Positions 1 through 64,000 of a stretch of 64,000 nt of DNA are shown here, piece by piece. The first letter of the stretch is position 1. Each line of letters starts with the position of its first letter. Source of the stretch: an uncultured Muribaculaceae bacterium (GTDB lineage Bacteria; Bacteroidota; Bacteroidia; Bacteroidales; Muribaculaceae); the NCBI GenBank assembly GCA_934661195.1, contig CAKUJD010000005.1, positions 186,001-250,000 of the forward strand, read 5' to 3'. The position numbers and the translations under genes are program-made. The notes under the pieces were generated by a model. It did not search any database and had not been told where the DNA came from. It was given only the letters and a program-made list of their open reading frames with translations.

Positions 1-1136
1 TTTTTGGGCTTTATCACCACGCCGTCTTTCACGAGTGTGCCCACACCTTCGGTCACAATCACGTCGCCCACCTTCAGGCCCGATGTCACCACATAGTTCA
101 CGCCGTCGTTCTCAGGCAGCACCTTGATGGGGCGCGACACTGCCTTGCTCGAGTCGCCAATCACATACACATACTTCATGTCCTGCACTTCGTAGGTTGC
201 CGACTGGGGCACCAGCATCACATTCTGGCTGTTGACGGGAATCAGCACTTCACCGGTGCTTCCGCTGCGCAGCATGCCGTTCTCGTTGCTGAACAGGGCG
301 CGCACGCTGGCGCTACCTGTGCTGGCGTCGAGCACGCCGCTCACCGTCGACACGCGTCCGGGTTTGCCATACACTGTGCCGTCGCTAAGGCGCAGCTTCA
401 CCAGAGGCATTTGCTTGATTGCAGCCTCAAGCGAGCGGGCTCCGTTGTTGGTGAGCTCAAGCACCTGCTTCTCGTTGAGCGAGAAGTAGGCATACACTTG
501 CGAGTTGTCGCTGATGGTGGTCAGTGCCTGGCCCGATGGGCTGGCAAGCGATCCCTCGCGGTTGGGGATGGAGCCAACCACACCGCTGCACGGGGCTTTC
601 ACCACTGCATACGAGAGGTTTTTCTTGGCTTGCACCACTGCGGCCTGTGCCTGGCTAAGCTGGGCCAGTGCCGACTGCAGCTGCAGCTCGGCCGTCTGAT
701 ACTGGTAGCTGCTTATGATGTTTTTCTCAAAAAGTTTCTTCTGGTTGTTGGCGGTGAGGCGTGCGGTGGCCACTTGCGACCTGGCGGCTGCCACAGCTGC
801 CTCGGCCGAGCGCACAGCTGCCTGCAGCTGCACTTCGTCGATTATGAAGAGTGTCTGGCCCTTCACCACGCGCTGGCCCTCGTCAACGCACACTTTGGTG
901 ATGAATCCTGAAATCTGCGGGCGGATTTCCACGTCGCTCTTACCCTTGATGGTTGCGGGGTAGGCATTGTCGAGGTTGGCGCTGCCCAGCGTCACTGTCA
1001 TTGTTGCAACTTCGGCGGGTGCGCCAGCCATTTGCTGCTGTTGGTCGCCTTTACCGCCGCATGCGGCTGTCACTGCAATTAGTCCTGCCGCCACAACGGC
1101 CTTGGTCAGGACTGAATACTTCATTTTCATTTTCAT
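1..1136 (-). CDS. RND efflux periplasmic adaptor lipoprotein (AcrA/MexA family), 3' end cut by window
   Basis: This is the membrane-fusion subunit that would link an inner-membrane RND pump to an outer-membrane channel. The reading frame is open from the ATG at 1136 to the window edge, about 378 codons. After a signal peptide ending in VTAACGG (lipobox Cys) come the usual adaptor parts: a first biotinyl-lipoyl half (KSDVEIRPQISGFI), a coiled-coil hairpin rich in Ala and Gln (AAVRSAEAAVAAARSQVATA), a second lipoyl half (VKAPCSGVVGSIP) and beta-barrel/membrane-proximal domains. Three in-frame ATGs lie close together (MKMKMK); the first is used here. The pump and channel genes would lie to the left, outside the window. 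No TetR- or AraC-type regulator lies upstream. The family call is firm; the substrate cannot be told. Confidence 0.93.
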   Translation of the reverse strand, partial: MKMKMKYSVLTKAVVAAGLIAVTAACGGKGDQQQQMAGAPAEVATMTVTLGSANLDNAYPATIKGKSDVEIRPQISGFITKVCVDEGQRVVKGQTLFIIDEVQLQAAVRSAEAAVAAARSQVATARLTANNQKKLFEKNIISSYQYQTAELQLQSALAQLSQAQAAVVQAKKNLSYAVVKAPCSGVVGSIPNREGSLASPSGQALTTISDNSQVYAYFSLNEKQVLELTNNGARSLEAAIKQMPLVKLRLSDGTVYGKPGRVSTVSGVLDASTGSASVRALFSNENGMLRSGSTGEVLIPVNSQNVMLVPQSATYEVQDMKYVYVIGDSSKAVSRPIKVLPENDGVNYVVTSGLKVGDVIVTEGVGTLVKDGVVIKPK

Positions 1137-1561
1137 AAATAATTCAGCGTTATTATATGTTTTGTTTTTGTGTATATGCCTTGATAAACGCTGCCCACCG
1201 CGCATGCAGTGCATGTGGGTGGCGCGTTGCTTACATAAAAAAACAGAGCGGAATGCTTTTTGCGAGGAATTGTGCTGTGGCACTGTGCCGATGTGCGCTT
1301 GGCACGCCTGCCACGGGAGTGACCCTCTGTTTCCGGTGTGTGGCCTGCTGCGCTGAGCCGGCCAATAACTCATTTTGTTTCATGCCCCACGACTGCCGTG
1401 TGGCGCACCGCTCATAAATCAGCTGCAAAATTACTAATTTTTCGCCGCATTGGCGTTTACTCTTTTCAAACAAAAAATGTTCCAAAAGTCGCACGGTGAA
1501 TTAAAAAAACAAAATTCCGGCGAAAAATTGGCCCAAATGCGAATATTTGCATGCGTTCCGC
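1137..1561. other. Long intergenic leader of the efflux adaptor gene
   Basis: No credible gene is visible in these 425 bases. A minus-strand -7 box TAATTTTG lies at 1433-1426, without a clear -33 partner. If it is used, the adaptor mRNA has a leader of nearly 290 nt containing the hairpin at 1195-1222. Short open frames on both strands lack start context and codon bias. Confidence 0.5.
1195..1222 (-). promoter_or_regulatory. Hairpin in the efflux adaptor leader
   Basis: Bases 1195-1207 pair with 1211-1222, with one bulge and one wobble, around a three-base loop. It sits about 60 nt upstream of the adaptor ATG. There is no T-run on either side, so it is not a standard terminator. A role in mRNA stability or leader control is only inference. 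Confidence 0.4.
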
Positions 1562-2260
1562 TTAGTGACTCACGCCCCAGTGCGGGTTCTGCACAAAGTG
1601 CATTTCGTGCAATATTTGCTGGCGGCGGCGCTTCATGTATGCACTCGGCGCGGCCGAATTGAATCGCAGCGGGTTGGGCAGCGTGGCCGCTATCAGCGCT
1701 GCCTGGCTGCGGGTGAGCAGCGAGGCGCGGGTGTCGAAGTGGTCGTGGGCCACGGCCTGCACGCCATATATGCCACGCCCCATCTCTATGCTGTTGAGGT
1801 ACACCTCCATTATGCGCTCCTTGCCCCATATGCGCTCTATCAGCACTGTGAAGTAGGCCTCGAATCCCTTGCGTATCCAGCTGTGGCCGGGCCACAGAAA
1901 CACGTTCTTGGCCGTTTGCTGCGATATGGTGCTGGCTCCGCGCTGGCGTCCGCCGCGCATGGCGGTGAGCTGCGCCTCATATATCTGCTCGAAGTCAAAC
2001 CCGTCGTGTTTCAGAAAGTTGGCGTCCTCGCTTGCCATCACGGCAAGTGGCATGTTGGCCGATATGCTCTCAATGGGTGTCCACTTGTGGTGCAGCTTTA
2101 TCTCGTCGCCGTCGGCCACCTGCTCGATGCAGCGAATAAGCATCAGCGGGGTGTAGTACACCGGCACCCACTTCAGTATCACCACGCTCAGTATGGTCGA
2201 GGTGAAGAAGAAGATGAGCACGTTTCGAAATATCCGTGTTATGGGGCTGTGCCAAGTCAT
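1562..2260 (-). CDS. mtgA: Monofunctional biosynthetic peptidoglycan transglycosylase
   Basis: The product polymerises lipid II into glycan strands at the outer face of the inner membrane (GT51 family) and has no transpeptidase domain. The 232-residue protein has one N-terminal membrane anchor (residues 10-30) and the GT51 signature motifs: SEDANFLKHDGFD with catalytic Glu78, GASTISQQTAKN at 108-119, and KERIMEVYLNSIEMG. The frame could extend to 2308, but MTWHSP at 2260 is preferred: it starts the usual MtgA layout, and the promoter at 2306-2337 would give a leader of about 45 nt. Length is normal for the family. It is transcribed alone. Confidence 0.95.
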   Translation of the reverse strand: MTWHSPITRIFRNVLIFFFTSTILSVVILKWVPVYYTPLMLIRCIEQVADGDEIKLHHKWTPIESISANMPLAVMASEDANFLKHDGFDFEQIYEAQLTAMRGGRQRGASTISQQTAKNVFLWPGHSWIRKGFEAYFTVLIERIWGKERIMEVYLNSIEMGRGIYGVQAVAHDHFDTRASLLTRSQAALIAATLPNPLRFNSAAPSAYMKRRRQQILHEMHFVQNPHWGVSH

Positions 2261-2305
2261 GACTTCTGTGTGCAACTGTGTTCGTTTTTTACATATATGT
2301 GTGTG

Positions 2306-2337
2306 CAAAGGTAGTGCGTTTGGACCTAACGTGCAAA
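2306..2337 (-). promoter_or_regulatory. Bacteroidetes-type promoter of mtgA
   Basis: On the minus strand TTTGC (2337-2333) is followed 19 bases later by TACCTTTG (2313-2306). This matches the Bacteroidetes consensus TTTG-N19-21-TAnnTTTG exactly. Predicted transcription start is near 2300. Confidence 0.7.
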
Positions 2338-2380
2338 CGCACCACCAGTTTCGGCATGTAGCGCGTATTTGCTGTGCCTG

Positions 2381-3568
2381 TCAGGCAAGCTCGGCCACGG
2401 CGCTGGCAATGCGGTCCATCACGTCGGCTATCACGCTGCGCGGGGCGGCCACGTTGAGGCGGGCGTGCATCTCGCCGCCGCAGCCAAACATTTCGCCGTC
2501 GTTCATGGCCACGTGTGCGTGGTGCAGCGTGAGGTCTATCAGCTGCTCGTGGCTGAGGCCCAGCTGGCCGAAGTCGAGCCACACCAGGTAGCTGGCCTGC
2601 GGCTTGAGCACGCGCACCTGCGGAATGTGGCGCGCGCAGTAGTCGGCCACAAAGTCGATGTTGCCCTCTATGTAGGCCAGCGCCTCGTCGAGCCACTTGC
2701 GGCCGTTGCGGTAGGCGGCTTCGGCGGCAAGCGTGGCGGTGAGGTTGGGCTCGTTGAGCTCGTTGGCCGAGAGCCACTGGTAGAAGGGCACCCGCAGCTC
2801 ATCGTTTTTCACCACGCACCACGATGTGCGGAACCCGGCTATGTTGAAGGTCTTGGTGGGGGCGCCGAAGGCAATGGTCACTGCGGCCGCGTCGTCGCTC
2901 ACCGTAGGCATTGGGTGGTGTTTGTGCCCGCCCAGCATAAGGTCGCCGTGAATTTCGTCGCTTATCACCTTCACCCCATAGCGCCGCGCCAGTGCGGCCA
3001 CGCTGCGCAGTGTCTCCACCGGCCACGCTATCCCCATGGGGTTGTGTGGGTTGCACACAATCATCATGGCGGGGCGCTGCTCTACGAATATGCGCTCAAG
3101 CCCTTCAAGGTCCATCTGGCACGTGCCGTCGGCGCAGTGCAGCAGCCTGTTGTTGGCCACCAGGCGGCCGTTGTCGGTGATCACGCGGCGAAACGGGTGG
3201 TACACAGGCTCCTGAATTACAATGCGGTCGCCGGGACGGGTGAAGAAGTTGATGGCAAGGGCCACGCCCGTCACCACTCCGGGGATGAATGTGAGCTCGC
3301 GGCGCTCAATTTCAAAGCCGTTGCGGCTGCGCTGCCAGTCGATTATCGACTGCCAATAGCTGTTTGGGGCCACGGTGTAGCCATAAATGCGGTGGTCGGC
3401 CATGCGCCGCGCAAGCGCCTCGGTTATTGCCGGACACACCTCAAAGTCCATGTCGGCTATCCATGCCGGAATCACGTCGGTGCAGCCGAATTCGGGCTTA
3501 AGCATCTCGAGTTTCACCGCCCCGGTGCCGCGGCGGTCAACGATTTTGTCGAAGTTGAATTTTGCCAT
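2381..3568 (-). CDS. PatB/MalY-family PLP-dependent aminotransferase / C-S lyase
   Basis: This is a fold-type I PLP enzyme of 395 residues. Members of the MalY/PatB group cleave cystathionine or cysteine conjugates (cystathionine beta-lyase activity). The N-terminus FDKIVDRRGTGAVK and the motif PAWIADMDFE (34-43) are typical of the group. SDEIHGDL (203-210) carries the PLP-binding Asp, and GAPTKTFNIAG holds the Schiff-base Lys239. The start MAKFNFDK at 3568 is chosen over an upstream ATG at 3736 because the extension overlaps the tRNA promoter and has no family similarity. A -7 box TATATTTG (3601-3594) with ATTG 19 bases further upstream gives a leader of about 20 nt. In vivo substrate is not deducible. 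Confidence 0.9.
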   Translation of the reverse strand: MAKFNFDKIVDRRGTGAVKLEMLKPEFGCTDVIPAWIADMDFEVCPAITEALARRMADHRIYGYTVAPNSYWQSIIDWQRSRNGFEIERRELTFIPGVVTGVALAINFFTRPGDRIVIQEPVYHPFRRVITDNGRLVANNRLLHCADGTCQMDLEGLERIFVEQRPAMMIVCNPHNPMGIAWPVETLRSVAALARRYGVKVISDEIHGDLMLGGHKHHPMPTVSDDAAAVTIAFGAPTKTFNIAGFRTSWCVVKNDELRVPFYQWLSANELNEPNLTATLAAEAAYRNGRKWLDEALAYIEGNIDFVADYCARHIPQVRVLKPQASYLVWLDFGQLGLSHEQLIDLTLHHAHVAMNDGEMFGCGGEMHARLNVAAPRSVIADVMDRIASAVAELA

Positions 3569-3730
3569 ACTCTTTTCGGGTTTATGATAATGGCAAATAT
3601 AGCCAATAATTCGCCAACCGCAATGCTGCGCGCCGTTTTTTTCGTGTGCCACCGTTGGTTCATTGCGGCACCGGCTTGGCCTAAAAATGTGGTTTAAAAA
3701 AACTTTTTTGGCAAAAAACGCTGCCTGCGC

Positions 3731-3761
3731 TTGCACAATTCACAAATTGGCAGTACCTTTG
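3731..3761 (+). promoter_or_regulatory. Promoter of tRNA-Lys
   Basis: TTGC at 3731-3734 and TACCTTTG at 3754-3761 are 19 bases apart. Transcription should start near 3767, about a dozen bases before the mature tRNA. Confidence 0.7.
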
Positions 3762-3778
3762 CAACGCTTTTTAGAGGA

Positions 3779-3854
3779 GATTCGCTAGCTCAGCTGGTAG
3801 AGCACAACACTTTTAATGTTGGGGTCTTGGGTTCGAGCCCCAAGCGGATCACCA
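3779..3854 (+). tRNA. tRNA-Lys (anticodon TTT)
   Basis: A full cloverleaf is readable. The acceptor arms GATTCGC (3779-3785) and GCGGATC (3844-3850) pair with one wobble. The D arm is GCTCAGCTGGTAGAGC, the anticodon stem CAACA/TGTTG holds loop CTTTTAA with anticodon TTT, and the T arm GGGTTCGAGCCC is canonical. The 3' ACCA is encoded (3851-3854). Confidence 0.97.
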
Positions 3855-3863
3855 AACACGAGG

Positions 3864-3898
3864 GAGTTGCAGGCCGCATGGCTTGCAACTCTTTTTTT
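3864..3898 (+). terminator. Intrinsic terminator after tRNA-Lys
   Basis: A 10-bp stem (GAGTTGCAGG with CTTGCAACTC, one wobble) is followed directly by seven T residues. It separates the tRNA transcript from pyrH. Confidence 0.88.
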
Positions 3899-3913
3899 GT
3901 GCGCCCCAGTCGC

Positions 3914-3944
3914 TTGTGAAAGTCGGCAAAAACGCCTAAATTTG
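3914..3944 (+). promoter_or_regulatory. Promoter of pyrH
   Basis: TTGT (3914-3917) and TAAATTTG (3937-3944) lie 19 bases apart between the tRNA terminator and the pyrH ATG at 3978. pyrH therefore probably has its own promoter with a leader of about 28 nt. Confidence 0.6.
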
Positions 3945-3977
3945 CCTGCAGATATTATAAACTACACATATTGCAAT

Positions 3978-4694
3978 ATGGAAAACAGATTCAAACGCAT
4001 ACTGCTCAAACTCAGTGGCGAGTCGCTGATGGGAGGGCAGGGCTATGGCATCGACCCGCAGCGTGTGGCCGACTATGCCGACCAGATTAAGGAAATTGTG
4101 CAACGCGGCGTGCAGGTGGCCATTGTGATTGGCGGCGGCAACATATTCCGCGGCCTCTCGGGTGCCACAAAGGGCGTCGACCGTGTGAAGGGCGACCAAA
4201 TGGGCATGCTGGCCACGGTAATCAACTCCCTGGCGCTGTCGTCGGCTCTTGAGGCACGCGGACAGCAGGCCCAGGTGTTCACTGCCATAGGCATGTTCCC
4301 CATCGGCGAGCAATACAGCAAGTGGCGCGCCATCGAGGCAATGAAGGCCGGTAAGGTGGCCATCATGTCGTGCGGAACGGGCAATCCTTTCTTCACCACC
4401 GACACTGGCAGCACTCTGCGCGGCATCGAGGTGGAAGCCGACGTGATGCTCAAGGGCACGCGCGTCGACGGCATCTACACCGCCGACCCCGAGAAGGACC
4501 CCACTGCCACCAAGTTCGACAAGATCACCTACGATGAAATTTACAGTCGCGGCCTTAAGGTGATGGACCTCACCGCCACGGTTATGGCTAAGGAAAATCA
4601 TCTGCCCATATATGTGTTCAACATGGACGTGAAGGGCAACCTCCGCAAGGTCATCGACGGTGAGCCCATCGGCACGCTCGTGTATGAGGGCTGA
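3978..4694 (+). CDS. pyrH: UMP kinase
   Basis: The product phosphorylates UMP to UDP in pyrimidine nucleotide synthesis and is a hexameric amino-acid-kinase-fold enzyme of the cytoplasm. The 238-residue protein starts MENRFKRILLKLSGESLMG (phosphate-binding KLSGE). It has the IGGGNIFRG loop, the GTGNPFFTTDT segment that contacts UMP, and the ending LRKVIDGEPIGTLV. The frame is open upstream to 3816, but that would read through the tRNA and its terminator, so MENRF at 3978 is the start. In many bacteria pyrH neighbours tsf and frr; here it stands alone. Confidence 0.98.
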   Translation: MENRFKRILLKLSGESLMGGQGYGIDPQRVADYADQIKEIVQRGVQVAIVIGGGNIFRGLSGATKGVDRVKGDQMGMLATVINSLALSSALEARGQQAQVFTAIGMFPIGEQYSKWRAIEAMKAGKVAIMSCGTGNPFFTTDTGSTLRGIEVEADVMLKGTRVDGIYTADPEKDPTATKFDKITYDEIYSRGLKVMDLTATVMAKENHLPIYVFNMDVKGNLRKVIDGEPIGTLVYEG

Positions 4695-4723
4695 TTAATG
4701 CCGACATAATAAAAATGAATGGC

Positions 4724-4760
4724 GCAGGCCGCAGAAGCAACTTTTGCCTCTGCGGCCTGC
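4724..4760 (-). terminator. Intrinsic terminator downstream of the GT-C-like membrane protein
   Basis: A perfect 12-bp stem (4724-4735 with 4749-4760) lies between two convergent genes. A T-rich stretch follows it in the minus-strand direction (TTTTTATTATG), so it best serves the minus-strand gene; it may also stop pyrH transcripts. Confidence 0.75.
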
Positions 4761-4781
4761 ACTGTGTGTGCAGGCCGGTGG

Positions 4782-6188
4782 TCATGCCACGCGCGAGCAC
4801 ACGGCCAGTGCCGCGCCAAGCACCACGGCAAATGCCGCCAGCCATCCCGTCAGAGCCTTGCGCTGCTTGCCCTCGGCGGCCCGGCACAGCACATAGGTGG
4901 CCAGGGTGGCCATCAGCGGCTCGAAGGGCAGCACATAGCGGCTAATCGAGCCTGCCGTGATATAGGCAATGGCGGCGTAGCTGGCCGCGAGCCACCATGC
5001 CCAAAGGCCCAGGCTGTCGCGCTTGCGCCACGACACGGCCACGAAGTAGAATATGGCCATAGCCCCCACGGCATACCACCCGTAGGCCAGCCGCGGCAGC
5101 ACGGTGTCGACGCTCACCACAGCGCTTTTAAGCCACGGAAACGGTATGATGAACTGCACTGCCAGCGTCAGTGGCAGCATGGCCGCGCGCAGCAGTTTGG
5201 GATAGTTGAAGTAGTCGCCTATGAGGCGCAGATATGGTGCCTGCGCGCCGTCGTTGATGTATGCCTCGCGCATCTCGTTGCCGCCGTTCACTATTATCAC
5301 GTGCCGCTCCACCGAGTAGTAGGCAAAGTGGTTGCCCACGGCCATCAGCGCCACGGCCGCCAAGGCCAGGGCCGCCGCGGTGCGCCAGTGGCTGCGCGCA
5401 TTGCCTGCCCACATCATGGCCACGCCCATCAGCACAAAATAGAGGTAGGTGGTGCGCCCGAAGGCCAGAATCACGCACGCCATCACATATGCCCACCAGT
5501 CGGCCGCCGTGAAGCTGTCGCCGCGGCGCAGTCCCGCCAGCGTATACCCCACCAGCCCTATGGCCAGATACACCATGGCCTCCTTCTGTATGCGTATGCC
5601 CTGCGACACAAAGTAGGCCAGCACCCCTGTCATCACCATGGCCACAACCGCCACTGTGGGTCCGCTTGCGCTAACGCGCCCGTCAAGCATGCGCCGGGCC
5701 ACTGCTCCGGCCGTCACTACGGCAGCCAGCACAAAGGCCGCGTTCATGGCCATGGGCCACGCCACGCTCACGCCCAGCAGACTCCACAGCCCCATCATCA
5801 GCACGGGCAGGCCTGGAAACATCACGGGCAGGTTTTGCCCGCTGCCGTTGAAGTGATACAGGGCCCACTCATAGTAGTGGCTGTCGTCGGCGCGTAGCAC
5901 TGGGTGGGCCAGTGTGCCGCCCGAGTGCAGCGTCCAGTCCCAAATGTTATACATCGAGCAGCCGGCCACCACAGCAGATATGGCCAGCAGCGCCCACATG
6001 CCTCCGCGCGTGGCCCAACTGCGGCTGGCGTACGCCCACATGGGCAGTGCGCAGGCCACGGTCATGGCCAGGGTGATTTTGCTGCCGTCGGCCGGGCCAA
6101 ACTGCCAGCTGGCGGCCGCAAACGCCACTGCCACAATAAGGGTTGCGGCCAGGGCGAATGAGAGTCGGCTTTGCAGTGCTGAAATCAT
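4782..6188 (-). CDS. Polytopic membrane protein, possibly a GT-C glycosyltransferase
   Basis: The 468-residue protein has about ten to twelve predicted membrane segments. After the first two helices comes a long outer loop with the acidic pair in LRADDSHYYEWALYHF, followed by the segment NLPVMFPGLPVLMMG. An acidic pair in the first large extracytoplasmic loop, with the C-terminal pattern SRYVLPFEPLMATLATYV, fits GT-C (GT39/GT83-like) enzymes that use polyprenyl-phosphate sugars. No diagnostic family motif is seen, so the activity is inference. The start MISALQ at 6188 removes an unsupported 19-residue extension. A -7 box TAGATTTG lies at 6252-6245. It is monocistronic and convergent with pyrH. 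Confidence 0.75.
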   Translation of the reverse strand: MISALQSRLSFALAATLIVAVAFAAASWQFGPADGSKITLAMTVACALPMWAYASRSWATRGGMWALLAISAVVAGCSMYNIWDWTLHSGGTLAHPVLRADDSHYYEWALYHFNGSGQNLPVMFPGLPVLMMGLWSLLGVSVAWPMAMNAAFVLAAVVTAGAVARRMLDGRVSASGPTVAVVAMVMTGVLAYFVSQGIRIQKEAMVYLAIGLVGYTLAGLRRGDSFTAADWWAYVMACVILAFGRTTYLYFVLMGVAMMWAGNARSHWRTAAALALAAVALMAVGNHFAYYSVERHVIIVNGGNEMREAYINDGAQAPYLRLIGDYFNYPKLLRAAMLPLTLAVQFIIPFPWLKSAVVSVDTVLPRLAYGWYAVGAMAIFYFVAVSWRKRDSLGLWAWWLAASYAAIAYITAGSISRYVLPFEPLMATLATYVLCRAAEGKQRKALTGWLAAFAVVLGAALAVCSRVA

Positions 6189-6401
6189 AGTCACATTATT
6201 AATTGTGCGTTTTTTTGAGGCATAAAGATAAGCATTAGCGGCCACAAATCTATGTTTAAAAGCAGTATTTAAGAAATGGAATAATTTTTACGACTTTTCA
6301 ACCAATGCAAACATAGCCACTGCGCATAAATTTGCAACAATACTTTTTGAATAGGAAAAACAGCTATTATTTTTTTACAAACCTAAACAAAACTTACTTA
6401 G

Positions 6402-7616
6402 ATGAAAAAGAATCTGTGTATGGCTGTGGCCGTTGCCATAGCCGCTGCGCTTGCCTTGGCCGCATGTGCAGGAAAGGGTCAGATGACCGACAAGGAAGTG
6501 CTCATGAAGATTTACGAGGACTTGAACGGCAAGAATTGGGGCGAACGCTTCAACAAGAATTGGGGCAGCGAGCTGCCGCTCGATGAGTGGTATGGCGTGG
6601 AGGTGAACGAGGAGGGCCGCGTGACCAAACTCAGCCTCAGCAGCGACTCGGTGAAGGGCAATGTTCCCGCCGAAATCAAGTATCTCACAGAACTCAAAGC
6701 CTTTAAGGTGACCGTCAACAACAAGGGCACCACCCACGACAAAGCCATTCCGGCCGAGGTGTGGCAGTTGCCACACCTCAAGGAGCTGCGCCTGTATGAA
6801 TACTGCGGCAAGGGCATGCAAAGCGAGATTCCCAGCGAGGTGAACCTGCCCGAACTCGAGTTGCTTTACACCAACATCCAGTATGCCGACATGGCTCCGC
6901 TGTGCCACATTGCCACGCTCAGCACGCTCAGCATGTCGGACTTCAACGGCGCCATTCCTGAGGAGATATGCCAGCTCACCAATCTCACCGAACTGTCGCT
7001 GCGGGCCATCGAGGGCCTTAATGGCGCTGTGCCCAATTCCATAGGCAAACTCACCCGGCTCGTTAAACTCGAAATTACGGCCGACGGCAAGGGCCAGAGC
7101 GGATTTGCATTTCCCTCAGCAGTGTGGAATCTGTCGGGCCTCAAGTGGCTCACGCTGAGAAACGTCAGCGGACTTCAGTCGCAAATTCCGGCCAGCAAGG
7201 TGGGTGAAATGAAGCAGCTCACCTCAATGTCGATAATCCAGTGTGGCCTCAACGGCCCCATTCCGCCGCAGCTGTTCACCGCCAGCGGCGATCTGCTGGT
7301 AATCGACCTCACTAATAATGCCCTCACTGGCGAGATTCCGGCCGAGGTGGGCCAGGCGGCAAAACTCAGTAACCTCATGCTCAGCAACAACGACCTTGGC
7401 GGCACCATTCCCGCCTCACTGGGCAACTGCAACGACTTGCGCGTGCTCACCATCAAAAACAATCCCAAACTTGGCGGCGAAATTCCCGCCTCGCTGGGTC
7501 GCTGCAAAAAACTGGCCATGTTCAACCTTGGTCACACGGCAGTGTCGCACAATGTGCCGGCGCCGGTGATGAATTTGCCCAAGTGGGACCACATAGCCAC
7601 ATTCCTGTTTATGTAA
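6402..7616 (+). CDS. Leucine-rich repeat lipoprotein with plant-type repeats
   Basis: The 404-residue protein has a signal peptide with lipobox LALAACAG, so it is probably a surface or periplasmic lipoprotein. The N-terminal domain (about 25-75) has the form MTDKEVLMKIYEDLNGKNW...W, like the cap that precedes LRRs in plant receptor kinases. About ten 23-25-residue repeats follow, with the plant-specific form LxxLxLxxNxLxGxIPxxLG (for example NALTGEIPAEVG and NNDLGGTIPASLG). These repeats usually bind protein or glycan ligands. A -7 box TAAATTTG lies at 6327-6334. The next gene starts 13 bases downstream, so the two are probably co-transcribed. Ligand unknown. Confidence 0.88.
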   Translation: MKKNLCMAVAVAIAAALALAACAGKGQMTDKEVLMKIYEDLNGKNWGERFNKNWGSELPLDEWYGVEVNEEGRVTKLSLSSDSVKGNVPAEIKYLTELKAFKVTVNNKGTTHDKAIPAEVWQLPHLKELRLYEYCGKGMQSEIPSEVNLPELELLYTNIQYADMAPLCHIATLSTLSMSDFNGAIPEEICQLTNLTELSLRAIEGLNGAVPNSIGKLTRLVKLEITADGKGQSGFAFPSAVWNLSGLKWLTLRNVSGLQSQIPASKVGEMKQLTSMSIIQCGLNGPIPPQLFTASGDLLVIDLTNNALTGEIPAEVGQAAKLSNLMLSNNDLGGTIPASLGNCNDLRVLTIKNNPKLGGEIPASLGRCKKLAMFNLGHTAVSHNVPAPVMNLPKWDHIATFLFM

Positions 7617-7629
7617 CGCCACGCACGTC

Positions 7630-8478
7630 ATGAGACAGATCAACATAGTGCTGATTGCCGCCGTGGCGGTGTCGGCGACACTGACTGCAGCCTGTGGCGG
7701 TCACGCGGCTACGGTCACCGAGCAGCACGCTGCCGAGGCTGCGCCTGCCCACACAGCGTCCAAGGTCTCCGACCCCGTGGCCGGCCTTTATACGGCCTCG
7801 GTCGACGGCGATGGCCGGGTAGTGTTGGCCTTCAATCTCGACAGCTGCCGCCGCATGTGCGCCGAGTGGCACATGCCTTGCCGCGTTGGCGGCGGACCCT
7901 ATGCCATAGAGGCTGTGGGCGGCCGGGTCACCCAGATGGTGGCGTCAAACCTTGGCAATGCCATCAATCCCGTGCTGGTGATGCTCACCGCTCAGGGCCG
8001 CGTGGCCATGCTCAACATAGCCGATGCCTTGGCCTCGGGCGACGTGCGCTGCAGCGGCCCGCTGAACGGATTTGCCGATGTGCGCAGCCTTAAGGCCGTG
8101 AGCGACGATAGTGGCACCGGCGTTATAGCCGAAGACCACAACGGCCGTGAAACGATGGTCGAGGAGTTTGACGCCGCAGGCTACTACTACGTCGACGACT
8201 TTGAGATCCACCTTGGCCGCGACTGGAAAATGCGGTTTCGCAACAGCGACGGCATTGACATGAACGGCTCATTCAGCTCGACTAGTGTGGAGCGCGGCAA
8301 TGCGTTCACCCACAAGGTGGTGGCCGCAATAGGCGGCAAGGTCTACCGCTTCGACCTCTCGCGCCGTTCCGACACGGGCCGGTGCACCGTCACGCTGCAC
8401 ACGGGCGACGACCTGCCGCTCATCAGCGGCCGCCCGCTGCCGTGCAGCACGGAGTACGCTTCGCGCTACACCGACTGA
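7630..8478 (+). CDS. Lipoprotein of unknown function
   Basis: The 282-residue product starts MRQINIVLIAAVAVSATLTAACGG, a signal peptide with lipobox TAAC. The mature part is beta-rich with no motif I recognise. Its middle (VAGLYTASVDGDGRVVLAFNL) and the C-terminal half look like small beta-barrel or beta-sandwich domains. In position the gene follows the LRR lipoprotein by 13 bases, and a TMEM43-family gene follows 72 bases later, so all three may act at the envelope. Codon use matches the neighbours. No function is assigned. Confidence 0.8.
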   Translation: MRQINIVLIAAVAVSATLTAACGGHAATVTEQHAAEAAPAHTASKVSDPVAGLYTASVDGDGRVVLAFNLDSCRRMCAEWHMPCRVGGGPYAIEAVGGRVTQMVASNLGNAINPVLVMLTAQGRVAMLNIADALASGDVRCSGPLNGFADVRSLKAVSDDSGTGVIAEDHNGRETMVEEFDAAGYYYVDDFEIHLGRDWKMRFRNSDGIDMNGSFSSTSVERGNAFTHKVVAAIGGKVYRFDLSRRSDTGRCTVTLHTGDDLPLISGRPLPCSTEYASRYTD

Positions 8479-8550
8479 CGGCGCACCGCGCGTGGCAGCA
8501 ATCATTTAAATCATTCATTTAATCACTTTACTGACTATATCAAAAATAAT

Positions 8551-9870
8551 ATGGCATATCAAGAAACAACTGCCACCAGCTACGTTTCGAGGCTTGGTGG
8601 CTCGTTCAAAGGAATATTTTCGGGCCTGATGATGGTGGTGGCCGGCACCGTGCTGCTGTGGTGGAACGAAGGCCGCGCCGTGAAGACGGGCGACATGCTG
8701 GGCGAGGCGCAGCAGGCTTGCGTCGAAGCCGGCAACATTCAGCAGCTCAACCCCAAACTCAACGGCAAACTCGTGCACGCCACCGGCTTAGCCACTACTA
8801 CCGACTCGGTGGGCGACCCGCAGTTTGGGGTGGGCGCAGCAGGGGCGTTGCGCGTGAGCCGCCACGTGGAGTACTACCAATGGAAGGAAGAGGCCAAGAC
8901 GGAGACTAAAGAGAAGGTGGGCGGCAGCAAGGAGGAAACCACCACCTATACCTACAAGCAGGGCTGGAGCCGCAATCCCGTGAAGTCGGAGAATTTCAAA
9001 GATCCACAGTATCAACGCTCCAACTTCATTCTCATCGATGTGCAAAGTGCCGCTTTCCAGGCTCAGAATGTAACGCTTGGTGCCTACAAGCTGCCGCAAA
9101 GCATGGTTAACGCCATCCAGGCGGACGAGCACCTGAAGCTTGACTTGGGCGACGCGGTGCTTGAGGAGTATAACCGTACCATCACCCAGCTCAAGGAGCA
9201 TGAGTATGCCGATGTGACCCGTCCGCAACCCACGGCTGCCGACAGCGCTTCGGGGCTTGAGAAGGCTGCCGGACGCGCTGTCGACCGCGCGTCGGATGCG
9301 CTGGGCCGCTACACCTACGTGCACGAGCGCGACAACGAGCTGTATATAGGCCGCAATCCGCGCCGGCCCGAAGTGGGCGATGTGCGCATCACCTTCACCA
9401 AGACCATGCCGCGCGAGGTCACCGTGATAGGCAAGGTGAGCGGCGGCACGCTGGGGCCCTTCATTGCCGGCAATGGCAAGGAGTTTCAAGCGGTGCGCGA
9501 CGGCAGCGTTGAGGCCCGCGACATCTTCAAGCAGGAGGAGAGCAGCAACGGCACTTGGACCTGGATTCTGCGCCTTGCCGGCCTGCTGGTGGTGATAGGC
9601 GGCTTCAAGAGCATGTTCAGCATGCTGTATGTGCTGTTCAAGTTCTTGCCGTTTTTGGCCAGCGTGGTCGAGATGGGCGTGTCCATAGTCAGCGGTGCGC
9701 TTGGCTTCGGCTGGTCGCTGGCGGTGATAGCCGTGGCTTGGCTGTTCTATAGGCCGCTGCTGTCGGTGGGGCTGCTGTGCGTGGCCGCCGCAGTTGTTGC
9801 GGTGGTGTGGCGCCGTGGCCGTGACAAGCGGCGCAAGGCAGCCTCTCCGCCCACTGTGCCCGCGGCATAG
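8551..9870 (+). CDS. TMEM43 family membrane protein
   Basis: The 439-residue protein matches the TMEM43/LUMA layout: one N-terminal membrane helix (about 25-40) that ends in the family hallmark WWNEGRAV, a long extracytoplasmic domain containing RVSRHVEYYQWKEE, and a C-terminal cluster of three to four membrane helices (about 335-425) with a basic tail RRGRDKRRKA. In eukaryotes TMEM43 sits in the inner nuclear membrane and ER. Bacterial homologues occur but have no settled role. A Thr/Lys/Glu-rich insert (KTETKEKVGGSKEETTTYTY) follows the YYQW motif. Start MAYQET at 8551 places the helix correctly. Confidence 0.88.
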   Translation: MAYQETTATSYVSRLGGSFKGIFSGLMMVVAGTVLLWWNEGRAVKTGDMLGEAQQACVEAGNIQQLNPKLNGKLVHATGLATTTDSVGDPQFGVGAAGALRVSRHVEYYQWKEEAKTETKEKVGGSKEETTTYTYKQGWSRNPVKSENFKDPQYQRSNFILIDVQSAAFQAQNVTLGAYKLPQSMVNAIQADEHLKLDLGDAVLEEYNRTITQLKEHEYADVTRPQPTAADSASGLEKAAGRAVDRASDALGRYTYVHERDNELYIGRNPRRPEVGDVRITFTKTMPREVTVIGKVSGGTLGPFIAGNGKEFQAVRDGSVEARDIFKQEESSNGTWTWILRLAGLLVVIGGFKSMFSMLYVLFKFLPFLASVVEMGVSIVSGALGFGWSLAVIAVAWLFYRPLLSVGLLCVAAAVVAVVWRRGRDKRRKAASPPTVPAA

Positions 9871-10173
9871 CACATGCGATGCACAGATAACAGCTGCGTC
9901 CGCCTACAACTATGATTGCTGGCGGACGCAGTGAGTTCATATCCACGCTACAGATTGATTGTCAGTTTTCTTCTGGAAAATGCATTGCGCTAAAAACTTT
10001 GCAGAACTCGCCCACCATTACAAAAAAATCAGTAATTTTGTTGACGGTAAGCATAGCGATAACAGCATTTGCTTGAAACTTAGTACTTTAAATCTAATGC
10101 ATCTGTTGCTGACCGCCAAAGTTTCAACTACTTAATTTTCATCTAACTCACGTTAGTTTAGGCTCATTTAGTT
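9871..10173. other. Intergenic region before the ADP-ribosylglycohydrolase gene
   Basis: It holds the hairpin at 9894-9931 and then AT-rich DNA. A -7-like box TAATTTTG lies at 10033-10040 without a good -33. A small inverted repeat CTAAC-TCAC-GTTAG at 10143-10156 lies just before the next start codon. No gene is seen. Confidence 0.5.
9894..9931 (+). terminator. Probable terminator hairpin after the TMEM43 gene
   Basis: An 11-bp stem (CTGCGTCCGCC with GGCGGACGCAG) lies 24 bases after the stop codon. It is not followed by a T-run, so efficiency is uncertain. Confidence 0.5.
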
Positions 10174-11106
10174 ATGGAGAATAAAACAATTGACAGATTT
10201 AAAGGTTGCATTTATGGCCAAGCCATTGGCGACGCACTTGGATTGGGGACGGAAGGCATGACAGTTGAGGACATAGCCTGGAAATATCCTCATGGACTGC
10301 AACAGTATAAGCAGATATACCAAGACAGTCATCGGAAACATTGGAAAATTGGCGATTGGACTGACGACACCGACATGATGCTCTGCATTGCTGACGCGGT
10401 CATTGAAGACAAGGGCGTTAATTTCTACAACATTGCCAAGCACTTCAAAAGCTGGTACAATGGCACTCCTGTGGGTATCGGGCGTAATACCTTTAATGTG
10501 CTGAGTCTTAGCGACTATGTGGAGCATCCGTTTGAGGTCTCCTACAAGGTTTGGGAAATGAGCAAGTGCCAGTCTGCTGCAAATGGCGGGTTGATGCGCA
10601 CCTCAATAGTAGGACTTTTCCCGAAAGAAATAAAGACTTGCGCAGAGAATATCTGTCGGCTCACTCATTACGATCCAAGATGTGTCGGCTCATGCGTAAT
10701 AGTATCTGAACTTATACACGCATTGGTTTATGGTATGCAACCGCCCACTTTGTCCCAAATGAAAAGTTTGGCACAGCAATATGATGTGAGGATCTGTGAA
10801 TACATAGATAAAGCGTGGACCGAGCCCGAAGCCATGAATTTGATGGACGATGACCACATGGGCTATACTTTGGTTACATTGTCGGTGGCCCTTTGGGCCT
10901 ACTGGCATGCAACTTCGTTTGTTCAGGGGCTCATCGCTGTGGTGAATGCCGGAGGCGATGCCGACACTAATGCGGCAGTGGCGTGTGCCGTGCTTGGAGC
11001 GAAATATGGCTATTCATCAATTCCGACAGAATACATTGAAGGCCTCTTGTATAAAGAGTCGTTGGACAAAACGGCAGGCAGCCTTTTGAGCATTTGCCAA
11101 TGTTGA
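10174..11106 (+). CDS. ADP-ribosylglycohydrolase family protein
   Basis: The 310-residue protein belongs to the DraG/ARH family of binuclear magnesium hydrolases that remove ADP-ribose from proteins or small molecules. The N-terminal GQAIGDALG, the metal-binding TDDTD at 63-67 and the C-terminal GGDADTN at 260-266 supply the expected metal ligands, so the enzyme is likely active. Codon choice and composition are more AT-rich than in the flanking genes, which suggests a recent arrival. No ADP-ribosyltransferase gene is next to it, so it is not an obvious toxin-antitoxin antidote. The substrate (protein, nucleic acid or metabolite) is open. Confidence 0.9.
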   Translation: MENKTIDRFKGCIYGQAIGDALGLGTEGMTVEDIAWKYPHGLQQYKQIYQDSHRKHWKIGDWTDDTDMMLCIADAVIEDKGVNFYNIAKHFKSWYNGTPVGIGRNTFNVLSLSDYVEHPFEVSYKVWEMSKCQSAANGGLMRTSIVGLFPKEIKTCAENICRLTHYDPRCVGSCVIVSELIHALVYGMQPPTLSQMKSLAQQYDVRICEYIDKAWTEPEAMNLMDDDHMGYTLVTLSVALWAYWHATSFVQGLIAVVNAGGDADTNAAVACAVLGAKYGYSSIPTEYIEGLLYKESLDKTAGSLLSICQC

Positions 11107-11127
11107 CCCAAATAAGATGCCATAAAA

Positions 11128-11180
11128 AAGGCTGTATTTGTTAAGGCGGGCTACACTGCCTTAGCAAAGGGAACAGCCTT
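11128..11180. terminator. Bidirectional terminator between convergent genes
   Basis: An outer stem AAGGCTGT/ACAGCCTT (11128-11135 with 11173-11180) encloses an inner stem TTGTTAAGGC/GCCTTAGCAA. A-rich DNA flanks the left side and T-rich DNA the right, so it can stop both the hydrolase gene and the HD-domain gene. Confidence 0.7.
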
Positions 11181-11196
11181 GTTTACTTCCATAGAG

Positions 11197-13290
11197 CTAT
11201 TCGTTGGGCAGCGGAGTGTCGTCGGCCGGAGCCTCGGGCACGGTGGGCTTCACATCGTCGGGATAGCTGATGCGCGGGTGGTAGAGTGTGCGCAGCATCT
11301 CCACTATGGTGCGCTTGGCTATGCCAATGTCGCGGAAGCTTATAGGGGCTTCCGACAGCAGGCCCTCGGCCACTTGGCTGTCGATCACCTTGTTCACAAT
11401 GGCCGTGATGTTTTTCTCGTTGGGTTCGGCCAGACTCTTGGCGGCTGCCTCGCAGGCGTCGCACATCATCAGTATGGCAGTCTCCTTGCTTTGCGGGTTG
11501 GGACCGGGGTAGGTGAACGGGGCGGGGTCGACCTTGCCGTCGGGAGCCTCCTTGCAGGCCATGGTGTAGAAGTAGCGCGCGCGGCCCTTGCCGTGGTGCT
11601 GCGCTATGGCGTCTTTAATCACTTGCGGCAGGTCGTATTGCACGGCCAGCTTAAGGCCGCTGCTCACGTGGGCTATCACTATTTCGGCGCTTTGCTCGGG
11701 GCTTAGGCCAATGTGAGGGTTCACGCTCATCTGGTTTTCGGTGAAGAATGCGGGGTTCTGCGTCTTGCCGATGTCGTGATACAGCGCCCCGGCGCGCACC
11801 TGCTGCATGTTGGCCCCTATGCGGTGGGCCACCTCGGTGGCGAGGTTGGCCACCTGGAATGAGTGCTGGAATGTGCCAGGGCAGCGCTCCGACAGCATGC
11901 GCAGCGCGGGCGAGTTGCTGTCCGACAGTTCCACCAGCGTCAGCGACGATGTGAAGCCGAACAGTTTCTCTTCAAGGAATATCACAGTGTAGGCAAACGA
12001 CAGCACCACGCTGTTGATGGCAAAATACAGGAAAAAGTGCCAGTCGCCCACCGAGGCCATGTCGTTGCGCGCCATGCACAGGGCGCAGAATGCGGCCGAA
12101 TAGGCGGCAAAAATGAAGAACGCGCACTGCACCAGCTGCGAGCGGCGCAGCAGTCCCTTCATCGACGCTATGGCTATGCTGCCGGCAAGAAACTGCATAA
12201 ACAGGAATTCGGCCTGGCGGTCGGGAATGGCCAGCGAGCAGATGAACATGGTCACCAGGTGGGTGAAGAAGCCAATGCGCGTGTCGGTGAACGTGGTGAC
12301 CACTATCGGCATCAGCGCGAACGGCATCACATACAGGTAGTTTGACCTGAACTTTGCCACAAGAAACGACAGCACCACAAATGATGTGATGAGCGATATC
12401 AGGAACGTCATGCGGCGCGTGTCGGCAAACGTGCGCGGCCTCACCAGGCGCATAAACAGGTAGAACACCACCATCATGGCGGCCACCAGCACCACGTTGC
12501 CCGGCAGGGCGTAGTTGGTCTCCTTCACTTGCGTGTCCTTGCCGTTTTTCAGCGCGTCGCCATAGGCGTTGAGCAGTGCAAACTTGTGCTCGTCCACTAT
12601 GGTGCCTGGGTAGATTATGCTTTGTCCAGGCTGCAGCGTGCCTGTGGGGGCGGTGCGCATCGAGAACTCTTCGTTGTATTTGCGGTTGGTCTCCACCGAG
12701 TCGTAGTTCAGGTTGGGCACGAGGTAGCTGTTAAGTGCCACGCGCGCCATAGCCTCATGGCTGTCGGGGTCCGACAGCGTGTTGTAGATGCTCATGTAGG
12801 CGTCGCGCACCGACCGCATCGCATCGGTGGCGGTGGTGGTGGCAATATTGTTGTCGTTAAGAATCAGCAGGTTGGGCATCTTGCCGCTGCTAATGTTTTG
12901 GTATGTGGCATCGTCCACTATGCCATCGGTGTAGGCCTTGCTCACCGCGGCTATCAGGCGCTGGCGCACCATGGGCTTCACATCGGCGCGCGCGTTGAGG
13001 GCGCGCGTCAGTGCCCCCACCTGGCTGCGTGCGGTGCCGTAGTCCACGTGGTAATACCGGCCCATGTTGGCCTTCAGACTGTCGGCCGTGTGCTTCAGCT
13101 CGCTGTCGGTGCGCGGTATGCCTATGCTTATCTTGGCCGTGAGCATGGGGTGCATCCACGGCTTGCCCAGTTCATACGATGGCAGCTCGTCGTTGCCCTT
13201 GTTGGGCAGAAACAGCGACATCAGCACTATCGAGCCCACAAGCAGCATCAGTGTCACCACCACGCTGCGTTTAAGTTCTTTGTTGATCAT
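11197..13290 (-). CDS. 7TM-HD phosphohydrolase (YqfF/PgpH type, putative c-di-AMP phosphodiesterase)
   Basis: The 697-residue protein has an N-terminal helix, a large extracytoplasmic 7TMR-HDED-like domain (about 40-260), seven membrane helices (about 265-455) and a cytoplasmic HD domain. The HD residues are intact: H in CPGTFQHSFQVA, HD at 505-506 in ALYHDIGK, H in IAHVSSG, HH in AQHHGKG and D in MMCDACEAA. Characterised PgpH proteins of Firmicutes hydrolyse c-di-AMP to pApA and are inhibited by (p)ppGpp. Substrate here is inference from family. It starts 48 bases after the rel stop codon on the same strand, so the two are probably co-transcribed. The tail after the HD domain is Pro/Asp-rich. 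Confidence 0.9.
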   Translation of the reverse strand: MINKELKRSVVVTLMLLVGSIVLMSLFLPNKGNDELPSYELGKPWMHPMLTAKISIGIPRTDSELKHTADSLKANMGRYYHVDYGTARSQVGALTRALNARADVKPMVRQRLIAAVSKAYTDGIVDDATYQNISSGKMPNLLILNDNNIATTTATDAMRSVRDAYMSIYNTLSDPDSHEAMARVALNSYLVPNLNYDSVETNRKYNEEFSMRTAPTGTLQPGQSIIYPGTIVDEHKFALLNAYGDALKNGKDTQVKETNYALPGNVVLVAAMMVVFYLFMRLVRPRTFADTRRMTFLISLITSFVVLSFLVAKFRSNYLYVMPFALMPIVVTTFTDTRIGFFTHLVTMFICSLAIPDRQAEFLFMQFLAGSIAIASMKGLLRRSQLVQCAFFIFAAYSAAFCALCMARNDMASVGDWHFFLYFAINSVVLSFAYTVIFLEEKLFGFTSSLTLVELSDSNSPALRMLSERCPGTFQHSFQVANLATEVAHRIGANMQQVRAGALYHDIGKTQNPAFFTENQMSVNPHIGLSPEQSAEIVIAHVSSGLKLAVQYDLPQVIKDAIAQHHGKGRARYFYTMACKEAPDGKVDPAPFTYPGPNPQSKETAILMMCDACEAAAKSLAEPNEKNITAIVNKVIDSQVAEGLLSEAPISFRDIGIAKRTIVEMLRTLYHPRISYPDDVKPTVPEAPADDTPLPNE

Positions 13291-13338
13291 AATATGCTAT
13301 GTGTGTGATGCTTCAATCAAAAAAAACGGCGGGGCGCG

Positions 13339-15576
13339 TCAGCTTATGCGCGCGGCCGACGTCACTCCCTTCACCTTCTTCAGCCGCTTGCACATTTTGC
13401 TCACCACGGCGGCGTCGTCGATGAGCACGTCGAGGCTGCAAGTGAACAGGCCCTCGTTGGCGGCAATGTCGAGCTTCCTGATGTTGATGGCCAGATTGGT
13501 GGAAATCAAGTAGATGATTTCCTGCAAAATGCCCATGCGGTCGATGCCCTCGATGTGCAGCGAGGCAAGGAACTTCTTGCGCGAGTCGTCCCAGCGCGTC
13601 TGCACTATGCGGGTGCCGAAGCCCGACTTCAGCTTCATGGCCACCGGGCAGTCCATCTTGTGCACTATCACCTCGCCCTGCTCGTTCACGTAGCCAAGCA
13701 CGTCGTCGCCCGGAATGGGGTTGCAGCAGTCTTCGGTGCGGTAGTTGCTCACGCCGTCCACCGTCTTCAGCACATACACCTTGCCAAATTCCACCTTGTC
13801 TTTTATTATGTCGCTGTCGGCCGGCTTGGCGCTCTTCTTGTTGCCGCCAAAGTTGTGCAGCAGCTTGCCAAACAAGCCTTGCGACTGCGGTTTCACCGCC
13901 TTCAGCAACTGGTCGGACAGGGCTATCTCGTTGTTGCCAATCATGTAGTATAGCTCGTCCTTGTTTTGCACGTGCTCGCTGCTGATGATGCGCGTCAGCG
14001 CCTCGTTGGTCAGCTTCACGCCATTGTCGTCGAGCAGCTTTTGCAGCATAGCCGAGCCGCGCTCCATCACCATGCGGCGGTCGTGGCGCAGGGCGGCGCG
14101 AAGGCGGGTTTTGCCCTTGGCGGTGACCAGGAACTTTTCCCATTCGGCCTGCGGCTGCTGTGAGTGTGATGTGAGGATTTCCACCTGGTCGCCGCTGGCC
14201 AGCTTGTGCGACAGCGGCACAAGGCGGTGGTTCACCTTGCCGGCAATGCAGTGTGTGCCAATCTCGGTGTGCAGCGTGAAGGCCATGTCGAGCACGGTGG
14301 CGTCTTTGGGCAGCGTGATGAGCTCGCCCTTGGGTGTGAACACCACAATTTCGGAGGCAAACAGGTTTAGCTTTATCGTGTCGAGGAAGTCGAGCGCGTT
14401 GGGCTCGGGATTTTTCAGAATGTCTTCAATGGTTTGCAGCCACACGGCCAGCTCGCTCTCTTCCTCGCCCTCGCCAATCTTGTATTTCCAGTGGGCGGCA
14501 AATCCGCGCTCGGCTATGTCGTCCATGCGGCGCGAGCGAATCTGCACTTCCACCCAGTTGCCGTCGGGGCCCATCACGGTGATGTGCAGCGCGCGGTAGC
14601 CGTTGGCCTTGGGCGTGCTCACCCAGTCGCGAGTGCGGTCGGGGTGCAGCTTGTAGAGGTCGGTGATTTCGCTGTAGATGTTCCAGCAGATGCGCTTCTC
14701 GTCGGCCTCGTTGGGGCATTCAAACACTATGCGGGCGGCATACAGGTCATACACCTCCTCAAATGGTATGTGCTTGGTCTCCATCTTCTTCCATATCGAG
14801 TAGCGCGACTTTACGCGCACCTTAAACTCGTAGGTCAGCCCCAACTTGTCGAGCCGCTGGCGTATTGGGGCTGCGAAGTGCTCAAACAGTTCGTTGCGCC
14901 TTGCCTCGGTGAGCGCAATCTTCTCCCCGATGGTTTTGTAGGTGTCGGGATGCTCATATTTGAAGCTCAGGTCCTCCAGCTCGGTCTTTATGGCGAAGAG
15001 GCCCAGGCGGTGGGCCAGCGGGGCGTAGATGTATAGCGTCTCGCCGGCAATTTTGTATTGCTTGGCGGGCGGCATCGAGTCGAGCGTGCGCATGTTGTGC
15101 AGGCGGTCGGCCATCTTAATGAGCACCACGCGTATGTCGTCGTTCATGGTGAGCAGCAGTTTGCGGAAGTTCTCGGCCTGCGCCGAGGCGTGTGTGCCGA
15201 ATATGCCGCCCGAGATCTTGGTGAGCCCCTCCACAATCTGAGCAATTTTTTTGCCAAACTGCGCCTCGATGTCCTCGATGGTGAAGTCGGTGTCTTCCAC
15301 CACGTCGTGCAGCAGTGCCGCGCATATCGATGTGGAGCCCAGGCCTATCTCCTGACTCACGATTTTGGCCACGGCCAGCGGGTGCATGATGTAGGGCTCG
15401 CCCGAGCGGCGCCTGATGCCGTTGTGGGCATCGCGCGCAAACTTGAACGCCTTTTCAATTATCTCCACCTTCTTGCGGTGGTTGCTCGTCAGGTAACCGT
15501 GTAAAAGGTCCTGATAAGCGTCGTCTATCATCTTGGCCTCCTGCTCGGGAGTCATTTTTGCTGGTGTGGTCGTCAT
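13339..15576 (-). CDS. rel: Bifunctional (p)ppGpp synthetase/hydrolase, RelA/SpoT family
   Basis: This is the long Rel enzyme (745 residues) that makes and degrades the alarmone (p)ppGpp. Domains in order: HD hydrolase with LLHDVVEDTDF (HD at 90-91, ED at 94-95) and NMRTLDSMPPAKQ, so hydrolase activity should be intact; synthetase with SRYSIWKKM, the G-loop TPKANGYRALH and EVQIRS; TGS domain (EIVVFTPKGELITLPKDATV); conserved-Cys region ending CCNPIPGDDV; and a C-terminal ACT domain. The start MTTTPAKMTPEQ at 15576 is preferred to an ATG at 15672 that would add a Cys/Phe-rich extension. It is followed on the same strand by the HD phosphodiesterase gene. Confidence 0.96.
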   Translation of the reverse strand: MTTTPAKMTPEQEAKMIDDAYQDLLHGYLTSNHRKKVEIIEKAFKFARDAHNGIRRRSGEPYIMHPLAVAKIVSQEIGLGSTSICAALLHDVVEDTDFTIEDIEAQFGKKIAQIVEGLTKISGGIFGTHASAQAENFRKLLLTMNDDIRVVLIKMADRLHNMRTLDSMPPAKQYKIAGETLYIYAPLAHRLGLFAIKTELEDLSFKYEHPDTYKTIGEKIALTEARRNELFEHFAAPIRQRLDKLGLTYEFKVRVKSRYSIWKKMETKHIPFEEVYDLYAARIVFECPNEADEKRICWNIYSEITDLYKLHPDRTRDWVSTPKANGYRALHITVMGPDGNWVEVQIRSRRMDDIAERGFAAHWKYKIGEGEEESELAVWLQTIEDILKNPEPNALDFLDTIKLNLFASEIVVFTPKGELITLPKDATVLDMAFTLHTEIGTHCIAGKVNHRLVPLSHKLASGDQVEILTSHSQQPQAEWEKFLVTAKGKTRLRAALRHDRRMVMERGSAMLQKLLDDNGVKLTNEALTRIISSEHVQNKDELYYMIGNNEIALSDQLLKAVKPQSQGLFGKLLHNFGGNKKSAKPADSDIIKDKVEFGKVYVLKTVDGVSNYRTEDCCNPIPGDDVLGYVNEQGEVIVHKMDCPVAMKLKSGFGTRIVQTRWDDSRKKFLASLHIEGIDRMGILQEIIYLISTNLAINIRKLDIAANEGLFTCSLDVLIDDAAVVSKMCKRLKKVKGVTSAARIS

Positions 15577-15676
15577 TGTCACAAAGTTTAATAAACACAA
15601 ACTTACAAAATAATCGTGAAACTGACCAAAATCCCCGTGCATTTCGCCGCACTTTTTTTGCATGCGGCGCAATGAT

Positions 15677-15723
15677 GCGCGTCAGCCCCGCCCGCATCGT
15701 ATGCAGGCACTGGGCTGACGCGC
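15677..15723 (-). terminator. Hairpin between the flavin-reductase gene and rel
   Basis: A perfect 12-bp stem GCGCGTCAGCCC/GGGCTGACGCGC lies 17 bases past the stop of the upstream gene. No T-run follows on the minus strand, so this may be a weak terminator or an mRNA 3'-end structure. Confidence 0.5.
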
Positions 15724-15740
15724 GTATGATTCGCTTGCCG

Positions 15741-16391
15741 CTATTGCTTTTTGAGGGCTTTTATTATGCGGCCCACATACACCGAGTGGATTCCGGCCGT
15801 GTAGTCCTTGTAGAAGTTGCGCGGCAGGTCGCCGAATGCGGCCGAGTCGAGCTGGGTGTGATAGATGGTTTCGCACTCATACACCTCGCTGGCCTCGGCG
15901 TAGTAGGGCGCTCCGTGCTCGGTGTAGAGCGTGTGCAGGCCCAAGGCTGCGGCCTTGTCGCCGTCGCGTCCGCTGTGGTGGCCCATGTAGTCGAGCACGC
16001 CGTCGTGCGCCGCGTCAAATCGCATCACGGTGAAGTATTTGCTGTTTTCCATCATCACGTGGGTCAGCCGTTGCTGGGCCACAAACACGGTGATGGTGCT
16101 TGTGCTGTCGCCCCACACGCCTCCCAGCGAGCCCCAGCCAATGGTCATGGCGTTCGACCGCTCGCGGTCGCCTGCGGCCAGCAGCAGGCCGTGGCCGTCG
16201 CCCATGAAGAATGTGAATGGATTGGCGCTGAACTCTTTCGAAGGGTCGAATTCCTTAAACTGGCCCTGGGCCGACGGCACATCGTCTGCCGTGTCGCCGC
16301 CGTGTCTGCCCGTGTGCGCCAGCTGCACGCATGTCACAGCCAGTGCGGCTGCCAGCACCACATTGAGGATTATTGAGGGTGTTGTCTTCAT
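15741..16391 (-). CDS. Exported flavin reductase-like (split-barrel FMN-binding) protein
   Basis: The 216-residue protein begins with a signal or membrane-anchor segment (MKTTPSIILNVVLAAALAVTC). A flavin-reductase-like split barrel follows, recognisable from NAMTIGWGSLGGVWG, a typical FMN-binding stretch, then VFVAQQRLTHVMMENSKYFTV and the C-terminal YVGRIIKALKK. Proteins of this fold bind FMN and normally work in the cytoplasm; here the N-terminus suggests export. It starts 14 bases after the stop of the FMN-binding/iron-sulfur membrane protein, so they are almost surely one transcript and may exchange electrons. No enzymatic substrate can be named. An inactive FMN carrier is also possible. 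Confidence 0.82.
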   Translation of the reverse strand: MKTTPSIILNVVLAAALAVTCVQLAHTGRHGGDTADDVPSAQGQFKEFDPSKEFSANPFTFFMGDGHGLLLAAGDRERSNAMTIGWGSLGGVWGDSTSTITVFVAQQRLTHVMMENSKYFTVMRFDAAHDGVLDYMGHHSGRDGDKAAALGLHTLYTEHGAPYYAEASEVYECETIYHTQLDSAAFGDLPRNFYKDYTAGIHSVYVGRIIKALKKQ

Positions 16392-16405
16392 TTTTTTGTG
16401 TTATG

Positions 16406-17500
16406 CTATTTTGAGTTTTGACTTAGCTTGAGCAGCGTGCCGGTGGGGCACACAAAGCGGCAGTATGGCCGCGTGATGAAAGCCGACAGCACCGCTACCA
16501 CGGCTGCTGCCACAAGCACGCCTGTTGAGGCCGACTGGAATATGAATGCTGCAAACAGCTCGTAGTTGATCCAGTCCATCCACAGTCCGCTCCACATGCA
16601 CAGCATCAGTGCTGCCCACAGCCCGCGCCGCAGCCAGTCGAGGCGGTGCAGCCATGCGGGGCTTAGCTGAATCTTGCGCTTGCTGCAGCGGCTCGCCAGC
16701 TGCTGCAGCGATCCCAGCGGGCACACGTTGGCGCAGTAATACGACTTCTTGCCCAGCGCCAACGGATAGACAAACGCCGTGACCAGCAGCACCGCGGGCA
16801 CGAGCATGGCCGGCAGGCTGAGGCCGCCCGACAGGAAGCCTATCATCGAACTGTAGGACACAAACGTGCCGCCCCACAGGCCCAGCACTGCCACGTTGAG
16901 CACCAGCTGCACCGTGCGGTAGGTTTTGTTTTTCACCACCAGCGGCAGTATGGCTGCCATAAGTGCCACAATGAGCCCTGCCAGAAATTTTGCCGTCAGC
17001 AGGTCGGCCCAGTCGGTGCCGCTTGGGGTGGCCGACTGCTTCTGTGCAAACTGCAGCCCGCGCTTCACGTTGCCGATTATGGCTTTCGACGAATAGGTGG
17101 CGCCCGTCACGGCATCAATCTGCATCTGCGACGCCTCATCGAGCGTCTTGCCGTTCCATGCGCCCAACAGCCCTTTGGCGGCGCGGTTGAAGAAGTCGGG
17201 CGTCTCGCTGTTGGGCAGTGCCTTTATGGCGGCCACTTTGCCGTCTTTCACGGTTATCTCAAGCGGCACTTCGCCGGCGTAGCCTTTCACGTCACGGGCC
17301 AGCGGCTCGGTGCTTATCACCATTGAGCCGTCGGCCAGAGTGCGCACAGTGTCGGTTGGCGCGGCGGCTGCCTGCTCGGCTTGCGGCTGCCGCACCAGGG
17401 CGTGGCCCAGCAGACGGCCGTCTTTGCGGGCCGCCGCGGCCATCATCATCAGCGCACACGCCACAAGGCTCATCAGCCCATATAGTCTGTCCTTTTTCAT
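16406..17500 (-). CDS. FMN-binding, CxxxCP iron-sulfur membrane protein (NosR/RnfG-like)
   Basis: The 364-residue protein joins two redox modules. After an N-terminal membrane segment comes an extracytoplasmic FMN_bind domain (about 60-150) with the flavinylation motif TGATYS at 132-137; in RnfG/NqrC-type domains ApbE attaches FMN to the last Ser/Thr of this motif, here Ser137. The C-terminal half has about five helices and two CxxxCP motifs, CANVCPLGSL and CRFVCPTGTLL, like the NosR/NapH polyferredoxin-type modules. It could pass electrons across the membrane to periplasmic flavin. Neighbours are a thioesterase gene (23 bases upstream) and the exported flavin-reductase-like gene (14 bases downstream). 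No apbE is in the window. Electron donor and acceptor are unknown. Confidence 0.88.
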   Translation of the reverse strand: MKKDRLYGLMSLVACALMMMAAAARKDGRLLGHALVRQPQAEQAAAAPTDTVRTLADGSMVISTEPLARDVKGYAGEVPLEITVKDGKVAAIKALPNSETPDFFNRAAKGLLGAWNGKTLDEASQMQIDAVTGATYSSKAIIGNVKRGLQFAQKQSATPSGTDWADLLTAKFLAGLIVALMAAILPLVVKNKTYRTVQLVLNVAVLGLWGGTFVSYSSMIGFLSGGLSLPAMLVPAVLLVTAFVYPLALGKKSYYCANVCPLGSLQQLASRCSKRKIQLSPAWLHRLDWLRRGLWAALMLCMWSGLWMDWINYELFAAFIFQSASTGVLVAAAVVAVLSAFITRPYCRFVCPTGTLLKLSQNSK

Positions 17501-17523
17501 AAGCGTTTGTCAATAGGGTGTGA

Positions 17524-17997
17524 TTATAGTTTGCGTCCCTCAAAAGCCTCAAGCGCGTCACGCCAGTGCTGCGGCACAGGGGCGGTGGCGCGCACTGTGG
17601 TGTCGAAATACACCAGCACTTGCGAACATCGGCACTTCACCTCGCCCGTGGCGGTGTTCACCAGCTGATGGACAATGGTGAGACTTTTGCTGCCAAGGCG
17701 TGTCACCTGCGTCTCGATGGCCACTGGCTCGTAGAAGCGCGTCTGTGCCAGATAGTCGCAATGGATGCTGGCTATCATCACATTCACATTGTGGTAGTCC
17801 TGCGGCTTGCCCATCACGCGGCCGAAGTAGTCGGCCTTGGCCAGATCAAACAGATTGAAATACACCGAGTTGTTGACGTGGCCATGGGTGTCGAGATCGG
17901 TGTAGCGCAGCTGCACCGGAGTTGAGCACTTAAACGGGTGCTCAACGGCGATGCTGCAGTTGCGCAGATTGTTGCTTATTTCTTCTTTCTTGTCCAT
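17524..17997 (-). CDS. Acyl-CoA thioesterase, 4-hydroxybenzoyl-CoA thioesterase family (hot-dog fold)
   Basis: The 157-residue protein hydrolyses an acyl-CoA or acyl-ACP thioester. RYTDLDTHGHVNNSVYFNLF is the signature of the 4HBT/YbgC-type hot-dog enzymes, with the catalytic Asp in the TDLD segment followed by the GHVNN loop. The rest (AIETQVTRLGSKSLTIVHQLV) matches the second half of the hot-dog domain. It lies in a minus-strand run after recF and the DciA-like gene (24-base gap). No partner pathway is next to it. Acyl-chain specificity cannot be told. Confidence 0.9.
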   Translation of the reverse strand: MDKKEEISNNLRNCSIAVEHPFKCSTPVQLRYTDLDTHGHVNNSVYFNLFDLAKADYFGRVMGKPQDYHNVNVMIASIHCDYLAQTRFYEPVAIETQVTRLGSKSLTIVHQLVNTATGEVKCRCSQVLVYFDTTVRATAPVPQHWRDALEAFEGRKL

Positions 17998-18021
17998 AAT
18001 AATTGTCGGTTTTGCAATGTC

Positions 18022-18312
18022 TTAGTGAAACACTATGTCGCTAATCACGTCACGGCCTATGGCCTCGTTGATGCGCCTGACCAGCACCGAGCGCGTGAGC
18101 ATCATCTCGGCCCGCAGCGGCGCGCTCGACAGCGTGATGTGCAGCACACCGCCCTTCACATAGCGGCGCACGGTGTAGCGGTTGATGCCCGGGCCCACTA
18201 TTTCGCCCCACAGCATCAGGGCGCGCTGCTCGTCGAACTTCGATTCGAGGTTCTCCTGCTTAAGAAATCCGTTGATTATGTCGCCCACCTGCTGGGCTTC
18301 GGTGCGCTTCAT
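18022..18312 (-). CDS. DciA-like (DUF721) protein
   Basis: The 96-residue protein matches DUF721: MKRTEAQQVGDIINGFLKQ, then LMLWGEIVGPGINRYTVRRYVKGGVLHITLSSAPLRAEM, the KH-like core. In several bacteria DUF721 proteins (DciA) act as loaders or operators of the DnaB replicative helicase. Its ATG overlaps the recF stop codon by four bases (ATGA), showing translational coupling; linkage of recF with this family is common in other phyla too. The C-terminus INEAIGRDVISDIVFH is normal. A helicase-loader role here is inferred from the family. Confidence 0.85.
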   Translation of the reverse strand: MKRTEAQQVGDIINGFLKQENLESKFDEQRALMLWGEIVGPGINRYTVRRYVKGGVLHITLSSAPLRAEMMLTRSVLVRRINEAIGRDVISDIVFH

Positions 18313-19430
18313 GGGCGAGCCTCCTCTCCAGTGGCTTGCAGCGGCTTGCAGCGGCCGTCGCTCACCTCAATCAGGCGGTAGTCACCGCCCACGCGCGCCA
18401 CTATCTCGTCGAGGTGGGTGCGGTTGGTGTCGGTGATGAAAATCTGGCCAAACTGTTCGCCAGCCACCACGCTCACAATGCTCTCCACACGGCTTGCGTC
18501 AAGCTTGTCGAATATGTCGTCGAGCAGCAGCACCGGCGTGGTCTCAACGCAGGCCCGCAGAAATTCAAACTGCGCCAGGCGCAGGGCTATGGTGTAGGTT
18601 TTGCACTGCCCCTGCGAGCCGGTGACGCGCATCGGGTGCCCATTGAGCTGCAGGTCGATGTCGTCGCGGTGTGTGCCGCGTGTGGTGTAGCCGATGGCCA
18701 TGTCGCGCTCGCGGCTGCTGTCCAGCAGCTGCTGCATGGACGCGTCGTTGAGCTGGCTGCGGTAGCTCAGGTGCACCCGCTCGCCCTCGCCGGCAATGGC
18801 GCTGTAGTAGCGCATGAATATGGGCGTGAACTCCTTGATCCACTTGGCGCGCTTGCTGTGAATCTCGGCGGCTGCCGCGCACATGGTGGCCTCGACGGCG
18901 GCATACAGCAGCGGGTCGCGATACTGGTGGCGTATCATGGAGTTGCGCTGCTCCACAGCCTTGCCATAGCGTATGGCGGCGTCGAGATACGACGCATCGG
19001 TCTGCGATATTATCTGGTTCATGAGTTTGCGCCGCTCTTCACCCGAGCCGCGAATCAGGTCCCAGTCCATGGGCGACACCATGACTAGCGGCAGCAGTCC
19101 TATGTGCTGGCTAAGTCGCTCATATTCCTTGCCGTTGCGCTTTACCACTTTGCGCTTGCCGCGCTGCAGGGCCATAGAAATCTGCTCGGCCGCGCCGCGC
19201 CGCGTGTAGTTGCCCTTGAGCATCATGAAGTCCTCGCCGTGCCTTATCACGGCCGACTTGTCGCCCAGGCTGCGGCAGCTTTTGCAGAAACTGAGGTAAT
19301 ACACGGCGTCGAGCACGTTGGTCTTGCCCATGCCGTTGTTGCCGATAAGGCAGTTCACCCCTGGCGAGAAGTCGAGCTGCGCCTCGGCTATGTTTTTGAA
19401 GTTTACTATCGAAATGCTGTCGAGTGTCAT
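18309..19430 (-). CDS. recF: DNA replication and repair protein RecF
   Basis: The 373-residue SMC-like ATPase loads RecA at gapped DNA together with RecO and RecR. The N-terminus has NFKNIAEAQLDFSPGVNCLIG and the Walker A GNNGMGKTN. The ABC signature region TGSQGQCKTYTIALRLAQ and the Walker B LLLDDIFDKLDASR are near the C-terminus, all as expected. Length is normal. A -7 box TAACTTTG (19445-19438) ends seven bases before the ATG, so the mRNA should be nearly leaderless. It is the first gene of a minus-strand run through the DciA-like gene and probably further. dnaA and dnaN are not nearby. Confidence 0.97.
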   Translation of the reverse strand: MTLDSISIVNFKNIAEAQLDFSPGVNCLIGNNGMGKTNVLDAVYYLSFCKSCRSLGDKSAVIRHGEDFMMLKGNYTRRGAAEQISMALQRGKRKVVKRNGKEYERLSQHIGLLPLVMVSPMDWDLIRGSGEERRKLMNQIISQTDASYLDAAIRYGKAVEQRNSMIRHQYRDPLLYAAVEATMCAAAAEIHSKRAKWIKEFTPIFMRYYSAIAGEGERVHLSYRSQLNDASMQQLLDSSRERDMAIGYTTRGTHRDDIDLQLNGHPMRVTGSQGQCKTYTIALRLAQFEFLRACVETTPVLLLDDIFDKLDASRVESIVSVVAGEQFGQIFITDTNRTHLDEIVARVGGDYRLIEVSDGRCKPLQATGEEARP

Positions 19431-19437
19431 AGTGCTG

Positions 19438-19445
19438 CAAAGTTA
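19438..19445 (-). promoter_or_regulatory. -7 promoter element of recF, giving a near-leaderless mRNA
   Basis: TAACTTTG on the minus strand ends seven bases before the recF ATG. The predicted start site falls only two to four bases upstream of the codon. The -33 partner is weak. Confidence 0.5.
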
Positions 19446-19513
19446 CAGAATTTATCCGACAACGCTGTCCCCACGGCCCCAACAAGTTTTCCACACCACA
19501 CTGCAAAAAGAGT

Positions 19514-19548
19514 GAGCCGGCTGGCATCCAAACGGTGCCAGCCGGCTC
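19514..19548 (-). terminator. Intrinsic terminator of the low-complexity secreted protein gene
   Basis: A 13-bp G+C-rich stem (GAGCCGGCTGGCA/TGCCAGCCGGCTC) lies past the stop at 19590. In the minus direction it is followed by ACTCTTTTTG. Confidence 0.8.
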
Positions 19549-19589
19549 GGCGGGATTGCTTATCTTAGACTATTATGTGTTGCTCTTCG

Positions 19590-20843
19590 TTAGTAGCCAA
19601 CCGACAGCGAGGTGTAGTAGCGTCCGCCGTCGCTGTTGAGGCTCAGGGTCACGTAACCGCGTCCGTCGCCGCCATACCACGAGAGGCGCATGTCGCTGCC
19701 GCCGTAGTTGATGGGCTGGCCGTAGGTGGCGCACAGGTCGTGATAGATGCGGTTGTAGCGCGAGCGGTCGAAATAGGCGGTTGAGTACACAAACTGGGCG
19801 TAGTTCAGCCCGCTGTTGGGGTCGTAGCGCATCATCACGTCGGGCCATGTGAAGCTGAGCATGGGCACGTTGCGCAGATACACTATGTTGTCGTAATATC
19901 CGTCGATGTCATAGCCCTTGTAGTAGAGGAAGTTGAGCGACGGGCCAAACATGGTGCCGAAGTCAACGCCCAGTATGCTCACTATCGACGGGGCGGCATA
20001 GTATGGACGGTAATACGACGGCATGGTGGGGCGGTAGTACCACAGCGAAGCGGGACGGTAGCGGCGCTCGGGCGGCATCACTGGCCGGCGCCAGTCGTTG
20101 TGGCTGTAGTTCCAGTAGAAGCGGTCATCGCCGCCGCGCGGACGCATCTTGCCATCATAGCGGTAGCGGTCATACTTGCGGTCGTTGTGGCTGTAGTATC
20201 CGCCGCCGTTGTTGCCGCCGTTATAGTTGGGACGGTTGCCGTCGGGGCGGTAGTTGCTGCTGCCGGGGCGTGTGCTCCAATTGCCGCCGGGGCGGTTGCT
20301 GAAGCCGCCGTTGCCGCTATTGTTGCCGGGGCGCGACTCGGTGGGCTGGTTGCCCATTGGTCGGCGGCCGTTGGCCATTGTGCCTGGCCGGGCCTGTGCG
20401 GTGCCGGTGCCGTTGCTCTGCCAGCGGTTGGCGTTGCCGGCACTCACGCTTGGGCGGCTGCCTGCGCCGTCATAGCGGCGGTCGGGCTGGCTGCTGCGCA
20501 CTGTGGTCGTTTGCCGCTCGGTGCTGCGGGTGGTTGTGGCCATGCCTGGGCGCCGGCCTTCACCGAATGTGTTGCGGCTGGCTGCGCTCTGCTCGCTGCG
20601 GCGCTCAGGCTGCTGCTGCGGACGCACGCTTTGCATCTGCTGCCTGCCTGCCGACGGCTGTGCCTGTGAGCTGCGTGGCTGCTGGCTCGTGGTGGCAGCC
20701 GAGCCTGCGCCGCGGTGTCCGCTCATGCGCTCGGGGCCTGCGCCGGCCGATATTCTTGCCTGTGCCATTGCTGGCGATGTGTAGGTGAGCATGCCGCCAA
20801 GCAGCATTGCCATTATCATTAAGTTTCTGCTGGTCCGTTTCAT
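19590..20843 (-). CDS. Secreted low-complexity protein with Tyr-rich C-terminal domain, unknown function
   Basis: The 417-residue protein has a signal peptide (MKRTSRNLMIMAMLLGGMLT, cleavage after AMAQA). A long disordered stretch (about 30-240) is rich in Arg, Ser, Gln, Gly and Asn, with many GNxR/PGxxN units. The C-terminal 175 residues are Tyr-rich and look folded, with SILGVDFGTMFGPSLNFLYY and LSWYGGDGRGYVTLSLNS. The Arg/Asn/Gly region is strongly basic, so it could bind nucleic acid, cell-wall polymer or mineral outside the cytoplasm; that is speculation. I recognise no family. It stands alone, with its own terminator. Confidence 0.72.
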   Translation of the reverse strand: MKRTSRNLMIMAMLLGGMLTYTSPAMAQARISAGAGPERMSGHRGAGSAATTSQQPRSSQAQPSAGRQQMQSVRPQQQPERRSEQSAASRNTFGEGRRPGMATTTRSTERQTTTVRSSQPDRRYDGAGSRPSVSAGNANRWQSNGTGTAQARPGTMANGRRPMGNQPTESRPGNNSGNGGFSNRPGGNWSTRPGSSNYRPDGNRPNYNGGNNGGGYYSHNDRKYDRYRYDGKMRPRGGDDRFYWNYSHNDWRRPVMPPERRYRPASLWYYRPTMPSYYRPYYAAPSIVSILGVDFGTMFGPSLNFLYYKGYDIDGYYDNIVYLRNVPMLSFTWPDVMMRYDPNSGLNYAQFVYSTAYFDRSRYNRIYHDLCATYGQPINYGGSDMRLSWYGGDGRGYVTLSLNSDGGRYYTSLSVGY

Positions 20844-20979
20844 AACAGTCTAATTTTTTAGTTGGTTGTGTAGCTTGTTGCTTTCTCTCTCGCTTTTTGT
20901 GCCTTTTTGACTGCCACGATGCGCGTTGGTTTAACACCGTGCGCCGCAAAGGACGTTTTTGCCGACAAACCGCCCACTT

Positions 20980-21444
20980 TTACCGACAATCGTGCGCATC
21001 GCGGGTCTTGGCCGAGCACTCGCTGCATAGCCCCTTAAGCACATAGTTGATGCTGTGCACCTCGAATGTGCCGGGCAGCGTCACCACAGGCACGTGGATG
21101 CTGTTGAGGCAAAATGTGCGGTGGCAGCGCTCGCAATAGAAGTGGGCGTGCAGGTCGCCAATGCCGCCGCCGTCTTCGCCGCAGTGGCAGCTGTTGGCGC
21201 ACACGGCATACTTCAGCGACCCCGTGCCGTCGTCGATGGCGTGTATCAGGTGGTGGGTGAGAAACAGGGTGATGGTGCGGTATATGGTCGACTTGTCCAC
21301 TGTGTCGAGGTCGTCCTCAAGGCTCTGCAGCGAGAAGGCTTCGCGGTGGGCCGTCATGGCTCGCAATATCAGTATGCGCATGGCCGTGGGCTTGATGCCG
21401 CGCAGCTGCAACTTGTGCAAAAGTTCCTCTTGACCGATGTTCAT
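20980..21444 (-). CDS. Fur-family transcriptional regulator
   Basis: The 154-residue protein is a metal-dependent repressor of the Fur/Zur/PerR family. The N-terminal winged helix has GIKPTAMRILILRAM and DKSTIYRTITLFLTHHLIH, the DNA-recognition region. The C-terminal dimerisation part has HAHFYCERCHRTFCL and LCSECSAK, two CxxC sites that form the structural zinc site. A Cys- and Gly-rich insert CANSCHCGEDGGGIGDLH is unusual. The start MNIGQEEL at 21444 is preferred to the ATG at 21474. The gene is divergent from the monooxygenase-fold gene, with 73 bases between starts, so it may control that promoter. Metal specificity cannot be read. Confidence 0.9.
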   Translation of the reverse strand: MNIGQEELLHKLQLRGIKPTAMRILILRAMTAHREAFSLQSLEDDLDTVDKSTIYRTITLFLTHHLIHAIDDGTGSLKYAVCANSCHCGEDGGGIGDLHAHFYCERCHRTFCLNSIHVPVVTLPGTFEVHSINYVLKGLCSECSAKTRDAHDCR

Positions 21445-21493
21445 TCTCAATGCTTTTTTGTGGTTGTGGTGCAAATTTAATGATTATTTGCGC

Positions 21494-21501
21494 TACCTTT
21501 G
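21494..21501 (+). promoter_or_regulatory. -7 promoter element of the ABM-domain gene
   Basis: TACCTTTG lies 16 bases before the ATG at 21518, predicting a leader of about ten bases. It sits in the divergent gap shared with the Fur-family gene. Confidence 0.5.
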
Positions 21502-21517
21502 TATAAAAAGCAGGATT

Positions 21518-21802
21518 ATGATAAGAGTCAACTCTTTTTTTGAACTGAAGCCCGGCTGTGACATGGCCGAAATCGGCGCGCTGCTCAACGAGCTCGCCGA
21601 AAAGTCGCGCGCCGACGCAGGCTGCATTGGCTACGATGTGATGTGCAGTCTGTCCAACCCAAGGGCAATGATGTTTTGCGAAACGTGGCGCAGCCAGCAG
21701 GCCCTCGACGCCCATGCGGCCACGCCCCACTTCACCCGCATAGTGCCGCTCATCAAGGCCAGCACCGTGGCGGGCACAAAGGTAAACAAATTCGAGTTTT
21801 AG
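21518..21802 (+). CDS. Antibiotic biosynthesis monooxygenase (ABM) domain protein
   Basis: The 94-residue protein has the dimeric ferredoxin-like fold of YgiN/ABM proteins: MIRVNSFFELKPG, then EKSRADAGCIGYDV (the conserved EPGC.xY-like turn), FCETWRSQQALDAHAATPHF (WxxxxAxxxHxxxxHF) and a final strand. Members include quinol monooxygenases and stress proteins. The start at 21518 removes an N-terminal extension that covers the promoter. It is divergent from a Fur-family regulator and followed 68 bases later by an aminotransferase. Reaction unknown. Confidence 0.88.
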   Translation: MIRVNSFFELKPGCDMAEIGALLNELAEKSRADAGCIGYDVMCSLSNPRAMMFCETWRSQQALDAHAATPHFTRIVPLIKASTVAGTKVNKFEF

Positions 21803-21870
21803 GCTGCCGCGCGCATGGCGCAGCAGGCAAACTCCCTCACATACTCACACATACATAGATTTATACCGCT

Positions 21871-23064
21871 ATGAATCAAATTTCACAAAGGTTGCAGGCT
21901 CTTGCCCCATCGGCAACGCTTGCAATGTCGCAAAAGAGCAATGAACTCAAGGCGCAAGGCGTCGATGTAATCAACCTCTCGGTGGGCGAGCCCGACTTCT
22001 TCACTCCCGACCACATCAAGGCCGCTGCCAAGCTGGCCGTTGACCAGAACTTTTCGTTCTATACTCCCGTGCCCGGCTACCTGTCGCTGCGCAAGGCCAT
22101 CAGCGCCAAGCTGAAGAATGAAAACGGCGTTGACTACGCCCCCGAGCAGATAGTGGTGGGCAACGGTGCCAAGCACGAGCTGTGCAATGTGGTGATGGCT
22201 GTGGTCAATCCCGGCGACGAGGTGATTATCCCCACTCCGGCCTGGGTGAGCTATGTGCAGATGGTGAATCTGGCGGGCGGCACCAACGTGCTTGTGCCGG
22301 CTGGTATCGACCAGGACTTTAAAATCACTCCGCAACAGCTGCGCGATGCCCTCACGCCCAAGACACGAATGATAATTCTGTGCTCGCCCAGCAACCCCAC
22401 AGGCAGCGTGTATAGCCGCAGCGAGCTCAAGGCCCTGGCCGAGGTGCTTGCCGACTACCCCGACGTGCTGGTGGTGGCCGATGAAATTTATGAGCACATC
22501 AACTACATTGGCGGCCACGAGTCGATTGCGCAGTTCGACTGCATCAAAGACCGTGTGGCCATCATCAACGGTGTGTCGAAGGCCTATGCCATGACGGGCT
22601 GGCGCATTGGCTACATTGCAGCCCCGCTGTGGCTGGCAAAGGCCATCACCAAGCTGCAGGGCCAGTACACCAGCGGTGCGTCGTCGATAGCGCAGAAGGC
22701 CGCGGAGGCCGCCTACACCGGTCCGCAAGACTGTGTGGAGACCATGCGCAAGGCGTTTGAGCGCCGCCGCGACCTCATGGTGAAGATGCTTGGCGAAATT
22801 CCTGGCGTCAACATCAATGTGCCGCAGGGCGCATTCTATGTGTTCCCCGAGGTGAAGTCGTTCTTCGGCAAAAGGTGCGGTGATGTTGAGATTAAGGATG
22901 CCGGCGACCTGGCCCTGTATCTGCTCAACGAGGCCCATGTGGCCACTGTGTCGGGCGATGCCTTCTGCTGCCCCGGCCACATCCGCATGAGCTACGCCAC
23001 CAGCGATGACAATCTGCGCGAGGCAGCCACCCGCATCAAGGCAGCCCTTGCCAAGCTCCAGTAA
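21871..23064 (+). CDS. Pyridoxal phosphate-dependent aspartate-type aminotransferase (class I)
   Basis: The 397-residue enzyme moves an amino group between an amino acid (probably aspartate) and 2-oxoglutarate. The start is MNQISQRLQALAPSATLAMSQ, as in class-Ib aspartate aminotransferases. Landmarks are NLSVGEPDFFTPDHIK, NGAKHELCNV, CSPSNPTGSVYS (Asn), VADEIYEHINY (Asp and Tyr that hold PLP) and the Schiff-base Lys in GVSKAYAMTGWRIGYIA, followed by a C-terminal Arg in GHIRMSYATS. Length and order are normal. A terminator follows at 23098. Exact substrate among aspartate, glutamate and prephenate is not certain. Confidence 0.94.
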   Translation: MNQISQRLQALAPSATLAMSQKSNELKAQGVDVINLSVGEPDFFTPDHIKAAAKLAVDQNFSFYTPVPGYLSLRKAISAKLKNENGVDYAPEQIVVGNGAKHELCNVVMAVVNPGDEVIIPTPAWVSYVQMVNLAGGTNVLVPAGIDQDFKITPQQLRDALTPKTRMIILCSPSNPTGSVYSRSELKALAEVLADYPDVLVVADEIYEHINYIGGHESIAQFDCIKDRVAIINGVSKAYAMTGWRIGYIAAPLWLAKAITKLQGQYTSGASSIAQKAAEAAYTGPQDCVETMRKAFERRRDLMVKMLGEIPGVNINVPQGAFYVFPEVKSFFGKRCGDVEIKDAGDLALYLLNEAHVATVSGDAFCCPGHIRMSYATSDDNLREAATRIKAALAKLQ

Positions 23065-23097
23065 TCCCCCCCCGGCTGAAAAATATCACAAAAAAAG

Positions 23098-23129
23098 GAG
23101 GCTGTGTCAAAATTGGCGCAGTCTCTTTT
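23098..23129 (+). terminator. Terminator after the aminotransferase gene
   Basis: The stem GAGGCTGTGT/GCGCAGTCTC, with wobble pairs, is followed by TTTTC. Confidence 0.65.
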
Positions 23130-23133
23130 CGTG

Positions 23134-23439
23134 TTATTCGTTGCCGGCTGATTTCTTGGCCCGGTACCAAATGACTACCAGCCCTATGGCGACGATTACA
23201 TCCACAACGTTCCAAACTTCCCGTCCCAACGCAATTTTAATGAAGGGTTGGAAAAGCAGGGCGATTGCTCCAGCTATCACCGCAAATGTGGTCTTGCCAT
23301 TGGTGTGGCAGGCGTAGGCAAGGCATCCGAAATACACCATGGCGGCAAATCAGATTAGTGTGTAGTAGCCATATGGCATTGGTAAAAGGCATATGACCAA
23401 TGCAAATGCCACAAATAGTCCTATATTGTTGAGTGTCAT
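23134..23439 (-). pseudogene. DUF6804-family small membrane protein gene interrupted by an in-frame TGA
   Basis: Two adjacent open stretches on the minus strand are in the same frame and make one protein of about 101 codons. The first starts MTLNNIGLFVAFALVICLLP and reaches PYGYYTLI. A TGA (23352-23350) stands where the family has Arg (CGA to TGA is one change). The second continues FAAMVYFGCLAYA and ends with the family hallmark LLFQPFIKIALGREVWNVVD. Two to three membrane helices are visible. Upstream of TGA the product would be a 29-residue fragment; an internal ATG could make a 68-residue C-terminal fragment. A sequencing error is possible. Confidence 0.75.
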
Positions 23440-23452
23440 GTGATATAGTTGA

Positions 23453-24220
23453 TTATATGGTGAATGTGGCAGCGGGGTCGAAGCCCTGGCAAGGGCCGTG
23501 CTTGGCATAGCCCAACTGGTTGGTGAGCAGGGTGGTGTTGCCCAGCCGCTGGCCGCGCGCGGCATTGTAGTGCGTGTGGCCAAACAGCCACGCCTGCGCG
23601 CCGCTGCGCTCCACAAATTGGGGCATGGGCACCACAAACGCGCTCGACAGCCCGTTGGCCGCATAGCGTGGGTCTTCGGAGTCGATGGGGCAGTGGTGGG
23701 TCACCACCACCCGGCGTTGGCCGGTATCCTTTGCCAAGGCCGTTTGCAGCCATTGCAGGCAGCGGCGGTGAATTTCGTTGCTGTCGCTTGGGGTCATGCG
23801 CCGGCCCTGATAGGTGATGCGCGTGTAGTCCACCATGTCGCGCGCGGCCGCGGCGCGGTCGGCCTCGGCAATGGGTGTCCACAGCGTGGTGGGCAGCAGC
23901 TCCACCCCGCGGAAATGGACTGCGCTATTGCACACGCAGCGCACTCCCGAGCGCAGCTCCACATCCATGCCCTGCAAGGCTTGCTCCACATCCACGCCGC
24001 CATAAAACTCGTGGTTGCCTGGCACTATCAGCGTCAGCTCAAAGTGGCTGGCGCACCAGTCAAGCAGCGGGTGGCGTGCCTGTTCGGGGTCGCCGAGCAC
24101 GGTCACGTCGCCCGCCATCACCATTATCTGTCCTTTGGCCACGAGCGGATGCTGCTGCAGCCACAGCGAGTTGGCGGCGTGCTCCAGGTGCAGGTCGCTC
24201 GCATATTGAATCGTTACCAT
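23453..24220 (-). CDS. Metallophosphoesterase (calcineurin-like)
   Basis: The 255-residue enzyme has the two-metal motifs of the family in order: DLHLEH, MAGDVTVLG, PGNHEFYGG, THHCP and LFGHTHYN. These hydrolyse phosphate esters, but the substrate cannot be predicted. Start MVTIQYASDLHLEH at 24220 puts the first metal motif near residue 10, as is usual; the open frame upstream to 24511 runs across the Pmp3-like gene and is rejected. The stop is 14 bases before the DUF6804 pseudogene start, so those two may have been co-transcribed. Confidence 0.9.
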   Translation of the reverse strand: MVTIQYASDLHLEHAANSLWLQQHPLVAKGQIMVMAGDVTVLGDPEQARHPLLDWCASHFELTLIVPGNHEFYGGVDVEQALQGMDVELRSGVRCVCNSAVHFRGVELLPTTLWTPIAEADRAAAARDMVDYTRITYQGRRMTPSDSNEIHRRCLQWLQTALAKDTGQRRVVVTHHCPIDSEDPRYAANGLSSAFVVPMPQFVERSGAQAWLFGHTHYNAARGQRLGNTTLLTNQLGYAKHGPCQGFDPAATFTI

Positions 24221-24228
24221 GGCGCTTG

Positions 24229-24381
24229 CTAATTTTTGTTGAGAATCACAAGTGCGCCAATCACTCCCGGCACCCAGCCGCACAGGGTGAGCAGCGCCAC
24301 TATCAGCAGCGAGCCGCAGCCGCGGTCGATCACTGCAAGCGGCGGAAACAGTATGGCCGCTATAACGCGTATTACCGACAT
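24229..24381 (-). CDS. Pmp3/YqaE family small membrane protein
   Basis: A 50-residue protein too short for most gene callers. It has the family pattern: RVIAAILFPPLAVIDRGCGS followed by a second helix LLTLCGWVPGVIGALVILNK. The FPPLAV...RGCG and GWxPGxIxA motifs identify it. Members are stress-related proteins with two short hydrophobic helices. The Pro-Pro and the Gly-Trp-x-Pro-Gly turn are intact. The gene ends eight bases before the metallophosphoesterase ATG, so the two are probably co-transcribed. Function in bacteria is unclear. Confidence 0.9.
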   Translation of the reverse strand: MSVIRVIAAILFPPLAVIDRGCGSLLIVALLTLCGWVPGVIGALVILNKN

Positions 24382-24483
24382 AGAAAAATTGAATTATTGG
24401 AATAGAGAAAGAAAAAAGGCGGCCACGCGCGCACCGCGATGCGTGTGTGGCCGCCACTCTTGTGTTATATCGCGTTGTCCGCC

Positions 24484-25704
24484 TTATTTCTCGGCAGCTA
24501 CAATTTTGCAAATCTCCACCACTGTGCGCATGGCCTTTTCCATTGCCTGAATCGACACATACTCATAGCGGCCGTGCATGTTCATGCCGCCGGCGAATAT
24601 GTTGGGGCAAGGCAGGCCCTTGAACGAGAGCTGCGCGCCGTCGGTTCCGCCGCGAATGGGCTGCACCTTGGGCTTGACGCCTGCATTCTGCATAGCCAGC
24701 TTGGCCACGTCGATGATGTGCATCACCGGCTCAATCTTTTCGCGCATGTTGTAGTACTGATCCTTGAGCTCGATTGTGGCGCAGCCAGGGAACTCGCAGT
24801 TAATCTTGTGGCACAGGTGCTCAAGCTCGCGCTTGCGGCTCTCGAAGCGTGCGCGGTCGTGGTCGCGGATTATGTAGGTGAGCGTGGTCTTTTCCACGGT
24901 GCCCTCCCAGCCTATCAGGTGGTAGAAGCCCTCGTAGCCCTCGGTGTGTTCGGGAGTCTCCCAGCGGGGCAGCATAATGGCAAACTGGTTGGCCACGCGC
25001 AGCGAGTTCAGCATCTTGTGCTTGGCGGCACCGGGGTGCACGTTCAGACCCTTGAAGGTGACCTTGGCCACGGCTGCATTGAAGTTTTCATACTCCAGCT
25101 CGCCCTCGGCGCCGCCGTCCATGGTGTAGGCCCAGTCGGCGCCAAACTTGTCCACATCGAAGTGGTGCGCACCCAGACCAATCTCCTCATCGGGGTTGAA
25201 GCCGATGCGGATGTCGCCGTGCTTCACTTCAGGGTGCTGCTGGAACCACTCCACCGCGCTTATTATCTCGGCAATGCCGGCCTTGTCGTCGGCACCGAGC
25301 AGTGTGGTGCCGTCGGTGACTATGATTTGCTGGCCCACAAAGTCGTTGAGCTCGGGAAACTGCTCAGGACTGAGCTCTATGCCCTGCTGCTCGTTGAGGG
25401 TCACGCTGCCGCCCTTGTAGTCCACAATGCGCGGCTTCACGTCGTGGCCGCTCATGTCGGGGGCGGTGTCCATGTGGGCAATGAAACCAATGGTGGGCAC
25501 CTTGTGGTCGCAGTTGTTGGGCAGGGTGGCAAAGAGGTAGCCGTTGTCGTCAAGCGACACATTGCTCAGTCCCATCTCGGTCAGCTCTTTATATAACTCT
25601 TTGGCAAACACCATCTGGCCGGGGGTGGATGGCGTGAGGTTGGTGAGTTCGTCGCTCTGGGTGTCGAACTTCACATACTTGAGAAATCTGTCAACTAAAT
25701 TCAT
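24484..25704 (-). CDS. pepT: Peptidase T (tripeptide aminopeptidase)
   Basis: The 406-residue M20B metallopeptidase removes N-terminal residues from tripeptides in the cytoplasm. Zinc ligands and catalytic groups are visible: [30 protein letters not shown] (catalytic Glu pair) and [13 protein letters not shown]; the end [19 protein letters not shown] carries the last zinc-site region. Start [15 protein letters not shown] at 25704. The frame stays open far upstream but crosses the next gene, so that is not a fusion. A -7 box TAACTTTG lies at 25747-25740. Confidence 0.97.
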
Positions 25705-25739
25705 AGTCCTTAAAGTTATCTTGTTGTTCGTATATGTTG

Positions 25740-25747
25740 CAAAGTTA
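25740..25747 (-). promoter_or_regulatory. -7 promoter element of pepT
   Basis: TAACTTTG on the minus strand lies 35 bases before the pepT ATG, predicting a leader of about 30 nt. Confidence 0.5.
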
Positions 25748-25808
25748 GTGCAAAATGGCGTCAAATTGAAATTAATGTCCAAAAATGCGCGCACTTGCCC
25801 ACGGCTGG

Positions 25809-26582
25809 CTACAGCGGGCAGTGATACTGTCCTTTGTGCAGTGTGGCACGGCCATATTGCACCGCATGGGCAGGGCAGTAGTGATAGCAAGCCAGACACA
25901 TGGTGCAGCGGCTGCCCCACTGAGGGCGGCCGCCGCCGAGTGTGACATTGCCCAGCGTACACACTCGGGCGCACTTGCCGCAGCCGGTGCAGCGGCTGGG
26001 CTGCGCATGAAAGGGGCGCGGACTCATCAGCGCCAGCCCGAACAGCGGGTTTGCCACCCTCGACTTGAGCCAAGCCATGCTGCCGCGCGTCACGTCGGTC
26101 ACCTGCAGATGCAGTCCTATGCTTTTGGCTATGTCGGCAATGCGGCTGTGGGCCGAATCGAGTTTCTCGGCCTCGAGTGCGGCGGGGTCGGTGTCGAAGC
26201 CCGGCAGGCACACATAGTTGTTGGGCATGGTCAGCGAGTAGGCGGCGTTGAGCCGCACTCCCGCCAGCGACAGCTGCCGGCGCAGAATGCGGTCGGTGAG
26301 CCCCACGTCGTCGCCGCAGGTCACCACGGCATAGCAGTGGTTGCCGTCGGGTGTGTAGCCGTCGAGCTTTAGTCGCCTGACGAATGCGCTCACCACCGGC
26401 GGCAGTCCCCATGAGTAGGTGGGAAACACAAAGCCCACCGCCTCGCCTTTGGCAAGGTCGAAGCGGCTGTCGCCGTCGGTGAGGCTCTGCGCCATGGCCA
26501 CTGTGCGGCCGTCGGCGGTGAGCCTCGCCAGCTGCCGTGCCGCCCAACGGCTGTTGCCTGTGCCTGAAAACCAGAATATCAT
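25809..26582 (-). CDS. EFR1-type flavodoxin-ferredoxin fusion
   Basis: The 257-residue protein has an N-terminal flavodoxin-like domain ([18 protein letters not shown], phosphate loop [15 protein letters not shown]) and a C-terminal double [4Fe-4S] ferredoxin with [11 protein letters not shown] and [12 protein letters not shown]. This matches the EFR1 family of putative flavin- and iron-sulfur-dependent electron carriers common in anaerobes. The start at 26582 lies 13 bases after the Smr-protein stop codon, so the pair is an operon. Partner enzyme unknown. Confidence 0.92.
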
Positions 26583-26595
26583 GCCGTGCTGTGCG

Positions 26596-27684
26596 TTATT
26601 TGTGAATGGTCACTTGCGTGGCTCCGAAGCCATATTCGCGGAAGCTTGCGTCCTGGGCAAGGCATCGCGGATAGCGGCGTTTGAGGTCTTGCAGCAGCGC
26701 GTGGCGCAGCACTCCCTCGCCCTTGCCGTGAATGAACACTATGCGCTGCCCTGGGTGGTTGATGTTCTCGTCCATGGCCTCGCGGAACTTGCTCAGCTGG
26801 TAGTTGAGCATGTCGGTGTGGTTCATTCCTGTGGTGTCGTCGAGCAGTTCGCTTATGTGCAGGTCAACCACAATGTTGCCGCTGCTGGGATCGCGGCGCT
26901 GGTGGCGCTTCACGGGCTGGGCCTTGGGACGCTCGTCGTCGGCGCGCTTGCCGCGCATGGCGCGCTCCAGCTCGCTGCTGTCGATGGTCAGCTGGCGCGC
27001 GGGCAGGTCGTTGCGCGTGATGGTGAGGGCTATCACCGGCACGTCGAAGTATTCATTGTCGTGAAAACTGTGCAGCTTGTAGAACTTGGTCACATCGAGC
27101 CGTTGCTCCACCAGAGCAGGATTTTTCAGTTTGAAGCCGCGCTGCTGCTTGAATGCCACATATTGCACGGCCACGTGGGTGAGTGAGTTCAGGTCGTCGT
27201 GGCCAAACTCCTCGAGCTCGAGCTGGAAGTTGGGCTCCATCACACCGGCCCAGCGGGTGGTCCACTCGGTGTCGTCGTCGCCACGGCTCATATAGGTGGC
27301 ATACAGAAAGTAGTTGCTGTCGTTCACCAGTGTGGCATAGAAGGTGGTGGTGCTCAGATGCTTCAGTTCGCGGGCCTCGTAGGCCAGCACAATGTTGAGC
27401 ACGTCGCCGCCTTTGGTCTCAATCACAGGCTCTTCGGCCTGCACCAGCTGTGGCTTGGTGGCTGCCGGCTTGTCGGGCTCCACAAGCTTGCTCTTCACCT
27501 TCACGGGACGCTCGTAGGCGCTGGGCTTGCTGGCCGCGGCGCTCACCACCACCACCTCTCGCGTGGGCACGGGACGTTCAAACCCGTCGCCGTCTTCCAC
27601 ATAGGCTGTGTTGCCTTCGATTTTTGTCACTTTGCCGCCCCCCACATCGTTGAGGAAGCGCACTATGTCGTTAACTTTCACCAT
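26596..27684 (-). CDS. DUF2027 and Smr-domain protein
   Basis: The 362-residue protein starts MVKVNDIVRFLNDVGGGKVT, a KOW/SH3-like N-terminal piece. A DUF2027 region (about 130-265) follows, and the C-terminus is an Smr domain with VDLHISELLDD and the loop FIHGKGEGVLRHAL. Smr domains often nick or bind nucleic acid; recent work links some to ribosome rescue, but activity here is untested. The ribosome-binding sequence AAAGGAG before the ATG lies inside the 22-base repeat shared with the end of the upstream gene. That shows the two genes were once only eight bases apart and were separated by the KilA-N gene. Overlap with the repeat leaves the coding sequence intact. Confidence 0.9.
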   Translation of the reverse strand: MVKVNDIVRFLNDVGGGKVTKIEGNTAYVEDGDGFERPVPTREVVVVSAAASKPSAYERPVKVKSKLVEPDKPAATKPQLVQAEEPVIETKGGDVLNIVLAYEARELKHLSTTTFYATLVNDSNYFLYATYMSRGDDDTEWTTRWAGVMEPNFQLELEEFGHDDLNSLTHVAVQYVAFKQQRGFKLKNPALVEQRLDVTKFYKLHSFHDNEYFDVPVIALTITRNDLPARQLTIDSSELERAMRGKRADDERPKAQPVKRHQRRDPSSGNIVVDLHISELLDDTTGMNHTDMLNYQLSKFREAMDENINHPGQRIVFIHGKGEGVLRHALLQDLKRRYPRCLAQDASFREYGFGATQVTIHK

Positions 27685-27705
27685 ATCGTTGTTACTCCTT
27701 TCGTT
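27684..27705. repeat. Left copy of the 22-base direct repeat around the KilA-N gene
   Basis: It is identical to 28609-28630. This copy holds the ribosome-binding site and the first base of the Smr-gene start codon. Similarity continues for ten more bases with three mismatches. Confidence 0.9.
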
Positions 27706-27732
27706 CTTGTTTCTGTATTGTGGTCGAAATGC

Positions 27733-28542
27733 TCATAGCAGTAGGTTCCGGCCCCTTGTTTCCTCAAGAATCCTCATCTGCTGTATGGCTATTTGGTTTA
27801 GTTTAAATAATCGTTCTGATTGTGGCATGCCATCGTTGATAAACACTGCATTCAGATTTTCCATATTTGAAAGGCAAATGAGCTCATTGATGCTCGCATA
27901 ATCACGTATGTTGCCTTTTTTGTCGGGATTTTGTTCTCGCCATTGCCTTGCTGTGATGCCAAACATTGCCATATTTAGCACATCCGCTTCATCGGCATAT
28001 TTGATAGCTGCTTGCTCTCTTGTTACTTCTGCTGGAATAAGATTGGCTTTAATGGCATCGGTGTGTATGTGGTAGTTTATTTTTGAAAGTTCTCGTTTAG
28101 CCGACCAAGCCAACTGCTTTTGCTCTTCGACTTTCAAACGCTGAAACTCACGCACAAGATACAGCTTGAATTCCACGGAAACCCATGATGCAAATTCAAA
28201 AGCAATGTCAGAAACGGCGTATGTTCCTCCATATCTGCCCGATATTGCTTTTATACCAATCGCATTTGTTGATTCCACCCATTTTGTCGGTGACATAGTG
28301 AAGGCATTTAATCCTGCCTCCATTCTAAACCCCTCGAATTCGAAGGGGTTAAAACTGTGATTATACAAGCGCTCCCAAATGCCGAGAAATTCAATTGTAT
28401 TGCGATTTCTCATCCAATTGCCAATTACTCCATTAGGGTCGCTTGCATTTTTCTGCCTGGCTATGTCAGTTATGCATATGTAGTCAATGCCATCTTTGCT
28501 GATGGTTTTGATAGTTTGGTCGTTAACTATTATTTTTGCCAT
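27733..28542 (-). CDS. KilA-N domain protein
   Basis: The 269-residue protein has a KilA-N domain at the N-terminus: ICITDIARQKNASDPNGVIGNWMRNRNTIEFLG, then FEFEGFRMEAGLNAFTMSPTKW and AFEFASWVSVEFKLYLVREFQRL. KilA-N is a DNA-binding domain of phage and large DNA viruses that also occurs in bacterial accessory genes. A helical middle (EQKQLAWSAKRELSKINYHI) is followed by a C-terminal domain unlike anything I can name. Codon use is clearly AT-rich compared with neighbours. It sits between the two 22-base repeats and is the only gene of the insert. Role (regulator, defence or selfish gene) is unknown. Confidence 0.88.
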   Translation of the reverse strand: MAKIIVNDQTIKTISKDGIDYICITDIARQKNASDPNGVIGNWMRNRNTIEFLGIWERLYNHSFNPFEFEGFRMEAGLNAFTMSPTKWVESTNAIGIKAISGRYGGTYAVSDIAFEFASWVSVEFKLYLVREFQRLKVEEQKQLAWSAKRELSKINYHIHTDAIKANLIPAEVTREQAAIKYADEADVLNMAMFGITARQWREQNPDKKGNIRDYASINELICLSNMENLNAVFINDGMPQSERLFKLNQIAIQQMRILEETRGRNLLL

Positions 28543-28608
28543 TATAAAGTATGTATTGTATATTAGGCCAGTGCATTGCCGATATATGTTGGCGTTACAG
28601 TCTCTTCC

Positions 28609-28630
28609 TATCGTTGTTACTCCTTTCGTT
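28609..28630. repeat. Right copy of the 22-base direct repeat
   Basis: Identical to 27684-27705. This copy covers the last codons and TAA stop of the secreted-protein gene. Confidence 0.9.
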
Positions 28631-29507
28631 GCCGTTTCTGTTTGATGGCAGCCACGGCAGCCTCGTATTCCTGTGGATAGATGAGCATGGTGCCAATTTC
28701 GCCGCCGCGGTTGTCGGTGTAGACGTAGCGCAGATGCTTGCGCTCGTCGGCAGCGGCGCGAATCAGCAGGTTAAGCCTGTACGACCCGTCGAGGGTTTTG
28801 AACCAACGCTCGCGCATTTGCTGCACAAATGCAGTCACGTTCACGCTCTCCTTGGTTAGGTATGGGATCATCACCTCCAACTCCAGCGTCTGCGAGTCGG
28901 TGAGTTCAACGTGGGTCAGATACTCATTGTCGGCAATGTGCATGCTGTGCTTTGCCAGGGCTGTTTTTGCCGCCTTCACAATGGCAGCGGTGCCGCTGAG
29001 CGGTGCCGTGGGGCACAGCCAGCGCAGGCTGCCGGCCACGGCTCCCACCACGTTGGGCATGCCGCTGCGGCGGCCGCTCACCACATACATTGTGCAGAAC
29101 CCTGCATTAAGTGCCACCGCCTCGCACTCATAGCGCACTCCGCGGCTAACTTTGGCGAACTGCACCCGCTTGGCCGGCAGCAGGGCAAATGTGGTGTCGG
29201 TCACCGCGCCCACCTCCACCGCCTCGCGGCAAAACGGGTCGCGGCGCTGCACCGCCTGGCTCTGCAGGTAGGCCTCGGGGTCGAATGGCGCGTCGATCAC
29301 ATCGATGCGTGCCAGCTCGCTGATGCCGCCGCTGCCGCTGCGCTGCAGCAGCACGCGCGCCCCTATCGAGCGCATCGAGTTGTCGGCGCTCACCGCCCAG
29401 CTGTCGTCGGGAGTGGTGAGGCTGAAAAAGGCGTTGCTCACAGTGGCTGCCTGCATGGCCAGCGTGGCGGCCGCGGCAATTATGGCTGTAATAAGTCTGT
29501 TCATCAT
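28617..29507 (-). CDS. Secreted protein of unknown function
   Basis: The 296-residue product has a signal peptide (MNRLITAIIAAAATLAMQAA). The mature part has an N-terminal beta-rich domain (FFSLTTPDDSWAVSADNS) and a C-terminal alpha/beta part ending in a basic tail AIKQKRQRKE. I recognise no family. Two ATGs lie in tandem; either can be the start. The last 15 bases, including TAA, lie in the right 22-base repeat. Before the KilA-N insertion the next gene was the Smr protein, so this was the first gene of that operon. The KilA-N gene now lies between them on the same strand. Confidence 0.78.
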   Translation of the reverse strand: MMNRLITAIIAAAATLAMQAATVSNAFFSLTTPDDSWAVSADNSMRSIGARVLLQRSGSGGISELARIDVIDAPFDPEAYLQSQAVQRRDPFCREAVEVGAVTDTTFALLPAKRVQFAKVSRGVRYECEAVALNAGFCTMYVVSGRRSGMPNVVGAVAGSLRWLCPTAPLSGTAAIVKAAKTALAKHSMHIADNEYLTHVELTDSQTLELEVMIPYLTKESVNVTAFVQQMRERWFKTLDGSYRLNLLIRAAADERKHLRYVYTDNRGGEIGTMLIYPQEYEAAVAAIKQKRQRKE

Positions 29508-29543
29508 GCTGTTGCTAAAGTTGCATTGCTAAAAAAAACGAAT

Positions 29544-29581
29544 GCGCGCGCTAAACCCGTGTGTGGCGAGTTAGCGCGCGC
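29544..29581 (-). terminator. Terminator of tRNA-Ser
   Basis: A perfect 11-bp stem (GCGCGCGCTAA/TTAGCGCGCGC) lies seven bases past the tRNA 3' end. In the minus direction it is followed six bases later by eight T residues. Confidence 0.82.
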
Positions 29582-29587
29582 TTTGTG

Positions 29588-29675
29588 CGGAGTGAGCGAG
29601 ATTCGAACTCGCGAAACGCTTTTGACGTTTACACGCTTTCCAGGCGTGCCTCTTCAACCACTCGAGCATCACTCC
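29588..29675 (-). tRNA. tRNA-Ser (anticodon GGA)
   Basis: A class II tRNA with a long variable arm. The acceptor arms GGAGTGA/TCACTCC pair, the anticodon stem CACGC/GCGTG holds loop CTGGAAA (anticodon GGA), and the T arm GCGAGTTCGAATCTCGC is canonical. Discriminator G is present; CCA is not encoded. Confidence 0.96.
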
Positions 29676-29710
29676 ATGTGTGTGGTGGCTTGTGGCCGTG
29701 TTGCGTGGTG

Positions 29711-29718
29711 CAAAGATA
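29711..29718 (-). promoter_or_regulatory. -7 promoter element of tRNA-Ser
   Basis: TATCTTTG on the minus strand lies 35 bases before the tRNA 5' end. The upstream region overlaps the promoter of the divergent helicase gene. Confidence 0.55.
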
Positions 29719-29725
29719 GTGAAAT

Positions 29726-29759
29726 TTTGCTAATGCTAAAGAAATTGTGAGTAATTTTG
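29726..29759 (+). promoter_or_regulatory. Promoter of the helicase gene, predicting a leaderless mRNA
   Basis: TTTGC (29726-29730) and TAATTTTG (29752-29759) form a Bacteroidetes promoter. The ATG starts four bases after the -7 box, so transcription probably begins at or next to the start codon and leaves no space for a ribosome-binding site. Confidence 0.6.
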
Positions 29760-29763
29760 TGAT

Positions 29764-31236
29764 ATGAACGATTCAACCCGATGCCACAATGTTACGCCAG
29801 AGCCCGTCGATGGCTCTGATGTGGCCGCCAGCGCCTTCGGCGCCGACGTGATGGCCATGCTGCCATTCGAGCCAAATTCCGACCAGGTGACAATGATTGC
29901 CGCCTTTGCCCATTTCTTGGCCCGCGGAGGCGACCGCGCTGTGTTTCTGCTCAACGGATATGCCGGCACTGGCAAGACAAGCGTGGCCGGAGCCATAGTG
30001 CGCACTCTCACCATGCGCGGGCAGAAGACGGTGCTGCTTGCTCCCACGGGGCGCGCCGCGCAGGTGTTCAGTGAATATTCAGGCCACCCTGCCTACACCA
30101 TTCATCGCAAAATCTATCGTCAGAACGGATATCTCGACAGCGGCTTCTCGCTTGCCGAAAACAAGCATACCAACACCGTTTTCATCGTCGATGAGGCCTC
30201 GATGATAAGCAACTCGCAGGGCTTTGAGGGCGCTGCGTTTGGCTCCGGCCGGCTGCTCGACGACTTGGTGCACTATGTGTATGCCGACACGGCCAGCGGC
30301 TGCCGCCTGATGCTGATGGGTGACTCGGCCCAGCTGCCGCCGGTGGGGCAGACCGAGAGCCCCGCGCTCAGCGCGCAGGTGCTCAGCGGATACGGATTGC
30401 GCGTCTACGACATATGGCTCACGCAGATAGCGCGCCAGGCCGCCCAGAGTGGCATCCTTTATAACGCCACCACGGTGCGCCGCATGCTCACCACGGCGCA
30501 GATGGTTCCGCCCGAGCTGCAACTCACCGGTTTCAGCGACGTTGAGGCGGTGACGGGTGAGTTCCTGCTTGAAAAAATCAGCGACTGCTACGACAGTGGC
30601 GGCCTCGACGACACCATAATAGTGACGCGCAGCAATCGTCGCGCCAAGCTGTTTAACGGAGCCGTGCGCAACCAAATTCTGTATCGCGACGACGAACTGG
30701 TGAACGGCGACATGCTGCTGGTGGCCAAGAACAACTACTTCTGGGCGGCCGACTACAAGGAAATTGACTTCATCGCCAATGGCGATGTGGCCTGCGTAAA
30801 GCGTGTGTGGGGCGATGTTGAGGAACGCTATGGCCTTCGCTTTGCACAGGTGACGCTTGAATTCCCCGACCATGGTGGCGTGGAGGTGGAGGCCAAGATA
30901 ATTCTCGACAGCCTCATGAGCGACACGCCCGCACTCACGCGCGAACAAAATGAGCGCATGTACAATGAACTGATGCAGGAACTGCAGGGCGACAAGCGCA
31001 CGCGCTACCGCGCGCTTAAGGCCAACCCATACTTCAACGCGCTGCAGGTGAAGTTTGCCTACGCCGTCACTTGCCACAAGGCTCAGGGCGGCCAGTGGAG
31101 CAACGTGTTTATCGACATGGGCTCGATAATGCCCGACTCGCTTGGCACGCTCGACTTCATGCGCTGGCTATACACAGCCATGACCCGCGCACGCCGTCAC
31201 CTCTACCTCGTCAACTGCCCGCTCGCCACCACGTAA
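29764..31236 (+). CDS. AAA family ATPase, RecD/Pif1-like superfamily 1 helicase
   Basis: The 490-residue protein has an N-terminal AAA_30-type ATPase: Walker A NGYAGTGKTS at 64-73, Walker B VFIVDEASMIS near 140, LMLMGDSAQLPPVG and an arginine-rich motif. The C-terminal UvrD_C_2-like domain has AYAVTCHKAQGGQWSNVFID and YTAMTRARRHLYLVN. These make a 5'-3' DNA helicase core like RecD/RecD2/Pif1. It is not RecD of a RecBCD complex: length and lack of recB/recC next to it argue against that. Similar proteins are widespread in Bacteroidetes. Transcribed alone from a divergent promoter with tRNA-Ser. Confidence 0.9.
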   Translation: MNDSTRCHNVTPEPVDGSDVAASAFGADVMAMLPFEPNSDQVTMIAAFAHFLARGGDRAVFLLNGYAGTGKTSVAGAIVRTLTMRGQKTVLLAPTGRAAQVFSEYSGHPAYTIHRKIYRQNGYLDSGFSLAENKHTNTVFIVDEASMISNSQGFEGAAFGSGRLLDDLVHYVYADTASGCRLMLMGDSAQLPPVGQTESPALSAQVLSGYGLRVYDIWLTQIARQAAQSGILYNATTVRRMLTTAQMVPPELQLTGFSDVEAVTGEFLLEKISDCYDSGGLDDTIIVTRSNRRAKLFNGAVRNQILYRDDELVNGDMLLVAKNNYFWAADYKEIDFIANGDVACVKRVWGDVEERYGLRFAQVTLEFPDHGGVEVEAKIILDSLMSDTPALTREQNERMYNELMQELQGDKRTRYRALKANPYFNALQVKFAYAVTCHKAQGGQWSNVFIDMGSIMPDSLGTLDFMRWLYTAMTRARRHLYLVNCPLATT

Positions 31237-31383
31237 CCAATCATAAAATAAACATCAGTCTGCACTAATCCATATTTTATGATGCGTTTACAGCATCAAC
31301 GGTGTCACCTGTTACGCCGAGAGTGCATAATATGCCATTGCCATATCCATATCCTGGCAACCCTTGGCTTTCAAAGACGTGGA

Positions 31384-32142
31384 TTACTTGGGCATGTAGT
31401 CACGGTAGGGGTTGTCTTCTTCGCTGGCATTGGCAGCGGGCTGCTTTGGCATGTAGGCTGCGTTGGGGTCTTCGGCCGGTTTCACTTCCACTCCCTCTAC
31501 CACTGTGGGGGCGGTATTGGATGCAGCCTGTTCCTTCTTCTCTCCCTTTTCGGCCTTACGGATCTTGCGGTGCACGTGGTCTTTTTCGAGCTTGTTGATT
31601 TCATGGTGAATGTCGGCGCTCATTTTGGTGCCGATTTCGGTGAGGTGCTTTTTGCCCTCTTCGAGGCTGTGGTCTATTTGCTCTTCAAGCATGCGGTTGA
31701 ACTTGAACGGCAGCATCGACAGCAGGGCCGACACCATTGCCATTATAGTTAGCACAAGCGAGGTCTGGTAGCCAATGCCGAGTCCGGTCACCTCAAATCC
31801 CTGGGCAATGGTGGCGTCGGCCATCAGGTCGGGGTCGTGTGTGAGGTCGGGCTGCACATGCACCTCGCATGCGTTGAGCAGAAACACAAGTCCCAACGAC
31901 GTGAGCGCAGCCACTGCAAAGCCCCAATAGCGGTTCTTCATGCTGTTGACGCCAATGGCAGTGAAGCACGATATGAAAGGCAGCAGGGCGTAGAGCGTCT
32001 TCAGCACGCTGAAGTCTTGTGTTATAAGCCCGGCGGTGTAGAAAAATCCGCTTTGGGTGCCTTGAAACGATATCTCGTGAAACGGCAGGAATATGTAGCA
32101 CGCCAGCGCGGCCACGAGCAGTATGTTGGTGATTGGTTTCAT
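31384..32142 (-). CDS. Four-helix membrane protein with charged C-terminal tail, unknown function
   Basis: The 252-residue protein has four hydrophobic segments (about 7-23, 45-62, 72-92, 122-143), with a loop between the third and fourth that contains ACEVHVQPDLTHDPDL. The C-terminal 100 residues are charged and probably coiled coil (EEQIDHSLEEGKKHLTEIG, then KLEKDHVHRKIRKAEKGEKK). It ends with two copies of a short motif, AAYMPKQ and RDYMPK. No family recognised. The gene is convergent with the helicase gene and has no close partner. Codon use is ordinary. Confidence 0.75.
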   Translation of the reverse strand: MKPITNILLVAALACYIFLPFHEISFQGTQSGFFYTAGLITQDFSVLKTLYALLPFISCFTAIGVNSMKNRYWGFAVAALTSLGLVFLLNACEVHVQPDLTHDPDLMADATIAQGFEVTGLGIGYQTSLVLTIMAMVSALLSMLPFKFNRMLEEQIDHSLEEGKKHLTEIGTKMSADIHHEINKLEKDHVHRKIRKAEKGEKKEQAASNTAPTVVEGVEVKPAEDPNAAYMPKQPAANASEEDNPYRDYMPK

Positions 32143-32276
32143 TTGTGTAGTTGTCTATCCTTAGTTTTAATTCTGTGTGTGGTGAGCAAAATCCACGTTA
32201 CTGTCACTCTCGCATTATTACGTTAGACGCTGCCGCGGACAAAAGGTTTAACCCGTGGCGCCGACAAACGCCCGCA

Positions 32277-33203
32277 TCACGGCAGATTGCTGTTCAGGTC
32301 GATGCGCAGACCCTCGTTGGCAAGTATGGTGTGCTGAAACTCCTCGCGCGCCTGCTCAAGCAGCGGCTCAAGGCTCTCGTAGCGCTTGCTGTAGTGTCCC
32401 AAAATCAGGTTGCGCACACCCGCCTCGCGCGCCACTATGCCCGCCTCGCGCGCCGTGCTGTGGAAACGCTGGCGTGCTTGCTTGGCGCACTCGTCGCCAT
32501 AGGTGGCTTCGTGATACAGCCAGTCGACACCGGCCACGGCCTCAGTTATGCGCGGGCTGGGCGTGGTGTCGCTGCAATAGGCATAGCTCACTGCAGGGTC
32601 GGCAGGGGTGGTGAGCTCGGCGTTGGGCACCGTCAGCCCGTCGGGGGTCACAAAGTCGGCGCCCTCGCGCAGCGGCCTCATTGCGTAGCGCGGCACTTGC
32701 CAGCGTGCTGTGGCCTCGGGGTTGATGTGGCGCAGCTTGGGCTTTTCACGCACCAAAAAGCCCACTGTGGGCACGCGGTGGCGCAGCGGAAAGGTGCTCA
32801 CCGTCACGGCGTCGTCTTCATAAATCACGGCGCTGTCGGTGCCTATCACGTTAATTCTAAGCTCAAACGGCATTTGGCGGCAAAAGTAGTCCACCACCTC
32901 GCCCAGCAGCTTTGCCCCGTCGGCAAAGGTGTGCACGGTCAGAGTGCCCGTCTTGCCCAGCAGCGCAAGGGTGGATATTAGGCCTGGAAGACCGAAGCAG
33001 TGGTCGCCGTGCAGGTGGCTGATGAAGATGTGGTTGAGCCGCATGAACTTCAGCCCCATGCGGCGCATTTCCAGCTGCGCGCCCTCGCCGCAGTCTATCA
33101 TCATCAGGTTGTCGCGCACGTTCAGCACCTGGCTCGACGGCAAGTGTCGCAGGCTCGATGTGGCCGAGCCGCAACCCAATATGTTGAGTTCTAATCGTGT
33201 CAT
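32277..33203 (-). CDS. rnz: Ribonuclease Z
   Basis: The 308-residue beta-lactamase-fold enzyme trims the 3' ends of tRNA precursors lacking encoded CCA; the tRNA-Ser in this window is such a case. The zinc motif is SHLHGDHCFG. Other ligands lie in the YCSDTTPS, LYHEATYGDE (DEAT-like) and ILGHYSKRY segments. Start MTRLELNILGCGSATSS at 33203 is the usual tRNase Z N-terminus; an ATG at 33218 adds five residues. Length is normal for the short form. Confidence 0.95.
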   Translation of the reverse strand: MTRLELNILGCGSATSSLRHLPSSQVLNVRDNLMMIDCGEGAQLEMRRMGLKFMRLNHIFISHLHGDHCFGLPGLISTLALLGKTGTLTVHTFADGAKLLGEVVDYFCRQMPFELRINVIGTDSAVIYEDDAVTVSTFPLRHRVPTVGFLVREKPKLRHINPEATARWQVPRYAMRPLREGADFVTPDGLTVPNAELTTPADPAVSYAYCSDTTPSPRITEAVAGVDWLYHEATYGDECAKQARQRFHSTAREAGIVAREAGVRNLILGHYSKRYESLEPLLEQAREEFQHTILANEGLRIDLNSNLP

Positions 33204-33325
33204 TGCTAAAAACAGCAACTAAGATAGTTATTTTTTTTCACACTGCAAAATGCTAATGCTCATCACTATGCGCAACGGCTCACCACTTTTGTTGAATAAA
33301 TTTTAATTATTTGCCGCTGCATTGC

Positions 33326-33356
33326 TTGCAAATACCAAAAATAAGGGGTACTTTTG
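33326..33356 (+). promoter_or_regulatory. Promoter of the candidate small RNA
   Basis: TTGC at 33326-33329 and TACTTTTG at 33349-33356 are separated by 19 bases, matching the Bacteroidetes consensus. No + strand gene follows. Confidence 0.6.
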
Positions 33357-33361
33357 TGATA

Positions 33362-33436
33362 TAGTTTTTTCATAGGATTAGATTTTTAAGGTTTGAAGCA
33401 AGCGGTAGTTGTGAAACTCCCGCTTGCTTCATTTTT
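33362..33436 (+). ncRNA. Candidate small RNA, about 75 nt
   Basis: A consensus promoter ends at 33356, and an intrinsic terminator (11-bp stem GAAGCAAGCGG/CCGCTTGCTTC at 33395-33405 with 33420-33430, then ATTTTT) lies 35 bases downstream. Between them is an AT-rich single-stranded segment with no start codon in good context. Nothing on the + strand uses this terminator otherwise. Expression is inferred, not shown. Confidence 0.5.
33395..33436 (+). terminator. Terminator of the candidate small RNA
   Basis: A perfect 11-bp stem with a 14-base loop followed by ATTTTTAT. Confidence 0.75.
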
Positions 33437-33458
33437 ATGCATATGCGTGTGCATAACT

Positions 33459-33498
33459 AAAAAATGCAGAGGCCCAGTAACTGGCCTCTGCATTTTTT
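33459..33498. terminator. Bidirectional terminator, 3' of the sialidase gene
   Basis: A 16-bp stem AAAAAATGCAGAGGCC/GGCCTCTGCATTTTTT with A- and T-runs on either side; it lies 28 bases after the sialidase stop codon. Confidence 0.88.
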
Positions 33499-33526
33499 TG
33501 AATAGGGAAATATCTTGAATGAGCGG

Positions 33527-36500
33527 TTAGCGCACCACAAACTTGCTGCCTGCGGCCACATACACGCCCTGCGGCAGTGCAACAAACTGCTCGCCGGCTG
33601 CCACGCTGTAGCGCGCCACGGCTGCGCCAGTCACGCTGCAGATGGTGCCGCTGGCCTCGCCCTGGGCGATTACCCTGACGCCGCCTTTCACGCCCACAAA
33701 GGCTGTGCCGCGCTGCTGCATGGTGTAGCGGTCGATGCCCGTCATGCTGCCGCTGGGGTTGATGGGGTGCGACACCTTGTAGATGTAGCCGTTGCCCTTC
33801 ACCAGGTCGGCCACTGTGGTGGCGCTGGTGCCGCGGTAGAGCACAAAGATGTCTACGCTATAGTGCGGGGCCGACAGTTCGGTGTAGTTGGCGTTGCAGT
33901 CAATCACGTTGCCAAAGTCGATGCCGCTCACCACTGCGGGTTTGTGCTCGGCGTCATACCACTTATACACGCCCTTCGACTGATTTCTCATGGTGCTGCC
34001 CAATTTGCTGTTCACACCCTCAATCAGGTAGTATAGTGGAAGCACTGTGCCTGCCTCGTCGGCCTGCTGTGCTGCAGTGGCCTTCTTCTTGCCGGGTGCG
34101 GCGGGATAGTTGGCGGTGATGTATTCACCGTCTTGCTTCACCATCACCACTGCGTCGAAGTCCTGGCAGTTTTTGCTGTCGGTCATCAGTTCCACCTTGG
34201 GGCTGAGTCCCCAAGTCTTGTAGCTCTCGCCCTTGTTTATGGGGTAGGTGAGTTCCTTTGCCGTGGGGTTGGCTTCGGCCACGTCCTTGAATGTGTCAAT
34301 CGAACTTAGCACATCGCCGAAGTCCGACTCTGTGTAGTTGTCGTCCGAGCACCAGTCGCTGTGGAAGTAGTGGCGCTGCATGTAGTGGCTGTCATCGGCA
34401 GTGTTGTCGTTGCTGTCGAAGTAGTTGGTGTAGACGCGTGTCTTGGCGCCGCCGCCGTTCACGGTGTACCATGCGTATATCACAAGGCTGTCGGCGTCGT
34501 TGTTGGCCACGCTGCTCTCCTCGGGTGCGTTGAAGTCAATCTGGTAGTCGGTCATCTTTTCACCGCCCAGACTGCTTATGTTGTCCTCAAATTCATTTCC
34601 GTTTAGCGAGAAGCCCTGGAATTTAAACGGTTTTTCATAGGTGGCGCTGGACGTAACCTTTGCACCAACGGCCACTGTGAGCACCTCACCCTGCTGCTTG
34701 GCGCCGAGGCCGGGCGAACTGATGGTGGGTGTGGCCCAGCCCTTGGCGGGGCGGGCCTTGATGATGATGTTGCGCACCTTGCTCACAAAGTGGTAGGTGG
34801 CGGTGCTTTCGCCCGACTTGCCATATCCGTTCACGCCTGTCTCGGCCACGGCCTTCACATGCACGTAGGCCAGCTTGCCGAGGTCGCTCACCTTGAGTGC
34901 GCTCCAAGCCACAGTCGCGCTTGCGCCCGTGAATTTTGCGCCGCTCACCACCTGGGTGTTGCTGCCGTCGGTGCCCACGGTCCAGATGCTGTAGGTGACG
35001 CTGGTGTTGCCCTTCAGCACATCGTTGTCCTCATTGGGGTTGCTTATCACGATTTCGCTGGGGTGGGTGCTGGTGGAGCCGGTGGCGGTGTTGTAGGTGT
35101 TTGACTCGGGCGTGATCACGGGGTTCTCAAGTGCCTTCACATTTTTGCGCGTGGCGTCGGGAATGATGTCGTCGGCGCGCAGGCTCATGTAGGTGATGCC
35201 CATCAGGTAGTCGCCCTGGGGGGCTGCGGTGTGCTCGTATTTGTAGATGACTTGCGGATACTCCTCAAACAGGATGCCGATTGAGCCGTCGTTCTGCTCG
35301 CACAGCGAGCTGTATTGCGCAGTCTCGCTAAGGTCGTCCTCGTAGGGGTCGCTCACGCATGCAAGTTTGCTCCAGCTGGGAGTCCCGCTTACGGCCGACT
35401 GGTAGAATGCCAGTCCGCTGCGCACGCCGCTCTTCTTGCCGCTGCTTGCAGTGGTTGCGGGCACCGAGTGCAGCAGATATTCCTTGCCGGCGCCGTCGGT
35501 GTATTTAATCATCTCGCCGTTGGTGGCGGTAGCAAGGCTCATGCCGCATGACCCTAATTGCGCTGGGGTGAAATTGCCCTTTTCATCGTTGATGGTGATT
35601 TGCACAAAGTCGCGTTTGTCGCTGTTTGTGCTGCGCACGGTCACAATGAATTTGTTGTCGGCAATTTCAGTTATGTGACACTCGTCGCCCGAGCCCTCAA
35701 TGTCAGAAATCTGGCCTAGGTTGGTCCATTTGTCGTCTGCGGGAGAGTACATAAGGATGTAGTCTCTTGTCTTTGATGACGAAAGTAGGCTTTCCCAGTT
35801 ATAGTGGCGGTAGATGGCCAGAACTTTACCCTTGAGGTAGCCACCGCCGACGCTGCACATGTTGCCCGGAGCAATGTTGCCCCTTGAGTGGCCTAAATTA
35901 ATGCCGAGCGCGCCAGTGCCATGCCCAATAAGCCCATCGATGTCGATTTGCTTTAATGCGCTCCACGACTGGCCGTTGTCGTTGCTTATGGCGTAGTAGT
36001 TGTTAGTCTTTTTGTTTTTTCCGTCGGTCGAGAGGCTGTAGCCGCTGATCATCGTGCAGAGTATTGCTCCGTTGCCCATGGTCACCACGGCAGCATCGCC
36101 ATAGCCGTTGAAGTTTTTGCAGTCGTTTCCGCTGCGGCTGCCCTTGGCTATGGTCACTGGGCTGCTCCACGTGAGTCCGTTGTCGGTCGAGCGGCGGCAT
36201 AGGATGTCGATGTCGTTGGCAATGTCGTGGATGTCCTCCTTGCGGGCATCGCTCACTGCCAGCAGCGAGCCGTCGGCGGCGCGGGTGATGGCGGGTATGC
36301 GGTAGTACTTTGAATAGTAGTCGCCCGGCATATAGAGTGTCTGCTTCAGCGGCACCAGCACGCGCGAGCCGTTGGCGCGCTGCGTCAACTTGCCGCTAAG
36401 CGAGGTGCCGGTGAGGGCGGTGATGTTTGCTCCGATTTCGGTCTTTTGCTTGGTGAGCGCGGGCAGCTCAATGCCGCTGGCAATGTCGGCAGTGATATAT

Positions 36501-36952
36501 AGCACATACTTCTTGCTCCCGTCGAGGGTCTCGGCTGCCGTCAGTTGGGTGGCCGTGAGGTCGGTGGTTTCGGCAATGAGTTTGGCTCCGTTTTTCACCT
36601 GCGGGTCGCGGTAGTCAAACGGGTGGGCAAATGTGTAGCTCACGTTGTCGCTGCCGCTGTTGCTGTCAAACTTGCTGCCGTTGTATTCACGTGCATAGAG
36701 CTTGATGCGGGTGATGTAGTTGGTAGCGCCAAGCAGCTTGTAGCTCACCGTGGGCTGCACGCCGCTGGCGGCATCGTATTCCACCAGCGCAAGCACCTCG
36801 TTGGGGTTGCCCAGGCCGGCATAGCCAGTCTCCTGCCACCATTTGCCCGCGGCAAACTCGCTGCCATCGCGGTCGGTGGCGGCGCTTGCGGCAAAGCTTC
36901 CTGTCAGCAGGGCTGCGGCCAGGACAACGATTGAAAGTAATTGTTTTTTCAT
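33527..36952 (-). CDS. Secreted exo-alpha-sialidase (GH33) with C-terminal sorting-like tail
   Basis: The 1141-residue protein removes terminal sialic acids from glycoconjugates, probably host mucin. A signal peptide (1-25) and a beta-rich N-terminal domain precede the six-bladed sialidase fold: YYRIPAIT (arginine of the triad at 218), LAVSDAR, Asp-boxes STDNGLTW at 255-262 and SNDNGQSW, and GSGDECHITEI with acidic residues. After about residue 620 come Ig-like and unknown domains. The tail is hydrophobic and Gly-rich, ending LPQGVYVAAGSKFVVR, like a type A sorting signal. No sialic-acid uptake (nan) genes are in the window. An AT-rich leader of some 160 nt is possible (-7 box TACTTTTG at 37127-37120). 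Confidence 0.9.
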   Translation of the reverse strand: MKKQLLSIVVLAAALLTGSFAASAATDRDGSEFAAGKWWQETGYAGLGNPNEVLALVEYDAASGVQPTVSYKLLGATNYITRIKLYAREYNGSKFDSNSGSDNVSYTFAHPFDYRDPQVKNGAKLIAETTDLTATQLTAAETLDGSKKYVLYITADIASGIELPALTKQKTEIGANITALTGTSLSGKLTQRANGSRVLVPLKQTLYMPGDYYSKYYRIPAITRAADGSLLAVSDARKEDIHDIANDIDILCRRSTDNGLTWSSPVTIAKGSRSGNDCKNFNGYGDAAVVTMGNGAILCTMISGYSLSTDGKNKKTNNYYAISNDNGQSWSALKQIDIDGLIGHGTGALGINLGHSRGNIAPGNMCSVGGGYLKGKVLAIYRHYNWESLLSSSKTRDYILMYSPADDKWTNLGQISDIEGSGDECHITEIADNKFIVTVRSTNSDKRDFVQITINDEKGNFTPAQLGSCGMSLATATNGEMIKYTDGAGKEYLLHSVPATTASSGKKSGVRSGLAFYQSAVSGTPSWSKLACVSDPYEDDLSETAQYSSLCEQNDGSIGILFEEYPQVIYKYEHTAAPQGDYLMGITYMSLRADDIIPDATRKNVKALENPVITPESNTYNTATGSTSTHPSEIVISNPNEDNDVLKGNTSVTYSIWTVGTDGSNTQVVSGAKFTGASATVAWSALKVSDLGKLAYVHVKAVAETGVNGYGKSGESTATYHFVSKVRNIIIKARPAKGWATPTISSPGLGAKQQGEVLTVAVGAKVTSSATYEKPFKFQGFSLNGNEFEDNISSLGGEKMTDYQIDFNAPEESSVANNDADSLVIYAWYTVNGGGAKTRVYTNYFDSNDNTADDSHYMQRHYFHSDWCSDDNYTESDFGDVLSSIDTFKDVAEANPTAKELTYPINKGESYKTWGLSPKVELMTDSKNCQDFDAVVMVKQDGEYITANYPAAPGKKKATAAQQADEAGTVLPLYYLIEGVNSKLGSTMRNQSKGVYKWYDAEHKPAVVSGIDFGNVIDCNANYTELSAPHYSVDIFVLYRGTSATTVADLVKGNGYIYKVSHPINPSGSMTGIDRYTMQQRGTAFVGVKGGVRVIAQGEASGTICSVTGAAVARYSVAAGEQFVALPQGVYVAAGSKFVVR

Positions 36953-37286
36953 AATCGCCTTTTGCTTAAAAATTTGATTGTTATTAAATGAATTATAGTT
37001 GCAGTGTTAGTCTTATTCCTATTTGAACCGATGTTTTTATAGATTCTAAGACAGTGAGAAATCATCGTGGCCTTGGCATGCGTGCCGCATTGCGCCCAGC
37101 CTCTATTTATTCCAGTGTGCAAAAGTATGGTATTTAATTGGGAAACAGGCGATTATAATGTTGAAAAAAGCTCAACGATATGTGCTAATTGTTTGTACAA
37201 ATCGGGTGATGTCGGGGCACAGTGTAGGCTTGCGGCCAGCTGCTTGCCGGCCGCATATGGTGTGGAGTGAAGTGATGTAGTGGGTG
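36953..37286. other. Intergenic region upstream of the sialidase gene
   Basis: These 334 bases are AT-rich near the sialidase start and hold a minus-strand -7 box TACTTTTG (37127-37120). A short G+C-rich inverted repeat at 37231-37255 (TGCGGCC...GGCCGCA) may end the TIGR02757 transcript. No gene is seen. Confidence 0.5.
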
Positions 37287-38063
37287 CTAAAGGTTCATGC
37301 CTATGCCAAACAGGGCATAGTCGTAAATCACGGGGTCGGCAGGGCGCATTTGGCGCAGAATGTCGGTGAGCTCAACCACCGTTTTGCGGTCGTTGGCGCG
37401 GCGCGTCACCAGTCCCAGGGCGCGTGCGGTGTCGCCCACGTGCACGTCGAGCGGGATGAACAGTTGCGAGGGCTTTATCGACTGCCACACGCCCATATCC
37501 ACGATGCCATCGGCGCGCACCAGCCAGCGCAGGGCCATGTTGACGCGCTTAAGTGCGGTGCTCTTCAGGTTCAGGGGCAGGCAGCGCGAGTCGCCCTGTC
37601 CGCCGTTGGCTGCGGCCAGTTCGGCATTGAGCAGCTCCACCAGTCGCCAGCTTGGCGCGTCGCTGTCGGCCACACGGGATGCCGCCGCCCACTCGTCGAG
37701 CGACTGCCACTGCCTGTAGATGCGTCGCAGGCCGCGCAGCATGTGCTTGAAGTTGCGCGCAAAAAATGTGCGGTGAATGTTAAGCTCGTCGGGCAGCTGC
37801 TCGTAGGCCTCATCCATCACATAGTTGTAGGGGTCGTTATCCATCATGGCAAGCATCTTTTCGCAGTCGCGGCAAATCATCTTGCGGTTGCCCCAGGCTA
37901 TGGCAGAGGCCAGCAGGGCTGTGATTTCAATGTCGGGCAGCGCGCTGAAGCGGCGCGGAAACTGCACCGGGTCGGCGTCGATGAAGTCGGTGTTGTTGAT
38001 GCGCAGAGCCTCGCTGTCGAGCAGGTCGCGCAATTGGTCGAAGTCTTGTTGAAGGGTCATCAT
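37287..38063 (-). CDS. TIGR02757 (DUF2400) family protein
   Basis: A 258-residue protein of a family found mainly in Bacteroidetes and Proteobacteria. Landmarks are ALLASAIAWGNRKMICRD near residue 55, NIHRTFFARNF, LKRVNMALRWLVRADGIVDMGVW and PLDVHVGDTARALGL, the signature near the C-terminus. The fold is thought to resemble helix-hairpin-helix DNA glycosylases, but no activity is established. Two start codons lie at 38063 and 38060; the longer is given. It starts six bases after the DUF3298-like gene stop, so the two are one transcript. Confidence 0.88.
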   Translation of the reverse strand: MMTLQQDFDQLRDLLDSEALRINNTDFIDADPVQFPRRFSALPDIEITALLASAIAWGNRKMICRDCEKMLAMMDNDPYNYVMDEAYEQLPDELNIHRTFFARNFKHMLRGLRRIYRQWQSLDEWAAASRVADSDAPSWRLVELLNAELAAANGGQGDSRCLPLNLKSTALKRVNMALRWLVRADGIVDMGVWQSIKPSQLFIPLDVHVGDTARALGLVTRRANDRKTVVELTDILRQMRPADPVIYDYALFGIGMNL

Positions 38064-38068
38064 AGCGC

Positions 38069-39013
38069 TTAAAATTTCATTGGCTTGTAGCGGTGATAGC
38101 CGCAGTCGCCGGCCAGCAGCCGCTTGAACTCGTCGGTGAGGCACGGGTCCAGCTCGGAGTAGGGCAGGAATACAAAACTCACGCCGCTCTCGGGCGTGGC
38201 AATGGCCCCCTCGGCATACACCATGCTAATGCCGCGCTGCTCCACCCTGAACTCTGCCGCAACCGTGGTGGCGGCGTTCAACTCCTGCCCCTTTTTGCGG
38301 GCCACCTTGGCAATGCGGCTGTTGATGAACTTCAGCAGGCGGCCGCTTTCACTTGGGCGGAACACGTCGGCCATGCCCAGCACGCGGTGGAGGGCGCGGT
38401 CGTAGAGCACATAGCCCATGCGCTCGCTGCGGCGGTAGCCGTCGTACACATAGCCATACACCTCATATTGCAGCAGCCGCTCGCTGGTGGAGTATGGGTA
38501 TGCCTTCACGCGGTGCTCGCGGCCCACCACGCTGCGGGTGGTCACCGACGGCGACTGCGCGTAGTCGCTGTTGCCGCCCAGGTTGAATTCGGCCGCTTCC
38601 ACAAATGCATTGACGGCTTTGCCCAGGCTCTCGCCCGTGCGGTTAAACGCCTTGTCGGCTATGGCTTGGCGCAGCCCGCCCAGCTCGGTTGACCCGTTCA
38701 CGGCCTTGGGCATGCGCAGCTTCACCTGCTTAATGCATGTGTATGGCTCACCCTTGCCGTTGCCCGTTGGCAGGGTGAATGCCGATGTGTAGCATGCCAT
38801 GCGGTCGGTCACGGGTTCAAATCGGTTGCTGGCCACGGTGCTGGCCAGGGTGTCGGCCATCATGGCCTCAGAGTCAGCGCCGTTGTCCCACAGCAGGCCG
38901 CCCGAGTGGCCGTCGGCGTTGACGTGGTTGGCAAAATACCAGAAGCCTGCCGCGATGTCGAGCACCGCAAGCAGCGATATGGCTATTATGTAAGGGCGGC
39001 GGGTGGTGGTCAT
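38069..39013 (-). CDS. Membrane-anchored protein, DUF3298-like
   Basis: The 314-residue protein has one N-terminal anchor (MTTTRRPYIIAISLLAVLD...GFWYFA) and an extracytoplasmic domain. Its C-terminal part (FRVEQRGISMVYAEGAIATP, then VSFVFLPYSEL, ending LLAGDCGYHRYKPMKF) is like the DUF3298/RsiV-type fold, but the match is by eye only. Upstream is ispH with seven bases between the genes, so it lies in the cmk-ispH transcript. Function unknown; a link to cell-wall or lysozyme sensing would be a guess. Confidence 0.65.
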   Translation of the reverse strand: MTTTRRPYIIAISLLAVLDIAAGFWYFANHVNADGHSGGLLWDNGADSEAMMADTLASTVASNRFEPVTDRMACYTSAFTLPTGNGKGEPYTCIKQVKLRMPKAVNGSTELGGLRQAIADKAFNRTGESLGKAVNAFVEAAEFNLGGNSDYAQSPSVTTRSVVGREHRVKAYPYSTSERLLQYEVYGYVYDGYRRSERMGYVLYDRALHRVLGMADVFRPSESGRLLKFINSRIAKVARKKGQELNAATTVAAEFRVEQRGISMVYAEGAIATPESGVSFVFLPYSELDPCLTDEFKRLLAGDCGYHRYKPMKF

Positions 39014-39020
39014 GGCTGGT

Positions 39021-39890
39021 CTACACTTGCCGTGTCACATAGTCTTTAACTCTGTTCATGAGCCACATTGGGGTCGACGTGGCTCCGCATATGCCGATGC
39101 GGTCTTTGCCCTTGAGCCATGCGGCATCGATTTCTTCTTCGCTGGAAATCAGGTGCGAGTCGGGGTTGGCGTCGAGGCACTGGGCAAACAGGATGCGTCC
39201 GTTGCTGCTTTTCTTGCCGCACACAAACAGTATCAGCTGGTGCTGCTTGGCAAATTCGCGAATCTGCGGAATGCGGTTGGCCACCGAGCGGCAAATGGTG
39301 TCGAAACTCTGGAAGCGCACGCCTGGATGCACGCGCCGCCCTATCTCGCCCACTATGCGCTTGAAGCCTTCGAGCGACTTTGTGGTCTGCGAATACAGGT
39401 AGATGTCGCGGCCAAAGTCGATGCGGTCCACCTCATCGACGCTTTCAATCACCAGCGCCCTGCCTTGGGTCTGCCCCACGAGGCCGTTGACCTCGGCGTG
39501 GCCGCGCTTGCCGTAGATCACGATTTGGGCGTCGCGCCCCGAGGCGGCGGCCTCGGCCCATGACTGCTTTATGCGCTGCTGCAGCTTCAGCACCACTGGG
39601 CATGTGGCGTCGATTATGTCGATGCCGTTGCGCTTGGCGGTGGCGTAGGTCTCTGGCGGTTCGCCATGGGCGCGGAGCAGCACCTTCACGCCGTGCAGCT
39701 GCCTCAGCTGCTCGTGTGTAATGGTGTTGAGACCCTTGCTTTCGAGCCGCTCCACCTCGTTGCTGTTGTGTACAATGTCGCCCAGGCAGTAGAGCGAGCC
39801 GCTCTTGTGCAGCTCCTCTTCGGCCTTGCGGATGGCGGTGGTCACGCCAAAGCAGAATCCCGATCCCTTGTCGATTTCAACTATTGCCAT
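39021..39890 (-). CDS. ispH: 4-hydroxy-3-methylbut-2-enyl diphosphate reductase
   Basis: The 289-residue iron-sulfur enzyme makes IPP and DMAPP in the last step of the MEP pathway. Cluster-binding Cys residues lie in GSGFCFGV (Cys13), IDATCPVV and GICGATST; the His motifs are VHNSNEV and RAHGEPPE. Start MAIVEIDKGSGFCFG at 39890 is standard for the family; the longer frame from 39938 runs back into cmk. Only 16 bases separate it from the cmk stop, and the cmk-ispH order is conserved in many bacteria. Confidence 0.97.
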   Translation of the reverse strand: MAIVEIDKGSGFCFGVTTAIRKAEEELHKSGSLYCLGDIVHNSNEVERLESKGLNTITHEQLRQLHGVKVLLRAHGEPPETYATAKRNGIDIIDATCPVVLKLQQRIKQSWAEAAASGRDAQIVIYGKRGHAEVNGLVGQTQGRALVIESVDEVDRIDFGRDIYLYSQTTKSLEGFKRIVGEIGRRVHPGVRFQSFDTICRSVANRIPQIREFAKQHQLILFVCGKKSSNGRILFAQCLDANPDSHLISSEEEIDAAWLKGKDRIGICGATSTPMWLMNRVKDYVTRQV

Positions 39891-39906
39891 TGCAGTGCTG
39901 TCTTTT

Positions 39907-40626
39907 TTATCTCGTGGCGGCCTGGCGGTAGTGGTCAAGCAGCCACTGGTTTTGCTCGTCGATGCTCATGGTGGAGTTGTCGAGCACCAGGGCGTCGTCG
40001 GCCTGGCGCAGAGGGCTCTCGGCACGGGTGGTGTCGATGCGGTCGCGCTCGGTGACGTTGTGCAGCACCTCGTCGTAGGTCACTGTGGCGTCGCCCTTGC
40101 CGCGCAGCTCGTCGTAGCGGCGGCGCGCGCGGGTCTCGGCCGAGGCGGTGACAAACACCTTGAGCTCGGCGTCGGGGAACACAGCCGTGCCAATGTCGCG
40201 GCCGTCCATCACTATGCCCTTGTCGCGGCCCATGGCCTGCTGCTGCTTCACCAGGTGGCGGCGCACGAAGCCTATGGCGGCAATCAGGCTCACCTTGCCG
40301 CTGATGCGCATCGAGCGTATCTCGCTCTCCACGTTGCGGCCGTTGAGCATGGTCACCGAGTGGCCGTCGGCCTTGTCGACGCCGAAGGTGATGTTGATGG
40401 ATGGCAGTTGCTGCTGCAGGGCGGCTTCGTCCACTTTGTCGCCGTCGATGAGCCCGTGGTCGAGGCAGTATAGCGTCACGGCGCGATACATTGCGCCTGT
40501 GTCGATGTAGGCATAGCCTATGCGCCTTGCCAGAGCCTTGGCCATGGTGCTCTTGCCAGTCGACGAGTATCCGTCGATGGCTATTATTATGCGTCGTTCC
40601 TTGTTGTGGTCCATTGCTGTAGTCAT
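39907..40626 (-). CDS. cmk: Cytidylate kinase
   Basis: The 239-residue P-loop kinase phosphorylates CMP/dCMP. Walker A is [15 protein letters not shown]; then [30 protein letters not shown] and [35 protein letters not shown] follow as in Cmk. A second in-frame ATG lies at 40614 (MDHNK), four codons later, and either could be used. The open frame upstream to 40857 overlaps the metallohydrolase gene and is rejected. It heads the cmk-ispH-DUF3298-TIGR02757 run. Confidence 0.95.
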
Positions 40627-40679
40627 AGTCTTGTGTAGATAATTATGTTGCAAAGAAGATATGAGGTGCGCCCGGCGCG

Positions 40680-41657
40680 TTAAAGCACAAACCACGTGCT
40701 GGTGTCGTAGCGGGGCAGGGCATACACCTGCACCTGGCGGCTGCGCTGCTCCACGCTGTTGCTGGCGTCGCCCACTGTGGCTCCGGCCTCGGTCAGTGCC
40801 TCGGTCATGGTGCGCACAGCTATTTCGGGAGTGTTGTTGTCGTTGCTCAGGTGGCACAGAAACACGTATTTCAGCTCGCTGCTCAGGTGGCTCGCCACAA
40901 AGTCGGCCGCCATCACGTTGTCGAGGTGCCCCTTGGGGCCGCGCACACGGTTTTTGAGATACTCGGGATAGCGTCCGCCGTTCAGCATGTCGCTGTCGTA
41001 GTTGCTTTCAATCATCAAGAACTGTGCCTGGCTCATGTAGTGCTCGGCGCGGTCGGTGATGTAGCCCATGTCGGTGGCCACCACAAAGCGCTTGCCCTCG
41101 GCCTCGATCATGAAGCCCATGTTGTCGGTGGCATCGTGCGACACCTCGAATGCGGTGAAGGTGAATCCCCCCAGCTTGAATGGAATCTCCTTGAACACGT
41201 TCTCCTGATACTCCTTGATGCGGCGCGAAATGTTGCGGTGGCGCAGCACACCGCTCATGAGGCGCGGCGTGCAGTAGATGCGCAGATGCTTGTAGCGGCG
41301 CACTATGGTGTAGGCATAGCGTATGTGGTCGGCGTGGTCGTGGGTAAGCACAATGCCCTTTATCATCGAGGGCGTCACACCGTTGCGGCGCAGCGACTCA
41401 AACACGTGGTCGGGGTCTACGCCCGCATCGATCAGCACTCCGCCCTGGTCGGTGCCCAGATACGAGCAGTTGCCGCTGCTCCCGCTGCCGAAACTCGCAA
41501 AGTGCAGCTTCCATTCGCTGCCGTTGGGCTTTGCTGCGGTGGCAGCGGGCTCGCTTTGCGGGGTCCCGTCGTCGGCCGAGTCGCTGTCGAACACAATCTG
41601 TTGTTGCTGGGGCGCATGGCCGTGGCCGCATTTCCCCATATTGTCATTTTTTGTCAT
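40680..41657 (-). CDS. MBL-fold metallohydrolase (YycJ/WalJ-like)
   Basis: The 325-residue protein has a metallo-beta-lactamase fold: [18 protein letters not shown], the zinc motif [31 protein letters not shown] and the late [10 protein letters not shown]. YycJ-type enzymes are putative nucleases or act with the WalK/WalR system in Firmicutes; no such system is visible here. The first 45 residues are a Gln/Ser/Asp-rich linker absent from many relatives. Start MTKNDN at 41657 keeps it just clear of the RsmI-like stop (seven bases); MGKCG at 41639 is also possible. Confidence 0.88.
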
Positions 41658-41664
41658 TTTCAGG

Positions 41665-42366
41665 TCACTTGTACAGCAGGAATATGGTGGGCACCTTGCC
41701 AATGGTGCGTCCGGCCCAAGCCTTCACTCCGCGCGTGACTATGCTTTCGCCCTTGCCGGTGATGTCGGTGGCCACGCACAGTTTTAGCTGCGGAGGCAGC
41801 GTGCGCGCCATCTCGGCCAGCAGGGCGGCGTTGCGGTAGGGCGTCTCGATGAATATCTGCGTCTGGTCTTCGCGCATTATGCGCCGCTCCATCTCCTTGA
41901 ATCTGCGGGCACGCTCGCCGGCGTCGATGGGCAGGTAACCCAGGAAGGCGAAGCTCTGGCCGTTGAAGCCCGAACCCATGAGTCCCATCAGTATGCTCGA
42001 CGGGCCCACCAGCGGCTTCACCTTGAAGCCGCGCCGCTGCGCTATCGCCACCACGTCGGCACCGGGGTCGGCAATGGCCGGGCAGCCGGCCTCCGAAATC
42101 ACACCCACGGGGCATCCGTGCTCCAGCGGGTCGAGGTAGGCGGCTATGCTGCCGGGCTCGGTGTGGCGGTTCAGCTCATAGAATGTGAGCGAGTCGATGT
42201 CGATGCTGCGGTCGCACTTCTTCAGAAAGCGGCGCGCCGAGCGCACGTTCTCCACGATGAAGTGGCGCAATTCAGCCACCAGCCTAAGGTTGTAGGCCGG
42301 CAGCACGTTGCTAAGCTCCACATCGCTCAGCTGCACGGGAATGAGATATAAAGCCGTCTCTGCCAT
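41665..42366 (-). CDS. SAM-dependent tetrapyrrole-methylase-fold enzyme, RsmI-like
   Basis: The 233-residue protein resembles RsmI, the 16S rRNA C1402 2'-O-ribose methyltransferase. Visible are VGVISEAGCPAIADPGADVV and KPLVGPSSILMGLMGSGF, the SAM-binding loops, and TQIFIETPYRNAALL. The N-terminal part (LYLIPVQLSDVELSNVLP) differs from classical RsmI, as is typical for a Bacteroidetes group. Whether its target is C1402 is inference. The gene precedes the YycJ-like gene by seven bases. A -7 box TAACTTTG is at 42432-42425. Confidence 0.85.
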   Translation of the reverse strand: MAETALYLIPVQLSDVELSNVLPAYNLRLVAELRHFIVENVRSARRFLKKCDRSIDIDSLTFYELNRHTEPGSIAAYLDPLEHGCPVGVISEAGCPAIADPGADVVAIAQRRGFKVKPLVGPSSILMGLMGSGFNGQSFAFLGYLPIDAGERARRFKEMERRIMREDQTQIFIETPYRNAALLAEMARTLPPQLKLCVATDITGKGESIVTRGVKAWAGRTIGKVPTIFLLYK

Positions 42367-42424
42367 ATTAATGCTGTGCGGCGCCGCGCGGCCCTGCGGC
42401 CCATGGCGCCAATTTTGCTTAATG

Positions 42425-42432
42425 CAAAGTTA
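42425..42432 (-). promoter_or_regulatory. -7 promoter element of the RsmI-like gene
   Basis: TAACTTTG on the minus strand lies 58 bases before the ATG at 42366. Confidence 0.45.
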
Positions 42433-42606
42433 CTACCTTTTGCGCTAAATAGGAAGCCGCCCCGCGCCATTTCGCATTAATTAGCATCTTGCGGCGGCGC
42501 GGTGCTGCGGGTGTTGCGAAAAATCACTACCTTTGGCATGGCGGTGCGCCCGTGCGCGTCAGCACCGCAGATGTGAAGACCGAATAACTTAAATATATAA
42601 CCTGCA

Positions 42607-43479
42607 ATGAATATCTCAAAGCAAATCATCGTGGCAGCAGCGCTGCTCATGGCTGCCCCCGCGGCTCTGGCCCAGCGCTACGTCACCGACTCGTGCCGCG
42701 TGAACGGACTCATGCGGCGCTACACTGTGTTTCTTCCTGCCGGCGTCAAGCCCGGCGCGCCGCTGGTGGTGTGCATGCACGGCTATGGCAAGTGGGCCAA
42801 GCCCAAGCGCTACGACCTCGATGCCGTGGCTGCCCGTGAGGGCTTTGCCGTGTGCTATCCTTGCGGCGTGCGCGACACCACCGGCAAGTGGGGCTGGAAC
42901 GTGGGCTATCCGCGCCAGGCTGCCCTGCGCAACAATGAGGTGGACGATGTGATTAAAATCACGCGCCATGTGCAGAAGCAGTTCGACCTGAGCCGCGACA
43001 ACACCTTTGCCACTGGCATGAGCAATGGCGGCGACATGTGCTATGTGCTGGCCTACAACGGCACAAATGTGTTTCGAGCCTATGCCTCGGTGGCGGGCCA
43101 AACCATGCAGTGGCTCTACGACGGTCCAAACGCGCCGCGCCCGGTGCCCATCATGGAAATCCACGGCTCGGGTGACGCCTGCAGCGAGTGGGGCGGCGAC
43201 CTTGCCGGCACTGGCGGCTGGGGCGCCTACATATCGGTGCCGCTCGAGGTGGGCTATTGGGTGGCTCGCAACCGCTGCAAGGTGGTGGCCACCGACACCA
43301 TTCCCAGCAAGCAGGGCGACAAGGGCCACATCACCGTGCGCCGCAAGTACACCGGCGGCACTGCCGGCACCGAGGTGTGGTGGTATGAGGTGGTGGGCGC
43401 ACCGCACAGCTGGCACGCCAAGGACTTGAACACCGGCGAAGAGGTGTGGAGCTTCTTTAAGCACTTTTTGAAAAAATAA
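42607..43479 (+). CDS. Secreted esterase of the PHB-depolymerase/LpqC (CE1-like) family
   Basis: The 290-residue protein has a signal peptide ending AALAQ and an alpha/beta-hydrolase fold. The catalytic triad can be read as Ser in FATGMSNGGDM, Asp in HGSGDACSEW and His in VGAPHSWH; VVCMHGYGKWA is the oxyanion loop. The family includes feruloyl and acetylxylan esterases and PHB depolymerases; secretion makes a plant-fibre ester likely but unproven. It is transcribed alone; a -7 box TACCTTTG lies at 42528-42535. A strong terminator follows at 43491. Confidence 0.88.
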   Translation: MNISKQIIVAAALLMAAPAALAQRYVTDSCRVNGLMRRYTVFLPAGVKPGAPLVVCMHGYGKWAKPKRYDLDAVAAREGFAVCYPCGVRDTTGKWGWNVGYPRQAALRNNEVDDVIKITRHVQKQFDLSRDNTFATGMSNGGDMCYVLAYNGTNVFRAYASVAGQTMQWLYDGPNAPRPVPIMEIHGSGDACSEWGGDLAGTGGWGAYISVPLEVGYWVARNRCKVVATDTIPSKQGDKGHITVRRKYTGGTAGTEVWWYEVVGAPHSWHAKDLNTGEEVWSFFKHFLKK

Positions 43480-43490
43480 TCCAACAACAA

Positions 43491-43539
43491 TCAGGCAGCG
43501 GGCCGGGAGGCAATGTGCTTCACCCGGCCCGCTGCCTGA
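43491..43539. terminator. Terminator between convergent genes
   Basis: A perfect 16-bp stem (CAGGCAGCGGGCCGGG/CCCGGCCCGCTGCCTG, extended by a T-A pair) lies 11 bases after the esterase stop. It can serve both strands. Confidence 0.8.
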
Positions 43540-43556
43540 TTGTGTGCCCTTGCGGC

Positions 43557-43886
43557 TCATGCTCCGCGCACTATGGCCGTCAAGGCCTGTGCCACCACAG
43601 CCACGGTGGCTGCCACCAGCACGGCGGCAAACAGGGCTTGGCGCACCGTAAGGGTGCTGCTGCCATCGGCCCATGCTGCCATCATCACCCATCCCGTGGC
43701 GCACACCGCTATGGCCATGGCGTAGCACAGCCGCCCGGCCCATGCCGCGGCGTGCCCGCGCTTGGGCGGCAGGCGGTGCAGCAGCCTCTGTGTGAACCAT
43801 GGGCTCTCGCCTGCTTCGGGCGCGCTTTGTTTCAGCCTTTGCGCCAGCTGGCGGTCGTCTTCGCTTGTGAATGTGTTGCGTTTCAT
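43557..43886 (-). CDS. Small two-helix membrane protein, putative anti-sigma partner
   Basis: The 109-residue protein has a cytoplasmic-looking N-terminus (MKRNTFTSEDDRQLAQRLKQ, then PWFTQRLLHRLPPKRG) and two membrane helices (about 47-70 and 85-105). The WFTxRLLxRLP pattern is common in small proteins encoded right after ECF sigma factors in Bacteroidetes. Its ATG overlaps the sigma factor stop by four bases (ATGA), so the two are translationally coupled. A role in holding the sigma factor at the membrane is inferred from that position only. Confidence 0.78.
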   Translation of the reverse strand: MKRNTFTSEDDRQLAQRLKQSAPEAGESPWFTQRLLHRLPPKRGHAAAWAGRLCYAMAIAVCATGWVMMAAWADGSSTLTVRQALFAAVLVAATVAVVAQALTAIVRGA

Positions 43887-44458
43887 ATTGCTCCGTTTGT
43901 TTGCTTGTGTTGCTGTGTCAATCTCATTGCGTCGGCCTCAGCGGCATGGCGCATCTTTAGTTTAGCCCGGTGCAGGTGCGACTTCACTGTGCCCTGCGGC
44001 ATCTGCATGATTTTCGCTATCTGCGCCAGCGGCTTGTCGGCTATGTAGAATAGTGTCACAGCCACGCGCTCGTTGGCGTTGAGCGTGGCCATCAGGGCTT
44101 GCGCGTCAAGGCTCTGGCAGCCGGTGGCGGCTGTGGCAAGTGCCGCGGCTTGCGCTGTTCCCGCTTCCTCGCGCTCTTCGCGTCGCTTGCGCGCATAGGA
44201 GTAAAACTCGTTGTAACCTATGCGGTATAGCCATGTGCCGAAGCCGGCCAGCCCCTTGAAGCTGCGCAGCCCTATATAGGCTTTTATAAACGTCTCTTGG
44301 GCAAGGTCGTCGCTCAAGGCCGCGTCGCCAAGCGTGAGGCCCATGAAGAATTGACGCAGGCGCACTTGGTGTGCCTCCACAAGGGTGCCAAACGCGCGCC
44401 TGTCGTCGCCTATCACGCACAGTGAAATCAGCCTGAGTTCCTCTATCTTGCTAAGCAT
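43883..44458 (-). CDS. ECF-type RNA polymerase sigma factor
   Basis: The 191-residue protein has sigma region 2 (FMGLTLGDAALSDDLAQETFIKAYIGLRSF, then FGTWLYRIGYNEFYSYARKRR) and region 4 (NANERVAVTLFYIADKPLAQIAKIMQMPQGTVKSHLHRAKLKMR), the DNA-binding helix-turn-helix. An Ala-rich linker joins them. A DUF6249-like membrane protein gene lies upstream by 15 bases and the small membrane protein overlaps downstream, so the three form one transcript. Target promoters are not predictable. Confidence 0.93.
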   Translation of the reverse strand: MLSKIEELRLISLCVIGDDRRAFGTLVEAHQVRLRQFFMGLTLGDAALSDDLAQETFIKAYIGLRSFKGLAGFGTWLYRIGYNEFYSYARKRREEREEAGTAQAAALATAATGCQSLDAQALMATLNANERVAVTLFYIADKPLAQIAKIMQMPQGTVKSHLHRAKLKMRHAAEADAMRLTQQHKQTNGAI

Positions 44459-44473
44459 GTGGCTGCTGGGATG

Positions 44474-45271
44474 TTACTGCTGCTGGTCGGGCTGCTGCTG
44501 GTCGGGCCGCTGTGTGGGCGGCACTGGCGGCTGTGGTGGGGTGATGGTGTGGGGGGTGCGCTGCTCCTGATAGATGAAAAATCCTTTGGCAAGGCCAAAC
44601 AGCAGAATGGCCGAGCACAGAAATGCCATCTCGGGGCTGCCAACCCCCAGGAAAAACATCACCAGCGCAAAACCCACTATCACCAGCGTCACGCTGCCCT
44701 TGAATGCCTGCCAGCTGAAGCTCTTGACTACTGTGGACTGCTGCGATGTGGCCGGCTGCGGCTGCTCCCACAGGTTGGCCGGATGGCTGCCGCAGGGCTG
44801 TGGCGCGGGTGCCACGGGCTGGCTGCCAAGCAGTGAGCCGGGCAGCGGGTAGTTGTTTTCAATTGCCTTTTCAATCATCTTGTATTTGGCCCGGCGGCGC
44901 AGGTAGCTGAACAGCGACACCACCAGCACTATAAGGAATATGGTAGAGAAAACCATGCGGCACACGTGCTTCACCATATCGGTGAAAAAATGGCGGTCGT
45001 CGTCGGCTTGCTTTATGGCCGCCTCATTGTTGCTTTGCGCGGCTTCGGCAACCTCGCCATCGGCATAGATGGTGTCGTCGAGGGTGCTTTTCAGCTTTTG
45101 TGTGAGTGTGTTGCCGTCAACCAGCAGCACGGTGTCGGCGTTAGGGGTTATCAGCAGCGTGGTGTCGCCGCTGCGTTTCACTTCTGGCAGACCTTTCTTT
45201 GGCGCCGCGGCTGCCGTGGCGGCGGTGATGGCCATGGCGGCCGTGAGTGTGATTAGTTGATGTTTGTTCAT
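44474..45271 (-). CDS. DUF6249-like membrane protein with Pro/Gln-rich tail
   Basis: The 265-residue protein has a signal peptide (MNKHQLITLTAAMAITAATA), an extracytoplasmic segment, then three membrane helices (one near 105-123, two near 185-232). After the first helix comes RRRAKYKMIEKAIENNYPLP, a stretch found in proteins encoded beside ECF sigma factors in Bacteroidetes. The end is Pro/Gln-rich (TPPQPPVPPTQRPDQQQ). It is first in the sigma-factor operon; its promoter may use TAAATTTG at 45360-45353. A sensing role is inference. Confidence 0.75.
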   Translation of the reverse strand: MNKHQLITLTAAMAITAATAAAAPKKGLPEVKRSGDTTLLITPNADTVLLVDGNTLTQKLKSTLDDTIYADGEVAEAAQSNNEAAIKQADDDRHFFTDMVKHVCRMVFSTIFLIVLVVSLFSYLRRRAKYKMIEKAIENNYPLPGSLLGSQPVAPAPQPCGSHPANLWEQPQPATSQQSTVVKSFSWQAFKGSVTLVIVGFALVMFFLGVGSPEMAFLCSAILLFGLAKGFFIYQEQRTPHTITPPQPPVPPTQRPDQQQPDQQQ

Positions 45272-45400
45272 TGCTGTGGAAGGGTGTTACTTTTGTTTCT
45301 TCGTTTTGCTGTTTAGACGCTGTGCCGCTGCGCAAAGGTTGCGCGCCGGGTGCAAATTTATTGAAAAAATGTGTCACTTCCTCCACATTGCCGCCCGCAT

Positions 45401-46594
45401 TCAGCCTAGGTGGGCGTAGGCTGCGCGCAGCAGGCCGCTCAGGCGCAGCAGCCAGTAGGCAAGGGCAATCAGGGCCACCGCGCAGCCTGCCGCGCCTATC
45501 CACTTAATGCCCAGGTGGCTGCACACGCAGCCGCCGGCAAATGCGCCCAGACCGATGCCCAGGTTGAAGATGCCCGAGAATATCGACATGGCCACCGATG
45601 TGCCCTCGGACGGGGCAATGTTGATTATCTCCGACTGCATGGCCACGTTGTAGGCTGTCACGGCCATACCCCACACCACGCATAGCGCCACGGTGGCCGC
45701 CAGGCTCGACGCCGCAGGCAGCAGCATGGCCAGGCACAGCGCCAGTGCAGCCACGGTAAGCCCTACAAAGCGGTAGCGGTTAAGCGGATACAGCTTGGAA
45801 AACGCTATGCTGCCCAGCAAGCCTGCGGCGCCGTAAATCATGAGGGCTATTGTGATGGTGCCGTTGGCCAGGTGGGCCACTTGCTTGAAAAACGGCTCGA
45901 TGTAGCTGTAGGCCACATAATATGACGTGGCGGTGGCGAAGGCAAACAGGAATATGCCCGTCAGTGCCTTGTGGCTAAGCAGTCCGGGCAGCTGTCCAAA
46001 GGTGAACTTGCCGCTGCTTTGCACCTGCGGCAGGAATGCCCACAGGTAGAGGAATGTGAGCGCCGTGCACACGCCTATGCTGAGAAATGTCATGCGCCAC
46101 CCTATTTGCAGACCTATGGCGCGGCCTATGGGAAGGCCCAGAATAATGGCTATCGACGTGCCTGTCACTATCATGCTCAGGGCCAGCTGCCGGTGTTCGG
46201 GCGGAGCTATGCGCACCGCCATGGGCGACACTATCGACCAAAACACGGCATGTGTGCATGCCACGCCCAAACGGCTGGCCATGAGCATGGTGAAACTTGT
46301 TGATGAAAACGACATGAATTGGAACGCGGCCATAAGGCCCATCATGCCCAGCATCAGCTTGCGCAGGTCCACGCGGGTGGCCAGCACCATCAGTGGCAGC
46401 GACAGCAGCATCACTGCCCAGGCATAAACCGAAATCAGCATTCCCGCTTTGGCTTCGGTCAACCCGAAGTCGGCGGCAATGTCGGTGAGCAGCCCGATTG
46501 GTATGAATTCTGAAGTGTTGAACACAAAGGCCGAGCAGGTGAGGCCGATGAGTGGCAGCCACTTGTTGAGTGGCATTTTGCTGTTATTTCCCAT
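45401..46594 (-). CDS. MFS transporter, SotB/YdhP-like efflux pump
   Basis: The 397-residue protein has twelve membrane helices typical of drug:H+ antiporters of the DHA1 group: FVFNTSEFIPIGLLTDIAADFGLTEAKAG in helix 1 and its loop, LATRVDLRKLMLG in the 2-3 loop and RLGVACTHAVFWSIVSPMAVRIAPPEHR in the fifth region. This is the sugar- or drug-efflux branch (SotB, YdhP). Substrate unknown. Start MGNNSKMPLNKW at 46594; MPLNKW at 46576 is also possible. A -7 box TAACTTTG lies at 46673-46666. Confidence 0.9.
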   Translation of the reverse strand: MGNNSKMPLNKWLPLIGLTCSAFVFNTSEFIPIGLLTDIAADFGLTEAKAGMLISVYAWAVMLLSLPLMVLATRVDLRKLMLGMMGLMAAFQFMSFSSTSFTMLMASRLGVACTHAVFWSIVSPMAVRIAPPEHRQLALSMIVTGTSIAIILGLPIGRAIGLQIGWRMTFLSIGVCTALTFLYLWAFLPQVQSSGKFTFGQLPGLLSHKALTGIFLFAFATATSYYVAYSYIEPFFKQVAHLANGTITIALMIYGAAGLLGSIAFSKLYPLNRYRFVGLTVAALALCLAMLLPAASSLAATVALCVVWGMAVTAYNVAMQSEIINIAPSEGTSVAMSIFSGIFNLGIGLGAFAGGCVCSHLGIKWIGAAGCAVALIALAYWLLRLSGLLRAAYAHLG

Positions 46595-46719
46595 ATGCGC
46601 AAAAGTTCCTTTCGCGCCAGCGGTGTGGCGTGCTATGATTGTAGATTCTTTTTTAGTTTCGGAGTGCAAAGTTAGCGCACATTTGCCAAACTTTGCGACC
46701 ATTGCGCTGTGAAAAAAGG

Positions 46720-47382
46720 TTATTGCGGCGGAATGGTGATGTGCGGCTCGGGCTCGGCCGGCAGCATCCGGGCCAGTCCTGCCGGAGTGACGGCTCCTTG
46801 CGCGGGCTGCGGCGTGTGCTCAAAGCTGCCGTCGGCCCGGTAGATGCCGCAGTTTCCGGCCACAAGGGGGTCGCTCACTGCAATCTCCCGTGGCTGCCAC
46901 TCTGGGTGGCGTGTGCGGTAGGCGTCGATGTAGGCTTCGGCGCTGGCCACGCGCAGCATGGGCACGTTGAGCGCGGCATCGTCCATTCCCAGATTCTCAC
47001 CCGTGTATCCCGTCACCTCCACTATGCCGCCAGCCAGGGAAAACCCCATTGCGGCATACCAGCGTCTCAGCTCTGGCCTCTCGGCTATGAGCATGGCTTG
47101 TGGCGCTCCTTGGCGGCACAAGTCCTCAAGGGCTGTGGCCATTAGCCGCAGCCCCAGTCCGCGCCGCCGGTAGTCGGGGTGGGTGGTCACACCGTAGATG
47201 TATGCTCCGCCGCGGTAGCGCAGCGCGTGCAGTTCGGCCACGGGCTGGCCGTCGATCAGGGTGTCATAGCGGTTGGCCACTGTGGAGTAGTCGCTGAAAA
47301 ATTTGTCGATCCACTCCATCGGGTCGCCGAATCCCAGCTGCCACAGCCGCTTGAGCCCGGTCAGTTCCGCTGCAGCACCCAT
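46720..47382 (-). CDS. GNAT family N-acetyltransferase
   Basis: The 220-residue protein has the acetyl-CoA-binding motif A VTTHPDYRRRGLGLRLMATA (R/Q-x-x-G-x-G/A) preceded by GGAYIYG and followed by PELRRWYAAMGFSLAGG. The C-terminal part after about 130 is extra and has an unknown role; it ends PEPHITIPPQ. The gene begins inside the end of the SPOR lipoprotein gene (22-base overlap), so the two are co-translated. Acceptor substrate unknown. Confidence 0.88.
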   Translation of the reverse strand: MGAAAELTGLKRLWQLGFGDPMEWIDKFFSDYSTVANRYDTLIDGQPVAELHALRYRGGAYIYGVTTHPDYRRRGLGLRLMATALEDLCRQGAPQAMLIAERPELRRWYAAMGFSLAGGIVEVTGYTGENLGMDDAALNVPMLRVASAEAYIDAYRTRHPEWQPREIAVSDPLVAGNCGIYRADGSFEHTPQPAQGAVTPAGLARMLPAEPEPHITIPPQ

Positions 47383-47864
47383 ACCTTTTTCACCAGCGGG
47401 GGCAGTTTCTTCATTTTGTGGTCTATGCCCTTGATGAATGAGGCCGCTTCGGCAGCCGAGTCAAATCCGCGCACGGCCACGCAATACTTCTGGTCGGTGG
47501 CTGTCCACACAATGTAGGCCGGCTGCTGCAATTCGCTGCGCAGGCGGTCGCGGTAGCTGGTGGCGTTGAACTTCTGCTTGAACTCGGCCACTATCACGCT
47601 GTATGGCATCACCTCGTCGGGCTTCCCGTCGACCACATTGCACCGGTCAATTATTAGGCGTATGCTGTCGCCGTTCACCGTGTAGGTGTTGCGGTTGTTC
47701 TCTTCAATCACCTTGTTGTAGGCCTCAAGGCCCACATTCTCCTTGGTGCGGCTCACCGACTTGTCGTAGGCTGCCTTGTAGTTCTGCTCGGTGGGGTGGC
47801 ATGCCGTCAGGGTAAGTGCCGCTGCTGCCGCGGCCAAAACTGCTTTTATAGTCATCGCTTTCAT
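47361..47864 (-). CDS. Lipoprotein with SPOR-like domain
   Basis: The 167-residue protein has a signal peptide with lipobox LTLTACHP. The C-terminal part YSVIVAEFKQKFNATSYRDRL and then TDQKYCVAVRGFDSAAEAASFI is like a SPOR (peptidoglycan-binding) domain, with two beta-alpha-beta repeats. SPOR proteins often go to the division septum. The start MKAMTIKAV at 47864 supplies the signal peptide; the frame upstream to 47930 lacks one. The 3' end overlaps the GNAT gene by 22 bases. Confidence 0.8.
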   Translation of the reverse strand: MKAMTIKAVLAAAAAALTLTACHPTEQNYKAAYDKSVSRTKENVGLEAYNKVIEENNRNTYTVNGDSIRLIIDRCNVVDGKPDEVMPYSVIVAEFKQKFNATSYRDRLRSELQQPAYIVWTATDQKYCVAVRGFDSAAEAASFIKGIDHKMKKLPPLVKKVWVLQRN

Positions 47865-47927
47865 AACCAATATCGGCGTGCCGTAGTGGCCACGCCGCTG
47901 CAAAGATACTCCAACCTGCCGCAATAG

Positions 47928-47969
47928 CAAAGCCCCTGTGCGGATTTTTAGGTCGGCACAGGGGCTTTG
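47928..47969 (-). terminator. Terminator of the BspA-type LRR gene
   Basis: A perfect 14-bp stem (CAAAGCCCCTGTGC/GCACAGGGGCTTTG) lies 32 bases past the LRR-gene stop. The following minus-strand sequence has only a short T-run. Confidence 0.7.
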
Positions 47970-48001
47970 TAGACTGGGTTAAGGGTGTGTGGCTGGTGTC
48001 G

Positions 48002-49954
48002 TTACTTCACCATCACCTTTTTGCCGTTGTGAATGTAGATGCCGCGCTCGGGGTTGTCGATGCGCACACCGTTCAGGTTGTAGTAGGGCGCGTTGTCGTC
48101 GCCGGCGGGTGTCACTTTTACCGTCTCAACGCCCGTGGGAGTGGCGCCGCCGTTGATGGTGGCAAACTTGCTCCACACGGCAGCGGCCTTGTAGGCCTCA
48201 ACCGACTCGCTCTGCACCTGCAGCTCGGCTTTGGTGTATACATCGGTGTAGAACACCTTGTCGGTGATTGTGGCAGGCTCTTTGGCGTGGGCTATCACCT
48301 TTGTGATGGCCTTGCTGTTGTTGAACACGGCTGTGCCATAGGTCTTCAGCGTGCTTGGCAGCTCCACTGTGGCCAGCTTGGCGCAGTTGAAGAAGCAGCT
48401 GTTGCCTATGCTCTCCACGCCTTCGGGAATCTTAATGCTCTCAATGCCCGCGCATGCTGCGAATGCGTTGTTGCCAATGGCGCGAAGGCTGTAGGGCAGG
48501 TCGATGCTGGTGAGGGCGGCGCAGTTGCTGAAGGCGTAGTTGTCAATCTTCTCCAGCGAGGTGGGGAATGTGAAGCCGGTCAGCACTTTGCACGTCTGGA
48601 AGGCGTAGCCGCCAATGTATTTCACTGTGGCGGGCATCTCCACCGTTGTCAGCTTGGTGCAGTTGCTGAACGCATTGGCCGGAATGGTGTCGACGAGTGC
48701 GGGCAGCTCGATTTTCTCAATAGATGTGTAGCCGAATGTGTATTGGCCAAACTTCTTGAGCGTGCTGGGCAGCTTCACCGAGGCCAGGTTGTCGGCGTGG
48801 AAAAACACGTGGTTGGGCAGCTCGGTCACCGCAGCCGGAATCTCGATGCTGGTGAGGGCCTGCGCATATTCAAATGCATGGTGGCCTATTTGGCTCACGC
48901 TGGCGGGCAGTTTCACCGATTCCAGTTTGGTGCAGTAGTCGAACGCATAGTTGCCAAGGGCTGTGACGGTGGCGGGAATCGTATAGGCTGTAACCGAGCC
49001 TGGCACGGTGTAGAGCACCGTCTTGTCTTTGCTCAGCAGTGCGCCGTCTTGCGAGCTGTAGGTCTTGTTGCCTGCGTCAACATTGATGCTGGTGAGCTTG
49101 GCGCATTGTGTGAACACTTGTTCGCCAATAGTGTCGACGCTGGCTGGCACTGTGACGCTGGTGAGCTGGGTGCAGTTTCTGAAGGCGGCTCCCTGCACTT
49201 CCTTGATGCTCGATGGAATGGCAAACGACTCAATGGCTGTGCTTTGGAATGCGCCGAAAGGTATCACAGTCACCTTCGACGACAGTTTCACGTCTTTCAG
49301 AAACGAGCAGTTGTAGAAAGCCATCGAGCCTATCGAATCCACGCTTTCGGGCAGCTCGACCGATGTGAGTGCCTTGCAGGCGTTGAAGGCGTTGTCGCGA
49401 ATCACCTTCACGGTGCTTGGCAGCTCCACTTTGGCCAGTTTCGAGCAGTTCTGGAAGGTGTATTTGTCAATCACGGTCACGCCCGATGGAATGTTGCAGC
49501 TGGTGAGCACCGTGCAGCTGCTGAAGGCGTTGGGGCCAATCTTGGTGACGCTGGCCGGCAGCTCAATCGATGCCAGCTTGGTGCAGCTGTAGAATGCCTT
49601 GCTCGGAATCTCAGTGATGCCGTCGGGAATGTTGATGCTCGTCATCTTGCAGTAGTAGAATGCGCCTTCGCCAATTTCGGTGATGGTCGAGGGCAGGGTC
49701 ACGGCTGTCACCTTCGATGAAAAGTCTTTGAAGGCTTCTTTGCCAATGGCGGTCACATTGTAGGTGTCGCCCGAGCCTTCGCTGTCGGTGATGGTGGCGG
49801 GCACCACCACTTCGCCGTTCGCGGTGCATTTGGTCACGGCCACATTGTTGCCCGAGGTCACGGTGTAGGTGATTTTGTCCACTGTGAAGCTCTGGGCTGA
49901 GGCTGCTGTCGCCATAAGGCATATTGCAGCCGAAAGGAGTAGATGTTTCTTCAT
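48002..49954 (-). CDS. BspA-type leucine-rich repeat secreted protein with sorting-like tail
   Basis: The 650-residue protein has a signal peptide (1-20) and more than twenty 23-residue LRR_5 repeats of the form xIPxxVTxIGxxAFxxCxxLTSVxLP, as in the BspA family of Bacteroidetes surface proteins that bind host matrix or cells. The C-terminal part carries ATITDKVFYTDVYTKAELQV and the ending YNLNGVRIDNPERGIYIHNG plus KKVMVK, typical of type A sorting domains. A -7 box TACTTTTG lies at 50025-50018, about 65 bases before the start. Ligand unknown. Confidence 0.92.
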   Translation of the reverse strand: MKKHLLLSAAICLMATAASAQSFTVDKITYTVTSGNNVAVTKCTANGEVVVPATITDSEGSGDTYNVTAIGKEAFKDFSSKVTAVTLPSTITEIGEGAFYYCKMTSINIPDGITEIPSKAFYSCTKLASIELPASVTKIGPNAFSSCTVLTSCNIPSGVTVIDKYTFQNCSKLAKVELPSTVKVIRDNAFNACKALTSVELPESVDSIGSMAFYNCSFLKDVKLSSKVTVIPFGAFQSTAIESFAIPSSIKEVQGAAFRNCTQLTSVTVPASVDTIGEQVFTQCAKLTSINVDAGNKTYSSQDGALLSKDKTVLYTVPGSVTAYTIPATVTALGNYAFDYCTKLESVKLPASVSQIGHHAFEYAQALTSIEIPAAVTELPNHVFFHADNLASVKLPSTLKKFGQYTFGYTSIEKIELPALVDTIPANAFSNCTKLTTVEMPATVKYIGGYAFQTCKVLTGFTFPTSLEKIDNYAFSNCAALTSIDLPYSLRAIGNNAFAACAGIESIKIPEGVESIGNSCFFNCAKLATVELPSTLKTYGTAVFNNSKAITKVIAHAKEPATITDKVFYTDVYTKAELQVQSESVEAYKAAAVWSKFATINGGATPTGVETVKVTPAGDDNAPYYNLNGVRIDNPERGIYIHNGKKVMVK

Positions 49955-50156
49955 ACCTAAACGAGTATTTTTAATTAAATATTGATATATGATGCTATTT
50001 GCTTATGTAATTATGTGCAAAAGTAGTTATTTTTTTGCTTTTATTGGCTGGTAGGTTACAATTTTTCAACGAAATGGCTAAATGGCGTGGGCCAGTACCG
50101 CAATTCTATTAAATTGAATAGGAACGCGCCGTTTTGCGCAAGGTGGCAGGCGGCGG

Positions 50157-50188
50157 TTTGCCAAAGTGCGTTTTTTGCTGTAACTTTG
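50157..50188 (+). promoter_or_regulatory. Promoter of the GHL10 glycosidase gene
   Basis: TTTG at 50157-50160 and TAACTTTG at 50181-50188 are separated by 20 bases. The leader would be about 43 nt. Confidence 0.7.
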
Positions 50189-50237
50189 AAACATCATCAA
50201 CATAATTGCATAAAAAACTATACAAAACCAAAGCGTA

Positions 50238-53200
50238 ATGACAAGAAAACTACTCCTAACAGCCTTGGCGCTGCTGATGACCGCGATGGGCATCAGGGCC
50301 GGCGAGGCTCAGAAGCGCGAGATGCGCACGGCGTGGATTGCCACTGTGGCCAACATCGACTGGCCAAGCACACGCGGCACCGGCGCCAGCGTTATTGCAA
50401 AACAAAAGCAGGAACTGCTCGTCTACATCGACGGTTTTCACCGCGACAACATGAACGCCATCTGCCTGCAGGTGCGCCCCATGGCTGACGCCCTCTACAA
50501 GTCGAGCTACGAGCCGTGGTCGGCCTACCTCACCGGCACGCGCGGCAAGGATCCGGGTTGGGACCCTCTGGCTTTTGCCGTTGAGGAGTGTCACAAGCGC
50601 GGCATGGAGTGCCACGTGTGGGTCAATCCCTACCGATTCAGCAAAAAGGGCGGCACCGACAACACCACTCCTCAAGACGAGGCTGTGAAGGCTTCGGGCG
50701 TGCTCATCGACAACAATGGCGACCAGGTGTTTAACCCCGCCCTTGAGGCTTCGCGCAAGCGCGTGGTGGACGTGTGCCGCGAAATGATTCAGAACTACGA
50801 CATCGACGGCATAATATTCGACGACTACTTCTATCCCGGCGCGGGCTTGAGCACTGGCACCGATGCCCCCGACTACCAGTTGTGGAAGCAGAGCGGCACT
50901 TCGCTGTCGCTGGCCAACTGGCGCCGCGCCAATGTGAACCAGATGGTGGCCGACGTCTACAACATGGTGCAGGCCACCAAGCCGTTTGTGAAGTTTGGCA
51001 TCGGTCCCGCCGGTGTGGCCGGCACTGCCGCCACTTCGGCCTCGAAGCACAATGTGGACCCGTGTCCAGTGGGCAGCGACTGGCAGTACAACACCATCTA
51101 CAGCGACCCCCTGGCGTGGCTCGAGGAGGGCACCATCGACTACATATCGCCCCAGCTCTACTGGAAGACCAACCACGCCACCAATCCCTTCGGCCCGCTC
51201 ACCAAGTGGTGGAGCTATGCCGCCCATCACTTTGGACGCCACCACTATGCCAGCCACAACATCTACTTCATGGCCGGCACCAACTCCAAGAGCGACTGGG
51301 ACGAGATTCTGGCCCAAATCAACTATTCGCGCCAGTATAATTACGACAACGCCCCCGGCGTGAACTTCTATTCCGCAAAATACCTCAACGGCCCGGCCAT
51401 CAGCGGCTTTGGCGACTACCTCAAGGCCAACTGCTTCCAGCATCCCGCCCTGCCGCCAGCTCTCACGTGGAAGGAGAAGGGTAACTACGACGCTCCGGCC
51501 AACCTCAAGCTCAGCGGCAACACCCTCACTTGGAAGGGTGTCGACAAAAAACTGATGAAGTATTCGGTGTATGCCTTCCCCAACAGTGTGTCGCCCGCCG
51601 ACATCATGAGTGAAAAGTTTGGCGGCATCAAATCCGACTATCTGGTGGCTCTCACCTACAGCCCCAGCTATGAACTTTCGGCCGATCTCGCAAAAGACCA
51701 CTGGTATGCAGTGTGCATGGTCGACGGCTGGAACAACGAGTTCGACCCCGCCTATCTCAACGCTCCCGCAGGCCAGGCCGACACGGCCACGCCCATTTCG
51801 CCTGTAGACGGTGCTGCCACCACTTGGAATCAGGAATTTAAGTGGACCGCAGCCAGCGGTGAGGCCACCTATCGCATTCAGGTGAGCCCCGACAGCACAT
51901 TCTCGAGCGTGGTGCTCGAGCGCAGCTCGCTCACCGAGCCTGAAACCACGTTCAATCTGTCCACGCTCGAGTCGGCTGCCACCTACTATTGGCGCGTCAC
52001 CACCAGTCAGCAGGGCCGTTTTGCCACCACCGGCCCTACAGCCACATTCACATCGCCCAAGCGCAACCCAGCCCCGATGGCCACACTTGTGTCGCCTGCC
52101 GACGGCATGGCCACCGACAGCGACTTTGTGATGACCTGCAAAGCCGCCGATGTGCAGAGCGTTGTGGCCCAGGTGGCCACCGACGCCAAGTTTGCCAACG
52201 TGGTGTGGCAGCGCGACATGGACGAGAAGGAGGCCGGACAGTGGCAGGCGCTTTGCGAAGTTGCCGCCATTGGCAAGGGCAAGTTCTACTGGCGCGTGGT
52301 GACGGGGGCCGAGTATTGCCTCGACAATGCCACCACTCCGCGCCAGTTCACCGTTACGGCCATACCCACCGGCAACTACGAGCCGGGCTATGTGCGCCGC
52401 CGCGACATCGACACATATAATAATATAGAGGACGCCGCTGGCCAGAATACCACAGTATCGGCTCTAAGCAGCACGTGGATGCGCTCGGTGAAGGAGCCTT
52501 ACAACAACATGGCCTTTGTGAGCGACGGCCTTTGCAACCGTGGCTTCACCGCCTATGCCGACCGCCTGCTGGTGGTGGGACGCGCCGAAAACACGCAAGG
52601 CTCGCAGGTCACCATCGACCACTACGACAAGGCAACTGGCGAGAAACTGAAGAGTGTGACTGTGGGCGAAGACTCGCAGGTGGCCTACCTGCCTGGCAAC
52701 GACATATTCACCGACAATGCTGGCAATGTGCTCATTAGTAACCTCACGCTGCGCATCAGCACCACTCCGCTCACCATTTGCCGCGTGAATCCCGAAACTG
52801 GCGAGGCCACTGTGGTGGCTTCGGTCACCTGCGATGACACCAGTACCGGCCGCATCGACCACTGCAACGTGTGGGGCGATGTGAACTCGGGCAACTTCAC
52901 CGTGTTTGCCGCCATGTCGAGCGGCACCGAGCTTGTGCGCTGGACCATTAAAGACGGCAGCCTGGCCTCGACCAGCGTGGTCGGCATCAAGGCCTACACC
53001 GCCGGCGCAAGCCAGCTGGGCATTGCTCCGCGCGTTTGGCCGGTGAGCGCTACTCAGGCCTATGTGAAGGGCAGCAGCACCGACCTTGCCCTCTACGACT
53101 TCACCACCGGGGCCATAGTGCAGCAGTTCGACAACGGCACAAATGTGCTGTCGGGACACCGCCAGGCCAACGGCATGGCCATGTTCACCAACGGCGGCCA

Positions 53201-53693
53201 GCGCTATGTGGTGCTTCCCACTGGCGACCACACCACCGACACCGGCTTCCAATTCACTTTGGCCCAATGCGGCGAGGGTGGCACACTTGCCGGCAGCAAG
53301 GCCATGTGGACCTTCCCCAAGCGCGGCATGGGCAATGTGAACAGCAACACCTGGAATGCCCTTTGCGTGGCCGACAGTATCGACGCCACCACCACCGACC
53401 TTTACTTCTATGTGCCGGGCAACGGACTTGCCGCCTACCGCATGACGCAGACCGAAAAATCGGCCATTGAGACTGCAATATCTGCGGCCGGTTGCCCGCG
53501 TGTGTCGGTTCGTGGAAATCTCATTGAGTTGAGTACCGGGGTTTATAGGGTTGAACTGCTTGATGCAGCGGGCCGTAGCCTGCTTGTTAAGCACAACGCC
53601 AGAACCATTCAGAAAAATGGACTCAGGGGCGTTTACCTGCTAAGATGCACCACAGCCGATGGCGTGACTCACACCATCAAGCTGTCGCTCTGA
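50238..53693 (+). CDS. GHL10 (DigH-type) glycoside hydrolase with FN3-like and propeller-like domains
   Basis: The 1151-residue secreted protein begins with a signal peptide and the GHL10 domain (PF02638 type; about 24-400): KREMRTAWIATVANIDWPS, CLQVRPMADALYKS, WVNPYRFSKKG, DIDGIIFDDYFYPG (acidic cluster) and IDYISPQLYWKTN. Its best-known relative, E. coli DigH/YddW, cleaves denuded peptidoglycan glycan. FN3-like domains follow (about 505-705), then a beta-propeller-like region (about 720-1085), then a type A sorting-like tail (GVYRVELLDAAGRSLLV...YLLRC). It starts the glycan locus; SusC follows 512 bases later after a terminator, so expression may be separate. Substrate is inferred, not shown. 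Confidence 0.88.
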   Translation: MTRKLLLTALALLMTAMGIRAGEAQKREMRTAWIATVANIDWPSTRGTGASVIAKQKQELLVYIDGFHRDNMNAICLQVRPMADALYKSSYEPWSAYLTGTRGKDPGWDPLAFAVEECHKRGMECHVWVNPYRFSKKGGTDNTTPQDEAVKASGVLIDNNGDQVFNPALEASRKRVVDVCREMIQNYDIDGIIFDDYFYPGAGLSTGTDAPDYQLWKQSGTSLSLANWRRANVNQMVADVYNMVQATKPFVKFGIGPAGVAGTAATSASKHNVDPCPVGSDWQYNTIYSDPLAWLEEGTIDYISPQLYWKTNHATNPFGPLTKWWSYAAHHFGRHHYASHNIYFMAGTNSKSDWDEILAQINYSRQYNYDNAPGVNFYSAKYLNGPAISGFGDYLKANCFQHPALPPALTWKEKGNYDAPANLKLSGNTLTWKGVDKKLMKYSVYAFPNSVSPADIMSEKFGGIKSDYLVALTYSPSYELSADLAKDHWYAVCMVDGWNNEFDPAYLNAPAGQADTATPISPVDGAATTWNQEFKWTAASGEATYRIQVSPDSTFSSVVLERSSLTEPETTFNLSTLESAATYYWRVTTSQQGRFATTGPTATFTSPKRNPAPMATLVSPADGMATDSDFVMTCKAADVQSVVAQVATDAKFANVVWQRDMDEKEAGQWQALCEVAAIGKGKFYWRVVTGAEYCLDNATTPRQFTVTAIPTGNYEPGYVRRRDIDTYNNIEDAAGQNTTVSALSSTWMRSVKEPYNNMAFVSDGLCNRGFTAYADRLLVVGRAENTQGSQVTIDHYDKATGEKLKSVTVGEDSQVAYLPGNDIFTDNAGNVLISNLTLRISTTPLTICRVNPETGEATVVASVTCDDTSTGRIDHCNVWGDVNSGNFTVFAAMSSGTELVRWTIKDGSLASTSVVGIKAYTAGASQLGIAPRVWPVSATQAYVKGSSTDLALYDFTTGAIVQQFDNGTNVLSGHRQANGMAMFTNGGQRYVVLPTGDHTTDTGFQFTLAQCGEGGTLAGSKAMWTFPKRGMGNVNSNTWNALCVADSIDATTTDLYFYVPGNGLAAYRMTQTEKSAIETAISAAGCPRVSVRGNLIELSTGVYRVELLDAAGRSLLVKHNARTIQKNGLRGVYLLRCTTADGVTHTIKLSL

Positions 53694-53715
53694 CAGTGTC
53701 CCCCTTTATCAACAC

Positions 53716-53763
53716 TGGCGGTTGCGCCCTGCGACAGAGTGGGGTGTCAACCGCCATTTTTTT
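53716..53763 (+). terminator. Intrinsic terminator of the GHL10 gene
   Basis: A 9-bp stem TGGCGGTTG/CAACCGCCA is followed by seven T residues, 22 bases after the stop codon. Confidence 0.85.
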
Positions 53764-54069
53764 ATATATACATTAACGAAAGCGCGGCAATTCGTATTTA
53801 ATTGCATAGTTAACTTGCTCAGGCTCTCTGTTCTGTGTTTGAATCCATTGAGGCACAGGCGTATAGCTTTGCCTGATGGCAACCCAGTTGCTGAAAAAAT
53901 GTATTAAAAGCGAATAAAACCATTAAAAACGGCAATGTTAATAATAATGATTTTCTGTTCACGAAATTAAATTATTGCTAAATGACTGCTATTTAACATA
54001 GCCAAGTGGGGTTTGTTTCGAAAAATAGTATTAAGTTTGTAAAGAAATACGGCCATAACCACAAAGTGT

Positions 54070-54086
54070 CGGGCACTCAGTGTCCG
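54070..54086 (+). promoter_or_regulatory. Hairpin in the predicted susC leader
   Basis: CGGGCAC (54070-54076) pairs with GTGTCCG (54080-54086), with one wobble. It may be a leader structure; no terminator-like T-run follows. Confidence 0.35.
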
Positions 54087-54205
54087 TGCTGCGTGGGTTG
54101 TTGTGCTTTATTTCACTTGCATAGCGATAGGCAACTATCCACAAAACAACTTTGTAGAATATTAGCATACAATAAACCTGTAATAAAAACAATAAAAAAG
54201 TAATT

Positions 54206-57200
54206 ATGAGAAAACAGCTATTGCTTCTGTTATTTTCCCTCTTTGCGGTGATGGGCTTCGCCCGCACTGTGACCGGCATAGTTGTGCAAGCCTCTGATAA
54301 AGAGCCGATTATTGGCGCTTCTATTCAGGTGCATGGCACATCTAAAGGCACAGCTACCGACATCGACGGAAAGTTTACTCTCGATGTCAACGACGGCGAC
54401 GTGCTTGACGTGTCTTATGTGGGAATGAATCCCATCTCGGTGAAGGTTGGCAACCAGACCACCATCAACATTGAGATGAAGGAGAACTCTCAAGTCCTTA
54501 AAGAAGTGGTTGTAACCGCCATGGGTCAAACCCAGGAAAAGAAGAAACTTAACTTCGCGGTTCAATCGCTTAACAACGACCAGGTGACTGCCGGTGGTTC
54601 TAACAACTTCGTTAACTCACTGCAAGGTAAAGTGTCTGGTCTTCAGGTAGCTACCGGTGGTGGCTCGCCTAACTCCTCTTCGCAGGTAATTATCCGCGCC
54701 ATCTCGTCGGTTAACCCCTCGCAGAGCAATGAGCCGCTTATCATCATCGACGGCATGCCCGTGCGCGGCAAGGGCTCTTCGCTTTCCGACATCAACCCCG
54801 ACGATATCGAGAACATGTCGGTGCTGAAAGGCGCTGCCGCATCGGCACTCTATGGCCAGGAGGCATCCAACGGTGTGATTATGATCACCACCAAGAGCGG
54901 TAGCAAGACTGGTGCAGTGAGCGTTAATGGTACTGCCACTGTTGAGGTTAACGTGCCTATGCGTGTCCCCAAAATCCAGAAAACTTTCCTCTCGGGTACC
55001 TACGGCTTCTACAAAGAAAATTCAGCCTCTGGCGGCTGGGGCCCTTATGCCCGCCCCGAGGACAAAATCTACGACAACACTGGCAACTTCCTGGGCACCG
55101 GCATCATGCAGAAGTATGACGTGTCGATCTCGGGCGGTACTGAGAAGTTCAACTCTTATGCTTCGGCCAGCTACTCCAACAGCGACGGTGTGATTCCCAA
55201 AGACTACAAGAATCAGCTCACCGTGTTCCTGAAAGGTTTCTACAAGCCATCTGAGCAAGTCACATTCCAGCTCACCACCAACTTCGTAAACAGCAAGTCG
55301 CGTGGCTTTGGCAATGCAATGTCTACAGTATATAACTGGTCGATCGACAAGGATATGAGTGACTATCAGACCGTTGACGGCCATGTGAACTGGGCTAACC
55401 GCTACGACCACTGGGAGCAGCTGCTCGACACCGAGCGCATCAGCGCCGGCATTTCGCCCTACTTTGGCCGCTACCGCGACAAGAGCGAAACCGAGAGCGA
55501 CCGCATCATCGTCAATGGTCAGCTCACCTATGAGCCTATTAAAGACCTCGTGTTCACCGGCAAACTTGGCTACGATAAGTCATACACCACTTATGAGAGC
55601 TACACAGTGCCCCGCCTCTATGCCGGCGACTTCAACAACATCAACGACCCCGAGGTGCAGAAGGCCCTGAGCGACATGCAATACAAGTTTGGTGCCTACA
55701 CTTTCCAGCCCTCACGCGGCCAGCAGTTTACTGCCCAGTTCCTTGCCACCTACAAGCACACATTTGCCGAGGACTACAACTTCAACTTCCTCTTCGGTGC
55801 CGAGTATAAGGAGACAAGCAGCTATGAGGCTCAGATGGCAGGCCAGAAGTTTATGCTCGACGGCGACTTCTACAGCTTCCAGAATGTGGACCCCACCACT
55901 TTCACTGCCAGCGGCTCGAGCGACTATAATATGTATCTCTATCACACAAAAGATAACAAGTATGGCTACTTTGGCGAACTCCGCTTCGACTACAAGGGCA
56001 TGGCACAGCTCTCTGTGACTGGCCGTTACGATGGCTCTTCGCGCCTGAAGCAGTCGGGCCCGACCTACTTCTATCCTTCGGTTACCGCCGGTGTGATATT
56101 CAGCGAACTCTTCCACCTGCAGAACAACTGGTTCTCTTATGGTAAGATTCGCGGCAACTGGGCAAAGGTTGGTAAGGACTGCCCCCGCTACCTCTTCAAC
56201 GACACCTACAAGCAGTGGAGCACATTCCCCGACGGCGGTTATGGCGTAGACCCCACAGTGTCGCGCGCCATCACACTGGTGCCTGAGATGACAAGCTCTT
56301 GGGAAATCGGTGCCGACCTGCGCTTCTTCAACAGCCGCACCCGCCTGGATGTGGCCTACTACTCAACCACTGTCGACAACCAGATTGTGAGCGTGCGCGT
56401 GTCGCCTGCATCGGGCACAATTCTGCAAACCCGCAACGAGGGCTCTATCGAGAACTATGGTATGGAGTTCACTCTGGCACAAGACATTATCCAAACCAAG
56501 GACTTCAGCTGGACAGCCACTCTGAATGCTTCGTTCAACCGCGGCCGCGTGCGTTCGCTGCCCGACGGCATCGTGGAAATTCAGGGCTCGCAGTATGGCG
56601 ACATCTTCCCCAGCGCCTACTTGCACGGCTCAACCACTGGTATCTCGGGTAAGGACTACCAGCGCGACCCCAACGGCAACGTGATTTGCAACGCCGACGG
56701 ATATCCCCTCATCAGCCCGGTTAAGGGTAACTACATTGGTAACCGCGAGCCCGACTTCCTTATGGGTCTCGGCTCCACATTCCGCTATAAGAACGCCACT
56801 CTGTCGTTCCTGCTCGACGGCCGTTGCGGCGGCGACGTGGTCAACGTCACCAACCGCGGCCTCATCAGCAACGGTATGAACCACCTCTATGAGAAGTACC
56901 GCAACCGCGAGATAATCTTCAAGGGCGTGGTGCAAAACCCCGACGGCACCTACAGCCCCAACACCACTCCTATCGTTCTTGACCAGAACTTCATCAGCAC
57001 ATACTTCAACACTGTGTCGAGCAACTTCATCGAAGACGGCTCTTACATCCGCTTGAGCTATGTGACTCTGGGCTACAACTTCAAGAACATGCTCAAGAGC
57101 AGCTGGTGTGTTAAGGACCTGGGCATCACATTCACTGCCCGCAACCTGTTCCTGCTCACCAAGTACACCGGCAACGACCCCGCCATCATGGCAGGCGTTT

Positions 57201-57286
57201 CGGGCGGTACTGGCGCAATGGGCATCGACAACTACAACGTGCCCAACACACGCAGCTACAACGTGACTCTTAAAGCATCATTCTAA
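54206..57286 (+). CDS. SusC/RagA-type TonB-linked outer membrane protein
   Basis: The 1026-residue protein is the outer-membrane transporter that imports oligomers bound by SusD. A signal peptide (about 1-19) is followed by a carboxypeptidase-regulatory-like domain (TGIVVQASDKEPIIGASIQV, to about 95), the TonB-dependent plug (EVVVTAMGQTQEKKKLNFAV to NGVIMITTKSGS, about 105-235) and a beta-barrel ending in an aromatic residue (LKASF). The usual GYGxxKKxxxTGAV form at the start of the plug is altered to MGQTQEKKKLNFAV, a variant seen in a subset. It is 29 bases from susD. Confidence 0.97.
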   Translation: MRKQLLLLLFSLFAVMGFARTVTGIVVQASDKEPIIGASIQVHGTSKGTATDIDGKFTLDVNDGDVLDVSYVGMNPISVKVGNQTTINIEMKENSQVLKEVVVTAMGQTQEKKKLNFAVQSLNNDQVTAGGSNNFVNSLQGKVSGLQVATGGGSPNSSSQVIIRAISSVNPSQSNEPLIIIDGMPVRGKGSSLSDINPDDIENMSVLKGAAASALYGQEASNGVIMITTKSGSKTGAVSVNGTATVEVNVPMRVPKIQKTFLSGTYGFYKENSASGGWGPYARPEDKIYDNTGNFLGTGIMQKYDVSISGGTEKFNSYASASYSNSDGVIPKDYKNQLTVFLKGFYKPSEQVTFQLTTNFVNSKSRGFGNAMSTVYNWSIDKDMSDYQTVDGHVNWANRYDHWEQLLDTERISAGISPYFGRYRDKSETESDRIIVNGQLTYEPIKDLVFTGKLGYDKSYTTYESYTVPRLYAGDFNNINDPEVQKALSDMQYKFGAYTFQPSRGQQFTAQFLATYKHTFAEDYNFNFLFGAEYKETSSYEAQMAGQKFMLDGDFYSFQNVDPTTFTASGSSDYNMYLYHTKDNKYGYFGELRFDYKGMAQLSVTGRYDGSSRLKQSGPTYFYPSVTAGVIFSELFHLQNNWFSYGKIRGNWAKVGKDCPRYLFNDTYKQWSTFPDGGYGVDPTVSRAITLVPEMTSSWEIGADLRFFNSRTRLDVAYYSTTVDNQIVSVRVSPASGTILQTRNEGSIENYGMEFTLAQDIIQTKDFSWTATLNASFNRGRVRSLPDGIVEIQGSQYGDIFPSAYLHGSTTGISGKDYQRDPNGNVICNADGYPLISPVKGNYIGNREPDFLMGLGSTFRYKNATLSFLLDGRCGGDVVNVTNRGLISNGMNHLYEKYRNREIIFKGVVQNPDGTYSPNTTPIVLDQNFISTYFNTVSSNFIEDGSYIRLSYVTLGYNFKNMLKSSWCVKDLGITFTARNLFLLTKYTGNDPAIMAGVSGGTGAMGIDNYNVPNTRSYNVTLKASF

Positions 57287-57315
57287 TCATCATTTTTAGG
57301 ACAGCATTCAAAATC

Positions 57316-59217
57316 ATGAATAAGATAACAAAATTCGCATTATTCCTGTTGGCCGGTATGACCATGGTCAGCTGTGAAGACAAGCTCGACGACAACGTGA
57401 ACCCCGACAGGGCTCACAGCATCACCGCCGAGGTGGGTCTGCCCACAGTCGTGTTCTACGCCCAGCAGTCGGTATATGACCATGCAGAATACTACACCTA
57501 TCTGTCGCAGTGTCTCACCACTGGCGGCAAGAGTTCTGTTGGCTCATATTCCTACAAGAGTGAGTGGGAATTCCTCACTATGAACCGTCACCCGCAGTGG
57601 CGCCGCCACTTCTATGATGTGGGCGTCAATGCCAACAACATTGTAAACAACTCGCGTGAAATCAACTCGCCCAACTACGAGCTGATTGCACGCACCATCA
57701 AACTCATGTCGACCCAGCTCGCAACCGACGCTTTCGGCGACATGCCCAACTCGCAGGCTTACCAAAGCAACTCGCCCGCCTACGACACTCAGGCTTCAAT
57801 CTATGAGTGGATGTTCAACGAGTGCGAGGACCTTATAAAGATGTATGACGACCCCGCTGTGGTCAACTGCCCCACCAACCGCACCATCACTGCCAGTCAG
57901 GATCGCGTGTATGCCGGCGACCTCAGCAAGTGGAAGGGTCTGGTGCTGGCCGTCAAGGCTCGCCTGCTGCTGCGCAACCTGCCTAACGTTGACCGCAGCG
58001 CAGCCACCTGCCAGAAGATTATCGACGCTGCCGACGCAGCAATCAAGCAGTGGCGCAGCGGCAACCTTCTCTACGGCAGCTGGTTTGGCAATGAGCCCCG
58101 CTATAACTTCACCGGCGGCACCAACGAGCAGAACTGCGTGTGGAGTGTGGCCAAGCCTGTGATCAACTCTTGGGAGTCGCGCCGCAACCTCCTCGACGAG
58201 GCCATCCCGTCGCGCTTCTTCATGCAAGACCTCCTGGGCATCTCTGCCCCCAACAACGAGCTCAAGTGCGGCCGCTTCAACGGCGAGGGCGCTCACGACG
58301 GCTATGCCAACGACCCCCGTTGCGGCCTGCTCATGATTTCGCGCGAAGGCCCGGCCACCGCATCGGTGTCGAGCAACGTGAACAAGATGCGCTTCCTCGA
58401 CAACAACATCGGCATGGGCTCGACCTTCAAGATTGCCAACTATCCTAACCTCTATATGGGTGCATATGCCGGCGACGTTGACGGCTACAATCCCATCTTC
58501 ACAATGGAGGAGCTCTACTTCATCAAGGCTGAGGCCGAATACTGGCTTGGCAACAAGACCGAGGCTTGCGCCCTGGCCAAGGAAGCCACTGAGTGGAACA
58601 TTCAGCGCCACCTCGACTTCTTCCTGAAGAAGTACACCAACGAGAACTACGACTCCAAGACCGACAACAAGTATCCTGGCGAGTCGAAGGCAGGCAAGCC
58701 TGGCTTCCAGGCCAAGGAATACTGGGACGCTCAGGTCAACGCGTTCCTCAACGACGTGGCTTACTACCGCGGCTCAAGCAAGAACCCCTCGGTGCACAAG
58801 GTTACCGATCGCGGCAACAAGCACTGGTTCTTCAATCCCTCTGAGTTCTCGCTGCGCGACCTCATGGAGCAGAAATACATAGCTATGTATCTGCAGCCCG
58901 AACAGTGGACCGACATGCGCCGCTACCACTACAGCAACAACCGCAACCACTACGGCATCGGCGACAACAACGAGATTGTTTACCCCACTCTGCGTCGTCC
59001 CTACAACCTGTATGCCGCCTACTGGATCGACGGACTCACCGAGGACCAGAAGGAGAACACTTGGATTCAGCGCATCAACTACGACCCCGAGACCGAGGAG
59101 AAGTATAACAAGGCCGAACTCGAGCGTCTGGGCGCATACAAGAACTACAAGTGGCTGCAGAAGCCTATGATTTGGGCCGAGACCTACGGCACAGTGACTT
59201 CGCTCACTGGCAAGTGA
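57316..59217 (+). CDS. SusD/RagB-family surface nutrient-binding lipoprotein (SusD-like_2 type)
   Basis: The 633-residue lipoprotein (lipobox VSCED at about residue 20-24) is the lid of the SusC channel that captures substrate at the cell surface. The helical TPR-like scaffold is readable: ARTIKLMSTQLATDAFGDMPNSQAY, DLSKWKGLVLAVKARLLLRNLP and FTMEELYFIKAEAEYWLGNK, a motif of the C-terminal TPR, with YIAMYLQPEQWTDMRRY near the end. It is longer than most (about 500-550). The gene lies 29 bases after susC and 40 before the next lipoprotein gene. Substrate cannot be predicted. Confidence 0.95.
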   Translation: MNKITKFALFLLAGMTMVSCEDKLDDNVNPDRAHSITAEVGLPTVVFYAQQSVYDHAEYYTYLSQCLTTGGKSSVGSYSYKSEWEFLTMNRHPQWRRHFYDVGVNANNIVNNSREINSPNYELIARTIKLMSTQLATDAFGDMPNSQAYQSNSPAYDTQASIYEWMFNECEDLIKMYDDPAVVNCPTNRTITASQDRVYAGDLSKWKGLVLAVKARLLLRNLPNVDRSAATCQKIIDAADAAIKQWRSGNLLYGSWFGNEPRYNFTGGTNEQNCVWSVAKPVINSWESRRNLLDEAIPSRFFMQDLLGISAPNNELKCGRFNGEGAHDGYANDPRCGLLMISREGPATASVSSNVNKMRFLDNNIGMGSTFKIANYPNLYMGAYAGDVDGYNPIFTMEELYFIKAEAEYWLGNKTEACALAKEATEWNIQRHLDFFLKKYTNENYDSKTDNKYPGESKAGKPGFQAKEYWDAQVNAFLNDVAYYRGSSKNPSVHKVTDRGNKHWFFNPSEFSLRDLMEQKYIAMYLQPEQWTDMRRYHYSNNRNHYGIGDNNEIVYPTLRRPYNLYAAYWIDGLTEDQKENTWIQRINYDPETEEKYNKAELERLGAYKNYKWLQKPMIWAETYGTVTSLTGK

Positions 59218-59257
59218 AATCAAAATTCATAAAAATCAAAGTAAACTACAATTCAGT

Positions 59258-60298
59258 ATGAAACTAAATAAATTATTCGGTTCATTCGCATTGCTGGCCC
59301 TCGCCCTCTCGTCGTGCGCCAACCACGATCCGTTCCAAGATAAGACGGACATAGGTCAGATTGTGCCCACCGTATACTGGGAGCTCAGCTCTTCTACTTG
59401 CAAGGCTGGTGACTACGTTCACTTCAAGGGCAAGTATTACACCGCTCCCGACAAGCAGATCGACTATTCCGAGGTGCGTGCCGTGGTCACCCGCAGCCAG
59501 AGCTCGGCAGCCACTTGCAAGCTCACCACCTCGTATGCGCTCACACAGACAGTGGCCACACAGGACACCGTGCGCTACGACAGCGTCTACACCTATCCTC
59601 ACAGCAAGGCCGAGTTCGACGGCTGGGAATACGTGCTCAACGACTCGTTCCCCACATCGCGCACACTCGCGCCCGTCACCTGGAACGAACCCACTGAATG
59701 GGATCAGGCCCGCTTCGACCTCTACTATCCCTCTACTTTCCAAGACGAGTTCAAGGAGAAGGTGGTGACCGCCCTCACCAAGGACAGCACCTACTACAAC
59801 GACCTGCGCAACGTGTACATCAACTACGACTTCACAGCCGAGCAGTTTGAGGCACTCAACGCAAAGTATAACGTCAACTTCCCCACAGCTACTGCCACAG
59901 CCGACAAGAGCGACGCTTGGTTCACCACCACCGATGTTGACCACTACTACTACACCACGCTGGTCGACGGCGTGAAAGTGGTGCACGAGGTTGCCACTCA
60001 GGCCGACGCTCCCGAGGGTGTGAACGTGTGGCCCGTGTACAAGTCATCGCCATGGGTGTTCAGCCGCTACAGCGACGACACCGGTGGCACGCTCAACTCA
60101 GTTCGCGCCGAGTACATGCCCTACTGGAAGGACCTCATCAGCGAGATTCCCTTCACCGGCTGGATCTACAACAGCACCGACAAGAACTATGCTGTGAGCT
60201 TCTCGCGCAAATACACTATCGTGCCCAAGTTCCGCGTGTTTGACACCAACGGCAAGATGGGTACCGACACCAACACCAAAACAGTTGAACTCAATTAA
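59258..60298 (+). CDS. Locus lipoprotein in the SusE-like position
   Basis: The 346-residue lipoprotein (lipobox ALSSCAN) has no motif I can name. N-terminal residues 25-130 (YWELSSSTCKAGDYVHFKGKY) look like an Ig- or Big-like beta-sandwich; the rest alternates helices and strands and includes PWVFSRYSDDTGGTLNS near the C-terminus. Its position right after susD and before a PKD lipoprotein suits an accessory glycan-binding protein, but that is inferred from position only. Spacing to neighbours is 40 and 15 bases, one transcript. Confidence 0.8.
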   Translation: MKLNKLFGSFALLALALSSCANHDPFQDKTDIGQIVPTVYWELSSSTCKAGDYVHFKGKYYTAPDKQIDYSEVRAVVTRSQSSAATCKLTTSYALTQTVATQDTVRYDSVYTYPHSKAEFDGWEYVLNDSFPTSRTLAPVTWNEPTEWDQARFDLYYPSTFQDEFKEKVVTALTKDSTYYNDLRNVYINYDFTAEQFEALNAKYNVNFPTATATADKSDAWFTTTDVDHYYYTTLVDGVKVVHEVATQADAPEGVNVWPVYKSSPWVFSRYSDDTGGTLNSVRAEYMPYWKDLISEIPFTGWIYNSTDKNYAVSFSRKYTIVPKFRVFDTNGKMGTDTNTKTVELN

Positions 60299-60313
60299 AG
60301 CAAATAGCAGATT

Positions 60314-62041
60314 ATGAAATTAATTAAGAATATCGGACTTTTGGCCATGATGGTTCTGATGCTGGCTATGACCGCCTGCACCGACAAGGAGCCCAATTAT
60401 GGCAATTTCCCCACCAAAGACGTTGACTTCACCTACAACGTCGACGGTAATGAATACACGCTCGATTTCTATGTTGTGTCGAAGATTAAGTTCAACAACA
60501 TATCGGTGAAAAAAGGCAATGCCACTTGGGACTTCGGCGACGGCACCACATCAACCGAGCAAAACCCCGTGCACAAGTTTGCCAAGGCCGGCCTCTATCA
60601 GGTGAAGCTCACCGTTGAGGGTGCTGGCACACGCACCTATCCGCTGCTGGTGAGCGATATCGCTCCCGTGCTCAGCGTCACCGAGCAGAGCGCACCCACA
60701 GTGGTCATCAACGATGTGACCGTGGACCTGGGCATCTCGCTGCCTAACCCCGAGCACCTCAAGACCAAATATGTGTGGAAGTTCCCCGAGGGCACTCTCA
60801 ACGCCGACGGCCAGGAGATGACCGAGTTCGTTGGCTACGAGCACGAGGATGGCACTATCGACAACCCCGGCGCCCTGAAGTTCCGCAACATTGGTTCTCA
60901 GAAAATAGAGCTCCAGACTTGGTTTGACGTCGACGGCGAAAACCGCCGCCTCGAAGACTCTTACGTCAACGTGCAAGTGGGCTACAACCAGCCCGCCCCC
61001 ACAGTGTACTATGCCACCTATGGCGGCAATGTGAAGGCCTACAAAATCATCGACCCGTCGACCCTGCCCGCAGGCACCAAAAACCTGCCCTTCGACATGG
61101 GCATCAGCGCCGGCACCACTCCGATGAACCTTGTGTTTGCCAACGTGAAGAACGACTCGGTTGACCAAGACTTCGTCTACATCCTCGACGCCGGTAAGCA
61201 ATACACCTACGTCAACGATGAGGCCGACAATCTGGGTGATGGCAAAATCACCGTGATGGCAGCCGACGGCTCGTCGTCTAACGTGGTGGTGACCAACGTG
61301 GGCGGCCAGGCATTCAACGACCCCTTCGAGGGTTGCGCCGACGCCAACTATCTCTACTACACCGACCGCAACACCGGCATCCGCCGCGTGGCTCTGAGCA
61401 GCCGCGGCGCTGTGGAGAAGACCAACTACAAGAACACCGACGGCTACATGGTGGTCAACAACCAGCTCACATACTATGGCCAGGGCATGAGCTATGGTGC
61501 AATCCACACCTCGCTCTACTACGACAAGAACCAAGTGTTCTGGTGGGTTAAGAACTACTCGGGTAACGGTGTTTACCGCTTCAAGGCCACCGACATCAAG
61601 TCGAGCGTGAAGGCTGGCGACCCGCTGCCTTACCCCATCGTGCTTGCTGCCACCCAACCGCGCGCATTCACCCTCGATGAGGACCGCAACGCAATGTATG
61701 TGTGGTATTCTAAGGGTACGACTCCCGGCGTGGGCTTTGCTGCCTACACTATTCCGGCAGCCAACGCCACCACTGAGTATAAGAACTACACCACATTCAT
61801 TGGCATGGATGCAGCTCCCGAGAACACTACGGCCGACGAAGGTCTCTATGTGACCCAGTTCGCCGTTGACAAGTACACAGGCAACGTGTTCTTCGGCTTC
61901 CGCGCCGGCAGCGGCGAGAAGACCTACACCACCGGCCTCTACTACTTCGACTACAACACCAAGAAGATGGTGAACTACTGCGGCAACAAGGATCGCATAC
62001 TTGGCGTGTGCATCAATCCCCGCAAGACCAACCTCTTCTAA
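60314..62041 (+). CDS. PKD-domain lipoprotein with a propeller-like C-terminal half
   Basis: The 575-residue lipoprotein (lipobox AMTACTD) has a PKD domain at about 35-115 with the classic NATWDFGDGTTSTEQNPVHK (WDFGDGxxS) and the LVSDIAP end. A second Ig-like domain follows. The C-terminal 330 residues (VYYATYGGNVKAYKI, ANYLYYTDRNTGIRRVALSS, VTQFAVDKYTGNVFFGFRAG) look like a beta-propeller with YxxD-type blades, as in cell-surface proteins that bind glycans or proteins. It lies 15 bases after the previous lipoprotein gene and ends with the terminator at 62081. Ligand unknown. Confidence 0.82.
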   Translation: MKLIKNIGLLAMMVLMLAMTACTDKEPNYGNFPTKDVDFTYNVDGNEYTLDFYVVSKIKFNNISVKKGNATWDFGDGTTSTEQNPVHKFAKAGLYQVKLTVEGAGTRTYPLLVSDIAPVLSVTEQSAPTVVINDVTVDLGISLPNPEHLKTKYVWKFPEGTLNADGQEMTEFVGYEHEDGTIDNPGALKFRNIGSQKIELQTWFDVDGENRRLEDSYVNVQVGYNQPAPTVYYATYGGNVKAYKIIDPSTLPAGTKNLPFDMGISAGTTPMNLVFANVKNDSVDQDFVYILDAGKQYTYVNDEADNLGDGKITVMAADGSSSNVVVTNVGGQAFNDPFEGCADANYLYYTDRNTGIRRVALSSRGAVEKTNYKNTDGYMVVNNQLTYYGQGMSYGAIHTSLYYDKNQVFWWVKNYSGNGVYRFKATDIKSSVKAGDPLPYPIVLAATQPRAFTLDEDRNAMYVWYSKGTTPGVGFAAYTIPAANATTEYKNYTTFIGMDAAPENTTADEGLYVTQFAVDKYTGNVFFGFRAGSGEKTYTTGLYYFDYNTKKMVNYCGNKDRILGVCINPRKTNLF

Positions 62042-62080
62042 GGTCTAAGCATAGCGCCGGGGTTTAGTCCCCGGTGCAAG

Positions 62081-62124
62081 GCACAAAAGCCCGGAACGCA
62101 TTGGCGTGTTCCGGGCTTTTGTGC
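62081..62124 (+). terminator. Strong terminator after the susCD operon
   Basis: A perfect 16-bp stem GCACAAAAGCCCGGAA/TTCCGGGCTTTTGTGC (62081-62096 with 62109-62124), 40 bases past the stop codon. The U-run is in the descending arm, so it may work in both directions. Confidence 0.82.
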
Positions 62125-62191
62125 TATAAAGGGTAGGGGAAATGGCGGAACGCGCATTTAGGTTTTTTATCCATATTTTAATATAAAATAT

Positions 62192-62222
62192 TTTGCCGTC
62201 TCGCTAATTATAGCTTACTTTG
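62192..62222 (+). promoter_or_regulatory. Promoter of the last complete locus gene
   Basis: TTTG (62192-62195) and TTACTTTG (62215-62222, one mismatch) lie 19 bases apart. The leader would be about 60 nt and AT-rich. Confidence 0.55.
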
Positions 62223-62290
62223 TTCAACTTTGTAAAGTAGATTAATGATACACAATTAAATCACTAATTAATAATTTTAATTTCATCAAC

Positions 62291-63718
62291 ATGAAGAAAT
62301 TTTTACTTTCAGCAGCAGTTGCTGTAATGGCAGTGGCCAGCGCATCGGCCACCACCGACGGCGTGAAATACGCTACAGTAGACGGTGTGAGCATGACCAA
62401 CAATTGGGTGCTCGACCGTGCTCACAACTTCGATGCAGCATTCAAGAATTCTCCCCTCAACGGCGCTACCCGCGCCCGCACAGCCGTTATGGCCAAGGGC
62501 AAGGTCTATGTGGCTCAGTCGGAGGCTAAGCAGGCCGTATACGTTAACGATGAAGGCAAGAACGACACTGTGATGCAGGCTCTCGTTCACGTTTACGACG
62601 TTAAGACAGGTGCTTTTGAGAAGTCAATTCCCGTTACTTATGAAGGTAAGCCCTATGGTGAATTCCTTGGCGTTAACCAGATTGGCACCGACAGCTTCGG
62701 TCACCTTTGGGTGGCTCCCTACACCAGCGAGAAGACTGCAACCATCCCCGTTTATCAGTTCGACCCCGCCACAGGCGCTCTGACACTGGTGGCCAAGCTC
62801 AACAAGGGCGACAAAATCGCACGCACCGACTACTTCGACGTGATTGGCGACATCACCCGCAAAGAGGCTGAGTGCACAATGATGACTCCTGGCACACAGG
62901 TTGAGACCGTTTACCGCTGGCACGCCGACAAAGACGGTGAGTTTGAAGGCGGCTTCGATGGCGATACCTACCTCGACATCACCGAGTTCTATCCCGAAAG
63001 CTGCACGCAGTGGAGCTACGGCCCTGTGGCCCGCATCGTGCTTGGCGACAGCGACGACAACCTCTATGCAGGCGAGCTCTTCTACATCGACGGCTTCAAC
63101 AGCGCTCCTATCCTCTATCAGAACGACGGTTCGATGGCTGGCAGCTTCAATGGCGTTGATGCAAGCCTCGTTCCCGCAGCAGGCACCAACGGTGTGGCTG
63201 AGTTCCACCTGGGCGACGCCAGCGGCGAGAATGTGAAGAACTTCATCGTTTACTCAATGTATCAGTATGACAACCACGGCTGCCAGGCCAACATTTGCGA
63301 GCTGGGCGAGAACTCTTCGCTCGAGGGCATGAAGAAGTATTGGCAGACCGACTCTCTCGGTGGCACCAGCGACGGCGGCAACCGCATTCACAGCCTCAAC
63401 GTGGAGTACTCTAAGGACTCTAAGGGCAACGACGTGGTGACCCTGTTCAGCTTCAAGTGTAACAACGGTATGGCCGTTTACACCATCTCGATGGGCGGCG
63501 AAAGCGGCGTCAACGGTGTTGAGGTAGCCGATGCAGCTCTCAATGTAGAGGGCAACGTGGTTAAGGTTTCTGCTCCCGCAGCCATCGAGGTTTACAACGT
63601 GGCTGGCCAGAAGGTGGCTGCTGCCAACGGCACCGAGCTCACCATCAACGGCAACGGCGCTTACATCGTGAAGGCTGTTGTGGCTGGCAAGACTCTCACC
63701 AAGAAGGTGGTGCTCTAA
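62291..63718 (+). CDS. Secreted propeller-like protein with type A sorting tail, homologous to the GHL10 C-terminal region
   Basis: The 475-residue protein has a signal peptide (1-19 or so) and a single large beta-rich domain. Its landmarks match the C-terminal part of the GHL10 protein in the same order: DVKTGAFEKSIPV with DKATGEKLKSVTV, VYQFDPATGALTLVAKL with ICRVNPETGEATVVASV, YFDVIGDITRK with HCNVWGDVNSG, and TVYRWHADKDGE with ELVRWTIKDGS. The tail (VVKVSAPAAIEVYNVAGQKV...GAYIVKAVVAGK) is a type A sorting-like domain. It has its own promoter behind the terminator at 62081. Function may be binding of the same ligand as the enzyme; that is inference. Confidence 0.82.
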   Translation: MKKFLLSAAVAVMAVASASATTDGVKYATVDGVSMTNNWVLDRAHNFDAAFKNSPLNGATRARTAVMAKGKVYVAQSEAKQAVYVNDEGKNDTVMQALVHVYDVKTGAFEKSIPVTYEGKPYGEFLGVNQIGTDSFGHLWVAPYTSEKTATIPVYQFDPATGALTLVAKLNKGDKIARTDYFDVIGDITRKEAECTMMTPGTQVETVYRWHADKDGEFEGGFDGDTYLDITEFYPESCTQWSYGPVARIVLGDSDDNLYAGELFYIDGFNSAPILYQNDGSMAGSFNGVDASLVPAAGTNGVAEFHLGDASGENVKNFIVYSMYQYDNHGCQANICELGENSSLEGMKKYWQTDSLGGTSDGGNRIHSLNVEYSKDSKGNDVVTLFSFKCNNGMAVYTISMGGESGVNGVEVADAALNVEGNVVKVSAPAAIEVYNVAGQKVAAANGTELTINGNGAYIVKAVVAGKTLTKKVVL

Positions 63719-63765
63719 TCGCAGCATAGCGCATTAGCCGCCAAGGCGGCAAGCAAATAGCACAG

Positions 63766-63802
63766 GCGGCTCTACCCAAACAGTGGTAGGGCCGCTTTTT
63801 TG
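63766..63802 (+). terminator. Terminator of the propeller-like protein gene
   Basis: An 11-bp stem GCGGCTCTACC/GGTAGGGCCGC with one wobble is followed by six T residues. Confidence 0.83.
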
Positions 63803-63937
63803 TGCATGCATGGCCTTTTGTTGCACCATTTTTAATGGTAATAATGGTGCACGGCTCGCCAAAAATGGTTAACTTAGCTGAAACATTCAGCCATTGTGGC
63901 ATAAACATTAGGCAATATTAATAAAAACGAATAGAGA

Positions 63938-64000
63938 ATGAAGAAAACTCTTACTCTTGCACTGCTTGCGGCGGCTTCGCTCGGAGCCGGCGCAACCACC
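63938..64000 (+). CDS. Start of a secreted-protein gene, cut by the window
   Basis: The first 21 codons read MKKTLTLALLAAASLGAGAT, a classical signal peptide similar in form to the previous gene's. The frame stays open to the edge. Spacing from the last terminator is 136 bases, so it has its own promoter. Nothing can be said about the mature product. Confidence 0.55.
   Translation, partial: MKKTLTLALLAAASLGAGATT

Follow-up and report, generated by a model that had tools for sequence, protein, structure and literature searches.

Direct repeats around lone KilA-N genes and the probable insertion of one such gene, with duplication of a gene junction, in a Muribaculaceae bacterium

In the window, the 64,000-nucleotide stretch of DNA from an uncultured Muribaculaceae bacterium that was analyzed here, a lone KilA-N gene of the PDC-S22 family was probably added between two neighboring genes, with duplication of the junction between them, by way of homology-anchored illegitimate recombination carried out by the host. 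All three genes lie on the minus strand. The upstream neighbor (gene1; 28617..29507, 296 aa, without Pfam or NCBIfam matches at an E value of 0.001) and the downstream neighbor, which encodes a DUF2027 plus Smr protein (26596..27684, 362 aa), are intact ORFs. Between them, the KilA-N gene (27733..28542, 269 aa) sits in a minus-strand insert of 903 bp and 41% GC (27706..28608), bounded by two 22-bp direct repeats that are 100% identical. The repeat copy that is upstream in the direction of transcription (28609..28630) contains the last codons of gene1, its TAA (28617-28619), and 8 bp more, and the other copy (27684..27705) contains the AAAGGAG ribosome-binding site together with the A of the Smr start codon. 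Hence, either copy alone amounts to a complete two-gene junction. A preliminary description of this DNA had reported identical 22-base repeats around about 900 bases with one AT-rich KilA-N gene, and had placed the end of gene1 in the right copy and the AAAGGAG motif in the left; these observations were confirmed. Its statement that stop and start lie eight bases apart holds when counted base to base, as 7 bases separate them in either copy.

Similarity between the two copies runs on over ten further bases with three mismatches, as had also been described, and ends without gaps at 28641 (copy 1) and 27716 (copy 2). Over 40 bp the copies are 85% identical, and 46 of 59 columns are identical in a gapped alignment. 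The repeat is well above chance, with a score of 24 (+1/-2), whereas none of 400 resamplings of these flanks under a first-order Markov model exceeded 15. The insert also includes a 66-bp leader 5' of the KilA-N ATG (28543..28608, minus strand), presumed to supply a promoter or ribosome-binding site given the leaders that are common to some relatives. The KilA-N gene is the only minus-strand ORF of at least 80 aa that lies wholly within the insert, and Pfam detected neither a transposase nor an integrase in this single ORF, in agreement with the preliminary description. None of the 12 inverted pairs found sits at the insert ends. Rfam, which is a general search and not one dedicated to the attC site that follows the gene in integron cassettes, gave no matches over 26500-30500. 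The insert thus has neither the transposase gene nor the terminal inverted repeats of an IS element or transposon; it also differs from a site-specific integrative element, both in its lack of an integrase and in that most of the loci compared below differ in repeat sequence (by eye).

The window protein matches KilA-N (Pfam PF04383; E value 1.7e-18, 66.8 bits against a curated cutoff of 23.8, residues 10-137) and, over residues 3-263, the PADLOC profile PDC-S22 (E value 1.1e-130, 432.7 bits; PHROG 2657). The database treats PDC-S22 as a single-gene phage-defense candidate, and the window gene may have such a role. At least 8,000 significant candidates were returned by the family search (8,000/8,000 scored). 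The family is scattered, being present in 113 of 393 genomes at an E value of ≤1e-60 in the order of genome G001, which we take to be Bacteroidales. Satellite phages and plasmids also carry members, among them a Xenorhabdus plasmid on which the gene adjoins a "recombinase family protein." No published account of an activity assay for PDC-S22 was found in the literature searched, and the accessible text of one paper contains a single remark on its co-occurrence, in Streptococcus suis (PMC12813430). BstA, a prophage-encoded defense protein with a KilA-N-like domain, is described as mostly prophage-borne in Gram-negatives and accompanied by a cognate aba DNA element (PMC8585504), traits by which it may differ from the window gene.

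Comparison with relatives bears on whether KilA-N might be an ancestral member of this operon, with the repeat a product of chance or a by-product of tandem duplication, an explanation that we regard as most improbable. An Smr relative is present in 193 of 198 genomes of the family, and the best 30 of these loci were compared with ~1.5 kb of flank each. A KilA-N match near Smr was found in one of the 30 (locus L157, genome G029), and its position, with the end of the KilA-N gene ~0.47 kb before Smr, could be taken to favor ancestral membership. However, this single gene is diverged and set apart from Smr by other sequence (a contig end cuts it). In genome G105, moreover, a gene1 relative directly precedes Smr and KilA-N is absent, indicating that a gene-free arrangement exists; this is the sole gene1-Smr adjacency in the 30 Smr loci. 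The preliminary description had named an ancestral KilA-N gene at this position, or a lack of empty sites in any relative, as observations that would speak against an insertion, and in the loci compared L157 was the nearest to the former, while G105 runs counter to the latter. Its expectation of an uninterrupted junction in relatives was borne out as to the adjacency in G105, but not as to a matching junction, since gene1 of G105 is 43% identical and ends earlier, with its stop (TGATAA) 85 bp from the Smr ATG and the TGA and TAA within the match being terminal stops. G105 is too distant for an exact empty-site comparison. Relatives of gene1 were found in 33/101 and 17/61 genomes of the genera searched. 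Also contrary to ancestral membership are the GC contents, 41% for the KilA-N gene versus 62% and 60% for its neighbors, and the resampled flanks, which never reach the repeat score.

Empty sites were also sought at other loci. The genus that carries locus L262, beside a presumed iscS, has no other genome, and none of the five others in the family matched at an E value of 1e-120. For the HTH locus L256, the best-matching genomes from elsewhere in the genus reach 64-67% identity. Escherichia coli was considered as a strain-rich case; in a DNA search with two gammaproteobacterial relatives, one of 5,426 genomes proved to carry a KilA-N relative, but it lies inside an island next to dinD and hence offers no single-gene empty site.

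Direct repeats flank other KilA-N genes as well, as the preliminary description had suggested should be looked for. We collected 219 distinct KilA-N genes, of which 214 were testable after five with short flanks were dropped, and searched 500 bp on each side for ungapped direct repeats (+1/-2) with a score of at least 20, a threshold chosen after initial inspection of 79 loci, 10 of which scored ≥22. Repeats flanked 26/214 genes (the window and 25 further loci of 213), and 188/214 had no repeat of score 20. Among control ORFs of 150-450 codons from the same loci, 14/480 were repeat-flanked (P = 4.6e-6 against KilA-N), and by eye these 14 include four CRISPR arrays, three RhuM genes, one ORF6N gene, and one transposase-like ORF; without the CRISPR and RhuM/ORF6N cases, the control count is 6/472. 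Further controls gave 0/30 for Smr, 1/24 for gene1, and 1/48 tested (50 fetched) for PF13302 acetyltransferases. KilA-N genes differed from these three controls when pooled (2/102, P = 0.0013). The KilA-N loci are related, several viral ones being near-identical, and the counts are hence non-independent. Repeats at two loci, L015 and L125, consist of the KilA-N 3' end itself and are the remains of an earlier KilA-N copy; without both, the count is 24/214, and P is 0.035 when the acetyltransferases alone serve as control. RhuM genes behave similarly to KilA-N genes as to flanking repeats, with 11/66 repeat-flanked (P = 7e-4), or 13/68 when including loci L022 and L055, which entered the set because their repeats had been noticed beforehand. 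Given that most KilA-N genes lack a repeat of this score, including members of close pairs in unlike flanks, a repeat is either one outcome among several or soon lost. Together with the adjacency in G105, the 25 further loci support the earlier reading of the window, in which the insertion of one gene copied a junction and both neighbors stayed whole, and they provide a counted example of defense-candidate genes apparently moving singly between unrelated genomic sites without a known element.

The moving unit can be delimited from 63 KilA-N locus pairs that have at least 78% nucleotide identity and no other flank similarity; the pairs themselves are related, and any whose match continued for >400 bp beyond the gene were excluded. 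In 40 of these pairs the match stops no more than 7 nt from the stop codon, and in 59 it does not go past position +16. Upstream, 17/63 pairs still match for 44-288 bp before the ATG. Among 11 pairs with 83-95% DNA identity, eight have no other similarity in the flanks compared, and the match mostly runs up to the stop codon or stops just short of it; further flank similarity is seen in three (L257/L258, L006/L197, and L255/L257). One pair, L003 and L019, is 94.8% identical in unlike flanks, and neither locus has a repeat of score 20. Because similarity in unlike flanks usually stops at the stop codon, these alignments identify the gene, at times with its promoter, as the apparent moving unit. 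The suggestion that the window might hold the scar of a larger element fits poorly with this result and with the other repeats, which also frame a single gene.

At the other loci the repeats are 27-110 bp long when ungapped and ~30-340 bp when gapped, and by eye their sequences are mostly unrelated between loci. Several correspond to the ends of neighboring genes with terminators, or to promoters. By eye, we take them to be the end of an HsdS gene plus terminator (L218), the end of an IscS gene (L262), the end of a transporter gene (L207), the end of a hydrogenase-like gene (L129), and the upstream region (promoter) of an ORF6N gene (L001/L121). At L272, a whole spacer is repeated around RhuM and KilA-N. 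The neighbors of 38 repeat-flanked loci (67 proteins) included five matches to BRO-N and two each to N6 methylase, RhuM, specificity subunit, and dihydroorotate dehydrogenase, and otherwise single matches to many families; aminotransferase class V and permeases are also among the 25 of 82 families listed. With neighbors this mixed, no single target is apparent. A targeting of gene junctions as such, proposed in the preliminary description, does not follow from the repeats, which also occur in gene ends, terminators, and promoters, and selection alone could keep harmless insertions.

The same repeats speak to whether a mobile element might be at work, either by IS-like transposition or by integration at gene ends through a tyrosine or serine recombinase, using an enzyme that it encodes or one supplied in trans; we consider this unlikely. 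The repeats at gene 3' ends do resemble att sites, and the occurrence of the family on satellite phages and plasmids, including the Xenorhabdus plasmid copy beside a recombinase family protein, would suit such an element. However, the window insert has neither a recombinase nor terminal inverted repeats, the repeats are mostly unrelated in both sequence and length, and most pairs share no conserved terminus past the stop codon. No common att-like core was visible by eye among the repeats, apart from one hairpin that L219 and L266, from the same genome, have in common.

Insertion with long and variable target duplication was reportedly described for restriction-modification genes of Helicobacter pylori and others by Nobusato et al. 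in 2000 and Furuta et al. in 2010. The observations here show the same hallmark, a target repeat at both ends of the gene unit that varies between events and exceeds the duplications usual for transposons, measuring 22 bp (33 bp with three mismatches) in the window and 27-110 bp, ungapped, at the 25 further loci. In the accessible text of three papers, the insertion of restriction-modification genes is described as leaving target duplications that are "long and variable," with no mobile element involved (PMC3031569, PMC3874152, and PMC1643837), the duplications being "in the order of 100 bp" (PMC3874152). The type of event is therefore known, and the idea of a new kind of mobile gene finds no support in that respect. 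As far as these texts go, the two cases are alike in having a transposon-free gene unit with direct repeats of variable length copied from the target; they differ in that the cargo here is a lone KilA-N (and RhuM) gene, not a restriction-modification system, that the hosts compared here are mainly Bacteroidales, and that the window repeat is at the short end of the range. Since its cargo is KilA-N, unlike the founding cases, we term the window insertion a variant. What appears to be new, as far as the literature searched tells, is that it recurs with KilA-N and RhuM genes that stand alone and that the unit ends at the stop codon; nowhere do the titles, abstracts, and partial text searched describe a KilA-N or RhuM gene as moving singly and being flanked by direct repeats. 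The old observation on restriction-modification genes is thus tied to a second gene class, and the pattern points to a transposon-free spread of lone genes. Accessory insertions with flanking repeats have also been described, and are common, among small variable segments. Flanking direct repeats are reported, in the portion of that paper available, for 10-18% of segments, with lengths starting at 5 bp and 66-94% of them under 30 bp (PMC2884548), whereas only repeats with a score of at least 20 were counted here.

In the sequence of events that we favor, the KilA-N gene with its short leader, which carries neither a transposase nor a recombinase, would have been acquired by horizontal transfer. 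At one end, the incoming fragment would pair with the corresponding gene end of the recipient, providing a homology anchor, and the other end would join illegitimately slightly upstream of this anchor, so that the junction of stop codon and ribosome-binding site comes to be present twice. The 22-bp repeat (33 bp with its three mismatches) would then represent a duplicated target of the long and variable class, and selection would retain those additions that spare both neighbors and bring a useful defense gene. Homology-facilitated illegitimate recombination has been proposed for arrays of immunity genes in Vibrio (PMC5361080). Judging by the parts of that literature available, it resembles the route suggested here in its single homologous anchor, its illegitimate other end, and the uptake of foreign DNA; it differs in that the experiments cited there concern other, transformable species, whereas the anchor here is putative.

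Codon positions in the repeats offer some means of weighing this route against a true target duplication, in which a widely staggered break or two nicks would be filled in around a captured gene and the two copies then drift. Such a duplication would need no homology between donor and recipient, and we consider it possible, if doubtful. If one copy was derived from a diverged, working homolog, differences between copies should resemble those between working genes. Of 43 codons that differ between copies at six loci, 20 are changed synonymously, compared with ~8 expected for random changes by our own sums. At 11 loci with repeats that overlap ORFs, 48/88 mismatches affect the third base of a codon (P = 3.4e-5 versus an expectation of one third), or 44/79 without the doubtful ORF of L125; the ORFs were taken mechanically, and the six-locus and 11-locus sets overlap in four loci. 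Duplication followed by drift with one copy in use would give a third-position share of 0.425 by a rough estimate, versus 0.545 observed (P = 0.015), which favors a homology anchor weakly, without proving it. The IscS repeat pair of L262 (130 bp, 108/130 identical) aligns without gaps; like the third-position excess, this is what descent of one copy from a diverged, functional gene would produce. These features, and the variable lengths (27-110 bp ungapped, up to ~340 bp gapped) with no fixed stagger, argue against target duplication. On the other hand, perfect repeats over 44-107 bp at L218, L266, and L128 display no donor divergence, which counts against an anchor and for duplication. The repeat fragments of L380 and L411 contain stop codons, so decay is real, and these too suit duplication.

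Two further observations have been weighed in favor of target duplication. At the L042/L129 locus, the one locus for which a close relative free of the gene was available, genome G685 is 93% identical to L042 up to the gene end, with other DNA downstream and no KilA-N match in the following 1.5 kb, and G685 is closer to the intact copy than to the fragment (58 bp at 84%). The fragment is thus the odd one of the two copies, a result compatible with both anchored recombination and fill-in. In the window repeat, all three changed codons are non-synonymous, again as duplication would allow; these differences are too few to decide the origin of the repeat. If homology-anchored recombination is the correct explanation, gene-sized gains in non-model gut bacteria may be readable from partial copies of neighboring gene ends.

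A part for the KilA-N protein itself can also be imagined. In this proposal, the protein, with an N-terminal DNA-binding domain and a helical C-terminal domain, would aid the capture of its own gene in the manner of DdrC, by annealing strands or holding ends at a break. DdrC is a DNA damage response protein of Deinococcus radiodurans; we do not know of it as a lone mobile gene. It was the best structural match to a model of the window protein (model residues 1-262), suggesting, speculatively, a DdrC-like predicted fold. We hold such self-capture to be improbable. The model is of middling quality (pLDDT 69, pTM 0.45, with residues 102-134 under 50), the structural match has an rmsd of 13-15 Å, and no sequence match between DdrC and the window protein was found. 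A sequence search of the PDB gave only two matches (E values 0.6 and 0.92) and a profile search none. Helical folds may reach such structural scores by chance, and selection on any useful lone gene would produce the same picture. Were the protein nonetheless to take part, this would be a new way of gene mobility.

One RhuM and one ORF6N protein match PADLOC PDC-S05, and one BRO-N protein matches PDC-S13, with its C-terminal part weakly matching the PDC-S22 profile (E value 2.7e-5), so that their common trait may be membership in a loose class of lone DNA-binding defense candidates. It is a long shot that the KilA-N/RhuM/BRO group consists of self-spreading genes, whose products would be DdrC-like annealers that also keep DNA ends together and through which the genes are pasted into breaks and replication forks of any host while a stretch of the target is copied. 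If so, a mobile gene would need no transposase; a product that anneals DNA and also helps against phages would suffice.

At two loci in other genomes, L015 and L125 (L020 being the same place), the repeat lying 5′ of the KilA-N gene corresponded to the 3′ terminus of a further KilA-N copy. It therefore appears that one KilA-N copy took the place of another or was joined to it. At locus L043, where a KilA-N gene is followed by a BRO-N gene, the upstream region and the first eight codons of these two genes were identical through a perfect 107-bp repeat (4900-5006 and 5856-5962). A 76-nt spacer was present three times at locus L272 (1253-3367), framing both a RhuM and a KilA-N gene, and its copies matched the reference at 76%, 95%, and 100%. 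This placement of the two genes between spacer copies resembles that of cassettes in an array. Genome G653 carried two KilA-N genes (L219 and L266) with repeats on both sides of each; the hairpins in the flanking repeats of both resembled one another (TGAGGCGTATG...GCCTCAACA) and may represent a terminator or a repeat element specific to the lineage.

Regarding the surroundings of the two neighboring genes, a tRNA-Ser (gga) is encoded on the minus strand of the window (29587-29675), 79 bp upstream of the ATG of the 296-aa neighbor. In another genome of the family, the end of a diverged KilA-N gene (L157:3026-3137), interrupted by the contig end, was located ~0.47 kb upstream of the Smr gene. 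Among 5426 E. coli genomes, a DNA similarity search with two queries recovered a sole KilA-N relative (L345:5873-6730), which sits within an island, and the next annotated gene is dinD.
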